Notes under the pieces: generated by a model
Seen by the model: the letters and a program-made list of their open reading frames with translations, nothing else
Told to the model about the DNA's origin: nothing
The model's database searches: none
Assembly (NCBI GenBank): GCA_023384105.1
Contig: JAHDXR010000013.1
Location: 1 to 64,000, forward strand
Reading direction: 5' to 3'
DNA length: 64,000 bases
Source of the DNA: Hyphomonadaceae bacterium
GTDB lineage: Bacteria; Pseudomonadota; Alphaproteobacteria; Caulobacterales; Aquidulcibacteraceae
In this document: positions 1-64,000 of the stretch, in pieces
How positions within the stretch are numbered: position 1 is the stretch's first letter
Layout: each line of letters starts with the position of its first letter
Position numbers and translations under genes: made by a program

Positions 1-25
1 CCGTCGCGCTGCCTCATGGACCGCC

Positions 26-58
26 TATGGACCGCCGGCGTCCCGCCAGCCTGCGCAA
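26..58. repeat. Solitary end of palindromic element A
   Basis: The stretch starting TATGGACCGCCGGCG matches the left end of the element found at 22767, 30913, 38111 and 50973. No matching right end follows before the monooxygenase gene at 89, so this looks like a half copy or a decayed remnant. A shorter ATGGACCGCC lies just upstream at 16-25. Confidence 0.6.
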
Positions 59-88
59 TCGTCAGGATTGGCCGAGCCCAACGCGCGC

Positions 89-1267
89 CTACTGCCGGCC
101 GCCGATTGCCGACAAAGGCCCGCCGATCTCCCCCGCCACCAGCGCCGCCAGCAGCGCCGGCGCCGGCGGCGCGCGCGAGAGCGGCGACATGACGAAATCG
201 CGCAGCCAGGCGATCGCCGCGCTGTCGCTCTGATAGGCCGGCGTGAACATCCAGGACGCGGCCTGATAGAGGCGAATGTGCCACAGCCGCAGCCGCGCAT
301 ATTCGCCGAGCGCGGCGTCGAGATTGCTCTGCGTCGCGAGCGCATGCGCCAGCGCAAATGCATCGAGCAGCGCCATGTTGGCGCCCTGCCCGAGCTGCGG
401 GCTGGCGCAATGCCAGCTGTCGCCCACATGCACGCAATGGCGCGACAGCGGTTCGCGCAGGGTCCGGTGCGCGTAGGAGGCGAACACCAGATCGTCATGC
501 GCGTCGAGCTGCTCCAATAGCGGCGCGGTCGCCGGCCACAGCGCCAGCACCTCCTCTTTCCACGCATCGAGCGGCGCCGCGCGCCAGGCCGCGCGATCGG
601 CGTGCTTCAGGCTCCAGAAGAACGCCGCCTGCCGCCGGGTTTCGCCCTTCAGCCGCCCGGTCGGCAGAACGCCCGCCATCTTGCGCGCCGCCGCATAACG
701 CTGCTCCAGCGCGTCCGCGGCGAACGGCCCCACCCAGTCCAGGCTCGCCCACAAGGCGCCGAACGGCAGGAGCGCCTGCGGCGGCCGCGACAGCGGCGAG
801 CGTATGCCCAGCGCATCGATCACCAGATCGAACTTCGCGCTTCGCCCGCCGCCCGCGAACGCAAGCCGCCCGTCGCCCGCGCCGACGATGTCATGGCCGC
901 CGGCGATCTCCGCCCCGCTGTCGCGCGCCGCCTCGTACAGCACCTGAAACAGCGCCCCGCGATGGACGCCGAGCCCGCAGGCCGCGTGCCTGCCGCGCGC
1001 GCGGTAGCGCACGTCGAGCACGACGCGCTTGCCGCTCGAGCCGTGGAGCCGTTCGATCGGCGCGCCCAGGCCGCGGATCGCAGCGCCAACGCCGATCGCG
1101 TCGAGCACACGCAATCCCACCGGCTGCACGATAAGGCCCGAACCCAGCGGCCGCGGCGTTTCTAAACGGTCGTAAACCACGACCCGCGCGCCTCGGCGCC
1201 GCAACAGCGCCGCAACCGCGAGCCCGGCGACGCCGCAACCGGCAATGGCGATGTCGAGCGGCTTCAT
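89..1267 (-). CDS. FAD-dependent monooxygenase (UbiH/PheA-type family)
   Basis: This 392-residue protein resembles class A flavin monooxygenases, which hydroxylate aromatic or other small substrates using NAD(P)H and oxygen. The dinucleotide-binding motif GCGVAG is at residues 10-15. The second FAD contact (VGDSWHCASPQLGQGAN, about residues 280-296) is the family's GD motif. The length is normal for the family. The gene stands alone and diverges from the small gene at 1353. Its 3' end reaches almost to the repeat fragment at 26-58. The substrate cannot be told from sequence. Confidence 0.8.
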   Translation of the reverse strand: MKPLDIAIAGCGVAGLAVAALLRRRGARVVVYDRLETPRPLGSGLIVQPVGLRVLDAIGVGAAIRGLGAPIERLHGSSGKRVVLDVRYRARGRHAACGLGVHRGALFQVLYEAARDSGAEIAGGHDIVGAGDGRLAFAGGGRSAKFDLVIDALGIRSPLSRPPQALLPFGALWASLDWVGPFAADALEQRYAAARKMAGVLPTGRLKGETRRQAAFFWSLKHADRAAWRAAPLDAWKEEVLALWPATAPLLEQLDAHDDLVFASYAHRTLREPLSRHCVHVGDSWHCASPQLGQGANMALLDAFALAHALATQSNLDAALGEYARLRLWHIRLYQAASWMFTPAYQSDSAAIAWLRDFVMSPLSRAPPAPALLAALVAGEIGGPLSAIGGRQ

Positions 1268-1352
1268 GGGCGAGTCACGCGCGGTTATGCTTACCAGGAA
1301 TTGGCAATACTTCTGAACGAAACGCTAACCGCGCTCTGTCAAGCTTCGCCTC

Positions 1353-1631
1353 ATGGCCGCGATTTCAAGCATCGCGCCGGCAGCCGCACCCCAAGCTCCG
1401 CCGGCGCACGATCAGAAAGGAGGCCGCGCGGCCGTCGAATTCGGCGCAGCGGTGACGCACCAGGATCTGGTGCGCGAGAAACTCCGCGTCGATCCCGCTG
1501 CGCTCGCCGACAAAATGCGCTCGACCCAGCGCGCCAAGCTCGCCGACCCCCGCGAACAGCGCATGGCGCAAGACAAGGCCGAATACCGGGAAACGCAGCG
1601 CAAGGGCCGCTACGTCGACATCGAGGCCTAG
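1353..1631 (+). CDS. Small hypothetical protein, 92 aa
   Basis: I do not recognise this protein. It is hydrophilic, Ala/Arg/Lys-rich and probably helical, with no signal peptide or membrane segment. The last four bases overlap the end of the convergent rsmB gene (stop at 1628). No clear Shine-Dalgarno site precedes the ATG. The compact charged composition (VREKLRVDPAALADKMRS) looks more protein-like than the antisense frames around it, but coding status is uncertain. Confidence 0.45.
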   Translation: MAAISSIAPAAAPQAPPAHDQKGGRAAVEFGAAVTHQDLVREKLRVDPAALADKMRSTQRAKLADPREQRMAQDKAEYRETQRKGRYVDIEA

Positions 1632-2908
1632 CCGCGCCGCTCCAGCGCGGCGATGAAGAAGCCGTCGCAGCCGGTGAGCAGCGGCGTCATCTGCAGGCCG
1701 GCGCCGCGCGCATGCATCGGCGCCGCGGCGCCGCCCAATCCCACAGGCTGGAACTCGGCGTATGATGCGAGGAATGCAGCCACCGCGTCCTCGTTCTCCT
1801 CCGGCAGCACCGAACAGGTGACATAGACCAGCCGGCCTCCCGGCCGCACCAGCGGCGCCGCAAGCTTCAGCGCGTCCTGCTGCTCCTGCCGGCGCTTCGC
1901 CAGCGCGTTGGGCCTCAGACGCCACTTCGAATCCGGGTTGCGCCGCCAAGTGCCCGAGCCGGTGCACGGCGCGTCGACGAAGACGATGTCCATGCGCGCG
2001 TGCAGATCGGCCAGCACGTCGCGCGTGCGCGACGGCGCGCGAATCTGCAAGTTGCGCACGCCCGCGCGCTCGGCCCGTTCGCGCAGCGGCGCGAGCCGGC
2101 GCCCGTCGACGTCATGGGCGAAGATCTGGCCCTTGTTCTGCATCAGCGCCGCGAGCGCCAAGGTCTTGCCGCCGCCGCCGGCGCAGACGTCCGCCGCCTG
2201 CATGCCGGGCGCGGCGCCCGAGAGCAGCGCGGCGAGTTGGCTGCCTTCGTCCTGCACCTCGAACCAGCCCTTGAGGAAGCTCTGCTCCGCCGCCCATGGA
2301 AACGTGCGTCCCTGCGCCCACGGAATGCGCACGCCATCGGGCGCGTGCGGCGTCGGCAGCGGCGCCTCCTTCAGCTTCGGGCTTTCGCTCAGCGCCGCGA
2401 TCAGTTTCTCGCGCGAGGTCTTCAGCGTGTTGGCCCTGAGATCGAGCGGCGCCGGGGCCGCAAGCGCTGCGCCTTCGTCAGCGCGCGCCTCGCCGAACGC
2501 GCGCTCGAAGCTCGCGTCGAGCCATTGCGGATAATCGCCGCGCACCCAGGGCGGCGCATGCTCCAGCGTCGCGTCGGCAAGCGCCGCGCGCTCCGCCTCC
2601 GTCGGCGGCGAGGGCGCGTGCGGATCGTCGTACGTGCTCCGCTCGATCTGCTCGGCGCTCCAGCCGAAGCCCCAGCGCAGCGCGCCCCACACCCATGCGC
2701 GCGGCGTGTCGGCGCCCATGCGGAACGCGCTCGACTGCTTCCAGCGCAGCGCGCCGAACACCAGATCGCCGATCTCGGCGCGATCTTTCGCGCCGGCGAA
2801 GCGATGCGACAGCATCCAGTCCTTCACCGCGTCCGCGGCGGGGCGGCACCGGCTCTCGAGCGTGGAAAGAATTTCGATGGCGGCCTGCTGGCGCGCGCCT
2901 GGACGCAT
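1628..2908 (-). CDS. rsmB: RsmB/NOP family rRNA (cytosine-C5) methyltransferase
   Basis: Probable SAM-dependent methyltransferase making m5C967 in 16S rRNA, acting in the cytoplasm. At 426 residues it has the RsmB layout: an N-terminal NusB-like helical part, then a Rossmann fold. Motif I (DVCAGGGGKT) is near residue 240. The PCTGSGTWRRNPDSKW motif, with one conserved cysteine, is near 315, and VYVTCSVLPEEN, with the catalytic TC, is near 362. It lies upstream of nothing obvious and ends 4 bp inside the convergent small ORF. Target position C967 is assumed from the family; other NOP-type targets are possible. Confidence 0.85.
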   Translation of the reverse strand: MRPGARQQAAIEILSTLESRCRPAADAVKDWMLSHRFAGAKDRAEIGDLVFGALRWKQSSAFRMGADTPRAWVWGALRWGFGWSAEQIERSTYDDPHAPSPPTEAERAALADATLEHAPPWVRGDYPQWLDASFERAFGEARADEGAALAAPAPLDLRANTLKTSREKLIAALSESPKLKEAPLPTPHAPDGVRIPWAQGRTFPWAAEQSFLKGWFEVQDEGSQLAALLSGAAPGMQAADVCAGGGGKTLALAALMQNKGQIFAHDVDGRRLAPLRERAERAGVRNLQIRAPSRTRDVLADLHARMDIVFVDAPCTGSGTWRRNPDSKWRLRPNALAKRRQEQQDALKLAAPLVRPGGRLVYVTCSVLPEENEDAVAAFLASYAEFQPVGLGGAAAPMHARGAGLQMTPLLTGCDGFFIAALERRG

Positions 2909-3019
2909 GATGTTCTACCTCATGCTCCCCTGCCTGCGAGGGAGCGTCCGCGAAGCGGGCTGAAAGAGCGTGCCGCGACTTCCCCCTCCGCTTCCCCGGG
3001 CTTTGCGCCAGGGTCAGCG

Positions 3020-3041
3020 CCTCCCCCGCACGCGGGGGAGG
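3020..3041. repeat. Short perfect palindrome (CTCCCCCGC type)
   Basis: Ten-base arms CCTCCCCCGC / GCGGGGGAGG flank a 2-base centre, in the 142-bp gap between guaB and rsmB. A close relative with the same geometry lies inside the imuB coding sequence at 34987-35008. It sits just downstream of the guaB stop but has no T-tract on the guaB strand, so I do not call it a terminator. Confidence 0.7.
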
Positions 3042-3050
3042 ACTAAGGCG

Positions 3051-4568
<1,518 letters not shown>

Positions 4569-5480
4569 TTACGGCGCCTCGATGACCTCGCGGATCAGCT
4601 TTGCGGATTCGCGGACCACCCGGCGGTTGGTCCAGTATTTCACATGAGCGTCATAGGCGTTCAGCGGCGCAATGAAGCCCAGCGGCCCCTCCACGCGCTC
4701 GGCGATGTCGGCGAGCCGGGCCTCGTTCCGGTAGGCCTCGTTCAGGCATTTCATCGGATAGCCGAGCAGGTCGTTGGGGCTGTAAATGTTCACCCAGCGG
4801 GCGCCCTCGGCCAGGACCGGCGGCAGCACCGGCCCCGGAAACGCCGGCGACACCTCGGGCGCGCGCGGGCGGGTGATCGGAAAGACGCGCTCCGGCCCGA
4901 ACGTGAACGTGAACAGCGGCATATTGTTGCCGAGCGTAATCAGCCCCGCGAACGTGTCGAGCCGCACCATCTGCGACCCGTTGCGGATGTCGGTCGCGAA
5001 CCGGCGCCAGTCCTCGTCCGGCTGCGCATCGATGTCGGCCTGCGTCATCGCCTTCACGGTGTGGATGTCCCAGGCCAGCGTCGAGATCACGTGGCAGCCG
5101 AGCGAGTGGCCGACGAAGATCACCGGCCGCGCGCTGTTCATCGTCTCCAGCTCTTGGAGCTTGGCCAGCACGCGTTGCTGCACCGTGTAGTAAGACGAAT
5201 TCCGCACCCATTGCGTCTTCTGATACGCGGCGGCGTCGCCCAGCGCCTGCATCGCCAGCTTGCGCCAGCGCGAATATCGGAGACCCGACTTCTCGGCGTT
5301 GCTCAGATAGGCGCGCTGGCGATCGCGCAGATGCTCGGCCCAGAACACCTCGGCGAAGAACACGTGCTGGCGCAGCGGCTTCGGCAGCGCGTTCTTCACC
5401 CGCTGCTGATAGCGCGCCGAATAGCCGGCCGCATCGGTGTTGATGCCGTGAACGATAACGACGCAGACATCGCGCGCCAT
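4569..5480 (-). CDS. Alpha/beta-hydrolase fold protein, function unknown
   Basis: A 303-residue cytoplasmic protein with an alpha/beta hydrolase core. It starts with the oxyanion-hole type strand VVIVHGINTDA and carries the nucleophile elbow GHSLG in VIFVGHSLGCHV around residue 125. A late DAHVKYW segment may hold the catalytic histidine. No signal peptide is visible. It lies 57 bp downstream of guaB on the same strand and 33 bp downstream of rlmE's neighbour gap, so co-transcription is possible. A lipase, esterase or PGAP1-like role is conceivable; the substrate is unknown. Confidence 0.6.
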   Translation of the reverse strand: MARDVCVVIVHGINTDAAGYSARYQQRVKNALPKPLRQHVFFAEVFWAEHLRDRQRAYLSNAEKSGLRYSRWRKLAMQALGDAAAYQKTQWVRNSSYYTVQQRVLAKLQELETMNSARPVIFVGHSLGCHVISTLAWDIHTVKAMTQADIDAQPDEDWRRFATDIRNGSQMVRLDTFAGLITLGNNMPLFTFTFGPERVFPITRPRAPEVSPAFPGPVLPPVLAEGARWVNIYSPNDLLGYPMKCLNEAYRNEARLADIAERVEGPLGFIAPLNAYDAHVKYWTNRRVVRESAKLIREVIEAP

Positions 5481-5513
5481 GGGACCCTCCGCCGGCGCCC
5501 AATCTACCTGCGC

Positions 5514-6230
5514 TCAAGACCCCGCCGCAACATCGCGTTTGCCCATCGCGACAAGATAGACTTCCGGACTTTCCGGCCGGCTGGCTGGCGGCTTGGCGTG
5601 GCGGACGGTGGCGAAGCTCTGCTTGAGGCGCGCCAGCAGGGCGGCGTCCAGGCCGCCCTGGAACGCCTTGGTCACGAACGTCCCGCCCGGCGCAAGGTGC
5701 GCCATCGCGAACGCGGCGGCGGCCTCGGCCAGCGCGCCGGTGCGGATCTGGTCGGTCTTGGCGTGGCCGGTGGTGTTGGCGGCCATGTCGGAGAGGACGA
5801 TGTCGGGCGGTCCGCCGAGCGCCTCGATCAGCACCGGCGGCGTGGCCGGATCGGTGAGGTCCATCTGAAAGAACACCGCGCCTTCGAGCGGATCGATCGG
5901 CAGCAGGTCGACGCCGACGACCTTGCAGCCGCGGTTCACGCACACCTGCGCCCACCCGCCCGGCGCCGCGCCCAGATCGATCACGCGCGCGCCGCGCTTC
6001 AGGACACGAAACTGCTCGTCCAGCTCGATCAGCTTGTAGGCGGCGCGGGCGCGGTAGCCGTCGGCGCGGGCGCGCGCGACGTACGGATCGTTGAGCTGGC
6101 GCTCGATCCATTTGCGCGAGCTTTCCTTGGCCTTCTTGTTCTTGACGCGCGTCGCAAGCTGGCGCTCGCCGCCGCCGGTCTTCGGCGGCTTCTCCTTCCA
6201 GCGCCGCTTGGGAGGCTCTTCGCCGCTCAT
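5514..6230 (-). CDS. rlmE: 23S rRNA (uridine-2552 2'-O)-methyltransferase
   Basis: FtsJ/RrmJ-type enzyme that 2'-O-methylates U2552 of 23S rRNA late in 50S assembly. The protein has 238 residues with a basic N-terminal extension typical of alphaproteobacterial homologues. SAM motif I is DLGAAPGGWAQV near residue 85. The catalytic K-D-K-E set is represented by the lysine in AAYKLIEL, the aspartate in LSDMAANTTG and the lysine in VTKAFQGG. It lies downstream of ppx on the same strand, separated by a full palindromic element at 6247-6343. Confidence 0.93.
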   Translation of the reverse strand: MSGEEPPKRRWKEKPPKTGGGERQLATRVKNKKAKESSRKWIERQLNDPYVARARADGYRARAAYKLIELDEQFRVLKRGARVIDLGAAPGGWAQVCVNRGCKVVGVDLLPIDPLEGAVFFQMDLTDPATPPVLIEALGGPPDIVLSDMAANTTGHAKTDQIRTGALAEAAAAFAMAHLAPGGTFVTKAFQGGLDAALLARLKQSFATVRHAKPPASRPESPEVYLVAMGKRDVAAGS

Positions 6231-6246
6231 CGCGAGCCCTCCTCCG

Positions 6247-6343
6247 CTCGGACCGCCGGCGTCCTCGCCGGCTGCGGCGTTTCAATTGCAGCTGGCGTCG
6301 CAAGCTGAAGCGTTGTCGCCGGCGGGGACGCCGGCGGTCCGAG
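6247..6343. repeat. Palindromic element A, intergenic copy (ppx-rlmE)
   Basis: Perfect 18-base inverted ends CTCGGACCGCCGGCGTCC (6247-6264) and its complement (6326-6343), continuing imperfectly for about 8 more bases inward. Total 97 bp. It fills most of the 118-bp gap between ppx (stop at 6349) and rlmE (start 6230), so a ppx-rlmE transcript would contain it as a large hairpin. Confidence 0.9.
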
Positions 6344-6348
6344 ACACT

Positions 6349-7395
6349 TCATGCGCCCGCTCCATGCCGGGCCATCAGCCGCATCAGCACGCCCTCGCGC
6401 AAGCCCCGGTCGGCGACGCGGACGCGCTTGACCGGCCAAACGCGCAGCACAGCGTCGAGGATAGCGCCGCCCATGACGACGAGATCGGCGCGGTCCTTGC
6501 CGATGCAGGCGTTGGCGGCGCGCTCCTCGCGCGTCTGCAGGAGCAGCCTGTCGATGGTGCGGCGGCAATCGTTCACGTCGAACCACATGCCGTCGACGCG
6601 GCCGCGATTGTAGCGCGGCAGGTCGAGGAAGACGCCGGCGAGGCTGGTGACGGTGCCGGAAGTGCCGATGATGTCGCCACGGCCTTCGGCGAAGCTGGAG
6701 CGCAGATGCTGCGCGGCGCCGACCGGGGCGATCACCTCGGCCAGCCGCGCGACCAGAGCGTCGTACCAGGCGCGCTTGTCGCCGCTCTCGGGCTCCGGCT
6801 CGTCCTCGGCCAAGGTGACGACGCCGAGCGGGCACGTGCCCCAGGAAATGATCGGCGGATTGAGCCGCGCGCCGAGAATGGCGCTGGGAGCCACCCAGGA
6901 CATCTCGGTCGAGCCGCCGCCGATGTCGACGATCATCGCGTGCTCGGCGCGCGGTTCGAGCAGGCTGGCGCAGCCGAGCACAGAGAGGCGCGCTTCCTCC
7001 TCCGGCGAGATCACATCGAACCTCAAGCCGAGATCCTTCTCGACGCGCCTCAGAAACACGTCGCCGTTCGACGCCGCGCGGCAGGCTTGCGTCGCCACGC
7101 AGCCGACGGCGACGGGCGCGCGCGCCTCGATCCGCTGCGCGCACGCGGCGAGCGCCTGGTACGCGCGCGCCATCGCGCCTTCGCTCAAGCGCCCGGTGTG
7201 CGCCAGCCCTTCGCCCAGGCGCACGATGCGCGAAAAGCCGTCGACGACGCGCAAGCCGCCGTCGGCGGCCTGCACCGCCATCAGCAGACGACAATTGTTG
7301 GTGCCCAGATCGAGCGCCGCGAAAACGGGTGCGCGCGATCGCGGGCCGTGGCGCGCGCCGCTCCGCGGCGTCCGCGCCCGCCCATCACTGACCAT
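6349..7395 (-). CDS. ppx: Ppx/GppA family exopolyphosphatase
   Basis: Member of the Ppx/GppA phosphatase family, which hydrolyse polyphosphate or pppGpp. The ASKHA-fold start FAALDLGTNNCRLLMAV is clear, followed by the phosphate-binding segment IVDIGGGSTEMSW and GTSGTVTSLAGV. I chose the ATG at 7395 (348 residues). The frame stays open upstream to 7776, but that region is hydrophilic and unlike the family and overlaps the hspQ leader. Like many alphaproteobacterial members it lacks the C-terminal HD-type domain of E. coli Ppx. Whether it acts on polyP or pppGpp is not decidable here. Confidence 0.85.
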   Translation of the reverse strand: MVSDGRARTPRSGARHGPRSRAPVFAALDLGTNNCRLLMAVQAADGGLRVVDGFSRIVRLGEGLAHTGRLSEGAMARAYQALAACAQRIEARAPVAVGCVATQACRAASNGDVFLRRVEKDLGLRFDVISPEEEARLSVLGCASLLEPRAEHAMIVDIGGGSTEMSWVAPSAILGARLNPPIISWGTCPLGVVTLAEDEPEPESGDKRAWYDALVARLAEVIAPVGAAQHLRSSFAEGRGDIIGTSGTVTSLAGVFLDLPRYNRGRVDGMWFDVNDCRRTIDRLLLQTREERAANACIGKDRADLVVMGGAILDAVLRVWPVKRVRVADRGLREGVLMRLMARHGAGA

Positions 7396-7630
7396 GGTTA
7401 ATCGTTCCGGCGGAGCCCGGGCCCCGCAAACTTGCCTGTTTCGCCATAGATGGTAGCGAATTCGGCGCGGCGCGACAGCCCAAGCTTTGCCCGAATTTCG
7501 CCCAGATTGGCCGCCGGCGCTGCAGAAACACACTTCTTCGTGTGGGCGAGACCAATCCTTGTGGCCCGCGTTTTCCGTACATACGTTACTTCTGCGAAGG
7601 ATTTCCAAGGAGGTCGCGAAGGAGGAGAAG

Positions 7631-7954
7631 ATGCAAGAAGCCAAATTCTCCATCGGCCAAGTGGTGCGCCACAGGCTTTTTCCGTTCCGGGGCGTCGTGT
7701 TCGACGTCGACCCGGAATTCTCCAACACGGAAGAGTGGCTCGACGCCATTCCGGAGCCGGTGCGCCCGGACCGCAAGCAGCCCTTCTACCACCTCTTCGC
7801 GGAGAACTCCGACAGCCATTACGTTGCCTACGTCTCCGAACAGAACCTCATCGCCGACGACAGCGGCGAGCCGATCGATCACCCCTCGATCGATCTCCTG
7901 TTCGAGGAAACGGACGACGGCGCCTACAAGCTGAAGCGCGAAGCGCTGAACTGA
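7631..7954 (+). CDS. hspQ: Heat shock protein HspQ (hemimethylated-DNA-binding fold)
   Basis: HspQ/YccV family protein. In E. coli it is a Lon-specificity factor and binds hemimethylated DNA. Motifs FSIGQVVRHRLFPFRGVVFDVDPEF and the AENSDSHYVAYVSEQNL core span almost the whole 107 residues. The ATG at 7631 is fixed by a strong GGAGG-type ribosome site (7621-7628). The longer open frame from 7487 is not needed. The 235 bp upstream hold no other gene; CTTG at 7558 with CATACG 18 bases later is a weak heat-shock (sigma-32-like) promoter candidate. Confidence 0.9.
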   Translation: MQEAKFSIGQVVRHRLFPFRGVVFDVDPEFSNTEEWLDAIPEPVRPDRKQPFYHLFAENSDSHYVAYVSEQNLIADDSGEPIDHPSIDLLFEETDDGAYKLKREALN

Positions 7955-7981
7955 CGCCTGCGCCCTTCGTGCAGAACACCG

Positions 7982-8008
7982 AACCGGCGGTCCATTGGGC
8001 CGCCGGTT
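7982..8008. terminator. Bidirectional terminator between hspQ and astB
   Basis: A 9-bp perfect stem AACCGGCGG / CCGCCGGTT with a 9-base loop follows the hspQ stop. It is followed on the plus strand by TTGTTT and lies just past the astB stop on the other strand. The loop side reads CCGGCGGTCCAT, identical to the end of element A, so the terminator may derive from two element ends. Confidence 0.75.
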
Positions 8009-8013
8009 TTGTT

Positions 8014-9360
8014 TCAGGCGCGCTGGAACGGATAGAAATCCGAACCCAGCGGCAGGACGCGGGTGAGTTCGTCGAGCGCGGTTTGCGTCTCATCGACGAG
8101 CGCAGGATCGCCCAGGTCGGCGGGCGCCAGCTCTTCGCGATAATGCTTCGCGATCCAGGCTTCGAGCCTGGCGGCCAATGCGTCGTCGAGGAAGAAGCCT
8201 TGCGCAGCGGCGGCGCGTTCGGCGGGCGTCATGACGATGCGCAAGCGCAGGCAGGCCGGGCCGCCGCCATTGCGCATGCTCTCGCGCACCTCGACATATT
8301 CCACATGGCCGACCGCGGCGTTGGGCTGGGCGATCAGCTCGGCGACGTAGGAGCCTGTTCTGTTGTTTTCCCGCACTTCCGTCGGCGCGACCAGCGTCAG
8401 CGCCTTGGCGCCGGGCAGGCGCACCAGCTGCGAGTTGAAAAGATAGGACGAGACGGCGTCCTCAAGACCCACGCGCGCACGCGGCGTTTCTATGAAGACC
8501 GGCTCGAAGCCCTTCGCCTTCGCGCGCACCTCGGCGTAGAGCGCGCCGGCGTCGTCGAACGCGTCCTGATGATGGAACAACACGTGCTCATGCGCGACGG
8601 CGACCACGTCGTTGTGGAAAGCGCCGGCGTCGATCGCCCCGGCCTTCTGGCGAGCGAAAACGGCGCGCGAAGCGAGCCCATGGCGGCGCGCCAGCGCATG
8701 GCAGGCTTCGAGCGTCTGCCGCGCCGGGAAACCCGCACGCGCCTCGCCGGCGGCGCGGCCATAGACGAAAATCTCGACGCCGGGCGCGCCGGCGCTCGCC
8801 GCCATTCGCATATGGTTGGCCGCGCCTTCGTCCGAGAGCGTATCGTGCGCCAGCAGCGCCGGATGCACGGCGAAGCGGCTGTCGTCCGGCATCAGCCGGC
8901 GCAGCGTGCGCTCGGTCTGCTCCGCTTCTAGGATGCGGTGAAGCATCGTCTGCAGATTGGCGACCGAGGCATGCAGGCGCCCGTCCGCGCAATCGGCGCT
9001 GGGCGAAACGGTCGCGGCGTTGGCCGCCCACATGGCCGAGGACGCGAGCGCGGCGCGCGCGAGGGCCGGTTCGCTTGTCCACGCCTGCTCCCAAACGGCG
9101 GCGTCGCTGCCGCTGAAACCGAGCGAACGAAGCCAGGCGATGTTCGGCCGCTCGTGCGGCGGCAGCACGCCTTGGGCGAGGCCGAGCGCACGCAAGCGCT
9201 GCATCTTGGCGAGCCCTTGCAGCGCCGCATCGCGCGGGCGCGCCGCCGTGTCGGCGTTGCGGGCCGAGGCGAGATTGCCTTCCGAGAGCCCGGCGTAATT
9301 GTGCGTGGGCCCGACGAGGCCGTCGAAATTGATCTCTTCGCCCGCGCTTTCGACGGTCAT
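8014..9360 (-). CDS. astB: N-succinylarginine dihydrolase
   Basis: Second step of the arginine succinyltransferase pathway: N2-succinylarginine to N2-succinylornithine, CO2 and two ammonia. The 448-residue protein begins with the family hallmark NFDGLVGPTHNYAGLSEGN. It has the guanidine-modifying-enzyme fold, with FHNDVVAVAHEHVLF and the C-terminal RESMRNGGGPACLRLR segment holding the catalytic cysteine. The ATG at 9360 overlaps the astD stop by 4 bases (ATGA), so translation is coupled. It is the last gene of the operon, ending at the terminator at 7982-8008. Confidence 0.95.
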   Translation of the reverse strand: MTVESAGEEINFDGLVGPTHNYAGLSEGNLASARNADTAARPRDAALQGLAKMQRLRALGLAQGVLPPHERPNIAWLRSLGFSGSDAAVWEQAWTSEPALARAALASSAMWAANAATVSPSADCADGRLHASVANLQTMLHRILEAEQTERTLRRLMPDDSRFAVHPALLAHDTLSDEGAANHMRMAASAGAPGVEIFVYGRAAGEARAGFPARQTLEACHALARRHGLASRAVFARQKAGAIDAGAFHNDVVAVAHEHVLFHHQDAFDDAGALYAEVRAKAKGFEPVFIETPRARVGLEDAVSSYLFNSQLVRLPGAKALTLVAPTEVRENNRTGSYVAELIAQPNAAVGHVEYVEVRESMRNGGGPACLRLRIVMTPAERAAAAQGFFLDDALAARLEAWIAKHYREELAPADLGDPALVDETQTALDELTRVLPLGSDFYPFQRA

Positions 9361-10805
9361 TGCGGCAAGCCCGGCGCGGGGATCGGCGCGGCCTTTTCGG
9401 CGAGCTGCGTCGCGACCGGATAGGCCACGTAGTCCGCAGCGTAGTACGCGCTCGGCCGCAGCGAACCGGAGAGCCCCGGCCCGCCGAACGGCATCGCGCC
9501 CGAAGCCCCCGTCGTCGGCCGGTTCCAGTTCAGCACGCCGGCGCGCAGCTCGGTCTTCACCCGCGCCCACAGCGCCGGATCGTCGCTGATCAGGCCGCCG
9601 GCGAGGCCGAAGCGCGTGGCGTTGGCGACGTCGAGCGCGTGATCGAAATCGGCGACGCGATAGACTTGCAGTACGGGGCCGAACAATTCCTCGTCCGGCG
9701 GCGTAAGGCCGGTCACGTCGATGATCGCGGGGTGGACGATGGCGCCGTCGCGCTTCAGCGGCACGATCGGCTTGGCGCCCATCGCTTTCAGCCCCTGCTC
9801 GAACTTCACCGCGCGCTCGGCGCTTTCGGCGTTGACGAGCGGGCCGAGGAACGGCTCCGGCGTCTGCGTCGCCGGCCCGACCGAGACGTTCGACGCGAGC
9901 GCGGCGAGCGCTTCGATGATGGCGTCGCCCTCGGGGCCTTGCGGCGCGATCAGCCGGCGCGCGCAGGAACAGCGCTGGCCGCTGGTGGCGAAGGCGGAGT
10001 GGACGATCAGGTTCGCGGCGGCCTTGGCGTCGACGGGCGGCCACACGATCAGCGGATTGTTGCCGCCAAGCTCAAGCGCCAGCATCACGTCGGGCCGGCC
10101 GGCGAACTTGCGATGGATCAGCGCGCCTGTGTGCGCGGAGCCTGTGAACAGCACGCCGTTGAGGCCTTGCGCATCGAGCAGCGCCGCGCCGGTTTCGCGC
10201 CCGCCCTGCAACAGGTTCAGCACGCCCGCGGGCAGGCCGGCTTCTTCCCACGCTTCCAGCATCAGTGCGCCGACGCCGGGCGTGAATTCGCTCGGCTTGA
10301 ACAGGATGGTGTCGCCGGCGAGCAGCGCCGGCACGATGTGCCCGTTCGGCAAGTGGCCCGGAAAGTTGAACGGGCCGAACACGGCAAGCACGCCGTGCGC
10401 ACGGTGCGAAAGCGTCATCGCACCGAACGCGGCTTTCTCTTCGCGAAAGCCGGCGCGCTCGGCTTGGGCGCGGATCGAAATCTCGATCTTGCCGATCATC
10501 GCCTGGACTTCGCCCTTGGCGTCCCAGAGCGTCTTGCCCATTTCACGGCTGATGGTTTGAGCGATCGGATCGGCGCGCTTCTCGATCGCCTTGGCGAACG
10601 CGCGGGCGACGCCGATGCGGTCTTCGACCGGGCGGCGCGACCAGGCCGGGAATGCAAGCCGCGCCGCGGCCATCGCCGCGGCGACATCGTCAGCAGTGGC
10701 GGCGCGGCCCTCCCAGACTTTGTCGCCCGTCGCCGGATCGTGTGAAACGAAGTGCTCGCCGCCGCCTTCGCGCCAGGCGCCATCGATGTAGAGTTCAGTG
10801 CGCAT
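9357..10805 (-). CDS. astD: Succinylglutamate-semialdehyde dehydrogenase
   Basis: NAD-dependent aldehyde dehydrogenase oxidising N-succinylglutamate semialdehyde in arginine breakdown. It has the ALDH fold, with the glutamate in LALELGGNNPLIVW and the nucleophilic cysteine in FATSGQRCSCARR, just over half way along. ATG 10805 (482 residues, MRTELYIDGAW) matches the family start; a TTG two codons upstream is possible. The start lies 11 bp inside astA. Position in the operon supports AstD over other ALDH classes. Confidence 0.93.
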   Translation of the reverse strand: MRTELYIDGAWREGGGEHFVSHDPATGDKVWEGRAATADDVAAAMAAARLAFPAWSRRPVEDRIGVARAFAKAIEKRADPIAQTISREMGKTLWDAKGEVQAMIGKIEISIRAQAERAGFREEKAAFGAMTLSHRAHGVLAVFGPFNFPGHLPNGHIVPALLAGDTILFKPSEFTPGVGALMLEAWEEAGLPAGVLNLLQGGRETGAALLDAQGLNGVLFTGSAHTGALIHRKFAGRPDVMLALELGGNNPLIVWPPVDAKAAANLIVHSAFATSGQRCSCARRLIAPQGPEGDAIIEALAALASNVSVGPATQTPEPFLGPLVNAESAERAVKFEQGLKAMGAKPIVPLKRDGAIVHPAIIDVTGLTPPDEELFGPVLQVYRVADFDHALDVANATRFGLAGGLISDDPALWARVKTELRAGVLNWNRPTTGASGAMPFGGPGLSGSLRPSAYYAADYVAYPVATQLAEKAAPIPAPGLPQ

Positions 10806-11829
10806 CTTCAACCCAGACCAGAGCTTCTTCCCCCGCCTCGAGCTTCAGCGCCGCCAGCACCGACGCATCGACATGGGCCGCGCCGTCCGCCAGCGCCGCG
10901 CGCGCCGGCGCGCAGCGGAAGCCGGCGATGCGCGGCGTCGCGACCAGCGCGCGCCTGCCGTGCTCGGCGCTGGCGGCGACCGCGAGCTTCACCCGGCGCG
11001 CTTCGCGGCGGGTGCGGATCTGATCGCGCGGCGCGCTCATCAGCGGCCCGCCGTCGAAAATGTCGACCACGTTGGAAAAGCTGAAGCCCTCCCATTCAAG
11101 CAGACGCCGCGCGCCCTCGCCGTCCTTGTGGCACTGGCCGATCACCGACTGCGCCTCCTGGGGCAGAAGATCGATGTAGATCGGATGCTGCGGCATGAGG
11201 TCCAGGATGAACTGGTTGTCGGTGGCGGCGCTCAGTCTGTCGGCCTCGCTGAAGTCCATGCGGAAGAAATGCCGTCCCACCGCCTCCCAGAGCGGCGAGA
11301 CGCCCTCGGGCGAAACCACACCGCGCAGCTCGGAAACGACGCGGCTGCGGAAGCGCGCCGGCTGCGTCGCCATCAGCATGTAGCGCGATTGCGCCAGGGC
11401 GCGGCCGATGCCGCCGGCGCGATGTTCGGGACGCACGAACAGCGAGCCGACCTCGGTGCAGCCGGTGAAGTCGTTGACGCCGATCAGCACGCCCAGGTCG
11501 AAGCGCCGGTTCGCGGCGGCCGACGATTGCGCCTCAGTGATGATGCGAAAATTGAAGAACGGCGGGGTCTCGCCGATCGTCGCCTTGACGCCGGCGCAGC
11601 CGGCAAGCTGGCTGGTTTCGATGTCTTCGAGCGCGAGAAAATAGCGCTCGGCGCCCGCCGCGTCGGCGCTCGACTCGAAACTGTGCTGCGAGAGCGCGAG
11701 CTTTTCCGCCAGCGCGTTGTCATCGAGCATCAGGCTAGTGAAGCCCGCGCCCGCGATCTCGCGCAACTGGCGAAAGCCGCGCATATCGTCCGGGCCGGCG
11801 GCGCGGATTACGTATTTCGGCGCGCTCAT
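10795..11829 (-). CDS. astA: Arginine N-succinyltransferase
   Basis: Transfers succinate from succinyl-CoA to the alpha-amine of arginine, opening the AST pathway. GNAT-like fold: IRAAGPDDMRGFRQLREIAG at the start, and TEVGSLFVRPEHRAGGIGRALAQSRYM as the acetyl-CoA-type binding core near residues 125-150. At 344 residues it is of standard size. Its ATG overlaps the stop of the upstream M20 hydrolase (ATGA). There is one copy only, not the aruF/aruG pair of pseudomonads. Confidence 0.94.
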   Translation of the reverse strand: MSAPKYVIRAAGPDDMRGFRQLREIAGAGFTSLMLDDNALAEKLALSQHSFESSADAAGAERYFLALEDIETSQLAGCAGVKATIGETPPFFNFRIITEAQSSAAANRRFDLGVLIGVNDFTGCTEVGSLFVRPEHRAGGIGRALAQSRYMLMATQPARFRSRVVSELRGVVSPEGVSPLWEAVGRHFFRMDFSEADRLSAATDNQFILDLMPQHPIYIDLLPQEAQSVIGQCHKDGEGARRLLEWEGFSFSNVVDIFDGGPLMSAPRDQIRTRREARRVKLAVAASAEHGRRALVATPRIAGFRCAPARAALADGAAHVDASVLAALKLEAGEEALVWVEDAH

Positions 11830-13088
11830 GGGCGGAGACTCCGGACGTCGAAGACGCCGCTATTGAGGCCGGCAAGCAGCAGGAACGAGAGCTTGGCGCG
11901 CTCGGAGAACGTCGAGATCAGCGCGAATTCCTGGTCGCTGTGCAGACCGCCGCCGCAGGGGCCGAGCGTGTCGATGTTGGGGCAGCCGGCGGCGGCGAGA
12001 TTGTTGCCCTCGCACACGCCGCCCGAAGCCTGGAACTTGAGGTCGAGGCCGAGCGCCTGGCCGGCTTCGCGCGTCCAGCGAACGATCGTGCGCTGCTGGT
12101 CGGTGAGCGGCTTGGGCGGACGCGTCATGCCGCCATGAAGGCGGGCGCTGACGCCGTCGCGCGCGCCGGCGGCTTCGGCGATGCGCCGCGCTTGCGCCTC
12201 GCCCCAGGCGGCGCCCTCGGCGTCCGGCGCGCGGATGTTGAAGCGCAGCACGGCGCGGTCCGGCACGACATTGACGGCGCCGCCGCCGTCGATGGCGCCG
12301 ACATTGAACGTCACGCCCTCGCGCCGGCCGTTGAGCGCGTCGAGCGCGAGTGCGGCGTCGGCCGCGGCGACGACGGCGTTGCGGCCGTCGGCGAAGGCGC
12401 GTCCCACGTGCGCGGCGCGCCCCTTCACAATCAGGCTGAAATTGCCGGAGCCCTTGCGCGCGTCGACCAGCGCGCCGTCGGCGAGCGCGGGCTCGTAGGT
12501 CAGGCCGACATGGGCGCGGGCGCCGAGTTCGGCCAAAAGCGGCGCGCTCGCCAAAGAGCCGACCTCTTCGTCGGGGCTGAGCAGCACCTCGTAGCCGACG
12601 CGCTTCTCGTCCGGCGTCGCCTCGAACGCCTGCAGCGCGGCCAGCATCACGGCGATGCCGCCCTTCATGTCCGCCACGCCCGGACCGCGGAGCTTGTCGC
12701 CCTCGCGCCACGGCCTCTGGAACGGATGGGAGGCGGGAAACACGGTGTCGTAGTGGCCGGTCAGCGCCGCCTGGATCGGCGCCTCAGGGCGGACGCGGAT
12801 GCGGACGGACGCGCCATGATGAACCTCGACGATCTCGCCGTCCGCGCGTACGCGCCGGGACGGCTGGAGCTCGATTTCGCTGACCTCGCCCGGTAGCGCC
12901 GCCGCGGCCGCGAGCACTTCGGCGCGCATGCGCTTGAGGCCTTCAAGTTCGAACGAGCCGGAATTGATGGCGGACCAGGCCTCGGTCCGTGTCGCCAGAG
13001 CTTCGTTTTCGGCGTCGAGCCGCTGCAAATACGGCTCAAGCCCGGTGCCCAGGCGGGCCGCCGGCTGGATGGATTGATCGGCCGACAT
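11826..13088 (-). CDS. M20-family metallohydrolase of the ast operon
   Basis: M20/M28-type zinc amidohydrolase (ArgE/DapE/carboxypeptidase G2 relatives). Zinc-site motifs are visible: TGHYDTVFP, GVADMKGGIAVML and LSPDEEVGSLAS, with a dimerisation domain in the middle (SGNFSLIVKGRAAHVGRAF) and a late histidine in GGGLHSDQEF. I chose ATG 13088 (420 residues, MSADQSIQPA); the longer frame runs back through a terminator. It is the first gene of the operon, ATGA-overlapped with astA. No astE or astC is present here, so it may supply the desuccinylase step. That is inference. Confidence 0.8.
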   Translation of the reverse strand: MSADQSIQPAARLGTGLEPYLQRLDAENEALATRTEAWSAINSGSFELEGLKRMRAEVLAAAAALPGEVSEIELQPSRRVRADGEIVEVHHGASVRIRVRPEAPIQAALTGHYDTVFPASHPFQRPWREGDKLRGPGVADMKGGIAVMLAALQAFEATPDEKRVGYEVLLSPDEEVGSLASAPLLAELGARAHVGLTYEPALADGALVDARKGSGNFSLIVKGRAAHVGRAFADGRNAVVAAADAALALDALNGRREGVTFNVGAIDGGGAVNVVPDRAVLRFNIRAPDAEGAAWGEAQARRIAEAAGARDGVSARLHGGMTRPPKPLTDQQRTIVRWTREAGQALGLDLKFQASGGVCEGNNLAAAGCPNIDTLGPCGGGLHSDQEFALISTFSERAKLSFLLLAGLNSGVFDVRSLRP

Positions 13089-13139
13089 TGGGCGGAAACT
13101 GCCCTCAGGGCAGGCGTAAGTCCAGGGTGAGAAAAGCAA

Positions 13140-13168
13140 AACGGGCCCGGCCAAAAGCCGGGCCCGTT
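13140..13168 (-). terminator. Rho-independent terminator of the OmpA-like gene
   Basis: A perfect 12-bp GC-rich stem (AACGGGCCCGGC / GCCGGGCCCGTT) with a 5-base loop, followed on the minus strand by TTTTGCTTTT. It lies 22 bp past the OmpA-like stop and separates that gene from the ast operon. Confidence 0.9.
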
Positions 13169-13190
13169 CCAGTTCTGGCTGAGCCGAGGC

Positions 13191-14255
13191 TTAGCGGAAC
13201 GTGATCGTCACCGCGGTGCGGCGGTTCAGCGGCTCGCGCACGCCGTCCGCCGTCGCACGGGCGAGATCGGTTTCGCCGCGGGCCTGGGCGGTGACCGCAG
13301 CGGCGTCGATGCCGCGGGCGACCAGCGCGTCGCGAACCACCGAAGCGCGGCGCTCCGACAGGCCCTGGTTGTAGGTCGTCGAACCCGAAGTGTCGGTGTG
13401 GCCGACGACAACGACGCCGCCGACGTTGCACTGACGGGCGCGGTTCACGGCCGCGTCGATGGTTTCGAGCGCGGCTTGATTCAGGTTCGAACGATCCCAC
13501 TCGAAGTACACGACAAACTCAGACGTCGGGCACACGGCCGCCGGAGGCGGCGGCGGAGGAGCGACCGGCGGCGGCGCGACCGGCGGCGGCGCCACAACCG
13601 GCGCAGCCGGCGCCGCAAACTGCCACCGCAGACCGACCGTTACAGCTTGGTGCTCGTAGTCGGCTTCGCGGTCGACCGGGACCGGCTGGATCGAAGTAAT
13701 CTGCGCGGCGTCGGCCTGGAAGAAGCGATAACCGACGTCGAGGCTCAGCTGCTCGGTCAGCCCGATGCCGACACCGGCCAGGAACTGATAGGCAAAGACC
13801 GTATCTTCGCCCTCATACGTGCGAAGCGCCGGAGCGAGATCGGCCCCGTTTGCATTGATGCGCGCCGCACCGACGCCGAGACCGACATACGGCTCAACCG
13901 CGGCGCCGCGGTTGAAATCATAGAAGAGGTTGGCCATCGCCGACCAAGCGTGCACATCGCCGCCGCCGTCGAGCGTGTCTTCGATGTCGAGCTGATTGAA
14001 GCGATGCGCCAGCTCGCCTTCCAGACGGAAGCCGTTCTGGAACGCGTAACCCAAGCCGAGATGCTGCGTCCAATCGCTTTCCAGCGAAGCTCTGCCATCA
14101 GCGTAGGCGAAGCCGGTGCCGTCGTAGTCGTACTCACCGTCCGTAGACCAGCCCACGTCCGCGCGGCCGTACCAGCCTTCGGTCGCGTTCGCGACGCCAG
14201 CGGCGCCCGCCATCAGTGCCGCAAGCGCGACGGTTTTGGTAATGCGCGATTTCAT
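13191..14255 (-). CDS. OmpA-family outer membrane protein
   Basis: Outer membrane porin-like protein anchoring to peptidoglycan. ATG 14255 (354 residues) starts a signal peptide (MKSRITKTVALAALMAGAAG...VANA) and has an AGAGGGG ribosome site; the five codons upstream are not needed. Residues about 25-210 form an eight-stranded-type barrel with alternating aromatic strands. A Pro/Ala-rich linker (APPPVAPPPVAPPPPPP) follows. The C-terminal OmpA domain contains the motif NQGLSERRASVVRDAL and a final NRRTAVTITFR. The gene has its own terminator. Confidence 0.9.
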   Translation of the reverse strand: MKSRITKTVALAALMAGAAGVANATEGWYGRADVGWSTDGEYDYDGTGFAYADGRASLESDWTQHLGLGYAFQNGFRLEGELAHRFNQLDIEDTLDGGGDVHAWSAMANLFYDFNRGAAVEPYVGLGVGAARINANGADLAPALRTYEGEDTVFAYQFLAGVGIGLTEQLSLDVGYRFFQADAAQITSIQPVPVDREADYEHQAVTVGLRWQFAAPAAPVVAPPPVAPPPVAPPPPPPAAVCPTSEFVVYFEWDRSNLNQAALETIDAAVNRARQCNVGGVVVVGHTDTSGSTTYNQGLSERRASVVRDALVARGIDAAAVTAQARGETDLARATADGVREPLNRRTAVTITFR

Positions 14256-14819
14256 ATTCACCCCTCTCAAGTGATCCCCTGCGCCGCTGTCCCTGCGGCG
14301 CAGTGTTCGCGCCTAGCGCGCTTACGGCCTAGGCAAGAAACTCAAGCGAACAGGGAAACTCCCCGCCGCCGCTTACCGAACAGTTAGCGTCCGGCAAGGT
14401 TCCTTCTAGTCCGTTAGGCGGGATAGTGGCGCCACAGAGGCGGGAAGTCCATGCGACCGCCGCGCCTGCCTGGGGTTTTCCGGCGCCACAATGGCTTTTT
14501 GGCCGTGCGACGTGACCTAAGCGCGACACATTTCCAGAACGAGAAGGGCCGCGCCCCTCCCGGCGCGGCCCCCGTCCCCTCATCGCCCCTGCGTCGCCCT
14601 CAAAAGCCTGGCTCGAGGACGTCCCCCGCCGAAAACCGATGAGGCCGGCATTGTGCGTCGCCGCCGCCGGCCAGACCAGCATTGATGGCGCCAATATGCG
14701 GCATTTTCCCACAGATGTGGCCGGTCCGTCACAGCCGGGGCGCCCCGATGCCGCGAATCACTACGCCAGCGCCCGGATTGCGATATCGGACCCGGGCTGT
14801 CGGATCTTTGGGGAAGGCC
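14256..14819. other. 564-bp non-coding stretch between ompA-like gene and tRNA-Lys
   Basis: No convincing gene is visible; the open frames here have no recognisable protein signal. It must hold the promoter of the OmpA-like gene near its left end. The one clear structure is a 10-bp GC hairpin, GGGCCGCGCC (14546-14555) with GGCGCGGCCC (14562-14571), lacking a T-tract on either strand. A small RNA cannot be excluded. Confidence 0.5.
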
Positions 14820-14895
14820 TGGTGAGCCCGGCGGGGTTCGAACCCGCGACCCTCTGATTAAAAGTCAGATGCTCTACCGGCTGAGCTACGGGCTC
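14820..14895 (-). tRNA. tRNA-Lys (anticodon UUU)
   Basis: A 76-nt cloverleaf read on the minus strand: acceptor GAGCCCG pairing with CGGGCTC, D-loop AGCTCAGCCGGTAGAGC, anticodon loop CTTTTAA (anticodon TTT), T-arm GCGGGTTCGAACCCCGC and an encoded CCA end. No integrase or duplicated 3' end follows, so it does not mark an island. Confidence 0.97.
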
Positions 14896-14965
14896 GCTTG
14901 TGCGAACGGCGCGTTTAAGCCGATGCTTTCGCAGGCGCAACTCCGGGGCTGGAAGAAATCGCGGC

Positions 14966-16453
<1,488 letters not shown>

Positions 16454-16485
16454 GCGCCCGACAAGAGAGCGCGCCGCCGCCGAGG

Positions 16486-16800
16486 TCAACTGGCGTTCGC
16501 CTCCGCAAGCGCGGCGCGGAAGTCCGACGACGCCGCGCGCACGCGGTCCATGGCGGCGTCGAACTCTTCGGCGCTCGGCTCTCGGCCGGCCGCAGCCATC
16601 GCCTCCACGTCCGCGCGCACGCCCGCGAGCTTGAGCGCCAGATCGTCGAGATTGACCGAAACCGCATTGCCGAACGCCAGCGCCCTGGCGGCGAGATCGA
16701 GGATCTCTGCGGCCCGGCTGCGCGTCCGGTCCGGCACGAACGGCAGCAGCGCCGACAGCGCGGCGAGCAGCAATTGCACTTGCAGCAAGAGCTTTGTCAT
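16486..16800 (-). CDS. Hypothetical protein, 104 aa
   Basis: I do not recognise this protein. It starts with a hydrophobic stretch (LLLQVQLLLAALSALLPFV) that could be a membrane anchor or signal, then a soluble helical part (VRADVEAMAAAGREPSAEEFDAAMDRVR) suggestive of a coiled coil. It is the third of three co-oriented small genes (17432 to 16486) with gaps of about 12 bp. The neighbours are a lipoprotein and a holin-like protein. Confidence 0.6.
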   Translation of the reverse strand: MTKLLLQVQLLLAALSALLPFVPDRTRSRAAEILDLAARALAFGNAVSVNLDDLALKLAGVRADVEAMAAAGREPSAEEFDAAMDRVRAASSDFRAALAEANAS

Positions 16801-16811
16801 GGATGGCCTCC

Positions 16812-17204
16812 TCAGCGGCGCGAACGAAGAATGGATTGGAGATCGCCGACGGTCGGCTCAGCGTCGGCCAGAGCGGAGCGGAGCCCCGCCTCGGCCTCAG
16901 GGCCTGCGCCGGCGCGATAGAGGCTGAACGCCGCGTACAGCGCTTCGATCGCGGGCGCCGCCCGCGCTTCGGCCCGCGCCAGCGCGTGGCGGACATTCGC
17001 TGGCGTCGAGGGATCGCGCGCCAGATCGGCGGCTTCCTCAAGGCCCGCAGCGTAGGTCTGCAGCAGCGCGTAGGCGCGCTGATCAAGCGTCCGTGCGGCG
17101 GCGATGGGATTTTCGATCCGCGTCTCGCCGAACGGCAGAGAGGCGCAGGCGGGCGTGACGGCGAGCGCCAGAGCCAGCGCGAGCACGCGCAGGGGACGAT
17201 GCAT
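16812..17204 (-). CDS. Putative small lipoprotein, 130 aa
   Basis: The N-terminus MHRPLRVLALALALAVTPACASL is a lipoprotein-type signal with the cysteine of the lipobox at residue 20. The rest is helical and Ala-rich (ARTLDQRAYALLQTYAAGLEEAADLARDP), without a family I can name. It lies between the holin-like gene and the 104-residue protein, and the ATG at 17204 has an AGGAGACTCCCC-type site upstream. A cell-envelope location is likely. Confidence 0.6.
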   Translation of the reverse strand: MHRPLRVLALALALAVTPACASLPFGETRIENPIAAARTLDQRAYALLQTYAAGLEEAADLARDPSTPANVRHALARAEARAAPAIEALYAAFSLYRAGAGPEAEAGLRSALADAEPTVGDLQSILRSRR

Positions 17205-17216
17205 GGGGAGTCTCCT

Positions 17217-17432
17217 TCAGACGATGGGCGTGCGGGCGCGGGCGCGGCCGATGGCGACGCCGATCAGGCCGAGCGTGACGATGAGATCGACAAGCGCGCC
17301 GGCGATCTCCTGGGCGGCGCCGTCCGGCAGCACGACGCCGAACCGGTCGGCGGCGGCGGCGACCGCGATCGCGGCGGCGCTGCGCAAGGTCAGCGACTGG
17401 ATCGCGGATTTTTCGAGTGATGATGCGGTCAT
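17217..17432 (-). CDS. Holin-like small membrane protein, 71 aa
   Basis: One or two hydrophobic helices (SLTLRSAAAIAVAAAADRF and EIAGALVDLIVTLGLIGVAIGR) separated by a short polar loop, then a basic tail ARART. The size and layout resemble phage-derived holins found in alphaproteobacterial genomes. It starts 12 bp upstream of the lipoprotein gene and is preceded by an AGGAG site (17435-17445, minus strand). No endolysin gene is nearby, so a lysis function is only a possibility. Confidence 0.5.
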   Translation of the reverse strand: MTASSLEKSAIQSLTLRSAAAIAVAAAADRFGVVLPDGAAQEIAGALVDLIVTLGLIGVAIGRARARTPIV

Positions 17433-17548
17433 AAGCTCCTCTTGAATGAGGGAGGAGCTTACGGCCGCTCAGGGCAGGTCGGATTGAATCGCCGCACGCG
17501 CGCGCAAGCGGCTGATATGCAAGCGCTCGGCGATAAACGGCTGTTGGA

Positions 17549-18511
17549 TTAGCTCCCGCACAATCCCCGTTTCGCTTCGTCATATTCGCGCTTGAGGCGC
17601 GCGACGAGATCGGCGGTGGAGACGATTTCGTGCACGGCGCCGACGCCTTGGCCGGCGCCCCAGATGTCCTTCCAGGCCTTCGCCTTCGAGCCCTCGCCGC
17701 CGGCGAAGCTCATCTTGCTCGGATCGCTGACCGGCAGATTGTCGGGATCGAGGCCGGCCGCCCTGATCGAGCCCTTCAGATAGTTGCCGAGCACGCCGGT
17801 GAAGAGGTTCGAATAGACAATATCGCCAGCGGAGGAGTCGACGATCATCTGCTTATAGGCTTCCGGCGCGTTGGCTTCCTTGGTCGCGATAAAGGCCGAG
17901 CCCATGTAGGCGAGGTCGGCGCCCATGGCTTGCGCCGCGAGGATGCCCCTGCCGGTGGCGAGGGCGCCGGACAAAAGCAGCGGACCGTCGAAGAACTCGC
18001 GGATCTCGTGGATCAGGGCGAACGGCGACAGCCCGCCAGCGTGACCGCCCGCCCCTGCGCACACCGCGATCAGGCCGTCCGCGCCCTTCTCCAGCGCCTT
18101 CTTGGCGAACGTGACGTTGATGACGTCATGCAAAACGATGCCGCCATATGAGTGCACCGCATCGTTCACCTCGGGGCGCGCGCCGAGCGAAGTGATGACG
18201 ATCGGCGCCTTGTGCTTCACGCAGATTGCGACATCCTGCTCCAGCCGCTCGTTGGTCTTGTGCACGATCTGGTTGACGGCAAAGGGCGCCGCCGGGGCGT
18301 CCGGATGCGCTTCGTCGTGCGCCGCGAGTTCGTCCTTGATGCGATGGAGCCAATCGTCCAGCAAGGCCGGCGGACGCGCGTTGAGCGCCGGAAACGAGCC
18401 GACGATGCCAGCCTTGCATTGCTCGATTACCAGATCGGGATTGGCGATGATGAATTGCGGGGCGCCGACGGCGGGCAGACGCAGCTTGTCGAACAAAGGC
18501 GGCAGGGCCAT
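17549..18511 (-). CDS. Nitronate monooxygenase / NPD-type FMN enzyme
   Basis: FMN-dependent TIM-barrel enzyme of the 2-nitropropane dioxygenase family, oxidising nitronates. The start PLFDKLRLPAVGAPQFIIAN, the glycine-rich AVCAGAGGHAGGLSPFAL (with the catalytic-type histidine) and the phosphate-binding LLSGALATGRGILAAQAMGADLAYMGSAF are clear. I chose ATG 18511 (320 residues); the 30 codons upstream in the open frame show no family match. It diverges from mutA, whose start is about 80 bp away. Confidence 0.85.
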   Translation of the reverse strand: MALPPLFDKLRLPAVGAPQFIIANPDLVIEQCKAGIVGSFPALNARPPALLDDWLHRIKDELAAHDEAHPDAPAAPFAVNQIVHKTNERLEQDVAICVKHKAPIVITSLGARPEVNDAVHSYGGIVLHDVINVTFAKKALEKGADGLIAVCAGAGGHAGGLSPFALIHEIREFFDGPLLLSGALATGRGILAAQAMGADLAYMGSAFIATKEANAPEAYKQMIVDSSAGDIVYSNLFTGVLGNYLKGSIRAAGLDPDNLPVSDPSKMSFAGGEGSKAKAWKDIWGAGQGVGAVHEIVSTADLVARLKREYDEAKRGLCGS

Positions 18512-18588
18512 GCTTTTCTCCGGTTGCGCCAGACCTAGCGCGCGTTCAAAAGCGCGTCGATGCTGACATGGCGTCAAGCGGAGTGGAA

Positions 18589-20436
18589 ATGTCGGAGTCA
18601 CTGCATCTGGGCGAGCCGGCCGATGAAACGGCCTGGCGCGCGCTGGTCGAACGGGGTTTGAAGGGCGCGTCCTGGGCTCGCCTGGTGGGCAGGACCGGCG
18701 ACGGCTTGCCGATCGAACCGCTCTACCGTGAAACCGACATCGCCACGGCGGAGGACGTGTCGGGCGTTCCCGGCGCCGCGCCGTTCGTGCGCGGCGCGCG
18801 CGCGGGCGGCTGGCTGATCCGGCAAACGTTCGCCCATCCCGATCCCGAACAGACCAACCGCGAAATCCTGGCGGATCTAACAGGCGGCGTCGGCGGGATC
18901 GAACTGACGCTCGACCGCACCGGGCGGCGCGGCGTGCGGATCGGGAGCGCGGCGGATTTCGACGTAGCTTTGGCCGACGTGATCCTGGAGGCGGCGCCGG
19001 TTTCGCTCGACGCCGGCGCGGACGCGGCCTGGGCCGCGGAGCTGCTCGAAGCGAAGCTTAGAGGCGTCGCCGCGCCGGGCACGGCGTTCAACCTCGATCC
19101 GGTCGGCGCGGGCGGGGACCTTGCCGCCGCCGCCGCGTTCGCGGCGCGGCTGCGCGCCGAATTGCCGAACGCGCGAACGCTGCGCGCCGATGCGCGGCCG
19201 GTGCACGAAGCCGGCGGCGCGGAGGCGCAGGAAATCGCCGCGGCGCTTGCGAGCGGCATCGCTTATCTGCGCGCGCTCGGCGAGGCCGGCGTCGACCCCG
19301 ACGAGGCCCGCAAGGCGATCGCGTTCGCCGTCGCCGTCGGGCCGGACACGCTGATCGAGACGGCCAAACTGCGCGCGCTGCGGCTCGCCTGGGCGCGGGT
19401 GATGGAAGCGTCGGGCGCGGCGCCCGAGGCGCGTGCGGCCTACATCCACGCCTTCACCGGCCGGCGCATGCTGACGCGCTACGACGCCTGGACCAACATC
19501 CTGCGCATCACCACGGCGGCGTTCGCCGCGGCCGTGGGCGGCGCCGACGTGGTGACGACCGCGAACTTCACCGACGCGCTCGGCCTGCCGACGCCGTTCG
19601 CGCGGCGCGTCGCGCGCAACACCCAAGCCGTGCTGCTGGAAGAGTGCCGGCTCGGCCACGTCGCCGACCCCGCCGGCGGCGCCTGGTTCGTGGAGAAGCT
19701 GACGCGCGAGCTTGCCGCCAAGGCCTGGGAGATCATGCAGCTGATCGAGAGCAAGGGCGGCATGAGCGCGGCGCTCGAAAGCGGGCTGCTCGAAGATCTC
19801 GTCGCCGGCGCGCGCGCGGCGCGGCAGAAGCTGATCGCGACGCGCCGCGAGACCATCACCGGCGTGACCGACTATCCGCTGCTCGGCGCGGCTGCGCCGG
19901 AGGTCGACACAGGAGCGCGGGTCTTCAGACTCGCATCTGGCGTCTCCGCCGGTGATGCGGGTCTGAAGACCCGCGCTCCTCTGAAACCGATCCGCTGGGC
20001 CGAACCGTTCGAGGCGCTACGCGACCGCGCCGAGGCGATCCAGCCGCGGCCGTCCGTGTTCTTCGCCAACATGGCCGCGCTCGCCGAGTTCGGCCCGCGC
20101 GCGCAATGGGCGCGCAATCTGTTCGCCGCCGGCGGCGTCGGCGCCGTCGGCGAAGAAGACGCCTACCCGACCATGGAAGCGCTGATCGACGCGTTCCGCG
20201 CCTCGAAAGCGCGCGTCGCCGTGATCGCCAGCACCGATTCCTGCTACGCCGAGCACGCGGAAAACTGCGCGCAGCGCCTGAAGGCGGCGGGCGCCGGCTG
20301 GGTGCTGCTCGCCGGCAAGCCGGGCGAGAGCGAAGCCAGGCTGCGCGCCGCGGGCGTGGACCAGTTCGTTTACACCGGCGTCGATGCGCTGAAAGAACTC
20401 GAGACGCTGCACGCGGCGTTGGGGATTGGCGGATGA
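18589..20436 (+). CDS. mutA: Methylmalonyl-CoA mutase, small subunit
   Basis: Non-catalytic subunit of adenosylcobalamin-dependent methylmalonyl-CoA mutase, linking propionyl-CoA breakdown to succinyl-CoA. About 615 residues: a TIM-barrel-like half (EPLYRETDIATAED; LTRYDAWTNILRITTAAFAA) and a degenerate B12 domain lacking the DxHxxG motif. ATG 18589 has a GGAG site; ATG 18568 is an in-frame alternative. A palindrome at 19911-19980 lies in frame near residue 445-465, between the barrel and the B12 domain, and encodes a TGARVFRLASGVSAGDAG-type insert. It forms a unit with the large subunit gene downstream. Confidence 0.92.
   Translation: MSESLHLGEPADETAWRALVERGLKGASWARLVGRTGDGLPIEPLYRETDIATAEDVSGVPGAAPFVRGARAGGWLIRQTFAHPDPEQTNREILADLTGGVGGIELTLDRTGRRGVRIGSAADFDVALADVILEAAPVSLDAGADAAWAAELLEAKLRGVAAPGTAFNLDPVGAGGDLAAAAAFAARLRAELPNARTLRADARPVHEAGGAEAQEIAAALASGIAYLRALGEAGVDPDEARKAIAFAVAVGPDTLIETAKLRALRLAWARVMEASGAAPEARAAYIHAFTGRRMLTRYDAWTNILRITTAAFAAAVGGADVVTTANFTDALGLPTPFARRVARNTQAVLLEECRLGHVADPAGGAWFVEKLTRELAAKAWEIMQLIESKGGMSAALESGLLEDLVAGARAARQKLIATRRETITGVTDYPLLGAAAPEVDTGARVFRLASGVSAGDAGLKTRAPLKPIRWAEPFEALRDRAEAIQPRPSVFFANMAALAEFGPRAQWARNLFAAGGVGAVGEEDAYPTMEALIDAFRASKARVAVIASTDSCYAEHAENCAQRLKAAGAGWVLLAGKPGESEARLRAAGVDQFVYTGVDALKELETLHAALGIGG
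19911..19980. repeat. Palindrome B inside mutA, perfect 19-bp arms
   Basis: AGGAGCGCGGGTCTTCAGA (19911-19929) and its exact complement (19962-19980) flank a 32-base middle that itself can pair (GCATC/GATGC). The mutA frame reads through without a stop, giving an extra peptide in the linker between the two mutase domains. The ends GGAGCGCG/CGCGCTCC also occur inside the composite element at 23053-23196. Confidence 0.9.
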
Positions 20437-20443
20437 CCCTCTC

Positions 20444-20539
20444 TCTTGGACCGCCGGCGTCCTCGCCGGCGCGCCATTTCCTTCAAATTCGGCGTTCGCT
20501 GATGCGTGGTTTGCCGGCGCGAACGCCGGCGGTCCAAGA
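20444..20539. repeat. Palindromic element A between the mutase genes
   Basis: Ends TCTTGGACCGCCGGCGT (20444-20460) and its exact complement (20523-20539), 96 bp overall. It occupies most of the 136-bp gap between the small and large mutase subunit genes, so the operon mRNA carries it as a hairpin between the two cistrons. Confidence 0.9.
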
Positions 20540-20572
20540 TCGCGCGCCCCATCCCTTTCGGTCTGAGCCCAA

Positions 20573-22765
20573 ATGACGCTGCCTGATTTCTCCAAGCTCG
20601 CACTCGACACTGACATCGCCAAGGCGGCGGCGCCCGCAGGCGAACCCTGGCTCACGCCGGAAGGCATTGCGGTGAAGAGCGCCTACACGGCGGCCGACCG
20701 CGCCGGGCTCGATTTCGTCGACGGCTTTCCCGGCATGGCGCCGTTCGGGCGCGGGCCGTACCCGACGATGTACGTGCAGCAGCCCTGGACCATCCGCCAG
20801 TACGCCGGCTTCTCCACGGCGGAGGATTCCAACGCCTTCTACCGGCGCAATCTCGCGCACGGGCAGAAGGGCCTTTCCATCGCCTTCGATCTCGCCACGC
20901 ACCGCGGCTACGATTCCGATCATCCGCGCGTGGTCGGCGATGTCGGCATGGCGGGCGTCGCGATCGATTCGATCCTCGACATGCGCACGCTGTTCAACGG
21001 CATCCCGCTCGACCAGATGAGCGTGTCGATGACCATGAACGGCGCCGTGCTGCCGATCATGGCGCTCTACATCGTCGCCGGCGAAGAGCAGAACGTGCCG
21101 CACGCCAAACTCTCCGGCACGATCCAGAACGACATCCTCAAAGAATTCATGGTGCGGAACACGTTCATCTATCCGCCCAAGCCCTCGATGCGGATCGTCT
21201 CGGACATCTTCGCCTACACCGCCGCCGAGATGCCGAAGTTCAACTCGATCTCGATCAGCGGTTATCACATGCAGGAAGCCGGCGCGACGGCGGACTTGGA
21301 GCTGGGCTACACGCTGGCGGACGGCGTCGAATACATCCGCGCCGGCGTCGCCGGCGGGCTCGACATCGACAAGTTCGCGCCGCGGCTTTCGTTCTTCTGG
21401 GCGATCGGCATGAACCCGTTCATGGAGATCGCCAAGATGCGCGCGGCGCGCCTGCTCTGGGCCAAGCTGACGGCGCAATTCAATCCGAAGGACGACAAGT
21501 CGCGCGCGCTGCGCACGCACTGCCAGACCTCCGGCTGGTCGCTCACCGCGCAGGACGTCTACAACAACGCGGTGCGCACCTGCGTCGAAGCGATGGCCGC
21601 CGCTTATGGCGGCACGCAATCGCTGCACACCAATTCGCTCGACGAGGCGCTGGCGCTGCCGACGGACTTCTCCGCCCGCATCGCCCGCAACACGCAGATT
21701 CTGCTCCAGAGCGAAGGCGGCGTCTGCCGCCCGGCCGATCCCTGGGGCGGCTCCTATTATGTCGAACGCCTCACCGCCGATCTCGCCGCGAAGGCGTGGG
21801 CGCACATCGAGGAAGTCGAAAAGCTCGGCGGCATGGCGGCCGCGATCGATCAGGGTCTGCCGAAAGCACGCATCGAGGAAGCCGCCGCGCGCACGCAGGC
21901 GCGCATCGATACCGGCCATCAGACCATCGTCGGCGTGAACAAGTACAAGCTCGACGAGCCGGAGGATATTCCGGTGCTCAAGGTCGACAACGCCAAGGTG
22001 CGCGCGATGCAGCTGGAGAAGCTGAAGCGGCTGAAGGCGGAGCGGAAGCAGGTCGAGGTGGACGCGGCGCTGGAAGCGCTGGAGGCGGCGGCGCGTTACT
22101 CGGACCGCCCGCAAAAAGGCGGACCTGAAGGTCCGCGGTCCGGGAATCTGCTCGACCTCGCCGTCAAGGCCGCACGCGCCAAAGCCACCGTCGGCGAAAT
22201 GTCGGCTGCGCTCGAACGCGCCTTCAACCGCCACCAGCCGCCGATCCGCCTCGTCACCGGCGTGTTCTCGCGCGAGGCGGGCGGCGACGCGCAAGTCGAA
22301 CGCGCGCGCCAGAGCGTGCATGCGTTCGAGGACGCCGAGGGCAAGCGCCCGAAAATCCTGGTCGCCAAGATGGGCCAGGACGGCCACGACCGCGGGCAGA
22401 AAGTGGTCGCTTCCGCCTTCTCCGATCTCGGCTTCGACGTCGAGATCGGACCGCTCTTCGCCACGCCCGAGGAAGTGGCCGAGCAGGCGATCGAGAAAGG
22501 CGTCCACGTCGTCGGCGTGTCGTCGCTGGCGGCGGGGCATTTGACGCTGACGCCGGCGCTGCACGCGGCGCTCGAACAGCGCGGGCGCGGCGACATCATG
22601 ATCGTCGTCGGCGGCGTCATCCCGCCGGAGGATGTCGACACGCTGAAAGAGATGGGCGCGGCGGCGGTGTACCCGCCGGGCGGCGTGATCGCCGACATCG
22701 CGCAAAGCCTGCTCAGCGCGCTGAACGAGAAGCTCGGATATGCGCAGCCTGCAAGGCAGGACTAG
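20573..22765 (+). CDS. mutB: Methylmalonyl-CoA mutase, large (catalytic) subunit
   Basis: Catalytic adenosylcobalamin-dependent subunit converting (R)-methylmalonyl-CoA to succinyl-CoA (also called scpA). The barrel carries [20 protein letters not shown] and [20 protein letters not shown], and the C-terminal B12 domain has the cobalamin-ligand motif DGHDRG with [10 protein letters not shown] and GGVIPPED. It is 730 residues, slightly long. The surplus includes about 14 codons from a palindrome at 22101-22142, just before [18 protein letters not shown], in the linker to the B12 domain. No meaB or epimerase gene follows here. Confidence 0.97.
22101..22142. repeat. Palindrome C inside mutB, 42 bp (14 codons)
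   Basis: Outer arms CGGACCGC (22101-22108) and GCGGTCCG (22135-22142), with an inner hairpin GCGGACC/GGTCCGC. The length is exactly 42 bp and the frame stays open, encoding [12 protein letters not shown]-like residues. It lies in the barrel-B12 linker of the enzyme, where related enzymes go straight into NLLDLAV. Confidence 0.8.
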
Positions 22766-22766
22766 T

Positions 22767-22862
22767 ATGGACCGCCGGCGCCCTCGCCGGCAACGGCGTC
22801 TCAGCTTGTACTGGCGGCGCCAGTCGAAGCGTCGCATGCCGGCGAGGGCGCCGGCGGTCCAT
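22767..22862. repeat. Palindromic element A with perfect 26-bp ends
   Basis: The best-preserved simple copy: 26-base perfect inverted ends (22767-22792 and 22837-22862) starting ATGGACCGCCGGCGCCCTCG, 96 bp overall. It begins directly after the mutB stop codon and ends 30 bp before the yhhN-like gene. Confidence 0.95.
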
Positions 22863-22892
22863 CTTGGCGCCCGCATGTGGGCGGATTGACTC

Positions 22893-23705
22893 GTGAAACC
22901 GACCGGTCTTCAGACAGCGCTGCTCGCGGCGTCCGCCATCCTCGCCGCCGCTTACGGCGCGCTTGGTTCGGGCCTTTACGACGGCGCGCCGCCCTACGCG
23001 CTGCCCGCGCTGTTCAAAGCCTCCGGCATCGTCGTCCTCGCGCTCATCGCAATATGGACCGCCGGCGCCTCGCCGGCCGGCGCTGACGTCGGCAAGTTGG
23101 AGCGCGCGACTTCCGGTCGCGCAAGCGTCGCCGGAAGCGACGCGCTCCCTCCTTCAGAAGCCGGCGCAATGCCGGCGAGGGCGCCGGCGGTCCATAATAA
23201 GCTGCTCGCCGCCGGGCTTCTCTTCGGCGCGCTGGGCGATGTGCTGCTGGCCTGGAGCCCCGACACGTTCCTCTACGGCGCGTTCGCGTTCCTGATCGGG
23301 CACCTGTTCTACATCACGCTGTTCCTGCGCGCCGGCCTCGGCGTCGCCGCGCTGAGGCAACCGCCACGTCTCCTCGGCGCAATCGCGCTCATCGCCGCCG
23401 CCGTCCTCATGACCTTGCTGCTGGCGCCGCGCGGCAACGCCATGTTCGCGCCGCTCAGCCTCTATACCGGCGTGCTGACATGCATGGCGCTCGCCGCCTT
23501 CACGCTGCCCGGCGCGCGCTGGCTGGCGATGGCGGGCGCGGTGTTGTTCTTCGTCAGCGACGGCTTCGTCGCCTGGAACCTGTTCCATCCCGATCCCAAC
23601 CCCGCGCTCGCCCACTGGCGCAGCTTCACCGGCTGGATGATCTACTGGGCCGGCCAGGCGGGCATCTGTTTCGGCGCGCTCGGCCTGCACCGTACATCGA
23701 GGTAA
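22893..23705 (+). CDS. YhhN/TMEM86 family membrane protein (lysoplasmalogenase-like) with palindrome-encoded insert
   Basis: Integral membrane protein of about eight helices, related to YhhN and TMEM86 lysoplasmalogenases. Family-type segments are LLFGALGDVLLAW, FLIGHLFYITLFL and WMIYWAGQAGICFGALGL. The start is GTG 22893 (270 residues). Between the second and third helices the protein carries a hydrophilic stretch of 48 codons (TAGASPAGADVG... to ARAPAVH) encoded by a complete copy of element A at 23053-23196. That explains why it is longer than usual YhhN proteins (roughly 200-220). Whether the protein still works is unknown. Confidence 0.8.
   Translation: MKPTGLQTALLAASAILAAAYGALGSGLYDGAPPYALPALFKASGIVVLALIAIWTAGASPAGADVGKLERATSGRASVAGSDALPPSEAGAMPARAPAVHNKLLAAGLLFGALGDVLLAWSPDTFLYGAFAFLIGHLFYITLFLRAGLGVAALRQPPRLLGAIALIAAAVLMTLLLAPRGNAMFAPLSLYTGVLTCMALAAFTLPGARWLAMAGAVLFFVSDGFVAWNLFHPDPNPALAHWRSFTGWMIYWAGQAGICFGALGLHRTSR
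23053..23196. repeat. Palindromic element A inserted in frame within the yhhN-like gene
   Basis: Ends TATGGACCGCCGGCGCC (from 23053) and the matching right end (to 23196) differ from the copy at 22767-22862 by one missing base. The element is 144 bp, exactly 48 codons, with no stop in the host frame. It is about 48 bp longer than the 96-bp copies; the surplus carries a nested inverted repeat GGAGCGCG (23099-23106) / CGCGCTCC (23141-23148), the same ends as palindrome B in mutA. Confidence 0.92.
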
Positions 23706-23706
23706 T

Positions 23707-23721
23707 GTTCTCTTTTTGTTC
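23707..23721 (+). promoter_or_regulatory. LexA (SOS) box at the VOC-recQ promoter
   Basis: GTTCTCTTTTTGTTC is an exact match to the alphaproteobacterial SOS box GTTC-N7-GTTC. It directly abuts a perfect -35 hexamer TTGACA (23722-23727), with TTCAAT (23744-23749) 16 bp on as -10, and lies 50 bp before the VOC start codon. LexA bound here would block RNA polymerase. Confidence 0.8.
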
Positions 23722-23770
23722 TTGACACCGACGCGCCCTGCGCTTCAATGGCGGCGCAGGGAGATTTCGC

Positions 23771-24157
23771 ATGATCGGCTACGTCACCATCGGCTCGAAC
23801 GACATCGCGCGCTCGTGCGCCTTCTTCGACGCCGCGTTTGAACCGCTGGGCTACAAACGCACGTTCGAGGGCGGCGGCTGGGCAGGCTACGGTCCCGGCG
23901 GCGATAAGGACCAGGGGCTGCAGATTTATCTGGCGACGCCGGAGAACGGCCAGCCCGCGACGTTCGGCAACGGCTCGATGCTCGCCTTCGAGGCCCCCTC
24001 GCGCGCGGCTGTCGAAGCGTTCCACGCGCTCGCTCTGGCCAATGGCGGCAAGAACGAAGGCGCCCCCGGCGTGCGCGGCGAAAGCGATCCGCCCTTCTAC
24101 GGCGCCTATGCGCGCGATCCCGAGGGCAACAAATTCTGCGCCTACTTCAAGGGCTGA
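23771..24157 (+). CDS. VOC (glyoxalase/bleomycin-resistance fold) family protein
   Basis: A 128-residue vicinal-oxygen-chelate protein: start MIGYVTIGSNDIARSCAFFDAAF, later SMLAFEAPSRAAVEAFHALAL and the closing YGAYARDPEGNKFCAYFKG, which supplies the usual acidic metal ligand. The substrate is unknown. It is the first gene after the SOS-type promoter at 23707-23750, with a GGGAG ribosome site, and is followed 49 bp later by recQ on the same strand, so the two probably share the transcript. Confidence 0.85.
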   Translation: MIGYVTIGSNDIARSCAFFDAAFEPLGYKRTFEGGGWAGYGPGGDKDQGLQIYLATPENGQPATFGNGSMLAFEAPSRAAVEAFHALALANGGKNEGAPGVRGESDPPFYGAYARDPEGNKFCAYFKG

Positions 24158-24206
24158 CGCCGCGGGGAGCTATGCCGTCCGCCGGTTCGCGTGTAGCGAC
24201 GCGGAT

Positions 24207-26045
24207 GTGAGCGGCCCTACTCTCTCCGACGCGCGCGCCCTGCTGAACCGTGTGTTCGGCCACGCGGATTTCCGCGGGCTGCAGGCGGACGTCATCGGCG
24301 AGGTGCTGGAGGGGCGCGACGTCATGGCGGTGCTGCCGACCGGCGGCGGCAAGAGCTTCTGCTACCAGATCCCTGCGATGCTGCGCCCCGGCGTCGGCCT
24401 CGTCGTCTCGCCGCTGATCGCGCTGATGCAGGATCAGGTGGCGGCGTTGCGCGCGGCGGGCGTCGCCGCCGCCCGGCTCGATTCGACGCTCGACCGCGAC
24501 GCGCGGCGCAAACAGCTCGCGGCGGCGCGCGAGGGCCGGCTCGATCTGCTCTACGTCTCGCCCGAAGGGCTGTTCGCGCAGGGCTTCCTCGATGTTCTCG
24601 AACACTGCCCCATCGCGCTCATCGCCATCGACGAAGCACACTGCGTCAGCCAGTGGGGCCACGACTTCCGCCCCGACTATCGCGCGCTCGGCCAGCTCGC
24701 CGACCGCTTCCCCGGCGTCCCGCGCATGGCCGTCACGGCCACCGCCGATCTCAAGACCCAAGCCGACATTCGCACGCAGCTGCGCCTCGAACACGCCAGG
24801 AGCTTCGTCGCCTCGTTCGACCGGCCCAATCTGGCGCTCGCCGCCGAACGCAAGGGCGCGCGCCCGCAGGACCGCATCGTCGATCTCGTCCGCGCCCGGC
24901 GCGGCAAGTCCGGCATCGTCTACGCGGCCACGCGCGATCATGTGGAGAAGATCGCGGCGAACCTGCAAGCGCTGAACATCCCCGCGCTCGCCTACCACGC
25001 CGGCCTCGATGCGAGCCTTCGCGCCGAGCGCCAGCATCGCTTCCAGGAAGAGGACGACGTGGTGATGGCGGCGACCATCGCCTTCGGCATGGGCGTCGAC
25101 AAGCCGGACGTGCGCTACGTCATCCACGCGGATTCGCCCAAGAGCATCGAGGCGTACTGGCAGGAAGTCGGCCGCGCCGGGCGCGACGGCGAGACCGCGG
25201 AGGGCTTCTGCATCTACTCCGCCGCCGATCTGCGCCGCGCCGTGATGTTCGCGAACCAGTCGAACGCCGCCGAGCAAGTCAAAGCGGTGCAGATCAGGAA
25301 GGCGCGCCAGCTGTTCGCCTTCCTCGACGGCCTCACCTGCCGGCGCGCGGGCGTGCGCCGCTATTTCGGCGAGGAGAACGTCGAGCCCTGCGGCGTCTGC
25401 GACATCTGCACCAGTCCGCCGGTTTCAATCGATGCGACGGAGTTGGCGGCGAAGGCGATCTCCGCCGTGATGCGCATGGATCAGCGCTTCGGACGCGGAC
25501 GCGTGGTGAACCATCTGCTCGGCAAGTCCGGCGATGAACTGGATCAGCGCTACGCGTCGCGCTCGACGTTCGGCATCGGGGCGGATCAGCCGGAAGCGCT
25601 CTGGCGCAACGTGATCGAGCACCTGCTGTTCGAAGGCGTGCTGAGCGAAGGCGAAGACGAGCGGCCGACGCTGTCGATCGGCGATGAAGAGGCGGTGCGC
25701 GCCATCTTCCGCAAGGAACGCGCCGTGCGCATCCGCGAAGCGGCCAAATCCGCGCGCCGCAGCAAGGAAGACCGCCGCGCCGCGCGCGCCGCCAAGGACG
25801 CCGTGCGCGAGGGCTTCGAGGGCGCCGACGCCAAATTGTTCGAAGCGCTGAAGAGCTGGCGGCGCGAGACCGCGCACGCGAACGGCGTGCCGCCTTATGT
25901 GATTTTCCACGACGCCACGCTGGCGGCGATGGTGCGGACAAAGCCGGCGGACTTGGCCGCGCTCGGCCGGGTGTCCGGCATCGGCGAAGCGAAGCTGAAG
26001 AAGTACGGCGCCGAAGTGCTGGCGGTGCTGATCGCCGGTTGCTGA
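24207..26045 (+). CDS. recQ: ATP-dependent DNA helicase RecQ
   Basis: 3'-5' superfamily-2 helicase for recombination and fork repair. Walker A VLPTGGGKSFCYQIP, DEAH box IAIDEAHCVSQWGHDFRPDY, motif VI QEVGRAGRDGE, a zinc-binding cysteine cluster ending CGVCDIC near residue 395, and a C-terminal HRDC domain closing with VSGIGEAKLKKYG. I chose GTG 24207 (612 residues), just before PTLSDARALLNRVFGHADFRGLQ. The frame is open far upstream but overlaps the VOC gene. The LexA box upstream suggests DNA-damage induction together with the VOC gene. Confidence 0.93.
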   Translation: MSGPTLSDARALLNRVFGHADFRGLQADVIGEVLEGRDVMAVLPTGGGKSFCYQIPAMLRPGVGLVVSPLIALMQDQVAALRAAGVAAARLDSTLDRDARRKQLAAAREGRLDLLYVSPEGLFAQGFLDVLEHCPIALIAIDEAHCVSQWGHDFRPDYRALGQLADRFPGVPRMAVTATADLKTQADIRTQLRLEHARSFVASFDRPNLALAAERKGARPQDRIVDLVRARRGKSGIVYAATRDHVEKIAANLQALNIPALAYHAGLDASLRAERQHRFQEEDDVVMAATIAFGMGVDKPDVRYVIHADSPKSIEAYWQEVGRAGRDGETAEGFCIYSAADLRRAVMFANQSNAAEQVKAVQIRKARQLFAFLDGLTCRRAGVRRYFGEENVEPCGVCDICTSPPVSIDATELAAKAISAVMRMDQRFGRGRVVNHLLGKSGDELDQRYASRSTFGIGADQPEALWRNVIEHLLFEGVLSEGEDERPTLSIGDEEAVRAIFRKERAVRIREAAKSARRSKEDRRAARAAKDAVREGFEGADAKLFEALKSWRRETAHANGVPPYVIFHDATLAAMVRTKPADLAALGRVSGIGEAKLKKYGAEVLAVLIAGC

Positions 26046-26162
26046 TTGTCGTGATTTCGTTCGCCACACCGGCGAGCGGCGCGCCATAACGGGCGCCGTT
26101 ACGGGATCGGTAAGTTGACCGGCGCGGCGCTCCGCCCAAATTTGCAGGGCAAGGAGGAAACG

Positions 26163-26339
26163 ATGAGCCAGACAAGCCAGACCTTGGCCGCGCTGCGCGA
26201 GCGTGCGGAACGTGAAATCGCGCTGGCCAAGGCGACGGGATCGAAAGCCGTCGCGAGCCCCGATTACACCAAGGTGTACGTCACCCGCCGCGACGGCACG
26301 CAGGAAGTCGTGCGCATCCGCCCGCCGTCGCTGCACTGA
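26163..26339 (+). CDS. Small hypothetical protein, 58 aa
   Basis: A 58-residue hydrophilic protein with an N-terminal helix (TLAALRERAEREIALAKATG) and a short beta-like tail (KVYVTRRDGTQEVVRIRPP). ATG 26163 has a very good AAGGAGG ribosome site (26150-26156), which supports real translation. I do not recognise the family. It lies 117 bp after recQ and is followed by repeat DNA. Confidence 0.65.
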   Translation: MSQTSQTLAALRERAEREIALAKATGSKAVASPDYTKVYVTRRDGTQEVVRIRPPSLH

Positions 26340-26365
26340 CGCATCGCGCGTTCGACGTGAGGGCC

Positions 26366-26530
26366 GTTTCAGCTTCGCACCACCCGTATGCAGGATGGAA
26401 GCGGGGTTGCCGGCAGGATGCCGGCGGTCCGAAGCGGGGCCGTCTTGCGCGAAACACAGAGTCATTCCGGACGCGCGGAGCGCGATCCGAACCCAGGGCC
26501 AGCGGCGCATCGTTTGCCCTGGCGCTGCGT
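26366..26530. repeat. Rearranged cluster of element fragments
   Basis: Contains a right end of element A (CCGGCGGTCCGA, 26421-26432), preceded by a TTTCAGCTTC...TATGCAGGATGGAAGC stretch that matches the interior of the 30913 and 38111 copies. A left half of the nested element follows (GAGTCATTCCGGACGCGCGG from 26459). The order differs from complete copies, so this looks like a broken or recombined composite. Confidence 0.7.
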
Positions 26531-26532
26531 TC

Positions 26533-27795
26533 TCAGACGCTTTCGTCTTCCAGCATGCGGCGCGCGGCGGACGGGCCTTCGCGGGCGAGGTCCGCCGCCT
26601 GCTGCAGCCATTCTTCTTCTTCGATGCGGCCGCGCAGCCGGAGATAATTGTCGATCCAGGCGACGTTCTCGGGCGTCCAGGCGGCGATCTGGTCGTAGTG
26701 AAACACGCCGAGCGCATAGAGCGTGCTCTGGCGCATCGGGCTGACGCCGTCGATCAGCGTGAGATCGTCCGGGGCGCCGTTGCGCGCAGCGCCCAGCACC
26801 GGCGGCTTCACGCGGCGCACCGGCGGCGACGCAGCATGCTCCGGTTCGTCGGACGCAACCGCTTCCGGCGCCGCCCGTGTCTCGGCGGCGCGCTGCTCCA
26901 GATGACGCAGGCGCGCTTCCAGATAGCGTGCGCGCCACCTCCAGAGATCGGGATCGATCGCCGGCGCGGCGGCGAGCGGCTGCGGCGCGGCCGGTTCAGC
27001 GTCCAGCTCAGCGGCTTGCGCCTGCAAGTGCGCGACGCGGCGCTCGAGATAAAGCAGGCGCCAGCGCAACAGCATGTCGACATCGGCGCTGGAGGCGAAC
27101 GGCGCATCCTCCGCGCCGGACTCCTCCTCGGCCGCAGGCGCCGTCAGCGCGCGCAATTCCTGCGTCAGATAACGCGCCCGCGCCTCCGCTTCGCGCACGC
27201 GCCAGTCCGGCAAGGGCGAAACCGGTTCGGGTTCAGCTTCAGGTTCAGGCAGCGGCGCCTGAGCCGCCATGCGAGCCTGGGTTTCAAGATACTCGACGCG
27301 GCGCTCAAAATAGCGCAGCCGCCAGGCCTGCAGCGTCGCATCGTGCTGCTGCGCGTCTTCCGCTCTCGCGGCGGCGTCCGCCTGCGCGGCGCGGAGTTCT
27401 TCCAATTCCAGTTCGGCGCCGCGCAGGCGCGCGATCTCGGCGTCCTGTTCCGCGCCGCGCTCGAACTGGCGGTGCAGCTCGGCAAGCTCCGCGGCGGCTT
27501 CGCTGTTGCGCGACCTGGCCTGATCGAGCGCCTGTTCAAGCTCGGCGATGCGGCTGTCGCGGATGCGCGCCAGGGTCTGGCCGGCTTCGGCGCGGGCGCG
27601 TTCCTCCTCGATCCGGCCCAAATCCTCCTCGCCGGCGGCGAGATGCGAAAGATCGCGGATCAGCTTGTCGCGGTCGCGGCGCAGCGCCTGGCGCTTGGGC
27701 GCGTCGCGCTGGGCGGCGAACAGCCAGCCGGCGACGCCCGCCGAGATCGCCGTCAGCAGCAGCCAGACCGCCAATTGTCCGATGAGATAGATCAT
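26533..27795 (-). CDS. Membrane-anchored coiled-coil protein with four internal repeats and an HHH-like end
   Basis: 420 residues. One N-terminal transmembrane helix (LIGQLAVWLLLTAISAGVAGWLF) leads into a long Ala/Glu/Arg coiled coil. Four degenerate repeats are spaced along it: WRLRYFERRVEYLE, WRVREAEARARYLT, WRLLYLERRVAHLQ and WRARYLEARLRHLE. The C-terminus (DLTLIDGVSPMRQSTLYALGV...) looks like the helix-hairpin-helix type domain often found at the ends of alphaproteobacterial envelope and NADH-dehydrogenase-like proteins. Its ATG overlaps the stop of the OmpA-domain gene. The function is not known. Confidence 0.7.
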   Translation of the reverse strand: MIYLIGQLAVWLLLTAISAGVAGWLFAAQRDAPKRQALRRDRDKLIRDLSHLAAGEEDLGRIEEERARAEAGQTLARIRDSRIAELEQALDQARSRNSEAAAELAELHRQFERGAEQDAEIARLRGAELELEELRAAQADAAARAEDAQQHDATLQAWRLRYFERRVEYLETQARMAAQAPLPEPEAEPEPVSPLPDWRVREAEARARYLTQELRALTAPAAEEESGAEDAPFASSADVDMLLRWRLLYLERRVAHLQAQAAELDAEPAAPQPLAAAPAIDPDLWRWRARYLEARLRHLEQRAAETRAAPEAVASDEPEHAASPPVRRVKPPVLGAARNGAPDDLTLIDGVSPMRQSTLYALGVFHYDQIAAWTPENVAWIDNYLRLRGRIEEEEWLQQAADLAREGPSAARRMLEDESV

Positions 27796-28925
27796 GGCCG
27801 GACCTCGCCGACATAGAATTCGATCCGGCGGTTCGCAGCGCGGCCGGCTTCGGTGTCGTTGCTTATGCGCGGGCTGTCGGGCCCGTAGCCGCGCGCCGTG
27901 AGGCGCGAACGCGAAACCCCCTGCGCGGCGAGATAGTTCGCCACCGCATCGGCGCGGGCGCGCGACAGGGTCATGTTGGCTTCGCGCGCGCCGACATTGT
28001 CGGTGTGGCCGGCGACTTCGAGCGCGAACCGGTCGCAGCGCAGCGCCACCGTGGCCAGCGCGTCGAGAATGCGGCGGCTGGACGGATCGATCGCCGCCGA
28101 GTTTTCGGGGAAGTTTATGACGTTGCGCTCCATCAGCCGGTCGAACGCGCGTTCGCAGGTCTCGGCGTCGCCGCTGTTGAGATTGAGCCCCTGCAGTTCG
28201 GGGTTCTGCACGTCGAGCCCGTCGATGGTGAAGGCGTAGCGCACGCGGAAGGGCGGCGGCGGCTCGGCGAAAAGCGCGTGGATCGCTCGCGCGCCTTCGC
28301 CGGTCGCGTCGCCGATGAACGCGACGTGGCTATCGATGATCCGCACCTCTCCCGTTTCGAGCCGCGCCAGCGCCCGGATGGCGGAACGCGCCACGCGTGC
28401 GAACGCGGGCGAAGCCGCCCCGCCCGCCACCTGCATCTCGTCGACCGGATCGGCGCCCGGAAACGCCGCGCGCGCGGCGCCCATCAGCGACTGGCGCGTG
28501 ATCTCGCTCGGGACGGCGCCGGAGAGTGTGACGCGCCCGTCGTCACGGCGCGCGCCCCATTGGAAGGGCCGCTGCATTGCGCCGATGGCGACACCGGAGA
28601 CATCGACGCTGGTGACGCCGCCGGCCCATGAGCCGCCGGGACCGGCGGCGGTGAGCGCGGCGCGGCGCGCGCTTTCGATCCCGCTCTCGTCCTCGACCAT
28701 GCCGCGCAGCACCGCGCGCTGGCCCTGCATCTCGATGTCGAGCCCCGGATAGCCGGCGGCGACCAGCGCGGAGGCGACGCGCTGCTCCAGCACGTGCGGC
28801 ATCCGCCACACCGCCCCGTCATGCGGCGCGAACAGGCCAAGCAGCATCGCCGCCAGCGCGCAGCCGCCGGCGATCAGGACCCCGGCCGGCAGCCGCCGCG
28901 GCGCGTTGTCGGCAGAATTGGTCAT
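27792..28925 (-). CDS. OmpA-domain protein with BON-like N-terminal part
   Basis: 377 residues with one N-terminal transmembrane or signal-anchor helix (GVLIAGGCALAAMLLGLFA). Two BON-like segments follow (EQRVASALVAAGYPGLDIEMQGQRA; DDGRVTLSGAVPSE), then a C-terminal OmpA peptidoglycan-binding domain from about residue 250 (NVINFPENSAAIDPSS, VAGHTDNVGAREANMTLSRARADAV). ATG 28925 overlaps the stop of the small gene upstream, and its own stop overlaps the coiled-coil gene. The layout resembles ArfA-type proteins. It probably lies in the inner membrane with its OmpA domain reaching the wall. Confidence 0.8.
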   Translation of the reverse strand: MTNSADNAPRRLPAGVLIAGGCALAAMLLGLFAPHDGAVWRMPHVLEQRVASALVAAGYPGLDIEMQGQRAVLRGMVEDESGIESARRAALTAAGPGGSWAGGVTSVDVSGVAIGAMQRPFQWGARRDDGRVTLSGAVPSEITRQSLMGAARAAFPGADPVDEMQVAGGAASPAFARVARSAIRALARLETGEVRIIDSHVAFIGDATGEGARAIHALFAEPPPPFRVRYAFTIDGLDVQNPELQGLNLNSGDAETCERAFDRLMERNVINFPENSAAIDPSSRRILDALATVALRCDRFALEVAGHTDNVGAREANMTLSRARADAVANYLAAQGVSRSRLTARGYGPDSPRISNDTEAGRAANRRIEFYVGEVRP

Positions 28926-29104
28926 GAGGCCCGCGCGCGGCGGACCTGGGCGTCGGTCAGAGCGGCGCGCAGCTCCTCCACCTCGCGCTCCTCCGCCCGG
29001 CGGCGCGCATCCGCAACCAAGGTGAAGATCCGCCAACCGGCGGCGAAGCCGATCAGGCCCGCCGCGATGAACAGGATCACCTGAGACAAGAACAGGCCGA
29101 TCAT
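28922..29104 (-). CDS. Small single-pass membrane protein, 60 aa
   Basis: MIGLFLSQVILFIAAGLIGFAAGWRIF is a clear membrane helix, followed by a charged helical tail (ADARRRAEEREVEELRAALTDAQVRR). I chose ATG 29104; the longer open frame upstream looks random. It overlaps the OmpA-domain gene by 4 bases (ATGA), making a translationally coupled run of three: this gene, the OmpA-domain gene, the coiled-coil gene. It looks like an assembly or anchoring partner, which is inference. Confidence 0.65.
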   Translation of the reverse strand: MIGLFLSQVILFIAAGLIGFAAGWRIFTLVADARRRAEEREVEELRAALTDAQVRRARAS

Positions 29105-29136
29105 CTTTCCCGCGCCGCGTGCGCCCCTCGTTAGCT

Positions 29137-29151
29137 TTAACGCCCTTCTAA
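29137..29151. promoter_or_regulatory. Possible CtrA-like site in a divergent promoter
   Basis: TTAACGCCCTTCTAA differs by one base from the CtrA consensus TTAA-N7-TTAA. It lies in the 105-bp gap between the membrane-protein operon (minus strand) and the TrmH-type methyltransferase gene (plus strand). One-mismatch sites do occur by chance. Confidence 0.25.
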
Positions 29152-29209
29152 TGCCCGCAGAACTAGGCGAAAACCCGAAACACCCACCGAGGCGAACGCA
29201 CGAGAGAAG

Positions 29210-30016
29210 ATGGCGCACCAGATCACCAGCGCGTCGAACCCGCTGATCAAGACGCTGAAGAGCCTGCACATGAAGAAGGCGCGCGCCGAGACCGGCCTGT
29301 TCCTGGCCGAGGGCGCGCGTCTGGCGGTCGAAGCGGCCGATCTGGGCGTCTGGCCGGACATCCTGCTGTTCTCGCCGGCGGCGATGGCGCGCGGCCAGGT
29401 ACGGACGCTGATCGCCGAAGCGGAGCGGCGCCGGGTGCGCACGGTCGAGACCAGCGAGACGCTGCTCGCCCAGATCTCCAAGCGCGACAATCCGCAGACG
29501 GTGATCGGCGCCTACAAGCAGGCGCTGGCGCCGCTGGAGTCGATCGAAGGCGAGACCGTCGTGGCGCTGGAAGGCGTGCGCGATCCGGGCAATCTCGGCG
29601 CCATCCTGCGCACGGCGGATTCCACCGGCGCGGGCGGCGTGGTGCTGGTGGGCGAGAGCTGCGATCCGTTCTCGGTGGAGGCGGTGCGGGCGAGCATGGG
29701 CTCGCTGTTCGCGGTGAAGCTGGCGCGGGCTTCGTTCGACGAGCTGGCGCGCTACAAGGAAACGCGCGGCGCGGAAATGATGGGCCTGTCGCTGAAAGGC
29801 GCCCCGCTCGATCCCGGCGCGCCGGCGCCGGCGAAGGCGATCGTGCTAATGGGCAACGAGCAATCGGGATTGCCGGACGATATGGAAGCGGCGTGCGATC
29901 ATCTGGTGAAGCTGCCGATGCGCGGGCGCGCGGACAGCTTGAACCTGGCGATCGCGACCGGCGTGATGCTCTACGATTTGTGGCGGAGACGCGGATATGA
30001 CGGCGCGCGCGCCTGA
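29210..30016 (+). CDS. TrmH/SpoU family RNA 2'-O-methyltransferase
   Basis: SPOUT-class RNA ribose methyltransferase of 268 residues. An N-terminal substrate-binding domain (ITSASNPLIKTLKSLHMKKARAE) precedes the knotted domain with the three family motifs: GNLGAILRTAD near residue 128, VLMGNEQSGLPDD near 210 and MRGRADSLNLAIATGVMLYD near 240. It may modify 23S rRNA (RlmB/TsnR relatives). It overlaps the next gene by 20 bp, so the two are co-expressed. Confidence 0.88.
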   Translation: MAHQITSASNPLIKTLKSLHMKKARAETGLFLAEGARLAVEAADLGVWPDILLFSPAAMARGQVRTLIAEAERRRVRTVETSETLLAQISKRDNPQTVIGAYKQALAPLESIEGETVVALEGVRDPGNLGAILRTADSTGAGGVVLVGESCDPFSVEAVRASMGSLFAVKLARASFDELARYKETRGAEMMGLSLKGAPLDPGAPAPAKAIVLMGNEQSGLPDDMEAACDHLVKLPMRGRADSLNLAIATGVMLYDLWRRRGYDGARA

Positions 30017-30905
30017 GATTTTGATCGCCGACGACTGGCGCGACTATCGCCTGCTCGATTCCGGCCATGGCGGCAAGCTCGAACAGGTCGGCCCCTACCG
30101 CTTCGTGCGGCCGGAGCCGCAGGCTTTGTGGGCGCCGTCGCTGCCGACGCGCGAGTGGGACAGCGCCGATGCGATCTTCACCGGCGCCGGCGGCGAGGAC
30201 GATGACGGCGGCCGCTGGCGTTTCAAGCGCGACCTGCCGCAGAGCTGGGTGCTGCACTGGGACGATCTTGCGTTCCTGTCGCGGCCGACGCCGTTCCGGC
30301 ACCTCGCCTTCTTTCCGGAGCACTCCGTGCATTGGCGCTATGCGCGCGAGTGCCTGAAGGCGCATCGCGGCGGCCAGCCCGAGGTGCTGAACCTGTTCGG
30401 CTATACCGGGCTCGCAACGCTCGCCTGCGCCAAGGCCGGCGCGAAGGTGACGCACGTGGACGCCTCGAAGAAGGCGATCGGCTTTGCACGCGACAATCAG
30501 CGCGAGGCGGGATTGGAGCACGCGCCGATCCGCTGGATCGCCGACGATGCGCTGACGTTCGTGAAGCGCGAGATCCGGCGCGGGCGGCGCTATGACGGCG
30601 TGATCCTCGATCCGCCGAAATTCGGGCGCGGCCCCAGCGGCGAAACCTGGCGGCTCGAGAACGATCTGCCGGAACTGCTGGAGACGTGCCAAACGCTGCT
30701 GCGCGCCGATCCCGACGATCGCGCCAGCGCCAAGGGCTTCATGATCGCGACCGTGTATGCGGTGCGGCTTTCGTATCTGGCGCTGGCGCAGACGGCGCAG
30801 CAGATGTTCGCGGGCGGCGCGTGGCAGACCGGCGAAATGGCGCTGCCGCACACGGGACGCGATCTGCTGCTGCCGACGGCGATCTTCGCACGCTGGCGGG
30901 GGTGA
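29997..30905 (+). CDS. Class I SAM-dependent methyltransferase (RlmI/RlmK-like)
   Basis: 302 residues. Rossmann motif I is VLNLFGYTGLATLACAKAG, followed by VTHVDASKKAIGFARDNQREAG and the catalytic-type DGVILDPPKFGRGPSGETW. These match the RlmI/RlmK rRNA (cytosine-C5) methyltransferase group, but without the N-terminal PUA domain, so the target is unclear. It is coupled to the TrmH-type gene by a 20-bp overlap; the pair probably serves RNA modification. A composite repeat starts 8 bp after the stop. Confidence 0.8.
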   Translation: MTARAPEILIADDWRDYRLLDSGHGGKLEQVGPYRFVRPEPQALWAPSLPTREWDSADAIFTGAGGEDDDGGRWRFKRDLPQSWVLHWDDLAFLSRPTPFRHLAFFPEHSVHWRYARECLKAHRGGQPEVLNLFGYTGLATLACAKAGAKVTHVDASKKAIGFARDNQREAGLEHAPIRWIADDALTFVKREIRRGRRYDGVILDPPKFGRGPSGETWRLENDLPELLETCQTLLRADPDDRASAKGFMIATVYAVRLSYLALAQTAQQMFAGGAWQTGEMALPHTGRDLLLPTAIFARWRG

Positions 30906-30912
30906 AGCGGAT

Positions 30913-31166
30913 ATGGACCGCCGGCGTCCCGCCGGCCTGCGCCATTTCAGCTTCAAGCCGCATACAGGATGAAGCGGTGTTGCCCAACCAGAGTCATTCC
31001 GGGCGGAGCGAAGCGGAGACCCGGAACCCAGGGCAGCCGGCGCATCGTTTGCCCTGGGTTCCGGATCGCGCTCCGCGCGTTCGGAATGACGCAACGAACA
31101 GGAGGACAGATCTCCAGCCGCATACAGGATGAAACGCCGTATGTCGGCTGGAAGCCGGCGGTCCAT
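30913..31166. repeat. Composite element A with nested GTCATTCCG palindrome
   Basis: Outer ends ATGGACCGCCGGC (30913-30925) and GCCGGCGGTCCAT (31154-31166), 254 bp. Inside is a second palindrome, GAGTCATTCCG (30991-31001) with TCGGAATGAC (31081-31090), flanked by an 18-base direct repeat AGCCGCATACAGGATGAA (30956-30973 and 31116-31133). It lies between the convergent methyltransferase and dnaE2 genes. Confidence 0.9.
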
Positions 31167-31174
31167 GGGGGCGG

Positions 31175-34100
31175 CTAGTGGAAGTTGCGGCCTTTCGGCA
31201 TGACGTTGGCTGCGGCTGAAAGATCGAGGCGGATGTTGCGGGGATGGCGATGGGCGTCGTCGCGGCGGGGACCCGGCCCGTTCTGGCGCGGCTCATCGCG
31301 GCTCTGCGGGCCGGCGGAAAGCCGCGCCAGCAGCGGATTCCAATCGTGCACGCGCTCGGCGACGACGTGGATGACGCCGCTTTCGTTCTGCACCGGGCCG
31401 TCGACGGCGACGAGGCGTCCGCCCAGCACTTCGCGGCGGAATTGCTCGAACAGCTTCGGCCAGACGACGATGTTGGCGATGCCGGTTTCGTCCTCCAGCG
31501 TCATGAAGATGACGCCCGACGCCGTGCCCGGACGCTGGCGCACCAGCACGAGGCCGGCGACGCGCATGCGCTGGCCGCTCGGCGTCTGCGCCAGCCGCCC
31601 GGCCTCGACCGCACGGCGCGCGGCGAGCGCATCGCGCAGCAGCGCGCACGGATGCGCCTTCAGCGAAAGCCCGAGCGTGCGATAATCCTCAACCACGTGC
31701 TCGCCCAGGAGCATCGGCGGCAGGTCGAAATCCGGCTCCGTGGCGCGGGCGTCGCTGCTCGCGAACAGCGGCAAATCCTCCTGCCCGCCGGTGCGGTTGA
31801 GCGCCCGCGCGATCCAGAGCGCGTCGCGGCGGTCCAGGCCGAGCGAACGGAACGCATCGATATCGGCGAGGCGCTCGATGACGAACGCCGGCAATCCGCT
31901 GCGCAGCCACAGGTCGCGGACGGAATCGTAGCCCGCGCCGCGCGTCTCGACGAGACGGCGCATCGCGTCTTCGCTCAGCCCTTGCGCCTGGCGGAAGCCA
32001 AGCCGCAGCGCTTTCGTCGTGCGGATGTCGTGCTTCATTTCGGCGTGGCGGCGGTGCAGCCGCTGCGCGGCCGCAGGCCCCGGTTCGAGCACATTGTCCC
32101 AGTCGGAATGGTTGATGTCGATCGGGCGCACTTCGACGCCGTGCTCGGCCGCGTCGCGGACGATCTGCGCCGGCGCGTAGAAGCCCATGGGCTGGGCGTT
32201 CAGCAGGGCGGCGGCGAAAACGTCCGGATAATGGCACTTGAGCCAGCAGGAGGCATAGACCAGCAGCGCGAAGCTCGCGGCGTGGCTCTCGGGAAAGCCG
32301 TACTCGCCGAACCCCTCGATCTGCCGGAACGAGGCTTCCGCGAACGCCCGCGCATAGCCTTTGCCCACCATGCCTTCGATGAACTTCTGCTTGAGCTTGC
32401 CGATGGTCCCGACGCGCTTGAACGTCGCCATCGCGCGGCGCAGCTTGTCCGCCTCGTCCGGCGTGAAGCCGGCGGCGACGATGGCGATCTGCATCGCCTG
32501 TTCCTGAAACAGCGGCACGCCCAGCGTGCGCTTAAGCACGACTTCAAGCTCCTTGGACGGATAGGTCACGCCTTCCAGGCCCTGGCGCCGCTTCAGGTAG
32601 GGATGCACCATCCCGCCCTGAATCGGCCCGGGGCGCACGATCGCCACTTCGATGACGAGATCGTAGAACGTTTTCGGCCGCAGGCGCGGCAGCATCGACA
32701 TCTGCGCCCGGCTTTCGACCTGGAACACGCCGATGGAATCGGCGCGGTGCAGCATCGCGTAAACGCGCGGATCCTCCTTCGGCAGCGTGCGCAGATCGAG
32801 CGGCGCGTCGTCCGCGCGCCCCGTGCGCCGCGCCCAGTCGGGATAAGCGGAATTGACGATGTCGAACGCCTTTTTCAGGCAGGACAGCATGCCCAATCCC
32901 AGCAGGTCGACTTTCAGGATGCCGAGCGCTTCCAGATCGTCCTTGTCCCATTCAACGACGGTGCGCTCCTCCATCGCCGCGTTCTGGATGGGCACGACGT
33001 CGTGCAGCTTTTCGCGGGTGATGACGAAGCCGCCGACATGCTGCGAAAGATGGCGCGGGAAGCCCTGCAGCTCGTTCGCCAGCGCGATGCATCGCATCAG
33101 CCGCGGATCGCCGACGTCGAAGCCGTGCTCGCGCAGATCGTCTTCCGAGACGCCCTTCGACCACCAATGCAGCATCTTCGCGAACTGGCCGATGCTGTCC
33201 TCCGAATAGCCGAACACTTTCGCCACCTCGCGCATGGCGCTGCGCCCGCGATAGCAGATCAAGGTCGCTGCAAGGCCCGCCCGCTCGCGGCTGTATTTCT
33301 TGTAGACGTACTGGATCACCTCTTCGCGGCGCTCGTGCTCGAAATCGACGTCGATATCCGGCGGCTCGCCCCGCTCCTCCGAAACGAAGCGCTCGAACAC
33401 GAGATTGCCGCCGACGGGATCGACCTCGGTGACGCCCAGCATGTAGCAGATCGTGGAGTTCGCGGCCGATCCCCGGCCCTGGCAGAGGATCGGGTCGATC
33501 GGCTTGCCGTCCTTGTCCTTGCCGGAGCGCGCGAAGGCGACGATGTCGGCGACGGTCAGGAAATATGGCGCGTATTTGAGCCGGGCGACGATATCGAGCT
33601 CCTTGCGCAGCGTCGCGGCGACGGACTCCGGCACGCCGTCCGGGTAGCGCCGCTTCGCGCCCGCGGCGACCTGCGCCTCCAGCGCCGCCTGCGGATCGGT
33701 GAAGCCCTCGGCGGTTTCCTCCGGGTATTCGTAGCGCAGCTGGTCCATCGAAAAGCTTACGCCGTCGAGAAACCGGAGGCTCTCCGCCACGGCTTCGGGC
33801 GCGTCGCTGTAGAGCCGGCGTATTTCCTCCGGCGGCTTGAGCTGGCGTTCGGCGTTCCTGGCCAGCAGCGCGCCCGCTTCGTCGAGCCGCTTCTTCTCGC
33901 GAATGCAGGTGACGACATCGAGCAGCGGCCGGCGATCGCCGCGATGCATCAACGGTTCGGTGGTCGCGATGAGCCGCGCGCCGGTTTCCGCGGCGAGCGC
34001 CTTGAGCAGGCGGATGCGGCGCGCGTCCTCGCCGTCGAGCCGGAACGGCGCGGCGAGCCAGGCCTCGCCGGAGGCCGCGCGGATCTCCTGCAGCCAGCCG

Positions 34101-34528
34101 CCGAGCGCGGCGGGGGTTTCGCCGGGCCCGAAAGCCGGGATGAGGATCGTCTGCAGGCCGTCGGCGTGGGCGAGGTAATCGGCGAAATCGAGCCAGCATT
34201 CGCCTTTCGGCGCGCGGCGGTTGCCGAGCGTGAGCAGCCGCGTGAGCCGGGCGTAGGCGGCGCGATCCTGCGGATAGACGACGAGGTCCGGCGCGCCGTC
34301 GCGAAACACGAGCCGCGCGCCGACGATGAGGCGCAAGTCCCGCCCCTCCTCGCGCATCGTCTTCACCTGCACATGCGCCCGCACCACCCCCGCCAGCGTG
34401 TTGCGGTCGGCGACGCCGATGCCGGCCAGCCCAAGCGCGACCGCCTGCTCGGCCATGTCCTCCGGATGCGAACCGCCCCGGAGGAAGGAGAAGTTCGTGG
34501 TGACGCACAGTTCGGCAAACGCGGTCAT
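31175..34528 (-). CDS. dnaE2: Error-prone DNA polymerase DnaE2 (ImuC)
   Basis: Translesion C-family polymerase of the SOS mutasome, working with ImuA and ImuB on damaged templates. 1117 residues: N-terminal PHP domain (CVTTNFSFLRGGSHPEDM), palm with the PDIDVDFEHERRE acidic motif, fingers, OB-fold region (MRVAGLVLVRQRPGTASGVIF), and the typical DnaE2 closing PKGRNFH. ATG 34528 is set by AAGGAG 7 bases upstream; the GTG two codons earlier is too close. It is the last gene of imuA-imuB-dnaE2, after a 151-bp gap holding an inverted repeat. Confidence 0.96.
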   Translation of the reverse strand: MTAFAELCVTTNFSFLRGGSHPEDMAEQAVALGLAGIGVADRNTLAGVVRAHVQVKTMREEGRDLRLIVGARLVFRDGAPDLVVYPQDRAAYARLTRLLTLGNRRAPKGECWLDFADYLAHADGLQTILIPAFGPGETPAALGGWLQEIRAASGEAWLAAPFRLDGEDARRIRLLKALAAETGARLIATTEPLMHRGDRRPLLDVVTCIREKKRLDEAGALLARNAERQLKPPEEIRRLYSDAPEAVAESLRFLDGVSFSMDQLRYEYPEETAEGFTDPQAALEAQVAAGAKRRYPDGVPESVAATLRKELDIVARLKYAPYFLTVADIVAFARSGKDKDGKPIDPILCQGRGSAANSTICYMLGVTEVDPVGGNLVFERFVSEERGEPPDIDVDFEHERREEVIQYVYKKYSRERAGLAATLICYRGRSAMREVAKVFGYSEDSIGQFAKMLHWWSKGVSEDDLREHGFDVGDPRLMRCIALANELQGFPRHLSQHVGGFVITREKLHDVVPIQNAAMEERTVVEWDKDDLEALGILKVDLLGLGMLSCLKKAFDIVNSAYPDWARRTGRADDAPLDLRTLPKEDPRVYAMLHRADSIGVFQVESRAQMSMLPRLRPKTFYDLVIEVAIVRPGPIQGGMVHPYLKRRQGLEGVTYPSKELEVVLKRTLGVPLFQEQAMQIAIVAAGFTPDEADKLRRAMATFKRVGTIGKLKQKFIEGMVGKGYARAFAEASFRQIEGFGEYGFPESHAASFALLVYASCWLKCHYPDVFAAALLNAQPMGFYAPAQIVRDAAEHGVEVRPIDINHSDWDNVLEPGPAAAQRLHRRHAEMKHDIRTTKALRLGFRQAQGLSEDAMRRLVETRGAGYDSVRDLWLRSGLPAFVIERLADIDAFRSLGLDRRDALWIARALNRTGGQEDLPLFASSDARATEPDFDLPPMLLGEHVVEDYRTLGLSLKAHPCALLRDALAARRAVEAGRLAQTPSGQRMRVAGLVLVRQRPGTASGVIFMTLEDETGIANIVVWPKLFEQFRREVLGGRLVAVDGPVQNESGVIHVVAERVHDWNPLLARLSAGPQSRDEPRQNGPGPRRDDAHRHPRNIRLDLSAAANVMPKGRNFH

Positions 34529-34552
34529 GCGCACGCTCCTTCGGAGCGCGCC

Positions 34553-34677
34553 GAGAAATCAGAAACCAGAACACAGAAGCCAGAAATGCTCACCTGAAGG
34601 TCCTCGAAAGATCTCACCGGTTCGCTCATCTCACCCCCTTAGTTCTGACTTCTGACCTCTAATTTCTGATTTCTGAG
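34553..34677. repeat. Inverted repeat of CAGAA/TTCTG units between imuB and dnaE2
   Basis: The left arm at 34553-34588 is built of CAGAA-like units (AATCAGAAACCAGAACACAG and on), and the right arm at 34643-34677 of TTCTG-like units (TTCTGACTTCTGACCTCTAA and on). The arms are near-complements over about 33 bases. Its low GC stands out from the surroundings. It fills the gap between imuB and dnaE2 within one operon. Confidence 0.8.
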
Positions 34678-34679
34678 TC

Positions 34680-36233
34680 TCACGCGAACAGCCCGTGGAC
34701 GAACCAGCGGGGGCGCGCGACGCTGTCGCCGTAGAAGCCTTCGCGATAGAGCCAGTAGCGGCGGCCCTGCTTGTCTTCGACGCGGTAATAGTCGCGCGTG
34801 GGCAAGCCGCCGAGCCAATCGCCGCTGATGCGCTCGGGGCCTTCCGCGCGCGCGACTTCGCGCAGCACGCGCCGCCAACGGAAGCGGATCGGCGGCCCGT
34901 CGGGCACGGCGGCGATGGTCTCGATCGGCTGCGGCTGCGAGAACAAGGCAAGCGGCCGGCGCATCACGCCGTCGCGCGGAATATATGCTTCCCCGCGTGC
35001 GGGGGAGCTGTGCAGCGCGGCGCTCCAGGCGCCGGCCTTCTCCGGCGCGTGCGCGTCATGCAGCTTCGGGCGAAGCACGCGCTTGGGGCCGAGGCGCGCG
35101 CTCAGCATGTCCACAAGGGCGGCGAGCTGTTCTGCGCCGGCCTGCGCTTCTTCCACCGCCGCCAGCGTGCGCGCGGCGCCTTCGATGCGTTCGAGCCGGG
35201 TGATGTCGAGCCGCGCCGCTTCGATGCCGAACTCGGCGTCGAGGTTTTCGGCGGCGCGGTTGAGCTTTTCGCGGAGCAGCCGCAGCAGCGGCTTCATCTC
35301 GCGCTCGGGCCGGCTGACGCCGATCTCGATCACGCGGTCGCGGCCGTCGACGCCGAAAAGATGCAGCGCCGCGCGCCGCGCGCCGGCGCCGCGCAGATCG
35401 AGCTTTTCGATCACATCGGCGCAGAGGCGTTCTGTTGCGACGAGAATGTTCTCGACGCTGAACAGCGGCTCCAGGAAACGCCGCAGCGCGAACACGGGCG
35501 GCGCTGGGCGGCGCGGGCTGAGCGCTTCGGGCGTGCGGCCCAGCGCCTGGTCGAGCCGCAGCATCGCGCGCGCGCCGGCGCGGGCGGTGAAAGACGAACG
35601 CGGCGCGGCGAGCAATTGGCCGATGGTTTTCAGCCCGAGCCGGCGCACCAGCGCGGCGGCGTCCTCGTCGAGACGCAGCGCCTCGACCGGCAGCGGCGCA
35701 AGCGCTGCGCGCAAAAGCGCCTCTTCCCCTCTCTCTTGCGCAGAGATGTGCGCATATCGCGCCAGCGCCCAGGCCGCGCCGGGCGTCGGCGCGAGCGCGG
35801 CGCGAACGGCGAAGCCTTGCGCTTGAAGGCGCGTGACGATCTGGCCGCACAACGCGGCTTCGCCGCCGAACAGGTGGGCGCAGCCGGTGATGTCGAGAAA
35901 CAGACCGTCCGGCGCATCGATGACGACCACCGGCGTGAAGCGTTCGCACCAGGCGGCGATGTTCTCCAACGTACGGGCGTCTTCTTCCGGCTCGGCTTCG
36001 ACCGCCTCCAAACTGGGCTGGATCGCGCGCGCGTCGGCCAGCGACATGGCGAGCCTCAGCCCGAGCGCGGATGCATGCGCATCCACGCCCGTCAGCAGAA
36101 AGGCGTTGGCTTCCTTGGCGTAGACCGCAAGCGGCTTGTCATCCGACGCGCGCCCGGATCGGATCAGCCGGTCCGTCTTCAGACGCGGCAGATAGATCGC
36201 GAGCCAAGTCGCGCTCTCTGAAGGCGCGGGCAT
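34680..36233 (-). CDS. imuB: ImuB, Y-family-like mutasome hub protein
   Basis: Catalytically inactive Y-family-like protein that links DnaE2 and ImuA to the beta clamp. 517 residues from ATG 36233 (family start TWLAIYLPRLKTDRLIR), with DGLFLDITGCAHLFGGE and the helix-hairpin region LRRLGLKTIGQLLA near residue 200. The C-terminal DYYRVEDKQGRRYWLYREGFY is the usual ImuB end. The acidic catalytic residues of true Y-polymerases are not seen. The start lies 95 bp inside imuA. A 22-bp palindrome at 34987-35008 adds an SSPARGEAY-like insert near residue 410. Confidence 0.93.
   Translation of the reverse strand: MPAPSESATWLAIYLPRLKTDRLIRSGRASDDKPLAVYAKEANAFLLTGVDAHASALGLRLAMSLADARAIQPSLEAVEAEPEEDARTLENIAAWCERFTPVVVIDAPDGLFLDITGCAHLFGGEAALCGQIVTRLQAQGFAVRAALAPTPGAAWALARYAHISAQERGEEALLRAALAPLPVEALRLDEDAAALVRRLGLKTIGQLLAAPRSSFTARAGARAMLRLDQALGRTPEALSPRRPAPPVFALRRFLEPLFSVENILVATERLCADVIEKLDLRGAGARRAALHLFGVDGRDRVIEIGVSRPEREMKPLLRLLREKLNRAAENLDAEFGIEAARLDITRLERIEGAARTLAAVEEAQAGAEQLAALVDMLSARLGPKRVLRPKLHDAHAPEKAGAWSAALHSSPARGEAYIPRDGVMRRPLALFSQPQPIETIAAVPDGPPIRFRWRRVLREVARAEGPERISGDWLGGLPTRDYYRVEDKQGRRYWLYREGFYGDSVARPRWFVHGLFA
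34987..35008. repeat. Short palindrome inside imuB (same type as 3020-3041)
   Basis: GCTTCCCCGC (34987-34996), centre GT, GCGGGGGAGC (34999-35008). It differs by three bases from the intergenic palindrome at 3020-3041. The imuB frame stays open and codes SSPARGEA in a region that looks like a surface loop. Confidence 0.75.
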
Positions 36234-36843
36234 GGGCGTTCCATTCGATGGTGAAGCGCGACCCCGCAGGGCCCGCGCGGTTGCGCATGAGTTCGATGGC
36301 GTATGCAGGGGGGCCGAGTTCGCGCGCCTCCGCATCGCTCGGCGCCGGCGAAACGCGCCAGCGCGTCCACGCGGCGCTGGCGTCCGCAAGCGGACGCACG
36401 AGCAGGCATGTCGAGCCGTTGCGCTCGGCGAACAGCAGCAGCCGGCGGGTGGCTTTGAGATCGAGCGGCTTGCCGCCGGCGGCGAGCGCGCAGACGACGA
36501 CAGCGCCGCGCGCCGAGAGCGCCTGTTCAGCCGCCCACAAGCAGTCCTCGCGCCGCGACGCGCGCACGACGATGAACTGGCCCGGATCGAGCCCGAACTG
36601 CGCCAGCCCGGGCGGGTGCGGCGCGCCCGTCTCGGCGAATGCCCCCTCCTCGCCCACCCAGACCACGCCGGGCCGACCCGCCCAGGCGGCGGCGAGCCCG
36701 AGCGCGAGGCCCATCGCAGCCGGCTCGGCCCCGGCCTCCGCGGGACACAGCTCATGCAGCGGCGCCCCGGCCATCTGGGCCAGGAAAGCGCTGAAACCAG
36801 CCGCTTGCCGGGGCGGCGCGGAAAAGACTGGACGGGGAGCCAT
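36139..36843 (-). CDS. imuA: ImuA, RecA-like mutasome protein
   Basis: SulA/RecA-like accessory protein of the ImuA-ImuB-DnaE2 mutasome, 234 residues. RecA-type core strands are visible in GVVWVGEEGAFAETGAP, LDPGQFIVVRASRREDCLWAAEQAL and LDLKATRRLLLFAERNGSTCLLVR. The ATG at 36843 is directly abutted by a LexA box, so there is no room for a ribosome site; a leaderless mRNA is likely. The 3' end overlaps imuB by 95 bp in another frame, which is long for a bacterial overlap. First gene of the operon. Confidence 0.88.
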   Translation of the reverse strand: MAPRPVFSAPPRQAAGFSAFLAQMAGAPLHELCPAEAGAEPAAMGLALGLAAAWAGRPGVVWVGEEGAFAETGAPHPPGLAQFGLDPGQFIVVRASRREDCLWAAEQALSARGAVVVCALAAGGKPLDLKATRRLLLFAERNGSTCLLVRPLADASAAWTRWRVSPAPSDAEARELGPPAYAIELMRNRAGPAGSRFTIEWNAHARAFRERDLARDLSAASEDGPADPIRARVG

Positions 36844-36858
36844 GTTCTCTATATGTTC
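36844..36858 (-). promoter_or_regulatory. LexA (SOS) box and promoter of imuA, shared gap with mntA
   Basis: GTTCTCTATATGTTC is an exact GTTC-N7-GTTC box touching the imuA start codon. On the minus strand TTGGAC (36870-36875) and TATAGA (36848-36853), 16 bp apart, form a plausible promoter whose -10 ends 4 bases before ATG, so transcription would begin at or next to the start codon. The whole imuA-mntA gap is only 48 bp. Confidence 0.88.
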
Positions 36859-36891
36859 TAGTATTCCGAGTCCAACCCGGCAAGGTCCTAT

Positions 36892-37206
36892 GTGTTAGAA
36901 GTCAGCGATATGAGCTTATCCTTGGCGCCCCTGATCGAGCGGCTTCGGACGCTCAAACCTGAGCTTGCCGCCGAGTTTGGGGTAACCGGTCTTTGCGCAT
37001 TCGGCTCGTACGCGCGCAATGAAGCGGGCCCCGAAAGCGATCTCGACTTGCTTGTCGATTTCAGCCGCACGCCTACGCTCTTCGAGCTGGCGCGGCTGGA
37101 TCGGATGCTTGAGCAAGCCCTCGGCGTGAAGGTCGACACCGTGCCCCGCGACAGCCTCAACCCGCGGTACGCGCCGTTCATTCTCTCCGAACTCGTGCCT
37201 GTTTGA
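36892..37206 (+). CDS. mntA: MntA-type nucleotidyltransferase, antitoxin of type VII system
   Basis: Minimal nucleotidyltransferase (MNT) that in studied systems neutralises its partner HepT by adding AMP groups. 104 residues. The signature is exact: GS-X10-DXD in FGSYARNEAGPESDLDLLVDF, and a later acidic residue in VKVDTVPRDSL could be the third metal ligand. The start is GTG 36892 (AAGG 6-7 bases upstream); ATG 36910 is an alternative. Its stop overlaps the hepT start (TGATG). It diverges from imuA. Confidence 0.88.
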   Translation: MLEVSDMSLSLAPLIERLRTLKPELAAEFGVTGLCAFGSYARNEAGPESDLDLLVDFSRTPTLFELARLDRMLEQALGVKVDTVPRDSLNPRYAPFILSELVPV

Positions 37207-37559
37207 TGGCGAAACGAAAAGCACGCCCAATTCTCGAAGACATGCTCGCTTACGCCGAAGAAGCGCGCGCGATCCTAGGCGAGCGCGACGGGCCGGCGCT
37301 TCGCGCAGACCGCATCCATCTCCTCGCCGTCACTCGCGCGGTCGAGATCGTAGGCGAAGCCGCCAACCAGCTGCCGAACGAAATCGCACAGCAGCTTCCC
37401 ATCGACCTGCATCCGGCCATCGCCATGCGGCATAGATTGATTCACGGCTACGACAGCGCCAGCGCCGACATCATTGCAAAAACCGTGCGCGAGGACTTTC
37501 CGGCATTCGTCGCATCACTTCGCGCAATACTGGCGGCGCCCCTGCCGGACGGGAGTTGA
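37206..37559 (+). CDS. hepT: HepT-type HEPN RNase toxin
   Basis: HEPN-domain protein (DUF86), a predicted RNase toxin paired with MntA. 117 residues, all helical. The catalytic RX4HXY motif is complete in RHRLIHGY near residue 80, and the tyrosine is the residue AMPylated in the studied Shewanella system. ATG 37206 shares its first base with the mntA stop. Downstream, ogt begins 2 bp after the stop, so mntA-hepT-ogt reads as one unit. Confidence 0.9.
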   Translation: MAKRKARPILEDMLAYAEEARAILGERDGPALRADRIHLLAVTRAVEIVGEAANQLPNEIAQQLPIDLHPAIAMRHRLIHGYDSASADIIAKTVREDFPAFVASLRAILAAPLPDGS

Positions 37560-37561
37560 GC

Positions 37562-38104
37562 ATGTACGCATACGCCCTGTTCGACACCGCCATCGGCCGT
37601 TGCGGGCTCGCCTGGGGGCCGCGCGGCGTCGTTGGCGTGCAATTGCCGGAGAAGACCGACGCCGCCACGCGCATGCGCCTTCTGCGGCACTGTCCCAACG
37701 CCGACGACACCGCGCCGCCGAAACAGATCGCGCGCGCCATCGAGGAGATCGCGGCGCTGCTGCGCGGCGAGAAGAAATCCCTGCGCGCCATCGCGCTCGA
37801 CATGAGCCGCACGCCTGCGTTCAACGCCCGCGTCTATGAAACCACGCGCGCCATCGCGCCGGGCCAGACGCGCACCTATGGCGAAATCGCCCGCGCCATC
37901 GGCGATCCGGGCGCGGCGCGCGCCGTCGGCCAGGCGCTCGGGCGCAACCCGTTCGCGATCGTCGTGCCCTGCCACCGCGTCGTCGGCGCAAACAGCAGGC
38001 TGGTCGGCTTCTCCGCCAATGGCGGCGTCGCCACCAAACTCAAGATGCTCGAGATCGAAGGCTGGCGCGCCGAAGAGCAGATGCTGTTCGAGGAACTGGC
38101 TTAA
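37562..38104 (+). CDS. ogt: Methylated-DNA-[protein]-cysteine S-methyltransferase
   Basis: Suicide alkyltransferase repairing O6-methylguanine. 180 residues. The active-site segment VVPCHRVVG with its acceptor cysteine is near residue 138, preceded by the DNA-binding helix (PGQTRTYGEIARAIGDPGAARAVGQALGRNP). ATG 37562 has a GGGAG site inside the hepT 3' end; a TTG two codons before is possible. It lies 2 bp after hepT. Its TAA stop falls at the edge of the palindrome that begins at 38101-38111. Confidence 0.94.
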   Translation: MYAYALFDTAIGRCGLAWGPRGVVGVQLPEKTDAATRMRLLRHCPNADDTAPPKQIARAIEEIAALLRGEKKSLRAIALDMSRTPAFNARVYETTRAIAPGQTRTYGEIARAIGDPGAARAVGQALGRNPFAIVVPCHRVVGANSRLVGFSANGGVATKLKMLEIEGWRAEEQMLFEELA

Positions 38105-38110
38105 AGTGCT

Positions 38111-38384
38111 GCATCCTATGGACCGCCGGCGCCGGTTCAGCTTCACGCCGCGCGTAGGATGAAGCCGGGCGCACCCCGCTTCCCCGCCGCAACGCAGCGG
38201 AGAGCCGGGACCCAGAGGCGAACGTGAGCGCGCTTCACCCCTGGGCCCCGGATCGCACCCCGGCTTTCGCCGGGGCTGCGTCCGGGGAGCGGGGGAGAAA
38301 TGTCTCCCGAACCACAGTCATCCTGCGCGCGGCGTGAAGCTGAAACGGCGCAGGCCGGCGGGGCGCCGGCGGTCCATAGGATGC
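38111..38384. repeat. Large composite element A between ogt and the GMC gene
   Basis: Perfect 23-base ends starting GCATCCTATGGACCGCCGGC (38111-38133 and 38362-38384). Pairing continues inward over the TTCAGCTTCACGCCGCGCG / CGCGCGGCGTGAAGCTGAA stretch, and outward with mismatches to the TTAAAG that supplies the stops of both convergent genes. Total at least 274 bp. The inner part differs from the GTCATTCCG-type core of the 30913 and 50973 copies. Confidence 0.9.
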
Positions 38385-38390
38385 GGCGCT

Positions 38391-39911
38391 TTAAGCCTGC
38401 ACGCTCGCGGCTTCGGCCACGGACGCGCGAGCGCCGGCGATGGCGGCGCCGGTGCGCAGCGCGAGCGCGGCGATGGTGAGCCCGGTATTGACGGCGCCGG
38501 CGGTCGGCAGCACGGCGGCGCCGGCGACATAGAGCCCGGCGATCTCGTGCGCCTGGCCGGTCGTATCCGTCACCGAGGACGCAGGATCGGCGCCCATCAC
38601 GGCGCCGCCGGTCTTGTGCCAGAGCGAGGGCTTGAGCCGCGCCGGCAGCACCGGATAACCGGCGCGCGTGAAGCTCGCCGCGGCGAGCTTGCGCAGGCGG
38701 GCAAAGCTCCTGACGTTCTGCAGCGGCGGCGTTTCGCCCGCGATCGCGTCGCCTTCGAACACGTATCCGGTCCGCAGCGTCGGCAGCGCTTCGTTCATGT
38801 AGAAGCAGACCAGGCTGCGCTTGGCGACGATCTCCACGGGTACGCGCTTGAGCCGGGACACGCCCTCCCAGATTGGGATCTGCCCGCCCGCCTGCACCAC
38901 GCCGATCGGATAAGGCCAATCGGGCGCGCCCTCGTAATAGCTGTTGATGGCGAAGGTCTTGGTGTGGCGCGCGCCGAACTCGGAGGCGCTCACCAAGGCG
39001 AACATCACGCTGGTGGTGTGGCCGGCGACGCCGCGGCCGAGCATGCCGGCATGATTGCCCAATCCTTCCGGATGAGCCGCATTGCGCGAGCGCCGCAACA
39101 GCAGCACGCTTTGCTCCAGCCCCGCGCACACCGCCACGACCGGCGCCAGCACGCGCTTTTCCTCCCCGCCCTGGCGCAGCAGCACGCCGCTCGCGCGCGT
39201 TCCGGCGGCGTCGGTCAGAACGCCCAGGCATTCCGCCTGCGTGAGCAGATCGACATTGCCCGTCGCCAGCGCCGGCCGGATCGCGGCCGTTTCGGCGTCC
39301 ATCTTGGCGCCGAGCCGGCACGCGTACACGTCGCAGGTCGGGCACAACACGCACGGACGCCCGGGCCCGTAATCGATCCCGCGCGGGATCGCGGCCACTT
39401 GCATTCCCGCCGCCTCGAGCCGGGCGACGATCGCCGCCACTTTCGGATCGTGCGGCAACGGCGGATGCGGATAGGGCGCGCTGCGCGAAGGCTCGCTCGG
39501 ATCGCCGGCAGGCGAACCGTGCACGCACAACAGTTCTTCGGCTTCCGCGTAGTACGGTTCGAGATCGGCGTACGAGATCGGCCATTGCGGCGAGACGCCC
39601 GCCTCATGCTCGACCGCGGCGAAATCGGATTCGCGGAAACGATAGAGCGCGGCGCCGTAGAACTTGGTCTCGCCGCCGACGAACGAGAGCCGCGCCTCAT
39701 CCGTCATCATGCCGTACATGTAGCGCCCGATCGGCTCGCCGGGCGCGGGCGGCGCGAGATCGAGCAAACCGCCCTTCTCCACCAGCAGCACGTTCATGCC
39801 GGCGCGCGCGAGCTTGAGCGTGAGCACGCCCCCGCCCATGCCGCTGCCGACGACGACGGCGTCGTAGCTGGACTCCACGTCCGCCAGTCTGAGTTCGCCG
39901 CCGCCCCGCAT
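38391..39911 (-). CDS. GMC-family oxidoreductase (glucose/choline dehydrogenase type)
   Basis: FAD-dependent GMC oxidoreductase of 506 residues. The nucleotide-binding start YDAVVVGSGMGGGV is near residue 15. Mid-protein there is a cysteine-rich PCVLCPTCDVYACR and later the C-terminal LYVAGAAVLPTAGAVNTGLTIAALALRTG typical of the family. ATG 39911 follows GGAGG at 6 bases. It has no signal peptide in this form. The substrate is unknown. The Lrp-type regulator upstream on the same strand may control it. Confidence 0.82.
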   Translation of the reverse strand: MRGGGELRLADVESSYDAVVVGSGMGGGVLTLKLARAGMNVLLVEKGGLLDLAPPAPGEPIGRYMYGMMTDEARLSFVGGETKFYGAALYRFRESDFAAVEHEAGVSPQWPISYADLEPYYAEAEELLCVHGSPAGDPSEPSRSAPYPHPPLPHDPKVAAIVARLEAAGMQVAAIPRGIDYGPGRPCVLCPTCDVYACRLGAKMDAETAAIRPALATGNVDLLTQAECLGVLTDAAGTRASGVLLRQGGEEKRVLAPVVAVCAGLEQSVLLLRRSRNAAHPEGLGNHAGMLGRGVAGHTTSVMFALVSASEFGARHTKTFAINSYYEGAPDWPYPIGVVQAGGQIPIWEGVSRLKRVPVEIVAKRSLVCFYMNEALPTLRTGYVFEGDAIAGETPPLQNVRSFARLRKLAAASFTRAGYPVLPARLKPSLWHKTGGAVMGADPASSVTDTTGQAHEIAGLYVAGAAVLPTAGAVNTGLTIAALALRTGAAIAGARASVAEAASVQA

Positions 39912-40058
39912 CCCGCCTCCGGCGCGGGACGCTTTCACGCAAGCGCGCCGGCGTCCATCGCACGCCGACAAGCGCACGAGAAGCCGCGCCGCGGCTCTCG
40001 CGGCGCGCGAGCGAACAGGCTTAACGCCGGCGCCGGCCTGACAGCCGACGGCGCGGAG

Positions 40059-40520
40059 TTAACCGCACGACGACGGCCGCTTCGTGGTGGACTTCGCCGT
40101 GGACCACGCGAAGAAGCTCTCGAAGCGCCGCACCGACGGATTGCCGAGCAGCGTCCGCTCCGCCCAGGCCTTGTAGTCTTCGGGACTGCTGACGGCGACA
40201 ATAAGCACGATATCCAGTTGGCCAGCGGTGAAGTAACATTGCAGCACGTGATCGTCCGCACACATCGAGTCACGCAGTGCGTCGTAGACGTCCTTTGTTT
40301 CACGATCGAGTTCAACCGTCACAACGACCGTCAGCCCCGCGACGCCCTCACCGAGAATCGCCACCTCGCGAGCGATCACGCCCGATGCGCGCATGGCCTG
40401 AATGCGCCTGCGCACAGCCGACCCCGATAAGCCAACCTCGCGCCCGATCGCGGCGTGAGAGCGCATGCAATCCGCTTGAAGAATGTCAAGGATGCGCCGG
40501 TCGAAGGTGTCTAGGTGCAT
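40059..40520 (-). CDS. Lrp/AsnC family transcriptional regulator
   Basis: Feast/famine regulator of 153 residues. The N-terminal winged helix-turn-helix (DTFDRRILDILQADCMRSHAAIGREVGLSGSAVRRRIQAM) is followed by the RAM ligand-binding domain (VLQCYFTAGQLDIVLIVAVSSPEDYKAW). It lies 147 bp upstream of the GMC oxidoreductase on the same strand and 146 bp from the divergent CPBP protease gene, so either may be its target. Ligand unknown. Confidence 0.92.
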   Translation of the reverse strand: MHLDTFDRRILDILQADCMRSHAAIGREVGLSGSAVRRRIQAMRASGVIAREVAILGEGVAGLTVVVTVELDRETKDVYDALRDSMCADDHVLQCYFTAGQLDIVLIVAVSSPEDYKAWAERTLLGNPSVRRFESFFAWSTAKSTTKRPSSCG

Positions 40521-40666
40521 GAGGAGACGATGGCGAATTTGGGCGCGCTTACAAGCCGGATCGCCGAAACGGCGCAGTCGACCGAAGAAGTTCGGCGAAC
40601 GCAGGCGTCACCCTTCTGCTAGCTCTGCGGCCAAGTCGCACTTGGGCGCACACACAGTGGATCGAC

Positions 40667-41560
40667 ATGGCTGAACAGATCGTCTCCAACCCGCCTCCTG
40701 CGAAGTCGGGTGCCGGATTTTCCCCCACGCTTTGGCTGTTTCTCGCGCTCGTCGTCGTCGGCAGCGCGATCTTCGACGTCCTGATCATCCAAGCGGGCGG
40801 CGTCCGCAAGGCCGGCGCTTTGGTGGCGGGGATCATGTGCGTTCCCGCGCTCGCAGCCATCGTGTCGCTGCTGCTGACGCGGCGCTCGCTCGCCGGCGTG
40901 GGCTGGGGCGCAGGCTCGATCGGCTTTCTCGGCCTCGCCGTCGTGCTGCCCGCTTTGATCGTCACGCCGGTCTATGCGGCGGTTTGGGCGAGCGGGCTGG
41001 GCGAAATCCGGATCGATGAATGGTCCATTCTCGTCGAAGAGAATTTCGGCTGGCGCTTCGGCGCGGTTGAGTCGGTGCTCGTGATCGCATCGATCGGACT
41101 GCTGCTCGATTCATTGGTCGCGGCGGGCGAGGAGATCGGCTGGCGCGGATTCCTGCTGCCGGAACTGAGCCGGAGCTTTTCACTGCCGCTGGCCGCGCTG
41201 CTTACCGGCGCCATCTGGGCGGCCTGGCACTACCCGGGCATTCTCTACGGCGGCTATGCGAGCGCGCACGCGCCGGCCTGGTACAGCGTCGTCAGCTTCA
41301 CGGTCATGGCGCTCGGATCGTCGATGGTGCTGGCATGCCTTCGCTTCGCCTCAGGCAGCGTATGGCCGGCCGCGCTGATGCACGGGGCGCACAACATCTT
41401 CATCCAGGCTGTCCTCGATCCCGTAACGGAAGATACAAGCGGCCTGACGCCGTTCGTGAGCGGCGAATTCGGACTGGGCGTGGCGTTCGCCTATGCGGTC
41501 GCGGGTCTTTTCGCCTGGCGCGCGCTGGCGCTCATGCAGCGAGCACGGTCGAGCGGGTGA
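40667..41560 (+). CDS. CPBP family intramembrane metalloprotease
   Basis: CAAX-prenyl-protease/bacteriocin-processing (Abi) family membrane protein, 297 residues, about seven or eight helices. Catalytic motifs are present: GEEIGWRGFLLPEL (EExxxR) near residue 155, AIWAAWHYPG near 185 and MHGAHN near 245. The bacterial substrates of this family are mostly unknown; bacteriocin self-immunity is one reported role. It stands alone and ends 4 bp before the convergent acyl-CoA dehydrogenase. Confidence 0.88.
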   Translation: MAEQIVSNPPPAKSGAGFSPTLWLFLALVVVGSAIFDVLIIQAGGVRKAGALVAGIMCVPALAAIVSLLLTRRSLAGVGWGAGSIGFLGLAVVLPALIVTPVYAAVWASGLGEIRIDEWSILVEENFGWRFGAVESVLVIASIGLLLDSLVAAGEEIGWRGFLLPELSRSFSLPLAALLTGAIWAAWHYPGILYGGYASAHAPAWYSVVSFTVMALGSSMVLACLRFASGSVWPAALMHGAHNIFIQAVLDPVTEDTSGLTPFVSGEFGLGVAFAYAVAGLFAWRALALMQRARSSG

Positions 41561-41564
41561 AGCC

Positions 41565-42800
41565 TCAGCGCCCGGTCGGCAAATCCTTGAAGGCGACGCC
41601 TTTGTCCACCCTCACGTCCTGGGGCAGGCCGAGCACGCGTTCGGCGATGATGTTCTTCAGGATCTCGTCGGTGCCGCCGGCGATGCGCAGGCCGGGCGCC
41701 CACATGTAGCCCTGATGGAACGCGGCCTCCATCGGCGCGAGGTCGCCGTCATTGATGATGCCGTAATGGTCCATCGACTCGATGGCGGTGTTGCAGATGT
41801 CCATCAGGTGATTGGCGTTGATCACCTTGCCGATCGAGCTTTCCGGGCCCGGCGTCTGGCCGCGCGACAGCGCCGTCATGGTGCGGAACTTGGAGAGCTT
41901 GTAGCCCTCCGCCTTGACGATCCAATCGGCGAGCTTCTGGCGAAAGGCTTCGTCCTGCGCAAGCGTGCCCTGGCCGGTCGGCCCCGGCATGGCGCGCGCG
42001 AGTTCGAGAATCTCGGCATAGTCCGGCCCGGCCGAGCCGCCGACGGCGAGACGTTCGTTCATCAGCGTGACCAGCGCGACGCTCCAGCCCTGCCCCGGCT
42101 CGCCGAGCCGGTTCTTGTCGGACACGCGCACGTCGGTGAAATAGACCTCGTTGAAATCGCGCCCGCCCGAGGCCTGGTGGATCTGGCGCACGTCGACGCC
42201 CGGCGCCTTCATGTCGACGATGAACATGGTGAGGCCCTTGTGCTTCTCCACGTCCGGGTTCGTGCGCACCAGCACGATGCCGAAATCGCAGAAGTGCGCG
42301 CCGGTGGTCCACACCTTCTGGCCGTTGATGATCCAGTCGTCGCCCTCGCGCACGGCCTTGGTCTTCGAGGCGGCGACGTCGGAGCCCGCGCCCGGTTCGG
42401 AGAACAACTGGCACCAGATCTCCTCGCCGCGCAGCGCCTTGGCGACGTAGCGGTTCCTGGTCGCTTCATCGCCGAACGCGATCACCGTCGGCACGCACAT
42501 GCCGAGACCGATGGCGAAGGGCTGCGAGGGTGCGTCGAACTTCGCTTCTTCCTGATTGAAGATGACCGCATAGATCGGCGGCAGGGCGCGCCCGCCCTGC
42601 TCCTTGGCCCAGGTGATGCCGGCGAAACCGGCCTCGGCCTTCTTGCGCTGATACTCCTTCGCCGCCTTCAGATATTCGCCCGGCGAGAGCTTGCGCGAGA
42701 GCCGCTCGCTGTCGGCGCCTTTCGGCGTGCAGTTCTTTTCGAGGAACGCGCGGACTTCGGCGCGGAACTTGGCTTCCTCGGGCGTATCGTTGAAATCCAT
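41565..42800 (-). CDS. Acyl-CoA dehydrogenase
   Basis: FAD-dependent acyl-CoA dehydrogenase, 411 residues, starting MDFNDTPEEAKFRAEVRAFL. The family's FAD and substrate segments are visible: LFSEPGAGSDVAASKTKAV, WIINGQKVWTTGAHF, and the C-terminal AGGTDEILKNIIAERVLG. The type resembles the long/branched-chain enzymes common in alphaproteobacterial acyl-CoA or steroid clusters. A second enzyme lies at 43844-44959, probably an original neighbour now separated by Uma2 and SMR genes. Confidence 0.93.
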   Translation of the reverse strand: MDFNDTPEEAKFRAEVRAFLEKNCTPKGADSERLSRKLSPGEYLKAAKEYQRKKAEAGFAGITWAKEQGGRALPPIYAVIFNQEEAKFDAPSQPFAIGLGMCVPTVIAFGDEATRNRYVAKALRGEEIWCQLFSEPGAGSDVAASKTKAVREGDDWIINGQKVWTTGAHFCDFGIVLVRTNPDVEKHKGLTMFIVDMKAPGVDVRQIHQASGGRDFNEVYFTDVRVSDKNRLGEPGQGWSVALVTLMNERLAVGGSAGPDYAEILELARAMPGPTGQGTLAQDEAFRQKLADWIVKAEGYKLSKFRTMTALSRGQTPGPESSIGKVINANHLMDICNTAIESMDHYGIINDGDLAPMEAAFHQGYMWAPGLRIAGGTDEILKNIIAERVLGLPQDVRVDKGVAFKDLPTGR

Positions 42801-42888
42801 GCGGCCATCTCCCTCACGGCGAAGCTAGGCGCATCCCACCGGCGCCTCAACTGGCGCCGCCAGGGCAAGCGTGCTAATCTTTCTTTAA

Positions 42889-43446
42889 ATGGCCGACACT
42901 GCCCGCCTCCATCGCAGGCCCACGACGCTCGACGAGTTTCTCGTCTGGGAAGAGTCCCAGCCGGACAAGCACGAGTTCCGCAACGGCCAAATCCGCATGA
43001 TGACCGGCGGCACGCTGCGAAACGAGACGATCGCCGGCAACATCTTCGCCGCCCTTCGCGCCAAGCTCAAGGGCGCGCCCTGCCGCGCCTATATGAACAA
43101 CGCCCGGGTGGCGCTACGCGAAGCCAATGCCGGCTACTATCCTGGCGTGGTGGTCGATTGCGGACCCTATGCGGCCAACGCTCTGGCGGTGAGCAAGCCG
43201 ACAATCGTGTTCGAGGTGCTTTCGGAAAGCACGCGCAACAGCGACTTTTCCGAGAAGGTCCCCGACTATCGAGATACGGAAAGCATCGTACAGATCGTCC
43301 TGGTCGAGCCCGACGAGCAAAAGCTGCACGTATGGACCAAATCAGGCGAGACTTGGCGCCAGACCGAGATCGCCGGCGCGAGGGCGTTGGAGCTGCCCTC
43401 GCTGAACGTCGCCCTGGCCTTGGAAGAAATCTACGAAGACGCGTAG
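42889..43446 (+). CDS. Uma2 family (DUF820) PD-(D/E)XK endonuclease-like protein
   Basis: 185 residues with the Uma2 core: FLVWEESQPDKHEFRNGQIRMM at the start, then YYPGVVVDCGPYA (metal aspartate) and IVFEVLSESTRNSDFSEKVPDYR, and VQIVLVEPDEQKLHVW. The nuclease role is predicted from fold; the biological role is not established. It runs opposite to both acyl-CoA dehydrogenases and sits between an intact dehydrogenase start (42800) and a decayed copy of such a start (43493), suggesting it arrived by insertion. Confidence 0.85.
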   Translation: MADTARLHRRPTTLDEFLVWEESQPDKHEFRNGQIRMMTGGTLRNETIAGNIFAALRAKLKGAPCRAYMNNARVALREANAGYYPGVVVDCGPYAANALAVSKPTIVFEVLSESTRNSDFSEKVPDYRDTESIVQIVLVEPDEQKLHVWTKSGETWRQTEIAGARALELPSLNVALALEEIYEDA

Positions 43447-43493
43447 CGCGCCGCGGCGCGGGCCTCCTCGGGCGGCGTGTCGTTGAAATCCAT
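43431..43493 (-). pseudogene. Remnant of an acyl-CoA dehydrogenase 5' end
   Basis: Read from the ATG at 43493, this 20-codon stub gives MDFNDTPPEEARAAARYASS then a stop. The first eleven codons match the start of the dehydrogenase at 42800 (MDFNDTPEEAK). At DNA level the ATCGTTGAAATCCAT-like stretch around each start is nearly identical. The rest of the copy is gone, and the stub ends within the antisense 3' end of the Uma2 gene. Confidence 0.7.
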
Positions 43494-43505
43494 CGTACTT
43501 GCCCT

Positions 43506-43847
43506 TCAATGCGCGACGCTGCGCGACATGGTGTTGATGACGACGACGCCGGCCAGGATCAGGCCGATGCCGAACAAGGCCGGCGCGTCGAGCGATTGCC
43601 TGAACGCGATCCAGCCGACGAGCGTGATCAGAACGATGCCGGCGCCCGACCAGATCGCATAGGCGACGCCCACCGGCATCGTCTTCAGCGCCAGCGACAG
43701 GAGATAGAACGCGCCCGCATACGACGCCGCGGTGACGAGCGAGGGCGCGAGTTCGCGGAAGCCGTTGCTCTGCTTCAGGAACGCCGTGCCGATCACTTCG
43801 AGCACGATCGCCAGCGCGAGGTAAAGATAGTGCGCCTGCAGCGTCAT
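43506..43847 (-). CDS. Small multidrug resistance (SMR/EmrE-type) transporter
   Basis: A 113-residue, four-helix proton-coupled exporter of cationic drugs. The glutamate in LYLALAIVLEVIGTAFLKQSNGF (residue 16, as E14 in EmrE) is conserved, with the later AYAIWSGAGIVLITLVGW signature. ATG 43847 overlaps the stop of the upstream acyl-CoA dehydrogenase gene (ATGA), an odd partner for a drug pump. The substrate could be quaternary ammonium compounds or guanidinium. Confidence 0.92.
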   Translation of the reverse strand: MTLQAHYLYLALAIVLEVIGTAFLKQSNGFRELAPSLVTAASYAGAFYLLSLALKTMPVGVAYAIWSGAGIVLITLVGWIAFRQSLDAPALFGIGLILAGVVVINTMSRSVAH

Positions 43848-44959
43848 GCGGCGTTCCTCTGCTCCAGCCGCTTCACCAGCTTCTCCTTCCACGTCATGGG
43901 ATTCCCGGCCTGTACGGCAAGCAGCTTGGCGCGGCGGTAGAACAGGTGGCAGTCGACCTCCCAGGTGAAGCCCATGCCGCCATGGGTCTGGATATTTTCC
44001 TTGGCGCAGAGATAGTAGGCGTCGGACGCCGCCGCGCGCGCCGCCGCCGCCGCGAACGCAAGTTCGGCCGCTTCGGTCGAGAGCGCCCAGGCGCCGTAAT
44101 AGGCGTTCGAGCGCGCGACCTCGATCGCCACGTACATGTCAGCCAGCTTGTGCTTGATCGCCTGGAACGAACCGATCGGCCGCGAGAACGCGATCCGGTT
44201 CTTGGCGTAGTCGATCGCCATTTCGAGACACGCCTGGCTGCCGCCGACCTGCTCGAACGCGATGAGCACCGCGGCGCGGTCGAGCACCGCTTCCGAAAGC
44301 TCCCAGCCCTGGCCGGCGGCGCCGAGGCGTTCGGCCTTGGCGTTCTTGAACTCGAGCCTGGCGTGGCCGCGCGAGGGATCGAGCGTCTTCAGCGTCGTGC
44401 GCGTGACGCCCGGCTGGTTCAGATCGACCAGCGCCAGCGACACGCCCTGGCCCTCCTTGGCGACGACGACGGCCCAGTCGGCGCAATCGCCGTCCGTCAC
44501 CGGGATTTTCACGCCGTTCAGCGTCGAGCCGTCGAACCTGGTCTGGATGCTCGCCGCGGTCGGCGCGCCGGGACCTTCGGACAGCGCAAAGCAGCCGATC
44601 GTCTCGCCGCCTGCGACTTTCGACAGGTGCGCCGCCTTCTGCGCGTCGCTCCCCGCCAGCATCAGCGCTTCGGCGAAGAAATAGACCGTCGACGAAAACG
44701 GGATCGGCGCCACCGCGCGGCCGATCTCCTCGGCCAGCACGCACAGTTCGAGCCGGCCCAGCCCAAGGCCGCCATGTTCCTCGGGGATCGCCGCGCCCAG
44801 CCAGCCCATGTCGGCCACCGCGCGCCAAAGCTCCTTGTCATAGGATTTCGTCGGGTCATCCAGAACGCCGCGCGTCGCCTTCGCGCCGGCCTTCTCCGAC
44901 AGGAATTTGCGCGCCTGATCCTTCAGGCTCTTCTGGTCGTCGGAAAAATCGAAATTCAA
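43844..44959 (-). CDS. Acyl-CoA dehydrogenase, second paralogue
   Basis: 371 residues of acyl-CoA dehydrogenase fold, starting MNFDFSDDQKSLKDQARKFL. It differs from the 41565-42800 enzyme and resembles the smaller partner of two-subunit (heteromeric) enzymes used in steroid or branched acyl-CoA oxidation, such as the FadE pairs. The C-terminal QTHGGMGFTWEVDCHLFYRRAKLL supports that type. The partner interpretation is inference. It is followed directly by the SMR gene. Confidence 0.9.
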   Translation of the reverse strand: MNFDFSDDQKSLKDQARKFLSEKAGAKATRGVLDDPTKSYDKELWRAVADMGWLGAAIPEEHGGLGLGRLELCVLAEEIGRAVAPIPFSSTVYFFAEALMLAGSDAQKAAHLSKVAGGETIGCFALSEGPGAPTAASIQTRFDGSTLNGVKIPVTDGDCADWAVVVAKEGQGVSLALVDLNQPGVTRTTLKTLDPSRGHARLEFKNAKAERLGAAGQGWELSEAVLDRAAVLIAFEQVGGSQACLEMAIDYAKNRIAFSRPIGSFQAIKHKLADMYVAIEVARSNAYYGAWALSTEAAELAFAAAAARAAASDAYYLCAKENIQTHGGMGFTWEVDCHLFYRRAKLLAVQAGNPMTWKEKLVKRLEQRNAA

Positions 44960-45104
44960 GGTCGTCCTCCCGGACTTATGGTTTGCGCCACCTTAACGCG
45001 GCGCGCCGGAGGCGCGAAAGAGTGTCTTGGCGTCAACGCCTCTTCACGAAGGCTAAAGCGAGATGCGCTAGCGTGCGCCCCTTAAAGATCGGGGTGTAGG
45101 AACC

Positions 45105-45674
45105 ATGGCGAAGGCGGTCTTTCACAAGGGCCAGCGCGTCTACGTGAAGCCTGTGGCGACGTGGGCGGTGATCGAGAGCGTGAACCCGCAATGGGTCAAA
45201 GGCGTCGAGGAGCCGCTGCGCGTCACCTATGACGCCGGCCTGGGGCGCGAATTCCAGGCGCACGAACTGGCGCCCGAAGACCGCGAGCCGGAAAAACCGG
45301 ACCTGATCGAGACCGAGAACTGGCGCGTGCTGCGCGCGGTGAACCGTCTCTCCGCCGACGCCCGCGATCCGCGCCATCCCAATCCGGGCACGTTCCCCGT
45401 GGTTGTGACAGACGAGAAGGACTGGGGCGGCTGGCGCGTGCCGATGGCGGAGTACGAACGCGATCCGGCCCGCGTGGAACATCAGGCGCGCGTCATCGCC
45501 AATGCGCTGCGCCTCATGCGGGTCGCCCGCGAACTGATCGAGTTCGCCCAGGACCAGCCGCACGAGACGCCGCGCCATCTGATGGATCTTGCCAAGCAGG
45601 CGGAAATGGTGCTCGCCGCCATCTATCATGACGGCGCCCCGCGCAGTGCGGCCGAGAGCTTCGCGGCTGAATAA
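45105..45674 (+). CDS. Conserved-looking hypothetical protein, 189 aa
   Basis: I do not recognise this family. The N-terminal half is beta-rich and SH3-like (FHKGQRVYVKPVATWAVIESVNPQWVKGVEEPLRVTYD), and the C-terminal half helical (ARVEHQARVIANALRLMRVARELIEFAQ). No signal or membrane segment is present. ATG 45105 has a TAGGA site. Codon use and the balanced protein composition mark it as a real gene. It diverges from the dehydrogenase operon and is followed 59 bp on by pepN. Confidence 0.7.
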   Translation: MAKAVFHKGQRVYVKPVATWAVIESVNPQWVKGVEEPLRVTYDAGLGREFQAHELAPEDREPEKPDLIETENWRVLRAVNRLSADARDPRHPNPGTFPVVVTDEKDWGGWRVPMAEYERDPARVEHQARVIANALRLMRVARELIEFAQDQPHETPRHLMDLAKQAEMVLAAIYHDGAPRSAAESFAAE

Positions 45675-45733
45675 CGCGGATTGAATTTCGCCGCCTGGCG
45701 GCTCATGTCAGGGCTTCAGCCGGAGCCTTGACC

Positions 45734-48337
45734 ATGCGCGACGCCGAAGCCGTCACCATCCGTCTCGCGGATTATCAGCCGCCCGCCTATCTGATCGACG
45801 AGATCGCGCTCGTCTTCTCGCTGGAGCCGGAGCAGACGCTGGTCGCGGCCAGCAGCCATGTGCGCCGCGCCGGCGCCGAACGCGCGCCGCTGGAGCTGAG
45901 CGGCGAGCGGCTCGAGCTGCAGAGCGTCGCCATCGACGGCGTGCAGCTCGACGCCGCGGCCTATCGCGTCGAGCCGGGCAAGCTCGTCATTCTCGATCCG
46001 CCCGCCCGGTTCAGGCTCGACATCGTCACCCGCATCTCGCCGGCGACGAACACGCACCTCGAAGGCCTCTACATGTCCGGCGGCCGCTTCTGCACGCAAT
46101 GCGAAGCGGAAGGCTTCCGCGCCATCACCTATTATCTCGACCGCCCCGACGTGCTGGCGCGCTTCGCCGTGCGCATCGAGGCCGACAAGGCCGCCTACCC
46201 CACGCTGCTCTCCAACGGCAATCCGGTCGAAAGCGGCGACATGGAGGACGGCCGGCATTTCGCCGTCTGGGTCGATCCGCACCCGAAGCCCGCCTACCTG
46301 TTTGCGCTCTGCGCCGGCGAATACGAGTCGATCCACGACGCGTTCGTCACCCGGAGCGGGCGCAAGGTCGCGCTCGGCGTCTATGTCGACCCCGGCGATT
46401 CCGAGCGGGCGCGCTACGCCATGGATGCGCTCAAGCGTTCGATGACGTGGGACGAAGAGGCGTTCCAGCGCGAATACGATCTCGACGTGTTCAACATCGT
46501 CGCCGTGCGCGACTTCAATTTCGGCGCGATGGAGAACAAGGGCCTCAACATCTTCAACTCGTCGCTGATCCTGGCCGACGCCGAGACCGCCACCGACGCC
46601 GACTTCGAAGCGATCGAGGCCGTGGTCGGCCACGAATACTTCCACAACTGGACCGGCAACCGCATCACCTGCCGCGACTGGTTCCAGCTCTGCTTGAAGG
46701 AAGGGCTCACCGTCTATCGCGAGCAGGAATTCTCCGCCGACCAGCGCTCGCGGCCGGTACAGCGCATCAAGGACGTGAAGCGGCTGCGCGCGCGCCAGTT
46801 CGGCGAGGATGCGGGCCCGCTGGCGCATCCGGTGCGGCCGTCGAGCTACCAGAAGATCGACAACTTCTACACCGCCACCGTCTACGAAAAGGGCGGCGAA
46901 GTGATCCGCATGCTGAAGCGGATCGTCGGCAAGGACGCGTTTGAGCGCGGCATGCAGCTCTATTTCGAGCGCCGCGACGGCACGGCCTCCACGGTCGAGG
47001 ACTTCATCGGCTGCTTCGAGCAGGCGTCGGGCCGCAAGCTCGACGACTTCATGCGCTGGTACGAACAGGCCGGCACGCCGGCGCTGAAAGTGCGCGGCGC
47101 CTACGACGCCGCGACCAGAAGCTACGAACTCACCATCAGCCAGCGTATTCCGCCCACGCCGGGTCAGAACGTGAAGCAGCCGGTTCCGATCCCGCTCGAA
47201 ATCGGCTTCATCGCGCCGGACGGCGCCATCGTCGCCGCCAAGATCGAAGGCGATGCGATCTCGCGCCTGCAACATCATGTCGTCGTCACCGAAGCGGAGA
47301 CGACGCTGCGCTTCAGCGACGTGATGGAAGAGCCGATCCCGTCGGTGCTGCGCGGCTTCTCCGCGCCGGTGGCGCTGGACGATGGCCTCGGCGTCGAGCA
47401 GCGGCTGGCGCAAATGGCGCACGATCCGGACGCGTTCACGCGCTGGGAGGCCGGCCAGACCATCGCCCGCGCCATCATGCTGGGCGACGTCAAGGACGCC
47501 GCGCCGGCGCTCGCCAAGGCGCTTGGCCGCGAACTCGACCGCGCCCAGGAAGACCCGGCGTTTGCGGCGCTCGCCCTGCGCCTGCCCGATCTGAACGAAC
47601 TCATCCTCGCCGCGGCGGCGCCGGACCCGGAACAGCTGTTCGCGGCGCGCGAGGAGCTGCGCCGCACGGCGGCGACGGCGCTGCGCGGCCGGCTGGAGCC
47701 GCTCGCGCGCGCGCCGAGCGAAGTCCCGTTCTCGCCAAGCGCCGAGGCCGCCGGCCGGCGCGCGCTCAAGGCCGCCGCGCTCGACCTGCTGGCCGCGCTC
47801 GGGCCGCAACAGGCGCAGAGCTTCGCCGACGCCTTCGACAGCGCCCGCAGCATGACCGAGACGATCGCCGCGCTCGAAGCGATGGGCGCCTCGGGCGCGG
47901 ACGGCTTCGACGATGCGCTGACGCGCTTCTACCAACGCTGGAGCGCCAATCCGCTGGTGATCGACAAGTGGTTCGCGGTGCAGGCGTCCGCGCCGCGGCC
48001 CGACGCGCTGGCGCGCGCGGAACGGCTGCGCGCCCATCCGGACTTCAACCTGAAGAACCCGAACCGGGTGCGCTCGCTCGCGGCGGCGTTCGCGATGCGC
48101 AATCCGCGCGCGTTCCATGCCGCCGACGGCGGCGGCTATCGTTTCCTCGCCGGGCTGGCGGAACAAATCGATCCGCTGAACCCGGCGCTGGCGGCGCGGT
48201 TGCTCACAGCTTTCGAATCGTGGAAGCGATTCGATGCCGGGCGTCAAGCGCACGCCAAGGCGGCGCTCGAACACCTGGCCGCGTTAACGAATTTGTCCAA
48301 GAACACCCGCGAAATGGTTGAACGCACTCTGGCCTGA
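45734..48337 (+). CDS. pepN: Aminopeptidase N (M1 family)
   Basis: Cytoplasmic zinc aminopeptidase clearing N-terminal residues from peptides. It has 867 residues, the length of the proteobacterial PepN group. The GAMENKG exopeptidase motif is near residue 262, followed by the zinc site HEYFHNWTGNRIT (HExxH) with the second glutamate in LKEGLTVYREQEF. The C-terminal DUF3458-like helical repeat completes it. ATG 45734 is chosen; a TTG two codons earlier is open. It is a single gene. Confidence 0.96.
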   Translation: MRDAEAVTIRLADYQPPAYLIDEIALVFSLEPEQTLVAASSHVRRAGAERAPLELSGERLELQSVAIDGVQLDAAAYRVEPGKLVILDPPARFRLDIVTRISPATNTHLEGLYMSGGRFCTQCEAEGFRAITYYLDRPDVLARFAVRIEADKAAYPTLLSNGNPVESGDMEDGRHFAVWVDPHPKPAYLFALCAGEYESIHDAFVTRSGRKVALGVYVDPGDSERARYAMDALKRSMTWDEEAFQREYDLDVFNIVAVRDFNFGAMENKGLNIFNSSLILADAETATDADFEAIEAVVGHEYFHNWTGNRITCRDWFQLCLKEGLTVYREQEFSADQRSRPVQRIKDVKRLRARQFGEDAGPLAHPVRPSSYQKIDNFYTATVYEKGGEVIRMLKRIVGKDAFERGMQLYFERRDGTASTVEDFIGCFEQASGRKLDDFMRWYEQAGTPALKVRGAYDAATRSYELTISQRIPPTPGQNVKQPVPIPLEIGFIAPDGAIVAAKIEGDAISRLQHHVVVTEAETTLRFSDVMEEPIPSVLRGFSAPVALDDGLGVEQRLAQMAHDPDAFTRWEAGQTIARAIMLGDVKDAAPALAKALGRELDRAQEDPAFAALALRLPDLNELILAAAAPDPEQLFAAREELRRTAATALRGRLEPLARAPSEVPFSPSAEAAGRRALKAAALDLLAALGPQQAQSFADAFDSARSMTETIAALEAMGASGADGFDDALTRFYQRWSANPLVIDKWFAVQASAPRPDALARAERLRAHPDFNLKNPNRVRSLAAAFAMRNPRAFHAADGGGYRFLAGLAEQIDPLNPALAARLLTAFESWKRFDAGRQAHAKAALEHLAALTNLSKNTREMVERTLA

Positions 48338-48401
48338 GTCTTTTGGGCGACACTTCCCGGCCGCGCGCGGCTGAGAATCAGCGCGCGGCTCGACAGGGTG
48401 T

Positions 48402-48416
48402 TTAATCCCTCGTTAC
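48402..48416 (+). promoter_or_regulatory. CtrA-like site upstream of the PleC-like kinase
   Basis: TTAATCCCTCGTTAC matches TTAA-N7-TTAA except for the last base. It lies 55 bp before the kinase start at 48471, in the only non-coding gap after pepN. A CtrA link would fit a PleC-type gene, but a single near-match is weak evidence. Confidence 0.35.
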
Positions 48417-48470
48417 GATTTGCGTTCTTCGAGATTCCGAACGGCGATTCGGGGCGGCCGGGAAATCTTC

Positions 48471-50936
48471 GTGTCGAACACTGCAGCATATGACGAACCC
48501 GGCGCCGCCGGACCTGCGTCGCAGGACAAAGCCGGCCGGCCGTTCATGGCGCTGGTGGCCCTGTTCGTGCTCGCGTTCGGCCTCGCCACCGGCGCGCAGA
48601 TCAAACGCTACATCGACGACGCGGCGGAGACCACGATCGCCGCGCAAGCATCGACGGCGGCGCTGATCGCCGAGCGCGTCAACGCCAACCTGGCGATCGC
48701 CGCCGGCGCCGCCACCGGCGCGGCGGAGCTTGCGCGCACCGGCGGCGGCGACGTCGTCTCGCTCGCGAACGCGGCGGCGCACACATCCCCGGCGACGGCG
48801 GCCGCCGTCATCGGTCCCACCGGCGCGATCGAAGCCATCACCGACGCCCAATACAGGGCGCTCGCCATCGCCGCCGCCCAAGCCGCCGGCGACGAGCAAT
48901 TGTGGACCGGCGCGCCCGACATGGGCGAACTCGCGACCACGCCTGCGATCGTGCGCCGCCTCGGCGACCGCCGTATCGTCACCATCATCGACCCCGCGCG
49001 CCTGCTGCCGGAGCTGGCGCCGGCGGCGCGCGTGCTGATCGCCTCGCCCTCGGGCCACATCTTCTACGCCTCGCCCGCGCTGCAGTCGGCCGGCCCACGC
49101 GCCCAGCAGCAGGTGCTGGCCGCTGCGCGCGCCAACGGCGCCGGCGCGCTGATCGAGGACGGCGCCGGCGCCGCCTGGGCCGCCGCCGAGGCGAACGTGC
49201 AGCTGGGCGGCTTCCGCGTCATGGCGGCCTCGCCGGCGCCGAACGGCATGTCGCTGCTGCTGCGCGCCTTGCTGCAATACGCCCTGATCGCGGCCGCGCC
49301 GCTGGCGGCGATGGGCGTGCTCTATCTGCTGATGCGCCAGAACGCGCAGCGGGCGCGGCTGGCCGAAGCCGAGGCCGTGCGCGCGGAAACGCACTTCCGC
49401 ATCGCCGCCGACGGCGCCAAGGTCGGCGTGCTCGAATGGCGCCCCGGCGCCGACGAAGTGCAGCTCAGCGAACAGGCCGCGCGCCTGCTCGGCGCGCCGC
49501 GCGACACGATCAGCCTGCGCGAACTGTTGGAGCTGATCGTCAGCGAGGATCGCTTCGGCGTCGACGAGGAATTCCGCCGCGCACGCCAGTCGGGCCTGCT
49601 GGACGCGCGCTTCCGCGTCAGCCGCGCCGGCGGGCTGGCCTGGATCGAGGCGCGCGGCGCGGCGGTGGAGGACGCCAGCGGCCGCGCCGAGACGCGCCTG
49701 TTCGCCACCGTCATCGACGCCACCCAGCGCCACGAGGCGGAAGCCCGCGTCACGCGGCTCGAGCGCCAGCTGCGCGCGGCGATCGACAACTTCTCCGGCC
49801 CGTTCGCGCTCTGGGATTCGCGCAAGCGCCTGCTGCTGTGGAACCAGAGCTTCGCCGTGGCCTTCAAGCTCGGGCCCGACATGCTGCGTCCGCGCGCGTC
49901 GTATGAAGCCATCGCCGCCGCCTCGACGCCGGCGATCCGGCGCGAGAAGCACGATCCGAGCAATCCGGACGTGCGCGTGATCGAACTGGTCACCGGCGAA
50001 TGGCTGCACGTGGTCGAACGCCGCGCCGCCGACGGCGGGGTGATCACCGTGGGCGTCGACATCACGCCGCTGAAACGCAAGGAAGAAGAACTCGCCCGCA
50101 ACGAACGGCGCCTCTCCGACGCGCTGACGCGCGCCGAAAGCCAGGAGTACCGGATCAAGGCGCTGGCGCGCGAAGCGCACGAGGAACGCCAGAAGGCGGA
50201 GGAAGCCAGCCGCGCCAAGTCGACCTTCCTCGCCAATATGAGCCATGAGCTGAGGACCCCGCTCAACGCCGTGATCGGCTTCTCCGAGATCATGGCGAAG
50301 GAATTGTTCGGCCCGATCGGCAACGATCAATACAAGCAGTACGCCAGCGACATCTTCGACAGCGGCAACCACCTGCTCGAACTGATCAACGACATCCTCG
50401 ACATGGCCAAGATCGAGGCCGGCAAGCTGACGCTGAGCCCGCGCCCGCTCGATCCGAGCGTCGCCATCGACCAGGCGGTGCGGCTGACCAAGCGCAAGGC
50501 GGAAGAAAAAGGCCTCTCGATCGTCGTCGACGCCGACGAACTGCCGGAGATCGAGGCGGATCATCGCGCGGTGAAACAGATTCTGCTGAACCTCCTATCC
50601 AACGCCGTGAAGTTCACCGACCAGGGCGCGATCATGGTGCACGCCCGCGCCAATGCGACGTCGCTGACGCTGCGCGTGGTCGACACCGGCTGCGGCATCC
50701 CGCCGGACCACCTGCCGCGGCTGGCGCGCCCGTTCGAGCAGGTGGAAGCCGAACTCACGCGCAACAATCACGGCACCGGCCTCGGTCTTGCGCTCACCAA
50801 GTCGCTGGCGGAAATGCACGGCGGCAAGCTCTCGATCCAGAGCGAAGTGGGCCGCGGCACGATCGTGACGGTGGTGCTGCCGCGCACGTTCGGCGGCCAG
50901 CGCGACATCCCCCCGGAAGCGACCGCGGCCGAGTAG
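48471..50936 (+). CDS. PAS-domain sensor histidine kinase, PleC-like
   Basis: Membrane sensor kinase of about 821 residues, with the size and build of Caulobacter PleC. There is one helix near residue 25 (FMALVALFVLAFGLATGA), a periplasmic-type segment, a second helix near 270 (YALIAAAPLAAMGVLYLL), then PAS domains including FSGPFALWDSRKRLLLWNQSF. The HisKA motif FLANMSHELRTPLNAVIGFS (His near residue 595) and HATPase motifs (LLNLLSNAVKF, GTGLGLALTKSL) follow. The start is GTG 48471; ATG 48546 is an alternative. DivJ is the main rival identification. Confidence 0.8.
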   Translation: MSNTAAYDEPGAAGPASQDKAGRPFMALVALFVLAFGLATGAQIKRYIDDAAETTIAAQASTAALIAERVNANLAIAAGAATGAAELARTGGGDVVSLANAAAHTSPATAAAVIGPTGAIEAITDAQYRALAIAAAQAAGDEQLWTGAPDMGELATTPAIVRRLGDRRIVTIIDPARLLPELAPAARVLIASPSGHIFYASPALQSAGPRAQQQVLAAARANGAGALIEDGAGAAWAAAEANVQLGGFRVMAASPAPNGMSLLLRALLQYALIAAAPLAAMGVLYLLMRQNAQRARLAEAEAVRAETHFRIAADGAKVGVLEWRPGADEVQLSEQAARLLGAPRDTISLRELLELIVSEDRFGVDEEFRRARQSGLLDARFRVSRAGGLAWIEARGAAVEDASGRAETRLFATVIDATQRHEAEARVTRLERQLRAAIDNFSGPFALWDSRKRLLLWNQSFAVAFKLGPDMLRPRASYEAIAAASTPAIRREKHDPSNPDVRVIELVTGEWLHVVERRAADGGVITVGVDITPLKRKEEELARNERRLSDALTRAESQEYRIKALAREAHEERQKAEEASRAKSTFLANMSHELRTPLNAVIGFSEIMAKELFGPIGNDQYKQYASDIFDSGNHLLELINDILDMAKIEAGKLTLSPRPLDPSVAIDQAVRLTKRKAEEKGLSIVVDADELPEIEADHRAVKQILLNLLSNAVKFTDQGAIMVHARANATSLTLRVVDTGCGIPPDHLPRLARPFEQVEAELTRNNHGTGLGLALTKSLAEMHGGKLSIQSEVGRGTIVTVVLPRTFGGQRDIPPEATAAE

Positions 50937-50972
50937 GCGCGGCGTCCGCCCGGAGCTTTAAAGCAGCGCGCG

Positions 50973-51165
50973 CGCCCCTATGGACCGCCGGCGTCCCGCC
51001 GGCCTGCGCGATGCTTCAACCCGAGTCATTCCGGACGCGCGGAGCGCGATCCGGAACCCAGGGCAAACAATGTACCGGCGGCGCATACGCGCCTCCGCCC
51101 GGAATGACTCGCTGGCTTGCAAGCGAAGGCGCAGGGCGGCGGGGCACCGGCGGTCCATAGGGGCG
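50973..51165. repeat. Composite element A with nested GTCATTCCG palindrome (before glnE 3' end)
   Basis: Outer 19-base perfect ends CGCCCCTATGGACCGCCGG (50973-50991) and complement (51147-51165), 193 bp. The inner palindrome GAGTCATTCCG (51023-51033) / CGGAATGACTC (51100-51110) matches the core of the 30913 copy. It fills the gap between the PleC-like kinase and the convergent glnE gene. Confidence 0.92.
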
Positions 51166-51170
51166 GCGCT

Positions 51171-54032
51171 TCAGCGGCGTAGCGGCTGCTTTCCGTCGCC
51201 CAGCGGTCCGATGATCGCGATAAAGTCAGCCCGGATGGCGGCCTGGACCGCTCGGACCTTGGCGTCCAGCGCCTCGAAATCGGGATCGCCCGACAAAGCG
51301 GCGAGACGCGGGGGCAAAGGCGGGGGCGCGTCCAGCGGATTGAACTCGCCGCCGATGCAGATGCGCAGCATGTGCTGGAGATCGCTCCACAAGCGCCAGC
51401 CCGCGCGAAGCCGCGCGCAGACGGCCGCGTCGAGCTTGCCGGCGCGCGCCAGCCGCGCAAGCGCCTCGCCCGTGTTCGGCGAGAGCGCTTCGGGCGCCTC
51501 GGCGGCGTGCGCCAGCTGCAGCGCCTGGGCGATGAACTCGACGTCGACGAAGCCGCCGGGCGCGAGCTTCAGGTCCCACTCGGACTTCGCGCCGCGCTCG
51601 CGCTCCATGCGTCCGCGCATCTCGGCGACGTCGGCGAACACTTTTTGCGCGTCGCGCGGTTGAGCGAGCGTCGCGCGGGCGATTGCCGCGACGCGCGCGC
51701 TCAGCGCCGCATCGCCGGCCACAGGGCGAAGCCGCGTCAGCGCCTGCAGCTCCCAGGTCCAGGCCTCCTCAGCGTAGTAGCGCTCGAACGACGAGAGCCG
51801 CACCGCGACGGGACCTTTCGAGCCCGAAGGCCGCAGCTTGGCGTCGATGTCGTAGAGCGATCCTTCTTCGGTCGGCGCCGACAGCGCGCTGATGAGGCGC
51901 TGCGTCATGCGGGTGTAGAACTCGCTCGCGTTCGCGGCCTCGCCCGGCGCGTCGTAAACGAGCATCAGATCGAGGTCGGCGCCTTCGGCCAGCTCGCGCC
52001 CGCCGAACTTGCCCAGCGCCAGCACCGCAAACGCGCCGGGCTGCGGCCCGTCGCGCCGCTCCACCTCCGCCAGCGCGGCCTCCGCCATCGCCGCGACGCA
52101 GGCCTCCGCCAGCTCCGCCTGCGCCGCGCCCGCCTCGGCCGCGTCGGCCTGGCCTTCCAGCACCTGCACGTCGATGCGGAACGCCTCTTCGCGCTGAAAG
52201 CGGCGCGCCGCGTTCAAGCGCTGCTCGAACGTCTCGGCGATCGAGAGCCGCTCCGCCAGTTCCGCGCGATAGAGCCCCGGCGCGTCCTGGGCCAGGGGAA
52301 CGGCGAAGCGCGGCTCGATCAGCGCATCCAGCAAGGCCGGCCGCTGCGCCAGCTTGTCGGCGAGGCGCGGCGCCAGGCTCAGGATGCGCGCGAGCAGATC
52401 GAGCAGCGCCGGGCGCGCCTCCAGCAGCGCCAGCACCTGCACGCCCGCCGTCAGCGCCGCAAAGAACGACGCGAACCGCGCGAACGCCTGGTCCGGATCG
52501 CCGGCGCCGGCGAGCGCGCGCAGCAAGCGCGGCGTCAGGCGCGTCAGCTGTTCGCGCGCGCGTTCCGAGCGCATGGCGCGAATGCGGCCGTGGTGCCAGC
52601 CGCGGACGGTCTGGCTGACGAACGCCGCCTGCTTGAAGCCCAGCTGCCCGATCGTGCGCAGCGTCTCGGGATGATCCTCGACGCCGGTGAAGATGAGGCT
52701 GCCGAGCGGATCGGCGAGGCTTTCGCCGCGGCCGAACAATTGGTGATCGATGTCGGAGACGATTTTGCGGCGCTCGACCAGGGCTGCATCGAAGGCGGCG
52801 AGATCGGCGAAGCCGGCCAGGGCGGCCACGCGCGCGCGCGCGTCGGGATCGGCGGGAACGCGATGGGTCTGCGCATCCTCCAGCATCTGGATGCGGTGCT
52901 CGACCTCGCGGAAGAACACGTAGGCCTCGCTCAGCGCATCGCGCGCGCTTTCCGAAATGGCGCCCGCCGCCGTGAGCGCTTCGAGCGCGCGCAGCGTGCG
53001 CGGCTCGCGCAGGCGCCGGTTGCGCCCGCCGAGGATGAGCTGCTGCGTCTGCGCGAACAGCTCGATGTCGCGGATGCCGCCGCGCCCGAGCTTCACGTCG
53101 AACACCGGATCGCCGAGTTCGGCGCTCTTATGGGCGGAAAGGATCTGCCGCTTGATCGACTGCACGTCCTCGACAGCGGCGAAGTCGAGGTGCTTGCGCC
53201 AGATGAACGGCTCAAGCGAGCCCAGGAATGCGCGTCCGCAGACGCAATCGCCGGCGGCGGCGCGCGCCTTGATGAAGGTGGCGCGCTCCCAGTTCTGCCC
53301 CAGCGTCTGGTAATAATGCTCCGCCGAGGCGATCGAGACGGCGACCGGCGTCGAGCCGGGATCGGGACGCAAGCGCAAGTCGGTGCGGAAAACGTAGCCG
53401 TCGACCGTCACTTCCTCCAGCGCCCGCACCAGCGGCGCAACCAGGCGCACGGCGACGACGCGCGGCTCGCGCGCCTTCGACTGCGCCAGGCGCTCGGCGT
53501 CGAAGAACACGGAGAAATCGATGTCGCTGGAATAGTTGAGTTCGCCCGCGCCCATCTTGCCCATGGCGATCAGCGTCAAGCCGGGAATGGGGCCTTCGTC
53601 CTCGCCGCCTGCGCCGACTTCGATGTCGCCGCGGGCGGCGCTCTCGCGCACGGCCAGCGCCAGCGCGGCGCGGAGCGAAGCGTCGGCGAAATCGGTCAGC
53701 ACGCCGGTGACGCGCTCGAGCGGCCAGAGCTTGGCCAGGTCGGCCAGCGCCGTCGCCAGGTGGAGCGCGTCCTTGGCGCGGCGCAGCGCGCGCATCGCCT
53801 CGTCAAGCGGTGGCGGATCGGCGGCGATCGCGTTGGCGGTTTCGACGGCCTCGCGCACGCGGCGCTCGGCCCATTCGGCGTCGGCGCCTTCGAGCAGATC
53901 GGCGCGGCGCTCGATCAGGCGCCGCAGATAGGGGGCGCACTCATACGCCGCAGCGGCCGCGCCGCTCCACGGCGCGTGCGCCACCGCATCCGGCGCAGAA
54001 CCGCGCGCGAGCGCAGGGCCGACCCGCCGCAT
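51171..54032 (-). CDS. glnE: Glutamine synthetase adenylyltransferase/deadenylylase
   Basis: Bifunctional enzyme that adds and removes AMP on glutamine synthetase in response to PII signals. 953 residues in two homologous nucleotidyltransferase halves. The deadenylylase site is in LNYSSDIDFSVFFD near residue 170, followed by VEHRIQMLEDAQTHRVP. The adenylylase site is in LAEGADLDLMLVYD near residue 690, and a C-terminal helical part closes it. Its ATG (54032) abuts the stop of the sensor-kinase gene (54033), so it belongs to that operon. Confidence 0.95.
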   Translation of the reverse strand: MRRVGPALARGSAPDAVAHAPWSGAAAAAYECAPYLRRLIERRADLLEGADAEWAERRVREAVETANAIAADPPPLDEAMRALRRAKDALHLATALADLAKLWPLERVTGVLTDFADASLRAALALAVRESAARGDIEVGAGGEDEGPIPGLTLIAMGKMGAGELNYSSDIDFSVFFDAERLAQSKAREPRVVAVRLVAPLVRALEEVTVDGYVFRTDLRLRPDPGSTPVAVSIASAEHYYQTLGQNWERATFIKARAAAGDCVCGRAFLGSLEPFIWRKHLDFAAVEDVQSIKRQILSAHKSAELGDPVFDVKLGRGGIRDIELFAQTQQLILGGRNRRLREPRTLRALEALTAAGAISESARDALSEAYVFFREVEHRIQMLEDAQTHRVPADPDARARVAALAGFADLAAFDAALVERRKIVSDIDHQLFGRGESLADPLGSLIFTGVEDHPETLRTIGQLGFKQAAFVSQTVRGWHHGRIRAMRSERAREQLTRLTPRLLRALAGAGDPDQAFARFASFFAALTAGVQVLALLEARPALLDLLARILSLAPRLADKLAQRPALLDALIEPRFAVPLAQDAPGLYRAELAERLSIAETFEQRLNAARRFQREEAFRIDVQVLEGQADAAEAGAAQAELAEACVAAMAEAALAEVERRDGPQPGAFAVLALGKFGGRELAEGADLDLMLVYDAPGEAANASEFYTRMTQRLISALSAPTEEGSLYDIDAKLRPSGSKGPVAVRLSSFERYYAEEAWTWELQALTRLRPVAGDAALSARVAAIARATLAQPRDAQKVFADVAEMRGRMERERGAKSEWDLKLAPGGFVDVEFIAQALQLAHAAEAPEALSPNTGEALARLARAGKLDAAVCARLRAGWRLWSDLQHMLRICIGGEFNPLDAPPPLPPRLAALSGDPDFEALDAKVRAVQAAIRADFIAIIGPLGDGKQPLRR

Positions 54033-55427
54033 CTACGCCGCCGCCGGCAGAACGAGCGCCGCGCCCAGGCCTCTGCCGCCCTGTGCATTGCTCAAACCGT
54101 CGCGCAGATGCAGCCCGCCCTTGTGCAGACGCGCGACCGCGGCGACGAGGCTCAAGCCCAGTCCCGCGCCCGGCGACGAGCGCGCGCTTTCCAGCCGCAC
54201 GAACCGTTCGAGCACGCGATCGCGGTCGGCCGGGGGAATGCCGGGGCCGTCGTCCATCACCGCGATCTCGATGCGCCCGTCCGGCCTGCGTACGGCGGTG
54301 AGTTCGATGCGGCCGCCTTCGGGCGTGTATTTCAAGGCGTTCTCGACCAGGTTCGACACCGCCTGGGTGAAAAGTCCAGGCTCGCCGTTCACTTTGAGCC
54401 CCTCTGCGATTTCGCCGCGCAGCGTGCGTCCCTGTTCTTCGGCGGCGGGCTCGTAGAACTCCACCAACTCGCGCAGCACGTCGCTCGCATCGATGCGTTC
54501 GAAACGCCAGTTGGGATTGCTCTCGACCCGCGCGAGCTTCAGCACGGCCGCGAACATGTCGAGCAGGTTGTCGGCTTCTTCCAGCGCCTTGCGCAGCGCT
54601 TCGCGGTCGTTGCCGCTGTGCTCCGGCGCCTCCAGGGCCGATTCCAGCTTCTGGCGGAAACGGGTGAGCGGGGAGCGCAGATCGTGCGCGATGGCGTCGC
54701 CGGCCGTGCGCGACACCTGCATCAGCCGCTCCAGCCGGTCGAGCATCGCGTTCATCGCCTCGGCGAGTTCGTCGAACTCGTCGCCTTCGCCGCGCACCGG
54801 GGCCCGCCGCTTCAGATCGCCGGCCATGACGTCGCGCGCGGTGGACGCCAGCGCCTCGACCCGGCGCGAGGCGAGCCAGGAAGCGATGAGCCCGCTCGCG
54901 ACCGAGAGGATCACGCCGAGAATGGCGACTGTCCAAAGCACGCGGGTGATGCGGCCGGTGATGACGGCGCTGTCGCCGAGGTCGCGCGCGACCAGCAGGA
55001 TCGGCCCGTTGAGCAGCCGCCCGACCTGTCCGCGCGCGCGCGAACGCTGCGCCACGCCTTCGGAATCCGTGGTCTCGAAGCTGAAATCGACCCGCTGCAC
55101 GCTGTCGCGGGGCATCGCCGGCAATTGCTGGAAGTCGCCGGTGATGACGGCGCCGTTGCTTTCGGCCAGCACATAGAGCAGCGGCCCCTGACGGGCCGCG
55201 CGCTCCACCACTTCCTGGTTCAGCCGGCGGATGCCGCCTTCGGCATAGGCGCGTTCAAGCGCGGCGTATTCCTGGTCGGCCAGAATGTCGGAATCCGCCA
55301 CCAGCTGGCCGATGGTGGCGAAATAGACGTAGACGAGCAGGGCGACGACGAACACCAAGACGACGCCGGCCTGCGCCAGGGCAAGCCGGAACGTCGTGGT
55401 GCGAAGGAGCGCGAGGCTTGGCCTCAT
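54033..55427 (-). CDS. Sensor histidine kinase with HAMP domain
   Basis: 464 residues: transmembrane helix near 15-35, periplasmic domain, second helix near 160 (TVAILGVILSVASGLIASWL), HAMP linker, HisKA motif AIAHDLRSPLTRFRQKLE (His near 250) and HATPase boxes (SNLVENALKYTPEGG, DGPGIPPADRDRV, GLGLSLVAAVA). Its ATG overlaps the response-regulator stop by 4 bases. Synteny with degP upstream and glnE downstream suggests an envelope-stress or metabolic link; the signal is unknown. Confidence 0.9.
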   Translation of the reverse strand: MRPSLALLRTTTFRLALAQAGVVLVFVVALLVYVYFATIGQLVADSDILADQEYAALERAYAEGGIRRLNQEVVERAARQGPLLYVLAESNGAVITGDFQQLPAMPRDSVQRVDFSFETTDSEGVAQRSRARGQVGRLLNGPILLVARDLGDSAVITGRITRVLWTVAILGVILSVASGLIASWLASRRVEALASTARDVMAGDLKRRAPVRGEGDEFDELAEAMNAMLDRLERLMQVSRTAGDAIAHDLRSPLTRFRQKLESALEAPEHSGNDREALRKALEEADNLLDMFAAVLKLARVESNPNWRFERIDASDVLRELVEFYEPAAEEQGRTLRGEIAEGLKVNGEPGLFTQAVSNLVENALKYTPEGGRIELTAVRRPDGRIEIAVMDDGPGIPPADRDRVLERFVRLESARSSPGAGLGLSLVAAVARLHKGGLHLRDGLSNAQGGRGLGAALVLPAAA

Positions 55428-56092
55428 GCCTCCAGTCGATAGCCCGATCCCCGCACCGTGTGCAGCAGCGATTGTGCGAAATCGCGGTCGATTTTCGAGC
55501 GCAGGCGCGAGATGTGCACGTCGATCACGTTCGTTTGCGGATCGAAATGATAATCCCAGACGTTTTCGAGCAGCATCTTGCGCGTCACCGTCTGGCCGGC
55601 GTTGCGCATCAGGTACTCCAGCAGCCGGAATTCGCGCGGCTGCAGATCGAGCTTCTTGCCGCCGCGCTTCACCGTCCGCGCCAGCAGATCCATTTCGAGA
55701 TCGCCGACCTGGAGGCGCGTCTGCACGTCGCGGTCGCGCCCATGCCAGAGCGCGCGCACGCGGGCGAGCAATTCGCGGGTCGAGAACGGCTTGCCGAGAT
55801 AGTCGTTGGCGCCGGCGTTGAGGCCTTCGACGCGGTGATCCTCATCGTGCAGCGCCGAGAGGATCAGCACCGGCGTCGACACGCCCTGCTCGCGCAATTC
55901 CTTCACGACCGAGACGCCGAGCTTCTTCGGCAGCATCCGGTCGAGAACGATCACGTCATAGCCGCCATTGGCGGCCATCGCCTGGCCCTGCTCGCCGTCG
56001 CTCGCGACCTCGACGTCGTGTTCATCGGCTGCGAGCGAGGCGCGCAGGTTTTTCGCCATGTCGGCGTCGTCCTCCACCAAGAGCACGCGCAT
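55424..56092 (-). CDS. OmpR-family response regulator
   Basis: 222 residues. Receiver domain MRVLLVEDDADMAKNLRASL with phosphoacceptor aspartate in VIVLDRMLPKKLG (near residue 51) and the lysine in LGKPFSTRELL. C-terminal winged-helix DNA-binding domain from about residue 125 (LDLQPREFRLLEYLMRNAGQ; VIDVHISRLRSKID; RGSGYRLEA). It is the partner of the kinase at 54033-55427 and lies 11 bp after the Do-type protease gene, so all may be one transcript. Confidence 0.93.
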   Translation of the reverse strand: MRVLLVEDDADMAKNLRASLAADEHDVEVASDGEQGQAMAANGGYDVIVLDRMLPKKLGVSVVKELREQGVSTPVLILSALHDEDHRVEGLNAGANDYLGKPFSTRELLARVRALWHGRDRDVQTRLQVGDLEMDLLARTVKRGGKKLDLQPREFRLLEYLMRNAGQTVTRKMLLENVWDYHFDPQTNVIDVHISRLRSKIDRDFAQSLLHTVRGSGYRLEA

Positions 56093-56103
56093 GCCGTCCC
56101 TCC

Positions 56104-57609
56104 TCAACGTTCTGCGACATCCACCGCAACGAAGCCCCGCCCGCCCCGCGTTCCGACCTGCAACAGGATCGGCCGGTTGGCGCGCTGCGCCGCTTCGGCC
56201 GCATTCGCCAGTTCCTGCGGCGTGCGCACCGCGCGCTGATCCGCCTGCAGGATCGCATCGCCGACATTGATGCCCTTCTGAGCCGCATCGCTCGTCGGCT
56301 CGATCGCCGTGACCACGAGCCCCGCTTCGTTGGCCGCAAGGCCGAGCCGGGTGCGGTCCTCGCCCGTCAGCGGCCGCACCGAAAGCCCCAGCGAGCTTTG
56401 CGCGACGCCGGCGCCGTCCTGCGCGGGCGGCGACGGCGGCGCAGCGTTCGGCGCCGCCGCCGCGGCGAGCTGCTGCTCGGAGGGGCGCTCCTGCAAGCGC
56501 ATGTTCAGCGTGCGGCGCTGGCCGTTGCGCAGCACCTCGATGCGCGAGTTCTGGCCGATCGGCGTCGCGCCGACGCGGCGCGTCAGGTCGCGGCTGTCCT
56601 CGACGCGCTCGCCGTTGAAGGTGAGGATGACGTCGCCCTGCTGGATGCCGGCGCGCGCGGCCGGACCGTCCGGCACCACCGTCGCCACCAGAGCCCCGCG
56701 CGGCTCGTCGAGGCCGAGGCTGCGGGCGATGTCGGCGTCGAGCGCCTGGATCGAAACGCCGATCCAGCCGCGGGTGACGCGGCCGCTGCGTATGATCTGG
56801 TCGACGACCTGGCTCGCCGTGTTGGCCGGAATGGCGAAGCCGATGCCGACATTGCCGCCGGTCGGGGAGAAGATCAGCGTGTTGACGCCGATCACGTTGC
56901 CGGCGAGGTCGAAGGTCGGGCCGCCCGAGTTGCCGCGGTTGATCGGCGCGTCGATCTGCATGTAGTCGACATAAGCGGAGGTGCCGGCGTCGCGGCGGCC
57001 CATCGCCGAAACGATGCCCGCCGTCGCCGTGCCTTCGAGGCCGAACGGGTTGCCGACGGCGACGACCCAATCGCCCACGCGCACGTGGCTGGCGTCGTCG
57101 AACGTCACGTACGGAAAGCGCCCGCCGCCGCGCACGCGCAGCACGGCGATGTCGGTGGCTTCGTCGGAGCCGACGACGTCGGCCTGCAGTTCGCGGCCGT
57201 CGCTGGTGCGGACGGTGATTTCCTCCGCGCCCTCGACCACGTGATGGTTGGTGACGACGGTGCCGTTCTGGTCGACGAAGAAGCCCGAGCCGAGCGATGT
57301 CGGCGCCGGCCCCGGACGGCCGGGGCGGCCGCGGAAAAATTCCTCGAACCCGGGCGGCAGCCCTTCGGGCAGCTGCTGGCGCGCGGCGTCCGGCCGCTGG
57401 CGCACCGAGATCGACACCACCGCCGGACTCACCCGCTCGATCAGGTTGGCGAAACTCATCGGCGCGCCGTTGGGCGGCGCGACCGCGCTGGGATTGATCT
57501 CCTGAGCGCTCGTCAGCGGCGCCATGGTGAACCCGGCGAACAGGGCCAGGGCGCTCCCGCCGGCGATCGCGATGCGGCGAAGGTATTTCATCGAAGCTGC
57601 GTCAGTCAT
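56104..57609 (-). CDS. Do-family serine protease/chaperone (DegP/DegQ type)
   Basis: Periplasmic HtrA protease of 501 residues. A signal peptide (MKYLRRIAIAGGSALALFAGF...SAQ) begins at residue 7. The catalytic triad is His in VVTNHHVVEGA, Asp in SDEATDIAVLRV and Ser in NRGNSGGPTFDL. Two PDZ domains follow (GWIGVSIQALDADIARSLGL; SLGLSVRPLTGEDRTRLGL). A Q-rich linker typical of DegP is reduced. The start ATG 57609 has a GAGGG site. The gene sits between the ccm operon and a two-component pair, an arrangement seen in other alphaproteobacteria. Confidence 0.95.
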   Translation of the reverse strand: MTDAASMKYLRRIAIAGGSALALFAGFTMAPLTSAQEINPSAVAPPNGAPMSFANLIERVSPAVVSISVRQRPDAARQQLPEGLPPGFEEFFRGRPGRPGPAPTSLGSGFFVDQNGTVVTNHHVVEGAEEITVRTSDGRELQADVVGSDEATDIAVLRVRGGGRFPYVTFDDASHVRVGDWVVAVGNPFGLEGTATAGIVSAMGRRDAGTSAYVDYMQIDAPINRGNSGGPTFDLAGNVIGVNTLIFSPTGGNVGIGFAIPANTASQVVDQIIRSGRVTRGWIGVSIQALDADIARSLGLDEPRGALVATVVPDGPAARAGIQQGDVILTFNGERVEDSRDLTRRVGATPIGQNSRIEVLRNGQRRTLNMRLQERPSEQQLAAAAAPNAAPPSPPAQDGAGVAQSSLGLSVRPLTGEDRTRLGLAANEAGLVVTAIEPTSDAAQKGINVGDAILQADQRAVRTPQELANAAEAAQRANRPILLQVGTRGGRGFVAVDVAER

Positions 57610-57796
57610 TTAGACCCTCAGGTGAACCCGATAATTGGAGGCTTAGCCCGGAGCGGTTGCAAGCCTTTTAGATAATCAGCTTAGGGCCGGTTAAGGACCG
57701 TTTGGGGCAAAGTTGGGATGAATTGAGCCTGTTCCCAGCGGCTTTTTTGCGACGGAGCCGGCCCGGCCGCGACCAATCGGCAATCCGGGGCGAGGC

Positions 57797-58189
57797 TCAG
57801 CGCTCGCTCTCTTCGGGCGTGAGTTCCCCTGGCTTGGCGCCGGCCCGGCGGACGCCGAAAAGCGCCATGAGCCCGAAAGCCGCCAGCAGCGCCGGAGCCG
57901 CCCACAGCAGCCAGGTGCGGCTGTCCACCGGCGGACGGAACAGGACGAAATCGCCATAGCGCTGGCGGAAATAGTCGCGGATCTCGGCGTCGCTGTCGCC
58001 GGCGGCGATCCGCTCGCGCACCAGGCGGCGCATATCCACAGCGATGTCGGCGGTCGATTGCGCGATCGGCTCGTTCTCGCACTGGACGCAGCGGATTTCG
58101 GCGTCGAGCGCGCGCGCGCGCGCCTCCTGCGCCGGATCGGCCAGCACGGCGGGCGCCATCGCGGCGACGATCAGAGCGGCGAGGCTCAC
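57797..58189 (-). CDS. ccmH: Cytochrome c maturation protein CcmH
   Basis: Thiol-disulphide subunit of cytochrome c maturation, reducing apocytochrome cysteines (also CycL). 130 residues: signal sequence, then the RCVQCENEPIAQS motif holding the CxxC pair near residue 33, a helical domain (MRRLVRERIAAGDSDAEIRDYF) and one membrane helix near the end (WLLWAAPALLAAFGLMALF). GTG 58189 overlaps the ccmF stop (GTGA). It is the last gene of ccmI-E-F-H. ATG 58156 is an internal alternative. Confidence 0.93.
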   Translation of the reverse strand: MSLAALIVAAMAPAVLADPAQEARARALDAEIRCVQCENEPIAQSTADIAVDMRRLVRERIAAGDSDAEIRDYFRQRYGDFVLFRPPVDSRTWLLWAAPALLAAFGLMALFGVRRAGAKPGELTPEESER

Positions 58190-60117
58190 AGCTTCATCCT
58201 CCGCCGCCGCGCCAAGGCGATCAAGCTCAGCACGCCGCCCGCCGCCATCATCAGCGCGCCGATGAAGATCAGATGCACCAGCGGATTGTGGTAAAGCCGG
58301 ACCGACCAGGCGCCCGGCCGGTCGCGCACCGCATCGCCGAGCGCGAGGTAGAGATCGCCGTCGAGACCGGAGCGGATGCCGACTTCGGTGGTCGGCATCG
58401 GCGAGGTCGGATAGAAGCGCCGCTCGGCGGACAGCGGGAAGGCGGCGCCCCGGCGCTCGATGCGGAAATTGGCGCGGTTGGCGGAATAGTTCGGCCCTTC
58501 GGCGCCGACCACGTCGAGCAGCGTCACCCGCCAGCCGGCGAAGTCGACGCCGTCGCCGGGCGCCATCTCCGCCGCGCGCTCGCTGCGGAACGCGGTCTCG
58601 GCAATGGCGCCCACCGTCAGCACGCCGGCGCCGACATGGGCGAGGCTCATCGACCACACCGCCAGCGGCAACAGCGCAAGCTTCGCGCCGAACCGGCCCT
58701 CGCCGCGCTGCAGCCGCACCCAAAGATAGATCAAGCCGCCCGCGATCAGCCACACGCCGAGCGCAAGCCCAATCGCCGGCGCGACGCGCCAGCCGGACAG
58801 CGCCAGCGCCCCCAGCAAGGTCGCGACGGCAAGCGCGGCGGCGGGCGCAAGCCTGAGCAGCGCCGCGCGCATATCGCCTACGCGCCAGGTGAGCATCGGC
58901 CCAAGCGGCAGCAGCAGAAACAGCACGCCGATCAGCGGCGCGACCGTGCTGTTGAAGAAGGGCGGGCCGACGGAGATCAGCCCGCCGCCCGCGGCCTCCA
59001 CGATCAGCGGATAGAGCGTGCCGATCAGCACGACGCCGGCCGCGACCGCGAGACCGAAATTATTCCACACTAGCATGCTCTCGCGGCTCACCGCCGCGAA
59101 GCCGGACGGCTGCGCCAGCTTCGGCGCGCGCCACGCATAAAGGCCGAAGCCCGCGCCCATGGCGATCAGCAGCAGCGCCAGCATGGCGATGCCGCGCGTG
59201 GGGTCGACGGCGAACGCATGCACGGAGGTGAGCACGCCGGAGCGCACCAGGAAGGTGCCGAGAATGGCGAGGCCGAAGCCCATGATCGCGAGCAGGATGG
59301 TCCAGCCCGCAAGCGAACCGCGCCGTTCGGTGACGATCGCCGAATGCACCAGCGCGGCGGCGACGAGCCACGGCATGAAGCTCGCGTTCTCGACCGGGTC
59401 CCAGAACCACCAGCCGCCCCAGCCGAGTTCGTAATAGGCCCAGTAGGAGCCGACGCCGATGCCGACGGTGAGAAACGTCCACGCCGCCAGCGTCCACGGC
59501 CGCAGCGCCCTGGCCCAGGCTTGGTCCGCCTTGCCTTCGATCAGCGCGGCGATCGCCAGCGAGAACGGCACGCTGAGGCCGACATAGCCGAGATAGAGCA
59601 GCGGCGGATGCGCCACCAGCGCCGGGTCCTGCAGCAGCGGATTGAGGCCGGCGCCCATCATCGGCGCGGGATCGAGCCGCGCGAACGGCGGCGACATGAA
59701 CAGCGTGTAGATCAGCGCGCCCGCAGTCACCAAGCCCTGCACGCCGACGCTGCGCGACCACAGCCCCAAGCTCTGGCCGCCGCGCGTCGAGGCGAGAATG
59801 GCGCCGAACAGCGCCGACACCGTGCACCACAGGAGCATCGAGCCCTCGTGGTTTCCCCACGCGCCGGCGATCTTGTACATCAGCGGCTTGTCGACGTGCG
59901 AATTCGCGGCGACCACGGCGACGGAGAAGTCCGACTGCACAAATACGGCGATGAGGCAGGCGAAGGCGAGAACGCACAACGCCGCCGCCGCCTGCGCCAT
60001 CGCCGCCGTCGCCGCCGCGCGCGAGTCGCGGTGCGAGGCGGTGAGCCCCATCGCGCCTTGCGCGAGGCTCAACACAAGCGCCAGCGCCGCCGCGAACGCG
60101 CCGATCTCCGCAATCAT
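58186..60117 (-). CDS. ccmF: Cytochrome c heme-lyase subunit CcmF
   Basis: Large membrane subunit that ligates heme from CcmE to apocytochrome c. 643 residues, about 14 helices. The tryptophan-rich WWD segment is visible in LGWGGWWFWDPVENASFMPW near residue 235, with conserved histidines in SHVDKPLMYKIAGAWGNHEGS and in HPPLLYLGYVG. ATG 60117 fits the family start. The stop overlaps the ccmH GTG. A palindromic element separates it from ccmE. Confidence 0.97.
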   Translation of the reverse strand: MIAEIGAFAAALALVLSLAQGAMGLTASHRDSRAAATAAMAQAAAALCVLAFACLIAVFVQSDFSVAVVAANSHVDKPLMYKIAGAWGNHEGSMLLWCTVSALFGAILASTRGGQSLGLWSRSVGVQGLVTAGALIYTLFMSPPFARLDPAPMMGAGLNPLLQDPALVAHPPLLYLGYVGLSVPFSLAIAALIEGKADQAWARALRPWTLAAWTFLTVGIGVGSYWAYYELGWGGWWFWDPVENASFMPWLVAAALVHSAIVTERRGSLAGWTILLAIMGFGLAILGTFLVRSGVLTSVHAFAVDPTRGIAMLALLLIAMGAGFGLYAWRAPKLAQPSGFAAVSRESMLVWNNFGLAVAAGVVLIGTLYPLIVEAAGGGLISVGPPFFNSTVAPLIGVLFLLLPLGPMLTWRVGDMRAALLRLAPAAALAVATLLGALALSGWRVAPAIGLALGVWLIAGGLIYLWVRLQRGEGRFGAKLALLPLAVWSMSLAHVGAGVLTVGAIAETAFRSERAAEMAPGDGVDFAGWRVTLLDVVGAEGPNYSANRANFRIERRGAAFPLSAERRFYPTSPMPTTEVGIRSGLDGDLYLALGDAVRDRPGAWSVRLYHNPLVHLIFIGALMMAAGGVLSLIALARRRRMKL

Positions 60118-60127
60118 GAGCGACCGC

Positions 60128-60210
60128 CCTCTTGGACCGCCGGCGTCTCGCCGGCGAACCGTTGCAGCACGCGAAAACCGCGCCGGCGAGGACGCCGGCG
60201 GTCCAAGAGG
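60128..60210. repeat. Palindromic element A inside the ccm operon
   Basis: Ends CCTCTTGGACCGCCGGCGTC (60128-60147) and matching right end (to 60210), 83 bp, with one base missing in the left arm. It occupies the gap between the ccmE stop (60215) and the ccmF start (60117), so the operon mRNA carries a strong hairpin just ahead of ccmF. Confidence 0.92.
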
Positions 60211-60214
60211 CGCA

Positions 60215-60646
60215 TCACTGCCCCTTCCACTCGCCGCGCTCCTTGATCGCTTCGGCGACCTCGCGCGGCATGTAGGTTTCGTCGTGCTTGGCGAGCACAC
60301 GCTCGGCCTCGAACGCGCCGCCGGGCGTCCACACGCCCTCGGCCACCACGCCCTGGCCTTCGCGGAAGAGGTCCGGCAACAGGCCCGCATAGCGCACGTC
60401 GACCTGCGCCGCGCCATCGGTGACGGCGAAGCGCATCGCTCCGTCGGAGTCTCGGCGTAGCGTGCCTTCGACCACCAGGCCGCCCAGCCGCACGCGCTGG
60501 CCCGCCTGCGCCTTCTCCGCAAGCTCGGACGGCGCAACGAAGAAGGTCACGGAATCGCGCAGGCCCACGAACGTCAGCGTGGCGGCCAGCACCAGCACCG
60601 CGCCCGCCGCCGCGATCGTCATCAAACGCTGGTCACGCCTGCGCAT
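60215..60646 (-). CDS. ccmE: Cytochrome c maturation protein CcmE (heme chaperone)
   Basis: Periplasmic heme chaperone with a membrane anchor. 143 residues: N-terminal helix (LMTIAAAGAVLVLAATLTFVGL), a beta barrel (RVRLGGLVVEGTLRRDSDG, AQVDVRYAGLLPDLFREGQGVV) and the heme-attachment histidine in LAKHDETYMP near residue 123, followed by the flexible tail. One base separates it from the ccmI stop. Confidence 0.96.
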   Translation of the reverse strand: MRRRDQRLMTIAAAGAVLVLAATLTFVGLRDSVTFFVAPSELAEKAQAGQRVRLGGLVVEGTLRRDSDGAMRFAVTDGAAQVDVRYAGLLPDLFREGQGVVAEGVWTPGGAFEAERVLAKHDETYMPREVAEAIKERGEWKGQ

Positions 60647-60647
60647 G

Positions 60648-61307
60648 TCAGTCTCCCGTGCTCATGCGCCGCGCCATGTCGCGCCGCGGATCGTCCGGCG
60701 ACATGCGCGCGAGCGCTTCGGCCCAGAGCCTGCGCGCGTCCGCCTCGCGGTTCTGCTCCATCGCCGCCATGGCCTGGTAGATCCACGGCGCGGGATCGTC
60801 GCTGCGCGCCGCGGCCTGCTGGAACAGCGCGACGGCTTCGGGCGAAACCTGTCCGTTGTTGACGGCGACCAAGGCGCGGCCCAGGCCCATCAGCGCTTCC
60901 GGCAATTCGGGATCGCGCCGCAGCGCCGCATCGAACGCGCGCGCCGCTTCGTCGGCGCGGCCGACGCGCAGCAGCACCTGGCCGCGATACAGGTGCGGCA
61001 GCGGATCGTCGGGATGCTCGCGCGCCGCTTCGCCGAGGATGGCGAGCGCTTCGTCCGCCGTGAACGTGGTGGGATCGCGCTCCTTCAGCGCTTCGAGCCG
61101 CTGGGCGTAGGCCGCGCCCGGCAGGTCCGGGCGCCCGACAGCGAGATAGACGCCGAGCCCGGCCAGAATGACGACAAGCGCCGTCGCCAACGCCGGACGC
61201 GCCGAGTGCGCCCCGCCGCCCGCACGGCGGTAAGCGCGCAACACCCAGAACGCCGCCGCAGCAGCGAGCAGCGCGCCGATCAACAGCACTGTGAGAGAGG
61301 TCCACAC
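60648..61307 (-). CDS. ccmI: Cytochrome c maturation protein CcmI (CycH)
   Basis: Apocytochrome c chaperone subunit with two membrane helices (LTVLLIGALLAAAAAFWVL and ALVVILAGLGVYLAV). A TPR domain from about residue 85 follows (DDPLPHLYRGQVLLRVGRADEAARAFDAALRRDPELPEA). 219 residues from GTG 61307; the family is often longer. First gene of ccmI-ccmE-ccmF-ccmH. The ccmABCDG genes are not in this window. Confidence 0.9.
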   Translation of the reverse strand: MWTSLTVLLIGALLAAAAAFWVLRAYRRAGGGAHSARPALATALVVILAGLGVYLAVGRPDLPGAAYAQRLEALKERDPTTFTADEALAILGEAAREHPDDPLPHLYRGQVLLRVGRADEAARAFDAALRRDPELPEALMGLGRALVAVNNGQVSPEAVALFQQAAARSDDPAPWIYQAMAAMEQNREADARRLWAEALARMSPDDPRRDMARRMSTGD

Positions 61308-61367
61308 GGGAACGGTCCCTAGCCTTGTTTGCGCCGCCGCGAAATCCGTTCGGACGCCGCAGCCGCG

Positions 61368-62807
61368 TCAGTCCGTAGCAGGCAGACGGAGCCGGGCTTT
61401 GAGCCCGCCTAATTCCCCGCGCTCGAACAGCAGTTCCCCGGCATAGAGATCGACCGTCTCCTTCAGGATCGAGAGGCCCAGGCCCTGGCCGGGCGCGGCT
61501 TCGTCGAGCCGGGCGCCGCGCGCCATGACGCGGGCGAGATCGGCGTCGGAGAGGCCCGGCCCGTCGTCCTCCACCACGATCTCGAACAGGCCGTTGCTCT
61601 CGAACGCGGGCAGCAGGCGCACGATCACCTGGCTGCGCCCGTACTTGCAGGCGTTGTCGATCAGGTTCGCGGCCATTTCGAGCAGGTCTTCGCGCTCGCC
61701 GCGGAACGTCACGTCGCCTTCCGCCTCGATCGCGATGTCGATCGGCTTCTGGGCGTCGTATTTCTGCTCCATCATGAAAACGAGGTCTTCGAGGTTCTGC
61801 AGCACCGGCGTGCGGTAGGCGATGGTCGCATCCTGCGCATCGGCGCGGGCGGCGACGCGCGCACGGCGAAGCTGGCGTTCGACGAAGCTCTCCATCTCGT
61901 CGATCGAGGCTTTCATCACCGCGTCCTCGGCGCCGGCGTGGGCGGCGTTCTTCAACACCGCGATCGGCGTTTTCAGCGCGTGCGCCAGATTGCCGACGTG
62001 GCGGCGCGCCCGCTCGACCACTTCGCGGTTGTGATCGACCAGCGCGTTAAGCTCCTGCGCCACCGGCTGCAACTCGGCCGGGTACTCTCCCGTCAGCCGC
62101 TCGGCGCCGCCGCGGCGGACGCTGGCGATGTCGCGGCGCAGTTCGCTCAGCGGTTCAAGCCCGATCCGCACCTGCAAGAGCGTCGCCGCCGCCACCATCA
62201 GCGCGCAGAACGTCACGAACACCGCAAACGCCACGCCGACGAGATTCGCCGCCGGCGCCAGGATCGAACGCGTCGCGACAGCCACGACGAAGAGATAGCG
62301 CCCCTCGATGTCCGGAATCTGCACCACGCGCGCGAACACGCGCATCTGCTCCTCGTCCGGGCCTTCGATGGTGAGGAAATGCGGCCGGCCGCTGGCTTCG
62401 GGCGCGGCGATCTGCGCGAGCGTCTTCGGATCGAACTCGACGCCCTCGTCGAACAGGGACGGCGAGATCACCTGGATCAGCGCCGAGCCGTCGTCGTCGA
62501 GGCGCGCGACCTGGTAGTAGCGGCCGCTCAGCGGCTGCAGGTAGCGGGGATCGTAGGGAAGATCGCGCAATGCGATCTCGCCGGACAAGCCGGGGCCGGC
62601 ATTGGCGATCAGGTTGTCGGCCACGGTTTCCAGTTCGGGGTCGATCAGCAGCCGGGTGAGCTGGCGGTTGAACTGGTCGTGGGCGATGACGCCGACGGCG
62701 ACGAGGCCGATCACGCTTGTCGCCGCAATCGTCACCAGGCGCGCCGCCAGCGAGCGCCGGATCAGCTCGCGGAAGCGGTCGAAGAAGCCGCCGGACGCAG
62801 CCGTCAC
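61368..62807 (-). CDS. Sensor histidine kinase (PhoQ/FeuQ-like)
   Basis: 479 residues: first helix near 25-45, periplasmic sensor region of about 140 residues, second helix near 200 (LVGVAFAVFVTFCALMVAAATLL), HAMP, and a HisKA motif HVGNLAHALKTPIAVLKNAA of the PhoQ type, with conserved His near residue 275. HATPase boxes: ANLIDNACKYGR, EDDGPGLSD, GQGLGLSILKE. Its ATG (62807) overlaps the partner regulator by 4 bases. The signal is unknown; Mg2+ or osmolarity are precedents only. Confidence 0.9.
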   Translation of the reverse strand: MTAASGGFFDRFRELIRRSLAARLVTIAATSVIGLVAVGVIAHDQFNRQLTRLLIDPELETVADNLIANAGPGLSGEIALRDLPYDPRYLQPLSGRYYQVARLDDDGSALIQVISPSLFDEGVEFDPKTLAQIAAPEASGRPHFLTIEGPDEEQMRVFARVVQIPDIEGRYLFVVAVATRSILAPAANLVGVAFAVFVTFCALMVAAATLLQVRIGLEPLSELRRDIASVRRGGAERLTGEYPAELQPVAQELNALVDHNREVVERARRHVGNLAHALKTPIAVLKNAAHAGAEDAVMKASIDEMESFVERQLRRARVAARADAQDATIAYRTPVLQNLEDLVFMMEQKYDAQKPIDIAIEAEGDVTFRGEREDLLEMAANLIDNACKYGRSQVIVRLLPAFESNGLFEIVVEDDGPGLSDADLARVMARGARLDEAAPGQGLGLSILKETVDLYAGELLFERGELGGLKARLRLPATD

Positions 62808-63475
62808 TGCTGTTCCGCGGGATCGACCAGCCGGTAGCCCAAGCCTTTCTCGGTGATGATCCGGTTGGAGCCGATCTTGCGGCGCAGAATGCCGATGAAC
62901 ACCTCGATCGTGTTCGAATCCCGCTCGTGGTCCTGGGCGTAGATCTTCTCGGTCAGCTCGGCGCGCGAAACGATGCGCCCGGCATGGTGCATCAGATAAT
63001 CGAGCACCTTGTACTGATACGCCGTCAGCTTCACCGGCGCGCCATTGACCGTCACTTGGCCGGTGGCGGCGTTGAGGCGCAGATCGCCCACCTCGAGCAC
63101 GGCGGACTGGTGCTCGGTCTGGCGGCGCACATTGGCGCGCACGCGCGCCAGCAGCTCGGCCATGTGGAAAGGCTTGGTGACATAGTCGTTGGCGCCGAGA
63201 TCGAGGCCCTCGACCTTCTCGCTCCAGCGGTCGCGCGCGGACAGGATCAGCACCGGCATGGCGCGGCCTTCCTTACGCCAGGCCTTCAGCACGGAGAGAC
63301 CGTCCACCTTCGGCAGGCCGAGATCGAGGATGGCGAGATCGTAGGGCTCGGTTTCGCCGAGGAACTGGCCGTCCTCGCCATTGTCGGCGGCGTCCACCGT
63401 ATAGCCCGCGTCCGCGAGCGCCCCCGAGAGCTGCTCACGCAGGTTCTTATCGTCTTCGACCACCAAAATCCGCAT
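62804..63475 (-). CDS. OmpR/PhoP-family response regulator
   Basis: 223 residues. Receiver MRILVVEDDKNLREQLSGAL with phosphoacceptor in LAILDLGLPKVDG (residue 51) and ANDYVTKPFHMAELLARVR. The winged helix starts near residue 125 (VKLTAYQYKVLDYLMHHAGR; IEVFIGILRRKIGSNRIITEKGLGYRL). It is co-transcribed with the kinase downstream (4-base overlap) and lies 14 bp after the PepSY-like gene. The receiver/effector type matches PhoP and FeuP rather than the regulator at 55424-56092. Confidence 0.93.
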   Translation of the reverse strand: MRILVVEDDKNLREQLSGALADAGYTVDAADNGEDGQFLGETEPYDLAILDLGLPKVDGLSVLKAWRKEGRAMPVLILSARDRWSEKVEGLDLGANDYVTKPFHMAELLARVRANVRRQTEHQSAVLEVGDLRLNAATGQVTVNGAPVKLTAYQYKVLDYLMHHAGRIVSRAELTEKIYAQDHERDSNTIEVFIGILRRKIGSNRIITEKGLGYRLVDPAEQQ

Positions 63476-63489
63476 GCGCCTACTTGTCC

Positions 63490-63807
63490 CTATCGGGCCG
63501 CGTCGACGCGGAAATCGCGTACTTGGCCATCCGGCATCCGCCAGCGGATCAGATAGACAGGCCGGGCCCCGTCCTCAAGGCGAGCCGAAATCAGCTCCCC
63601 CCCGTAACGGGAGCGCAGCTCCTCGACCACGTCGCGGAGCGGGCGGATGTCCTGCTGGCGGCCCTCGCCGCGATACTGGATCGGCACGATCCAGCTTTGC
63701 GCCGGGGCCGCCGCGACCGCCCCGCCCGCGGGCGCGGCGGCGGCGCTTCCGGCGCTCAGGGCGGCGCCAGCCAGGACCGCAGAGAGGAGGAGAGGCTTCC
63801 AGATCAC
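63490..63807 (-). CDS. Small secreted PepSY-like protein, 105 aa
   Basis: GTG 63807 starts a signal peptide (MIWKPLLLSAVLAGAALSAGSAAAAP). The mature part has a PepSY-like fold: IRPLRDVVEELRSRYGGELISARLEDGARPVYLIRWRMPDGQVRDFRVDA. It is the first gene of a run with the PhoP/PhoQ-like pair, an arrangement seen with small periplasmic modulators of such kinases. A regulatory role is inference. Confidence 0.75.
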   Translation of the reverse strand: MIWKPLLLSAVLAGAALSAGSAAAAPAGGAVAAAPAQSWIVPIQYRGEGRQQDIRPLRDVVEELRSRYGGELISARLEDGARPVYLIRWRMPDGQVRDFRVDAAR

Positions 63808-63871
63808 AAGCGAGGGTTTAACCGGGCGCCACTGAACGTCCCCTGAATGTAACAGTGGCTTCGCCTTAACC

Positions 63872-64000
63872 CTATGGCCGCGGCGGCGTGTAGTCCCGCT
63901 TGGGCCATTTCTTCACGAACCTTTTCAGCTCTTCGTCCGGAATTTCCGGCAGGACGACCTGCAGCCGGACGAACTGGTCGCCCTGGCCGGACACGCCTTT
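63872..64000 (-). CDS. DnaJ-family protein, C-terminal end only (partial)
   Basis: The last 42 codons of a gene running in from beyond the right edge. The peptide GDQFVRLQVVLPEIPDEELKRF-type sequence, then KKWPKRDYTPPRP and stop, matches the closing part of DnaJ/CbpA C-terminal domains. The J-domain is outside the window. Confidence 0.75.
   Translation of the reverse strand, partial: KGVSGQGDQFVRLQVVLPEIPDEELKRFVKKWPKRDYTPPRP

Follow-up and report, generated by a model that had tools for sequence, protein, structure and literature searches.

An in-frame REPIN-like palindrome in a yhhN gene of a Hyphomonadaceae bacterium and its counterparts in other genes of the genus

A 144-nt palindrome, here called element A, lies in frame within a yhhN-family membrane protein gene of a Hyphomonadaceae bacterium, in a window of 64,000 nt (the whole stretch of DNA analysed). 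We consider it likely that this REPIN-like palindrome, for which a REP-associated tyrosine transposase (RAYT) is the most likely agent of spread, landed in a loop of the YhhN protein, and that in this and other genes of the genus insertion takes place blind to the reading frame and is followed by a filter at the protein level.

The host protein matches PF07947 (YhhN) with an E-value of 1.4e-31, and its frame is open from the GTG at 22893 to the stop at 23705, across the insert. This confirms the first-pass annotation, which had described a complete 144-bp copy with both ends, in frame and stop-free, in a yhhN-like gene: the insert runs TATGGACCGCCGGCG...CGCCGGCGGTCCATA, and both ends and both arms are complete (Table 1). 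An alignment with YhhN homologs of relatives lacking the element, as had been proposed, bears out the insertion. Among 21 aligned sequences of the same genus (own included), 17 show a short native turn of the LLARS type and no insert; inserts are found in four (G000, G003, G007, G028), all at one codon, where G000 denotes the genome under study, assembled in 28 contigs. G000, G003 and G007 have the flanking bases in common, and four native codons are absent at the site. Since these codons are absent in the carriers, an element of 48 codons results in a net gain of 44, and the initial statement that exactly 48 codons were added has to be corrected.

Outside the insert, dN/dS among the three carriers with an intact gene (G000, G003, G007) amounts to 0.19–0.27, and a pair of non-carriers gives 0.17. 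Thus, yhhN appears to be alive and, as far as substitution patterns tell, is under purifying selection. A frameshift showing the gene to be dead had been named as one finding that would speak against the insertion; the frame is intact in three assemblies. It is true that the N-terminal part of yhhN is missing in G028, and that many of the genomes are fragmented, with the element in some cases at contig ends (uvrC of G012). Nevertheless, a dead or dying pseudogene or an assembly artefact is hardly credible, given an intact frame with the insert at one codon position in three separate assemblies, the dN/dS values above and the presence of inserts in housekeeping genes as well. In G028 (L077, approx. 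3340–3430), the yhhN remnant starts at the inner hairpin, directly after the apparent stop of the upstream gene, which looks as if a deletion had ended at the element.

Table 1. Positions of features in the window and forms of the yhhN insert in the carrier genomes
Feature	Position	Strand	Remarks
78 nt in frame in methylmalonyl-CoA mutase gene	19903..19980	+	palindrome of another family, arms 19911-19930 and 19961-19980
Further copy of element A, 98 nt	22766..22863	.	between stop of mutase gene and yhhN
yhhN-family membrane protein gene, GTG start, 270 aa, houses element A	22893..23705	+	PF07947; alignment with 20 other same-genus sequences
Element A, 144-nt palindrome	23053..23196	+	host codons 54-101; net +44 codons compared with relatives
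Left REP-like arm TATGGACCGCCGGCGCCTCGCCGGC	23053..23077	+	sequence; arm type recurs in other copies
Inner hairpin GGAGCGCG...CGCGCTCC within spacer	23099..23148	+	
Right REP-like arm, inverted	23171..23196	-	sequence, inverted repeats
yhhN insert, G000			144 nt
yhhN insert, G003			long form; left arm and interior kept, right arm lost
yhhN insert, G007			66-nt short form
yhhN insert, G028			inner hairpin only; N-terminal part of gene gone

The structural context of the insert was assessed using AlphaFold2 (20 sequences, mean pLDDT 86). Helices at residues 36–58 and 98–121 are confident, and between them residues 61–100 have a block pLDDT of 51–61, with a low-confidence helix at 61–75. The model supports the earlier placement of the insert in the loop that joins helices 2 and 3. 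One copy of the element would have landed in this loop and replaced four native codons; in its phase, the stop-free reading is W-T-A-G...P-A-V-H, and purifying selection on the gene would have continued. The insert is presumably translated, and tolerance of the loop would be the reason for its survival.

A typical copy of element A has inverted arms, TATGGACC-GCCGGCG-TCC/CCCT-CGCCGGC and the reverse complement, with a spacer between them. Folded as single-stranded DNA, the 144-nt element reaches −67.7 kcal/mol (z = −9.65 compared with 200 shuffles); in the mRNA, a very stable hairpin is predicted for the insert (−108 kcal/mol, z = −9.1). With at most 1 mismatch, 394 occurrences of the half-site ATGGACCGCCGGCG were counted in the own genome (reversed control: 4). 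Across the 61 genomes searched, counts range from 4 to 209 in the other 29 genomes of the genus and from 0 to 16 in 31 genomes outside it. Paired copies were collected from 1.64 Mb, i.e., 45% of the own genome, allowing at most 3 mismatches over two 12-nt arms; the resulting 92 pairs include some chance matches (e.g., C17 149887). In relatives, where the pattern search was for the short form only, lengths were chiefly 64–66 and 45 nt. A separate element B nested in element A (G003 compared with G028) was considered and dropped, as an inner hairpin of this kind recurs in many long copies; outside element A, exact pairs of GGAGCGCG...CGCGCTCC were found four times in the sample. The spacer of long copies at 30912–31167 and 50979–51159 of the window contains another repeat, GTCATTCCGG...CCGGAACCCA, which looks nested. 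Duplication of a TA target site was unsupported, since genic copies are in frame at 45, 64, 65, 66 and 144 nt and native codons are absent. A census of 12-mers in the own genome (C17, C24 and the window) also contained a large CRISPR-like array of approx. 145 copies, the overlapping 12-mers of which spell GCTTCAATGAGGCCTGCGCGTGATGCGCAGGAAAA.

As in REPINs, two REP-like units are arranged in inverted orientation around a spacer. Further, copies of the element are located on both sides of a Y1 transposase gene in the own genome, the product of which is a RAYT according to NCBIfam NF047646 (98.4 bits, cut-off 80). Flanks were checked at 20 Y1_Tnp loci out of 44 listed matches, the NF047646 identity referring to the own genome. 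Arms were present on both sides at 5 of these 20 (G000, G001, G010, G022, G025), 572–640 nt apart, and not on both sides at the other 15. The Y1_Tnp gene of G013 has an arm on one side, at a contig edge, and in G003 a further match (C135 7221–7448) is found between copies at 7085–7144 and 7735–7794. We infer that a RAYT, the gene of which is bracketed by matching arms here and in some relatives, most likely spread the element. On the other hand, a Y1_Tnp match is present in 16 of the 30 same-genus genomes and absent in 14, and G021, a genome in one contig (97% complete), holds 82 half-sites and no Y1_Tnp match. These genomes appear to count against a simple dependence on the RAYT.

According to PMC3686654, GTAG REPs are defined by a 5′ tetranucleotide GT(A/G)G adjoining the palindrome, and CGTC REPs, according to PMC3733652, have an unpaired CGTC motif at one end and a tail which is mostly CCA. 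The arms of element A lack the GT(A/G)G tag and mostly start with NATGGACC or NTTGGACC; by inspection, no CGTC motif is present at the arm end. Since it has neither tag, we name the element REPIN-like and place it in neither superfamily; it is probably mobile.

Other genes of the genus would have been hit likewise. At present, 15 distinct in-frame genic sites are counted (mnmE once), which is a lower bound, as the family search covered part of the copies. The list was compiled from coding scores, Pfam, homology and reading by eye; it is unblinded, and since an open frame was partly required for verification, broken genes could be under-counted and the frame statistics are approximate. Within the own-genome sample, at least 5 of the 92 copies were verified in genes, all of them in frame: yhhN, carB, a UbiH-type FAD monooxygenase gene, mnmE and trmD. 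Among 60 loci around copies in relatives, internal copies were verified in metH, mnmG, a nifS-type desulfurase gene and uvrC (two contig ends), as well as in two methylmalonyl-CoA mutase genes, rsmE, a hydantoinase gene, an E2 acyltransferase linker and mnmE of G003. Another copy (L185) is in a gene without Pfam match, of which the own genome has a homolog. The best-known palindromes embedded in proteins are those of Rickettsia, a group with reduced genomes. The likeness to Rickettsia seen in the first-pass annotation is real here, and recurrent at 15 distinct sites.

Alignments of single genes show how the inserts are distributed. For carB (30 loci), only G000 has a copy; 27 others span the site, none with a copy that could be recognised, G016 stops short of it and the contig of G012 ends there. 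This contig (L290) ends exactly at the codon of the element in the own genome, as if the repeat had broken the assembly. The trmD insert is carried by G000 and G012 and, in a shortened form, by G007, and is missing in 17 of 20 aligned sequences. An mnmE insert is present in 6 genomes, two of which have a shortened form, and non-carriers have unrelated loops of varied length at this site. The uvrC gene of G012 is split over two contigs (L207, L208) with a 45-nt element near each end, and the linker next to the element is unlike that of the own genome. In the own genome, the glutamine amidotransferase domain of GltB is directly preceded by a 64-nt copy (C2 51444–51507, L167) within the open frame. 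This copy and one in PaaD (L210) were left out of the 15 sites because they are located before the recognised domains; both read PAV at the right arm, and their omission counters the bias reported below.

Several ways of calling host genes were discarded. The codon score as sole gene caller was too permissive opposite real genes in this GC-rich genome, and ORFs called at C23 123829, C23 228779 and C17 299320 looked antisense, the real gene at C23 228779 being trmD. A listing of spanning ORFs was uninformative, as 75 of the 92 copies have one.

Concerning the persistence of the copies in genes, two explanations had been offered at first: the element was selected or shaped to be readable, or only harmless insertions survive. 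The second is favoured and the first loses ground, since multiples of three are not preferred among the copy lengths, yet the verified genic copies keep the host frame. Of 92 copies, 29 have a length divisible by three, and 44 and 19 leave a remainder of one and two, respectively (lengths including, for each 12-nt arm, two bases beyond it). At the DNA level, insertion seems blind to the frame. As to one preferred open frame, which the first-pass annotation had proposed to look for, the genic copies use all three left-arm phases. At the 15 genic sites, the left arm is read as W-type 8 times, as GPPA 5 times and as DRRR twice; for the right arm, the reading is PAV[HQ] at 10 sites, AG-type at 5 and arginine-rich RRRS at none. 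Assuming equal thirds, binomial probabilities are 0.0085 for at least 10 PAV and 0.0023 for zero RRRS on the right, and 0.088 for at least 8 W and 0.079 for at most 2 DRRR on the left, all to be taken as a guide only, as the list is unblinded. A filter at the protein level would retain copies that are in frame and placed in loops, mostly in the two frames which are not arginine-rich.

Alternatively, the element might carry a built-in open frame aiding survival in genes, similar to Rickettsia palindromic elements (RPEs). In 71 copies of 60–150 nt, a mean of 4.10 out of 6 frames is open, compared with 3.46 in shuffles. This mild excess points toward readability, but related GC-rich palindromes could yield such an excess. 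The 45-nt form is genic in all three cases in the G000 sample (carB, the ubiH-type gene, trmD) and at 5 of 6 places in G012 (nifS-type, metH, mnmG and uvrC at two contig ends). Nevertheless, with lengths not enriched for multiples of three, all left-arm phases in use and 5 of the 92 sampled copies verified as genic (the check covering part of the copies), we judge selection of the element for readability to be unlikely. Since only 29 of 92 lengths are divisible by three, the protein-level filter is favoured as the better fit to the sequences.

Two screens of loci in relatives bear on this filter. In a homology screen against the own genome, which did not require an open frame in the relative, seven loci are continuous and stop-free (L185, L203, L206, L215, L233, L249, L257); of the other rows, two are continuous and contain a stop (L197, L259), two are shifted and have stops within the locus (L216, L237), and L196 corresponds to the GltB copy of the own genome. 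In a score screen of the 60 loci, both flanks were coding-like in 16, 11 of which are continuous and 5 shifted (L216, L240, L241, L242, L260). As L216 has stops in the locus and L241 resembles a gene start by eye, L240, L242 and L260 are left and are counted against the frame filter. Among the continuous rows, L209 and L211 have no Pfam match and L221 is located before its domain; the Pfam check left out L229.

Translational bypassing has precedents elsewhere, and a hairpin of −108 kcal/mol in the middle of an mRNA might invite the ribosome or an RNA process to skip it, leaving the insert untranslated. However, skipping needs neither an open frame nor a frame bias, and all verified copies are stop-free with RRRS in 0 of 15, which makes this explanation extremely improbable.

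The inserts in yhhN, mnmE and trmD are common to species which a carB tree does not place as nearest neighbours. Over the 40 codons after the yhhN insert, G000, G003 and G007 are most alike; the remainder of the gene in carriers is mostly nearer to other species, with small differences (e.g., 0.872 vs. 0.855). We suggest that short-tract recombination may have moved the inserted yhhN allele between species, a transfer which, in view of the small differences, is put forward as a suggestion only. Repeated clean loss is less likely, since losers would need the native codons back. Inserts in several species (mnmE in 6 genomes, trmD in 3, yhhN in 4) and the extreme RNA fold (z = −9.1) might also be explained if the insert had been put to use, the mRNA hairpin or the added loop regulating or modifying YhhN, MnmE or TrmD. 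This is improbable in our view: insert length and interior vary freely among carriers, most aligned relatives have no insert, yhhN of G003 lacks the right arm, and the mnmE site of non-carriers holds unrelated loops of varied length.

At some of the sites hit by element A in a relative, the own genome has a different insert. The 78-nt stretch in the mutase gene of the window (Table 1) contains a palindrome of another dispersed family, AGGAGCGCGGGTCTTCAGAC, with 19 arm-like sites in the sample (at most 4 mismatches; control 1), and G012 carries element A at this very site (L215). Similarly, the mnmG site which holds a 45-nt element A in G012 (L206) is occupied in the own genome by a different in-frame stretch of 138 nt (C24 286912–287049, L142); short hairpin-like runs were seen in it by eye, and a repeat search found no inverted repeat lying entirely within it. 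A 45-nt copy of element A that differs in its ends occupies the L185 site in the own genome. Judging from these cases, permissive loops seem to gather repeats more than once. It is conceivable, and we propose it tentatively, that in this genus a RAYT/REPIN system acts as a recurrent in-frame inserter of peptides into housekeeping proteins, with loops re-hit by different repeats and alleles of yhhN, mnmE and trmD crossing species by short-tract recombination. If true, mobile DNA would remodel protein loops genus-wide under a reading-frame filter. The loops of CarB, MnmE, TrmD and UvrC, which take 15–22 foreign residues, form a natural map of tolerated insertion sites. The hosts are apparently free-living bacteria with genomes of approx. 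2–4 Mb, a candidate transposase and many relatives with empty sites. Because of this transposase and these relatives, it is directly testable how palindromes enter genes without killing them, and whether any of them later gains a use.

Among the alphaproteobacteria with a free-living lifestyle are E. litoralis and S. alaskensis. Both are among several species for which Di Nocera et al. (2013, PMC3733652) describe intragenic REPs: GTAG and CGTC REPs and REP dimers lie wholly in genes and encode residues, and their hosts include genes for DNA repair and tRNA modification. In that paper, no RAYT gene was found flanked by CGTC units, in contrast to element A, the arms of which bracket a RAYT gene; Caulobacter, Hyphomonas and Maricaulis were not found in its main text. 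Compared with REPIN/RAYT systems as presented in PMC3116915 and PMC3686654, element A is alike in its inverted short palindromic arms with a spacer, its hundreds of half-sites per genome, its copies mostly not verified in genes and the arms flanking a RAYT gene. It differs in that the GT(A/G)G tag is missing, the spacer often has a further hairpin and copies are repeatedly in frame inside housekeeping genes. A literature search for palindromic repeats in coding genes of the genus, with most subscription journals outside its reach, found no recognised treatment.

RPEs (Ogata et al., 2000, 2002; as summarised in PMC10969869 and PMC3733652) are found in frame in unrelated genes. Compared by description, element A resembles them in being approx. 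150 nt long, palindromic and in frame in unrelated genes, with tolerance of the site modelled for yhhN; it differs from them in its host lineage, the Caulobacterales, its GC-rich arms and its RAYT association. In-frame palindromes in genes are therefore already known, as RPEs and intragenic REPs. As far as the literature was searched, the lineage, the bracketed RAYT gene with a different tag, the inserts shared across species and the proposed reading-frame filter are new.
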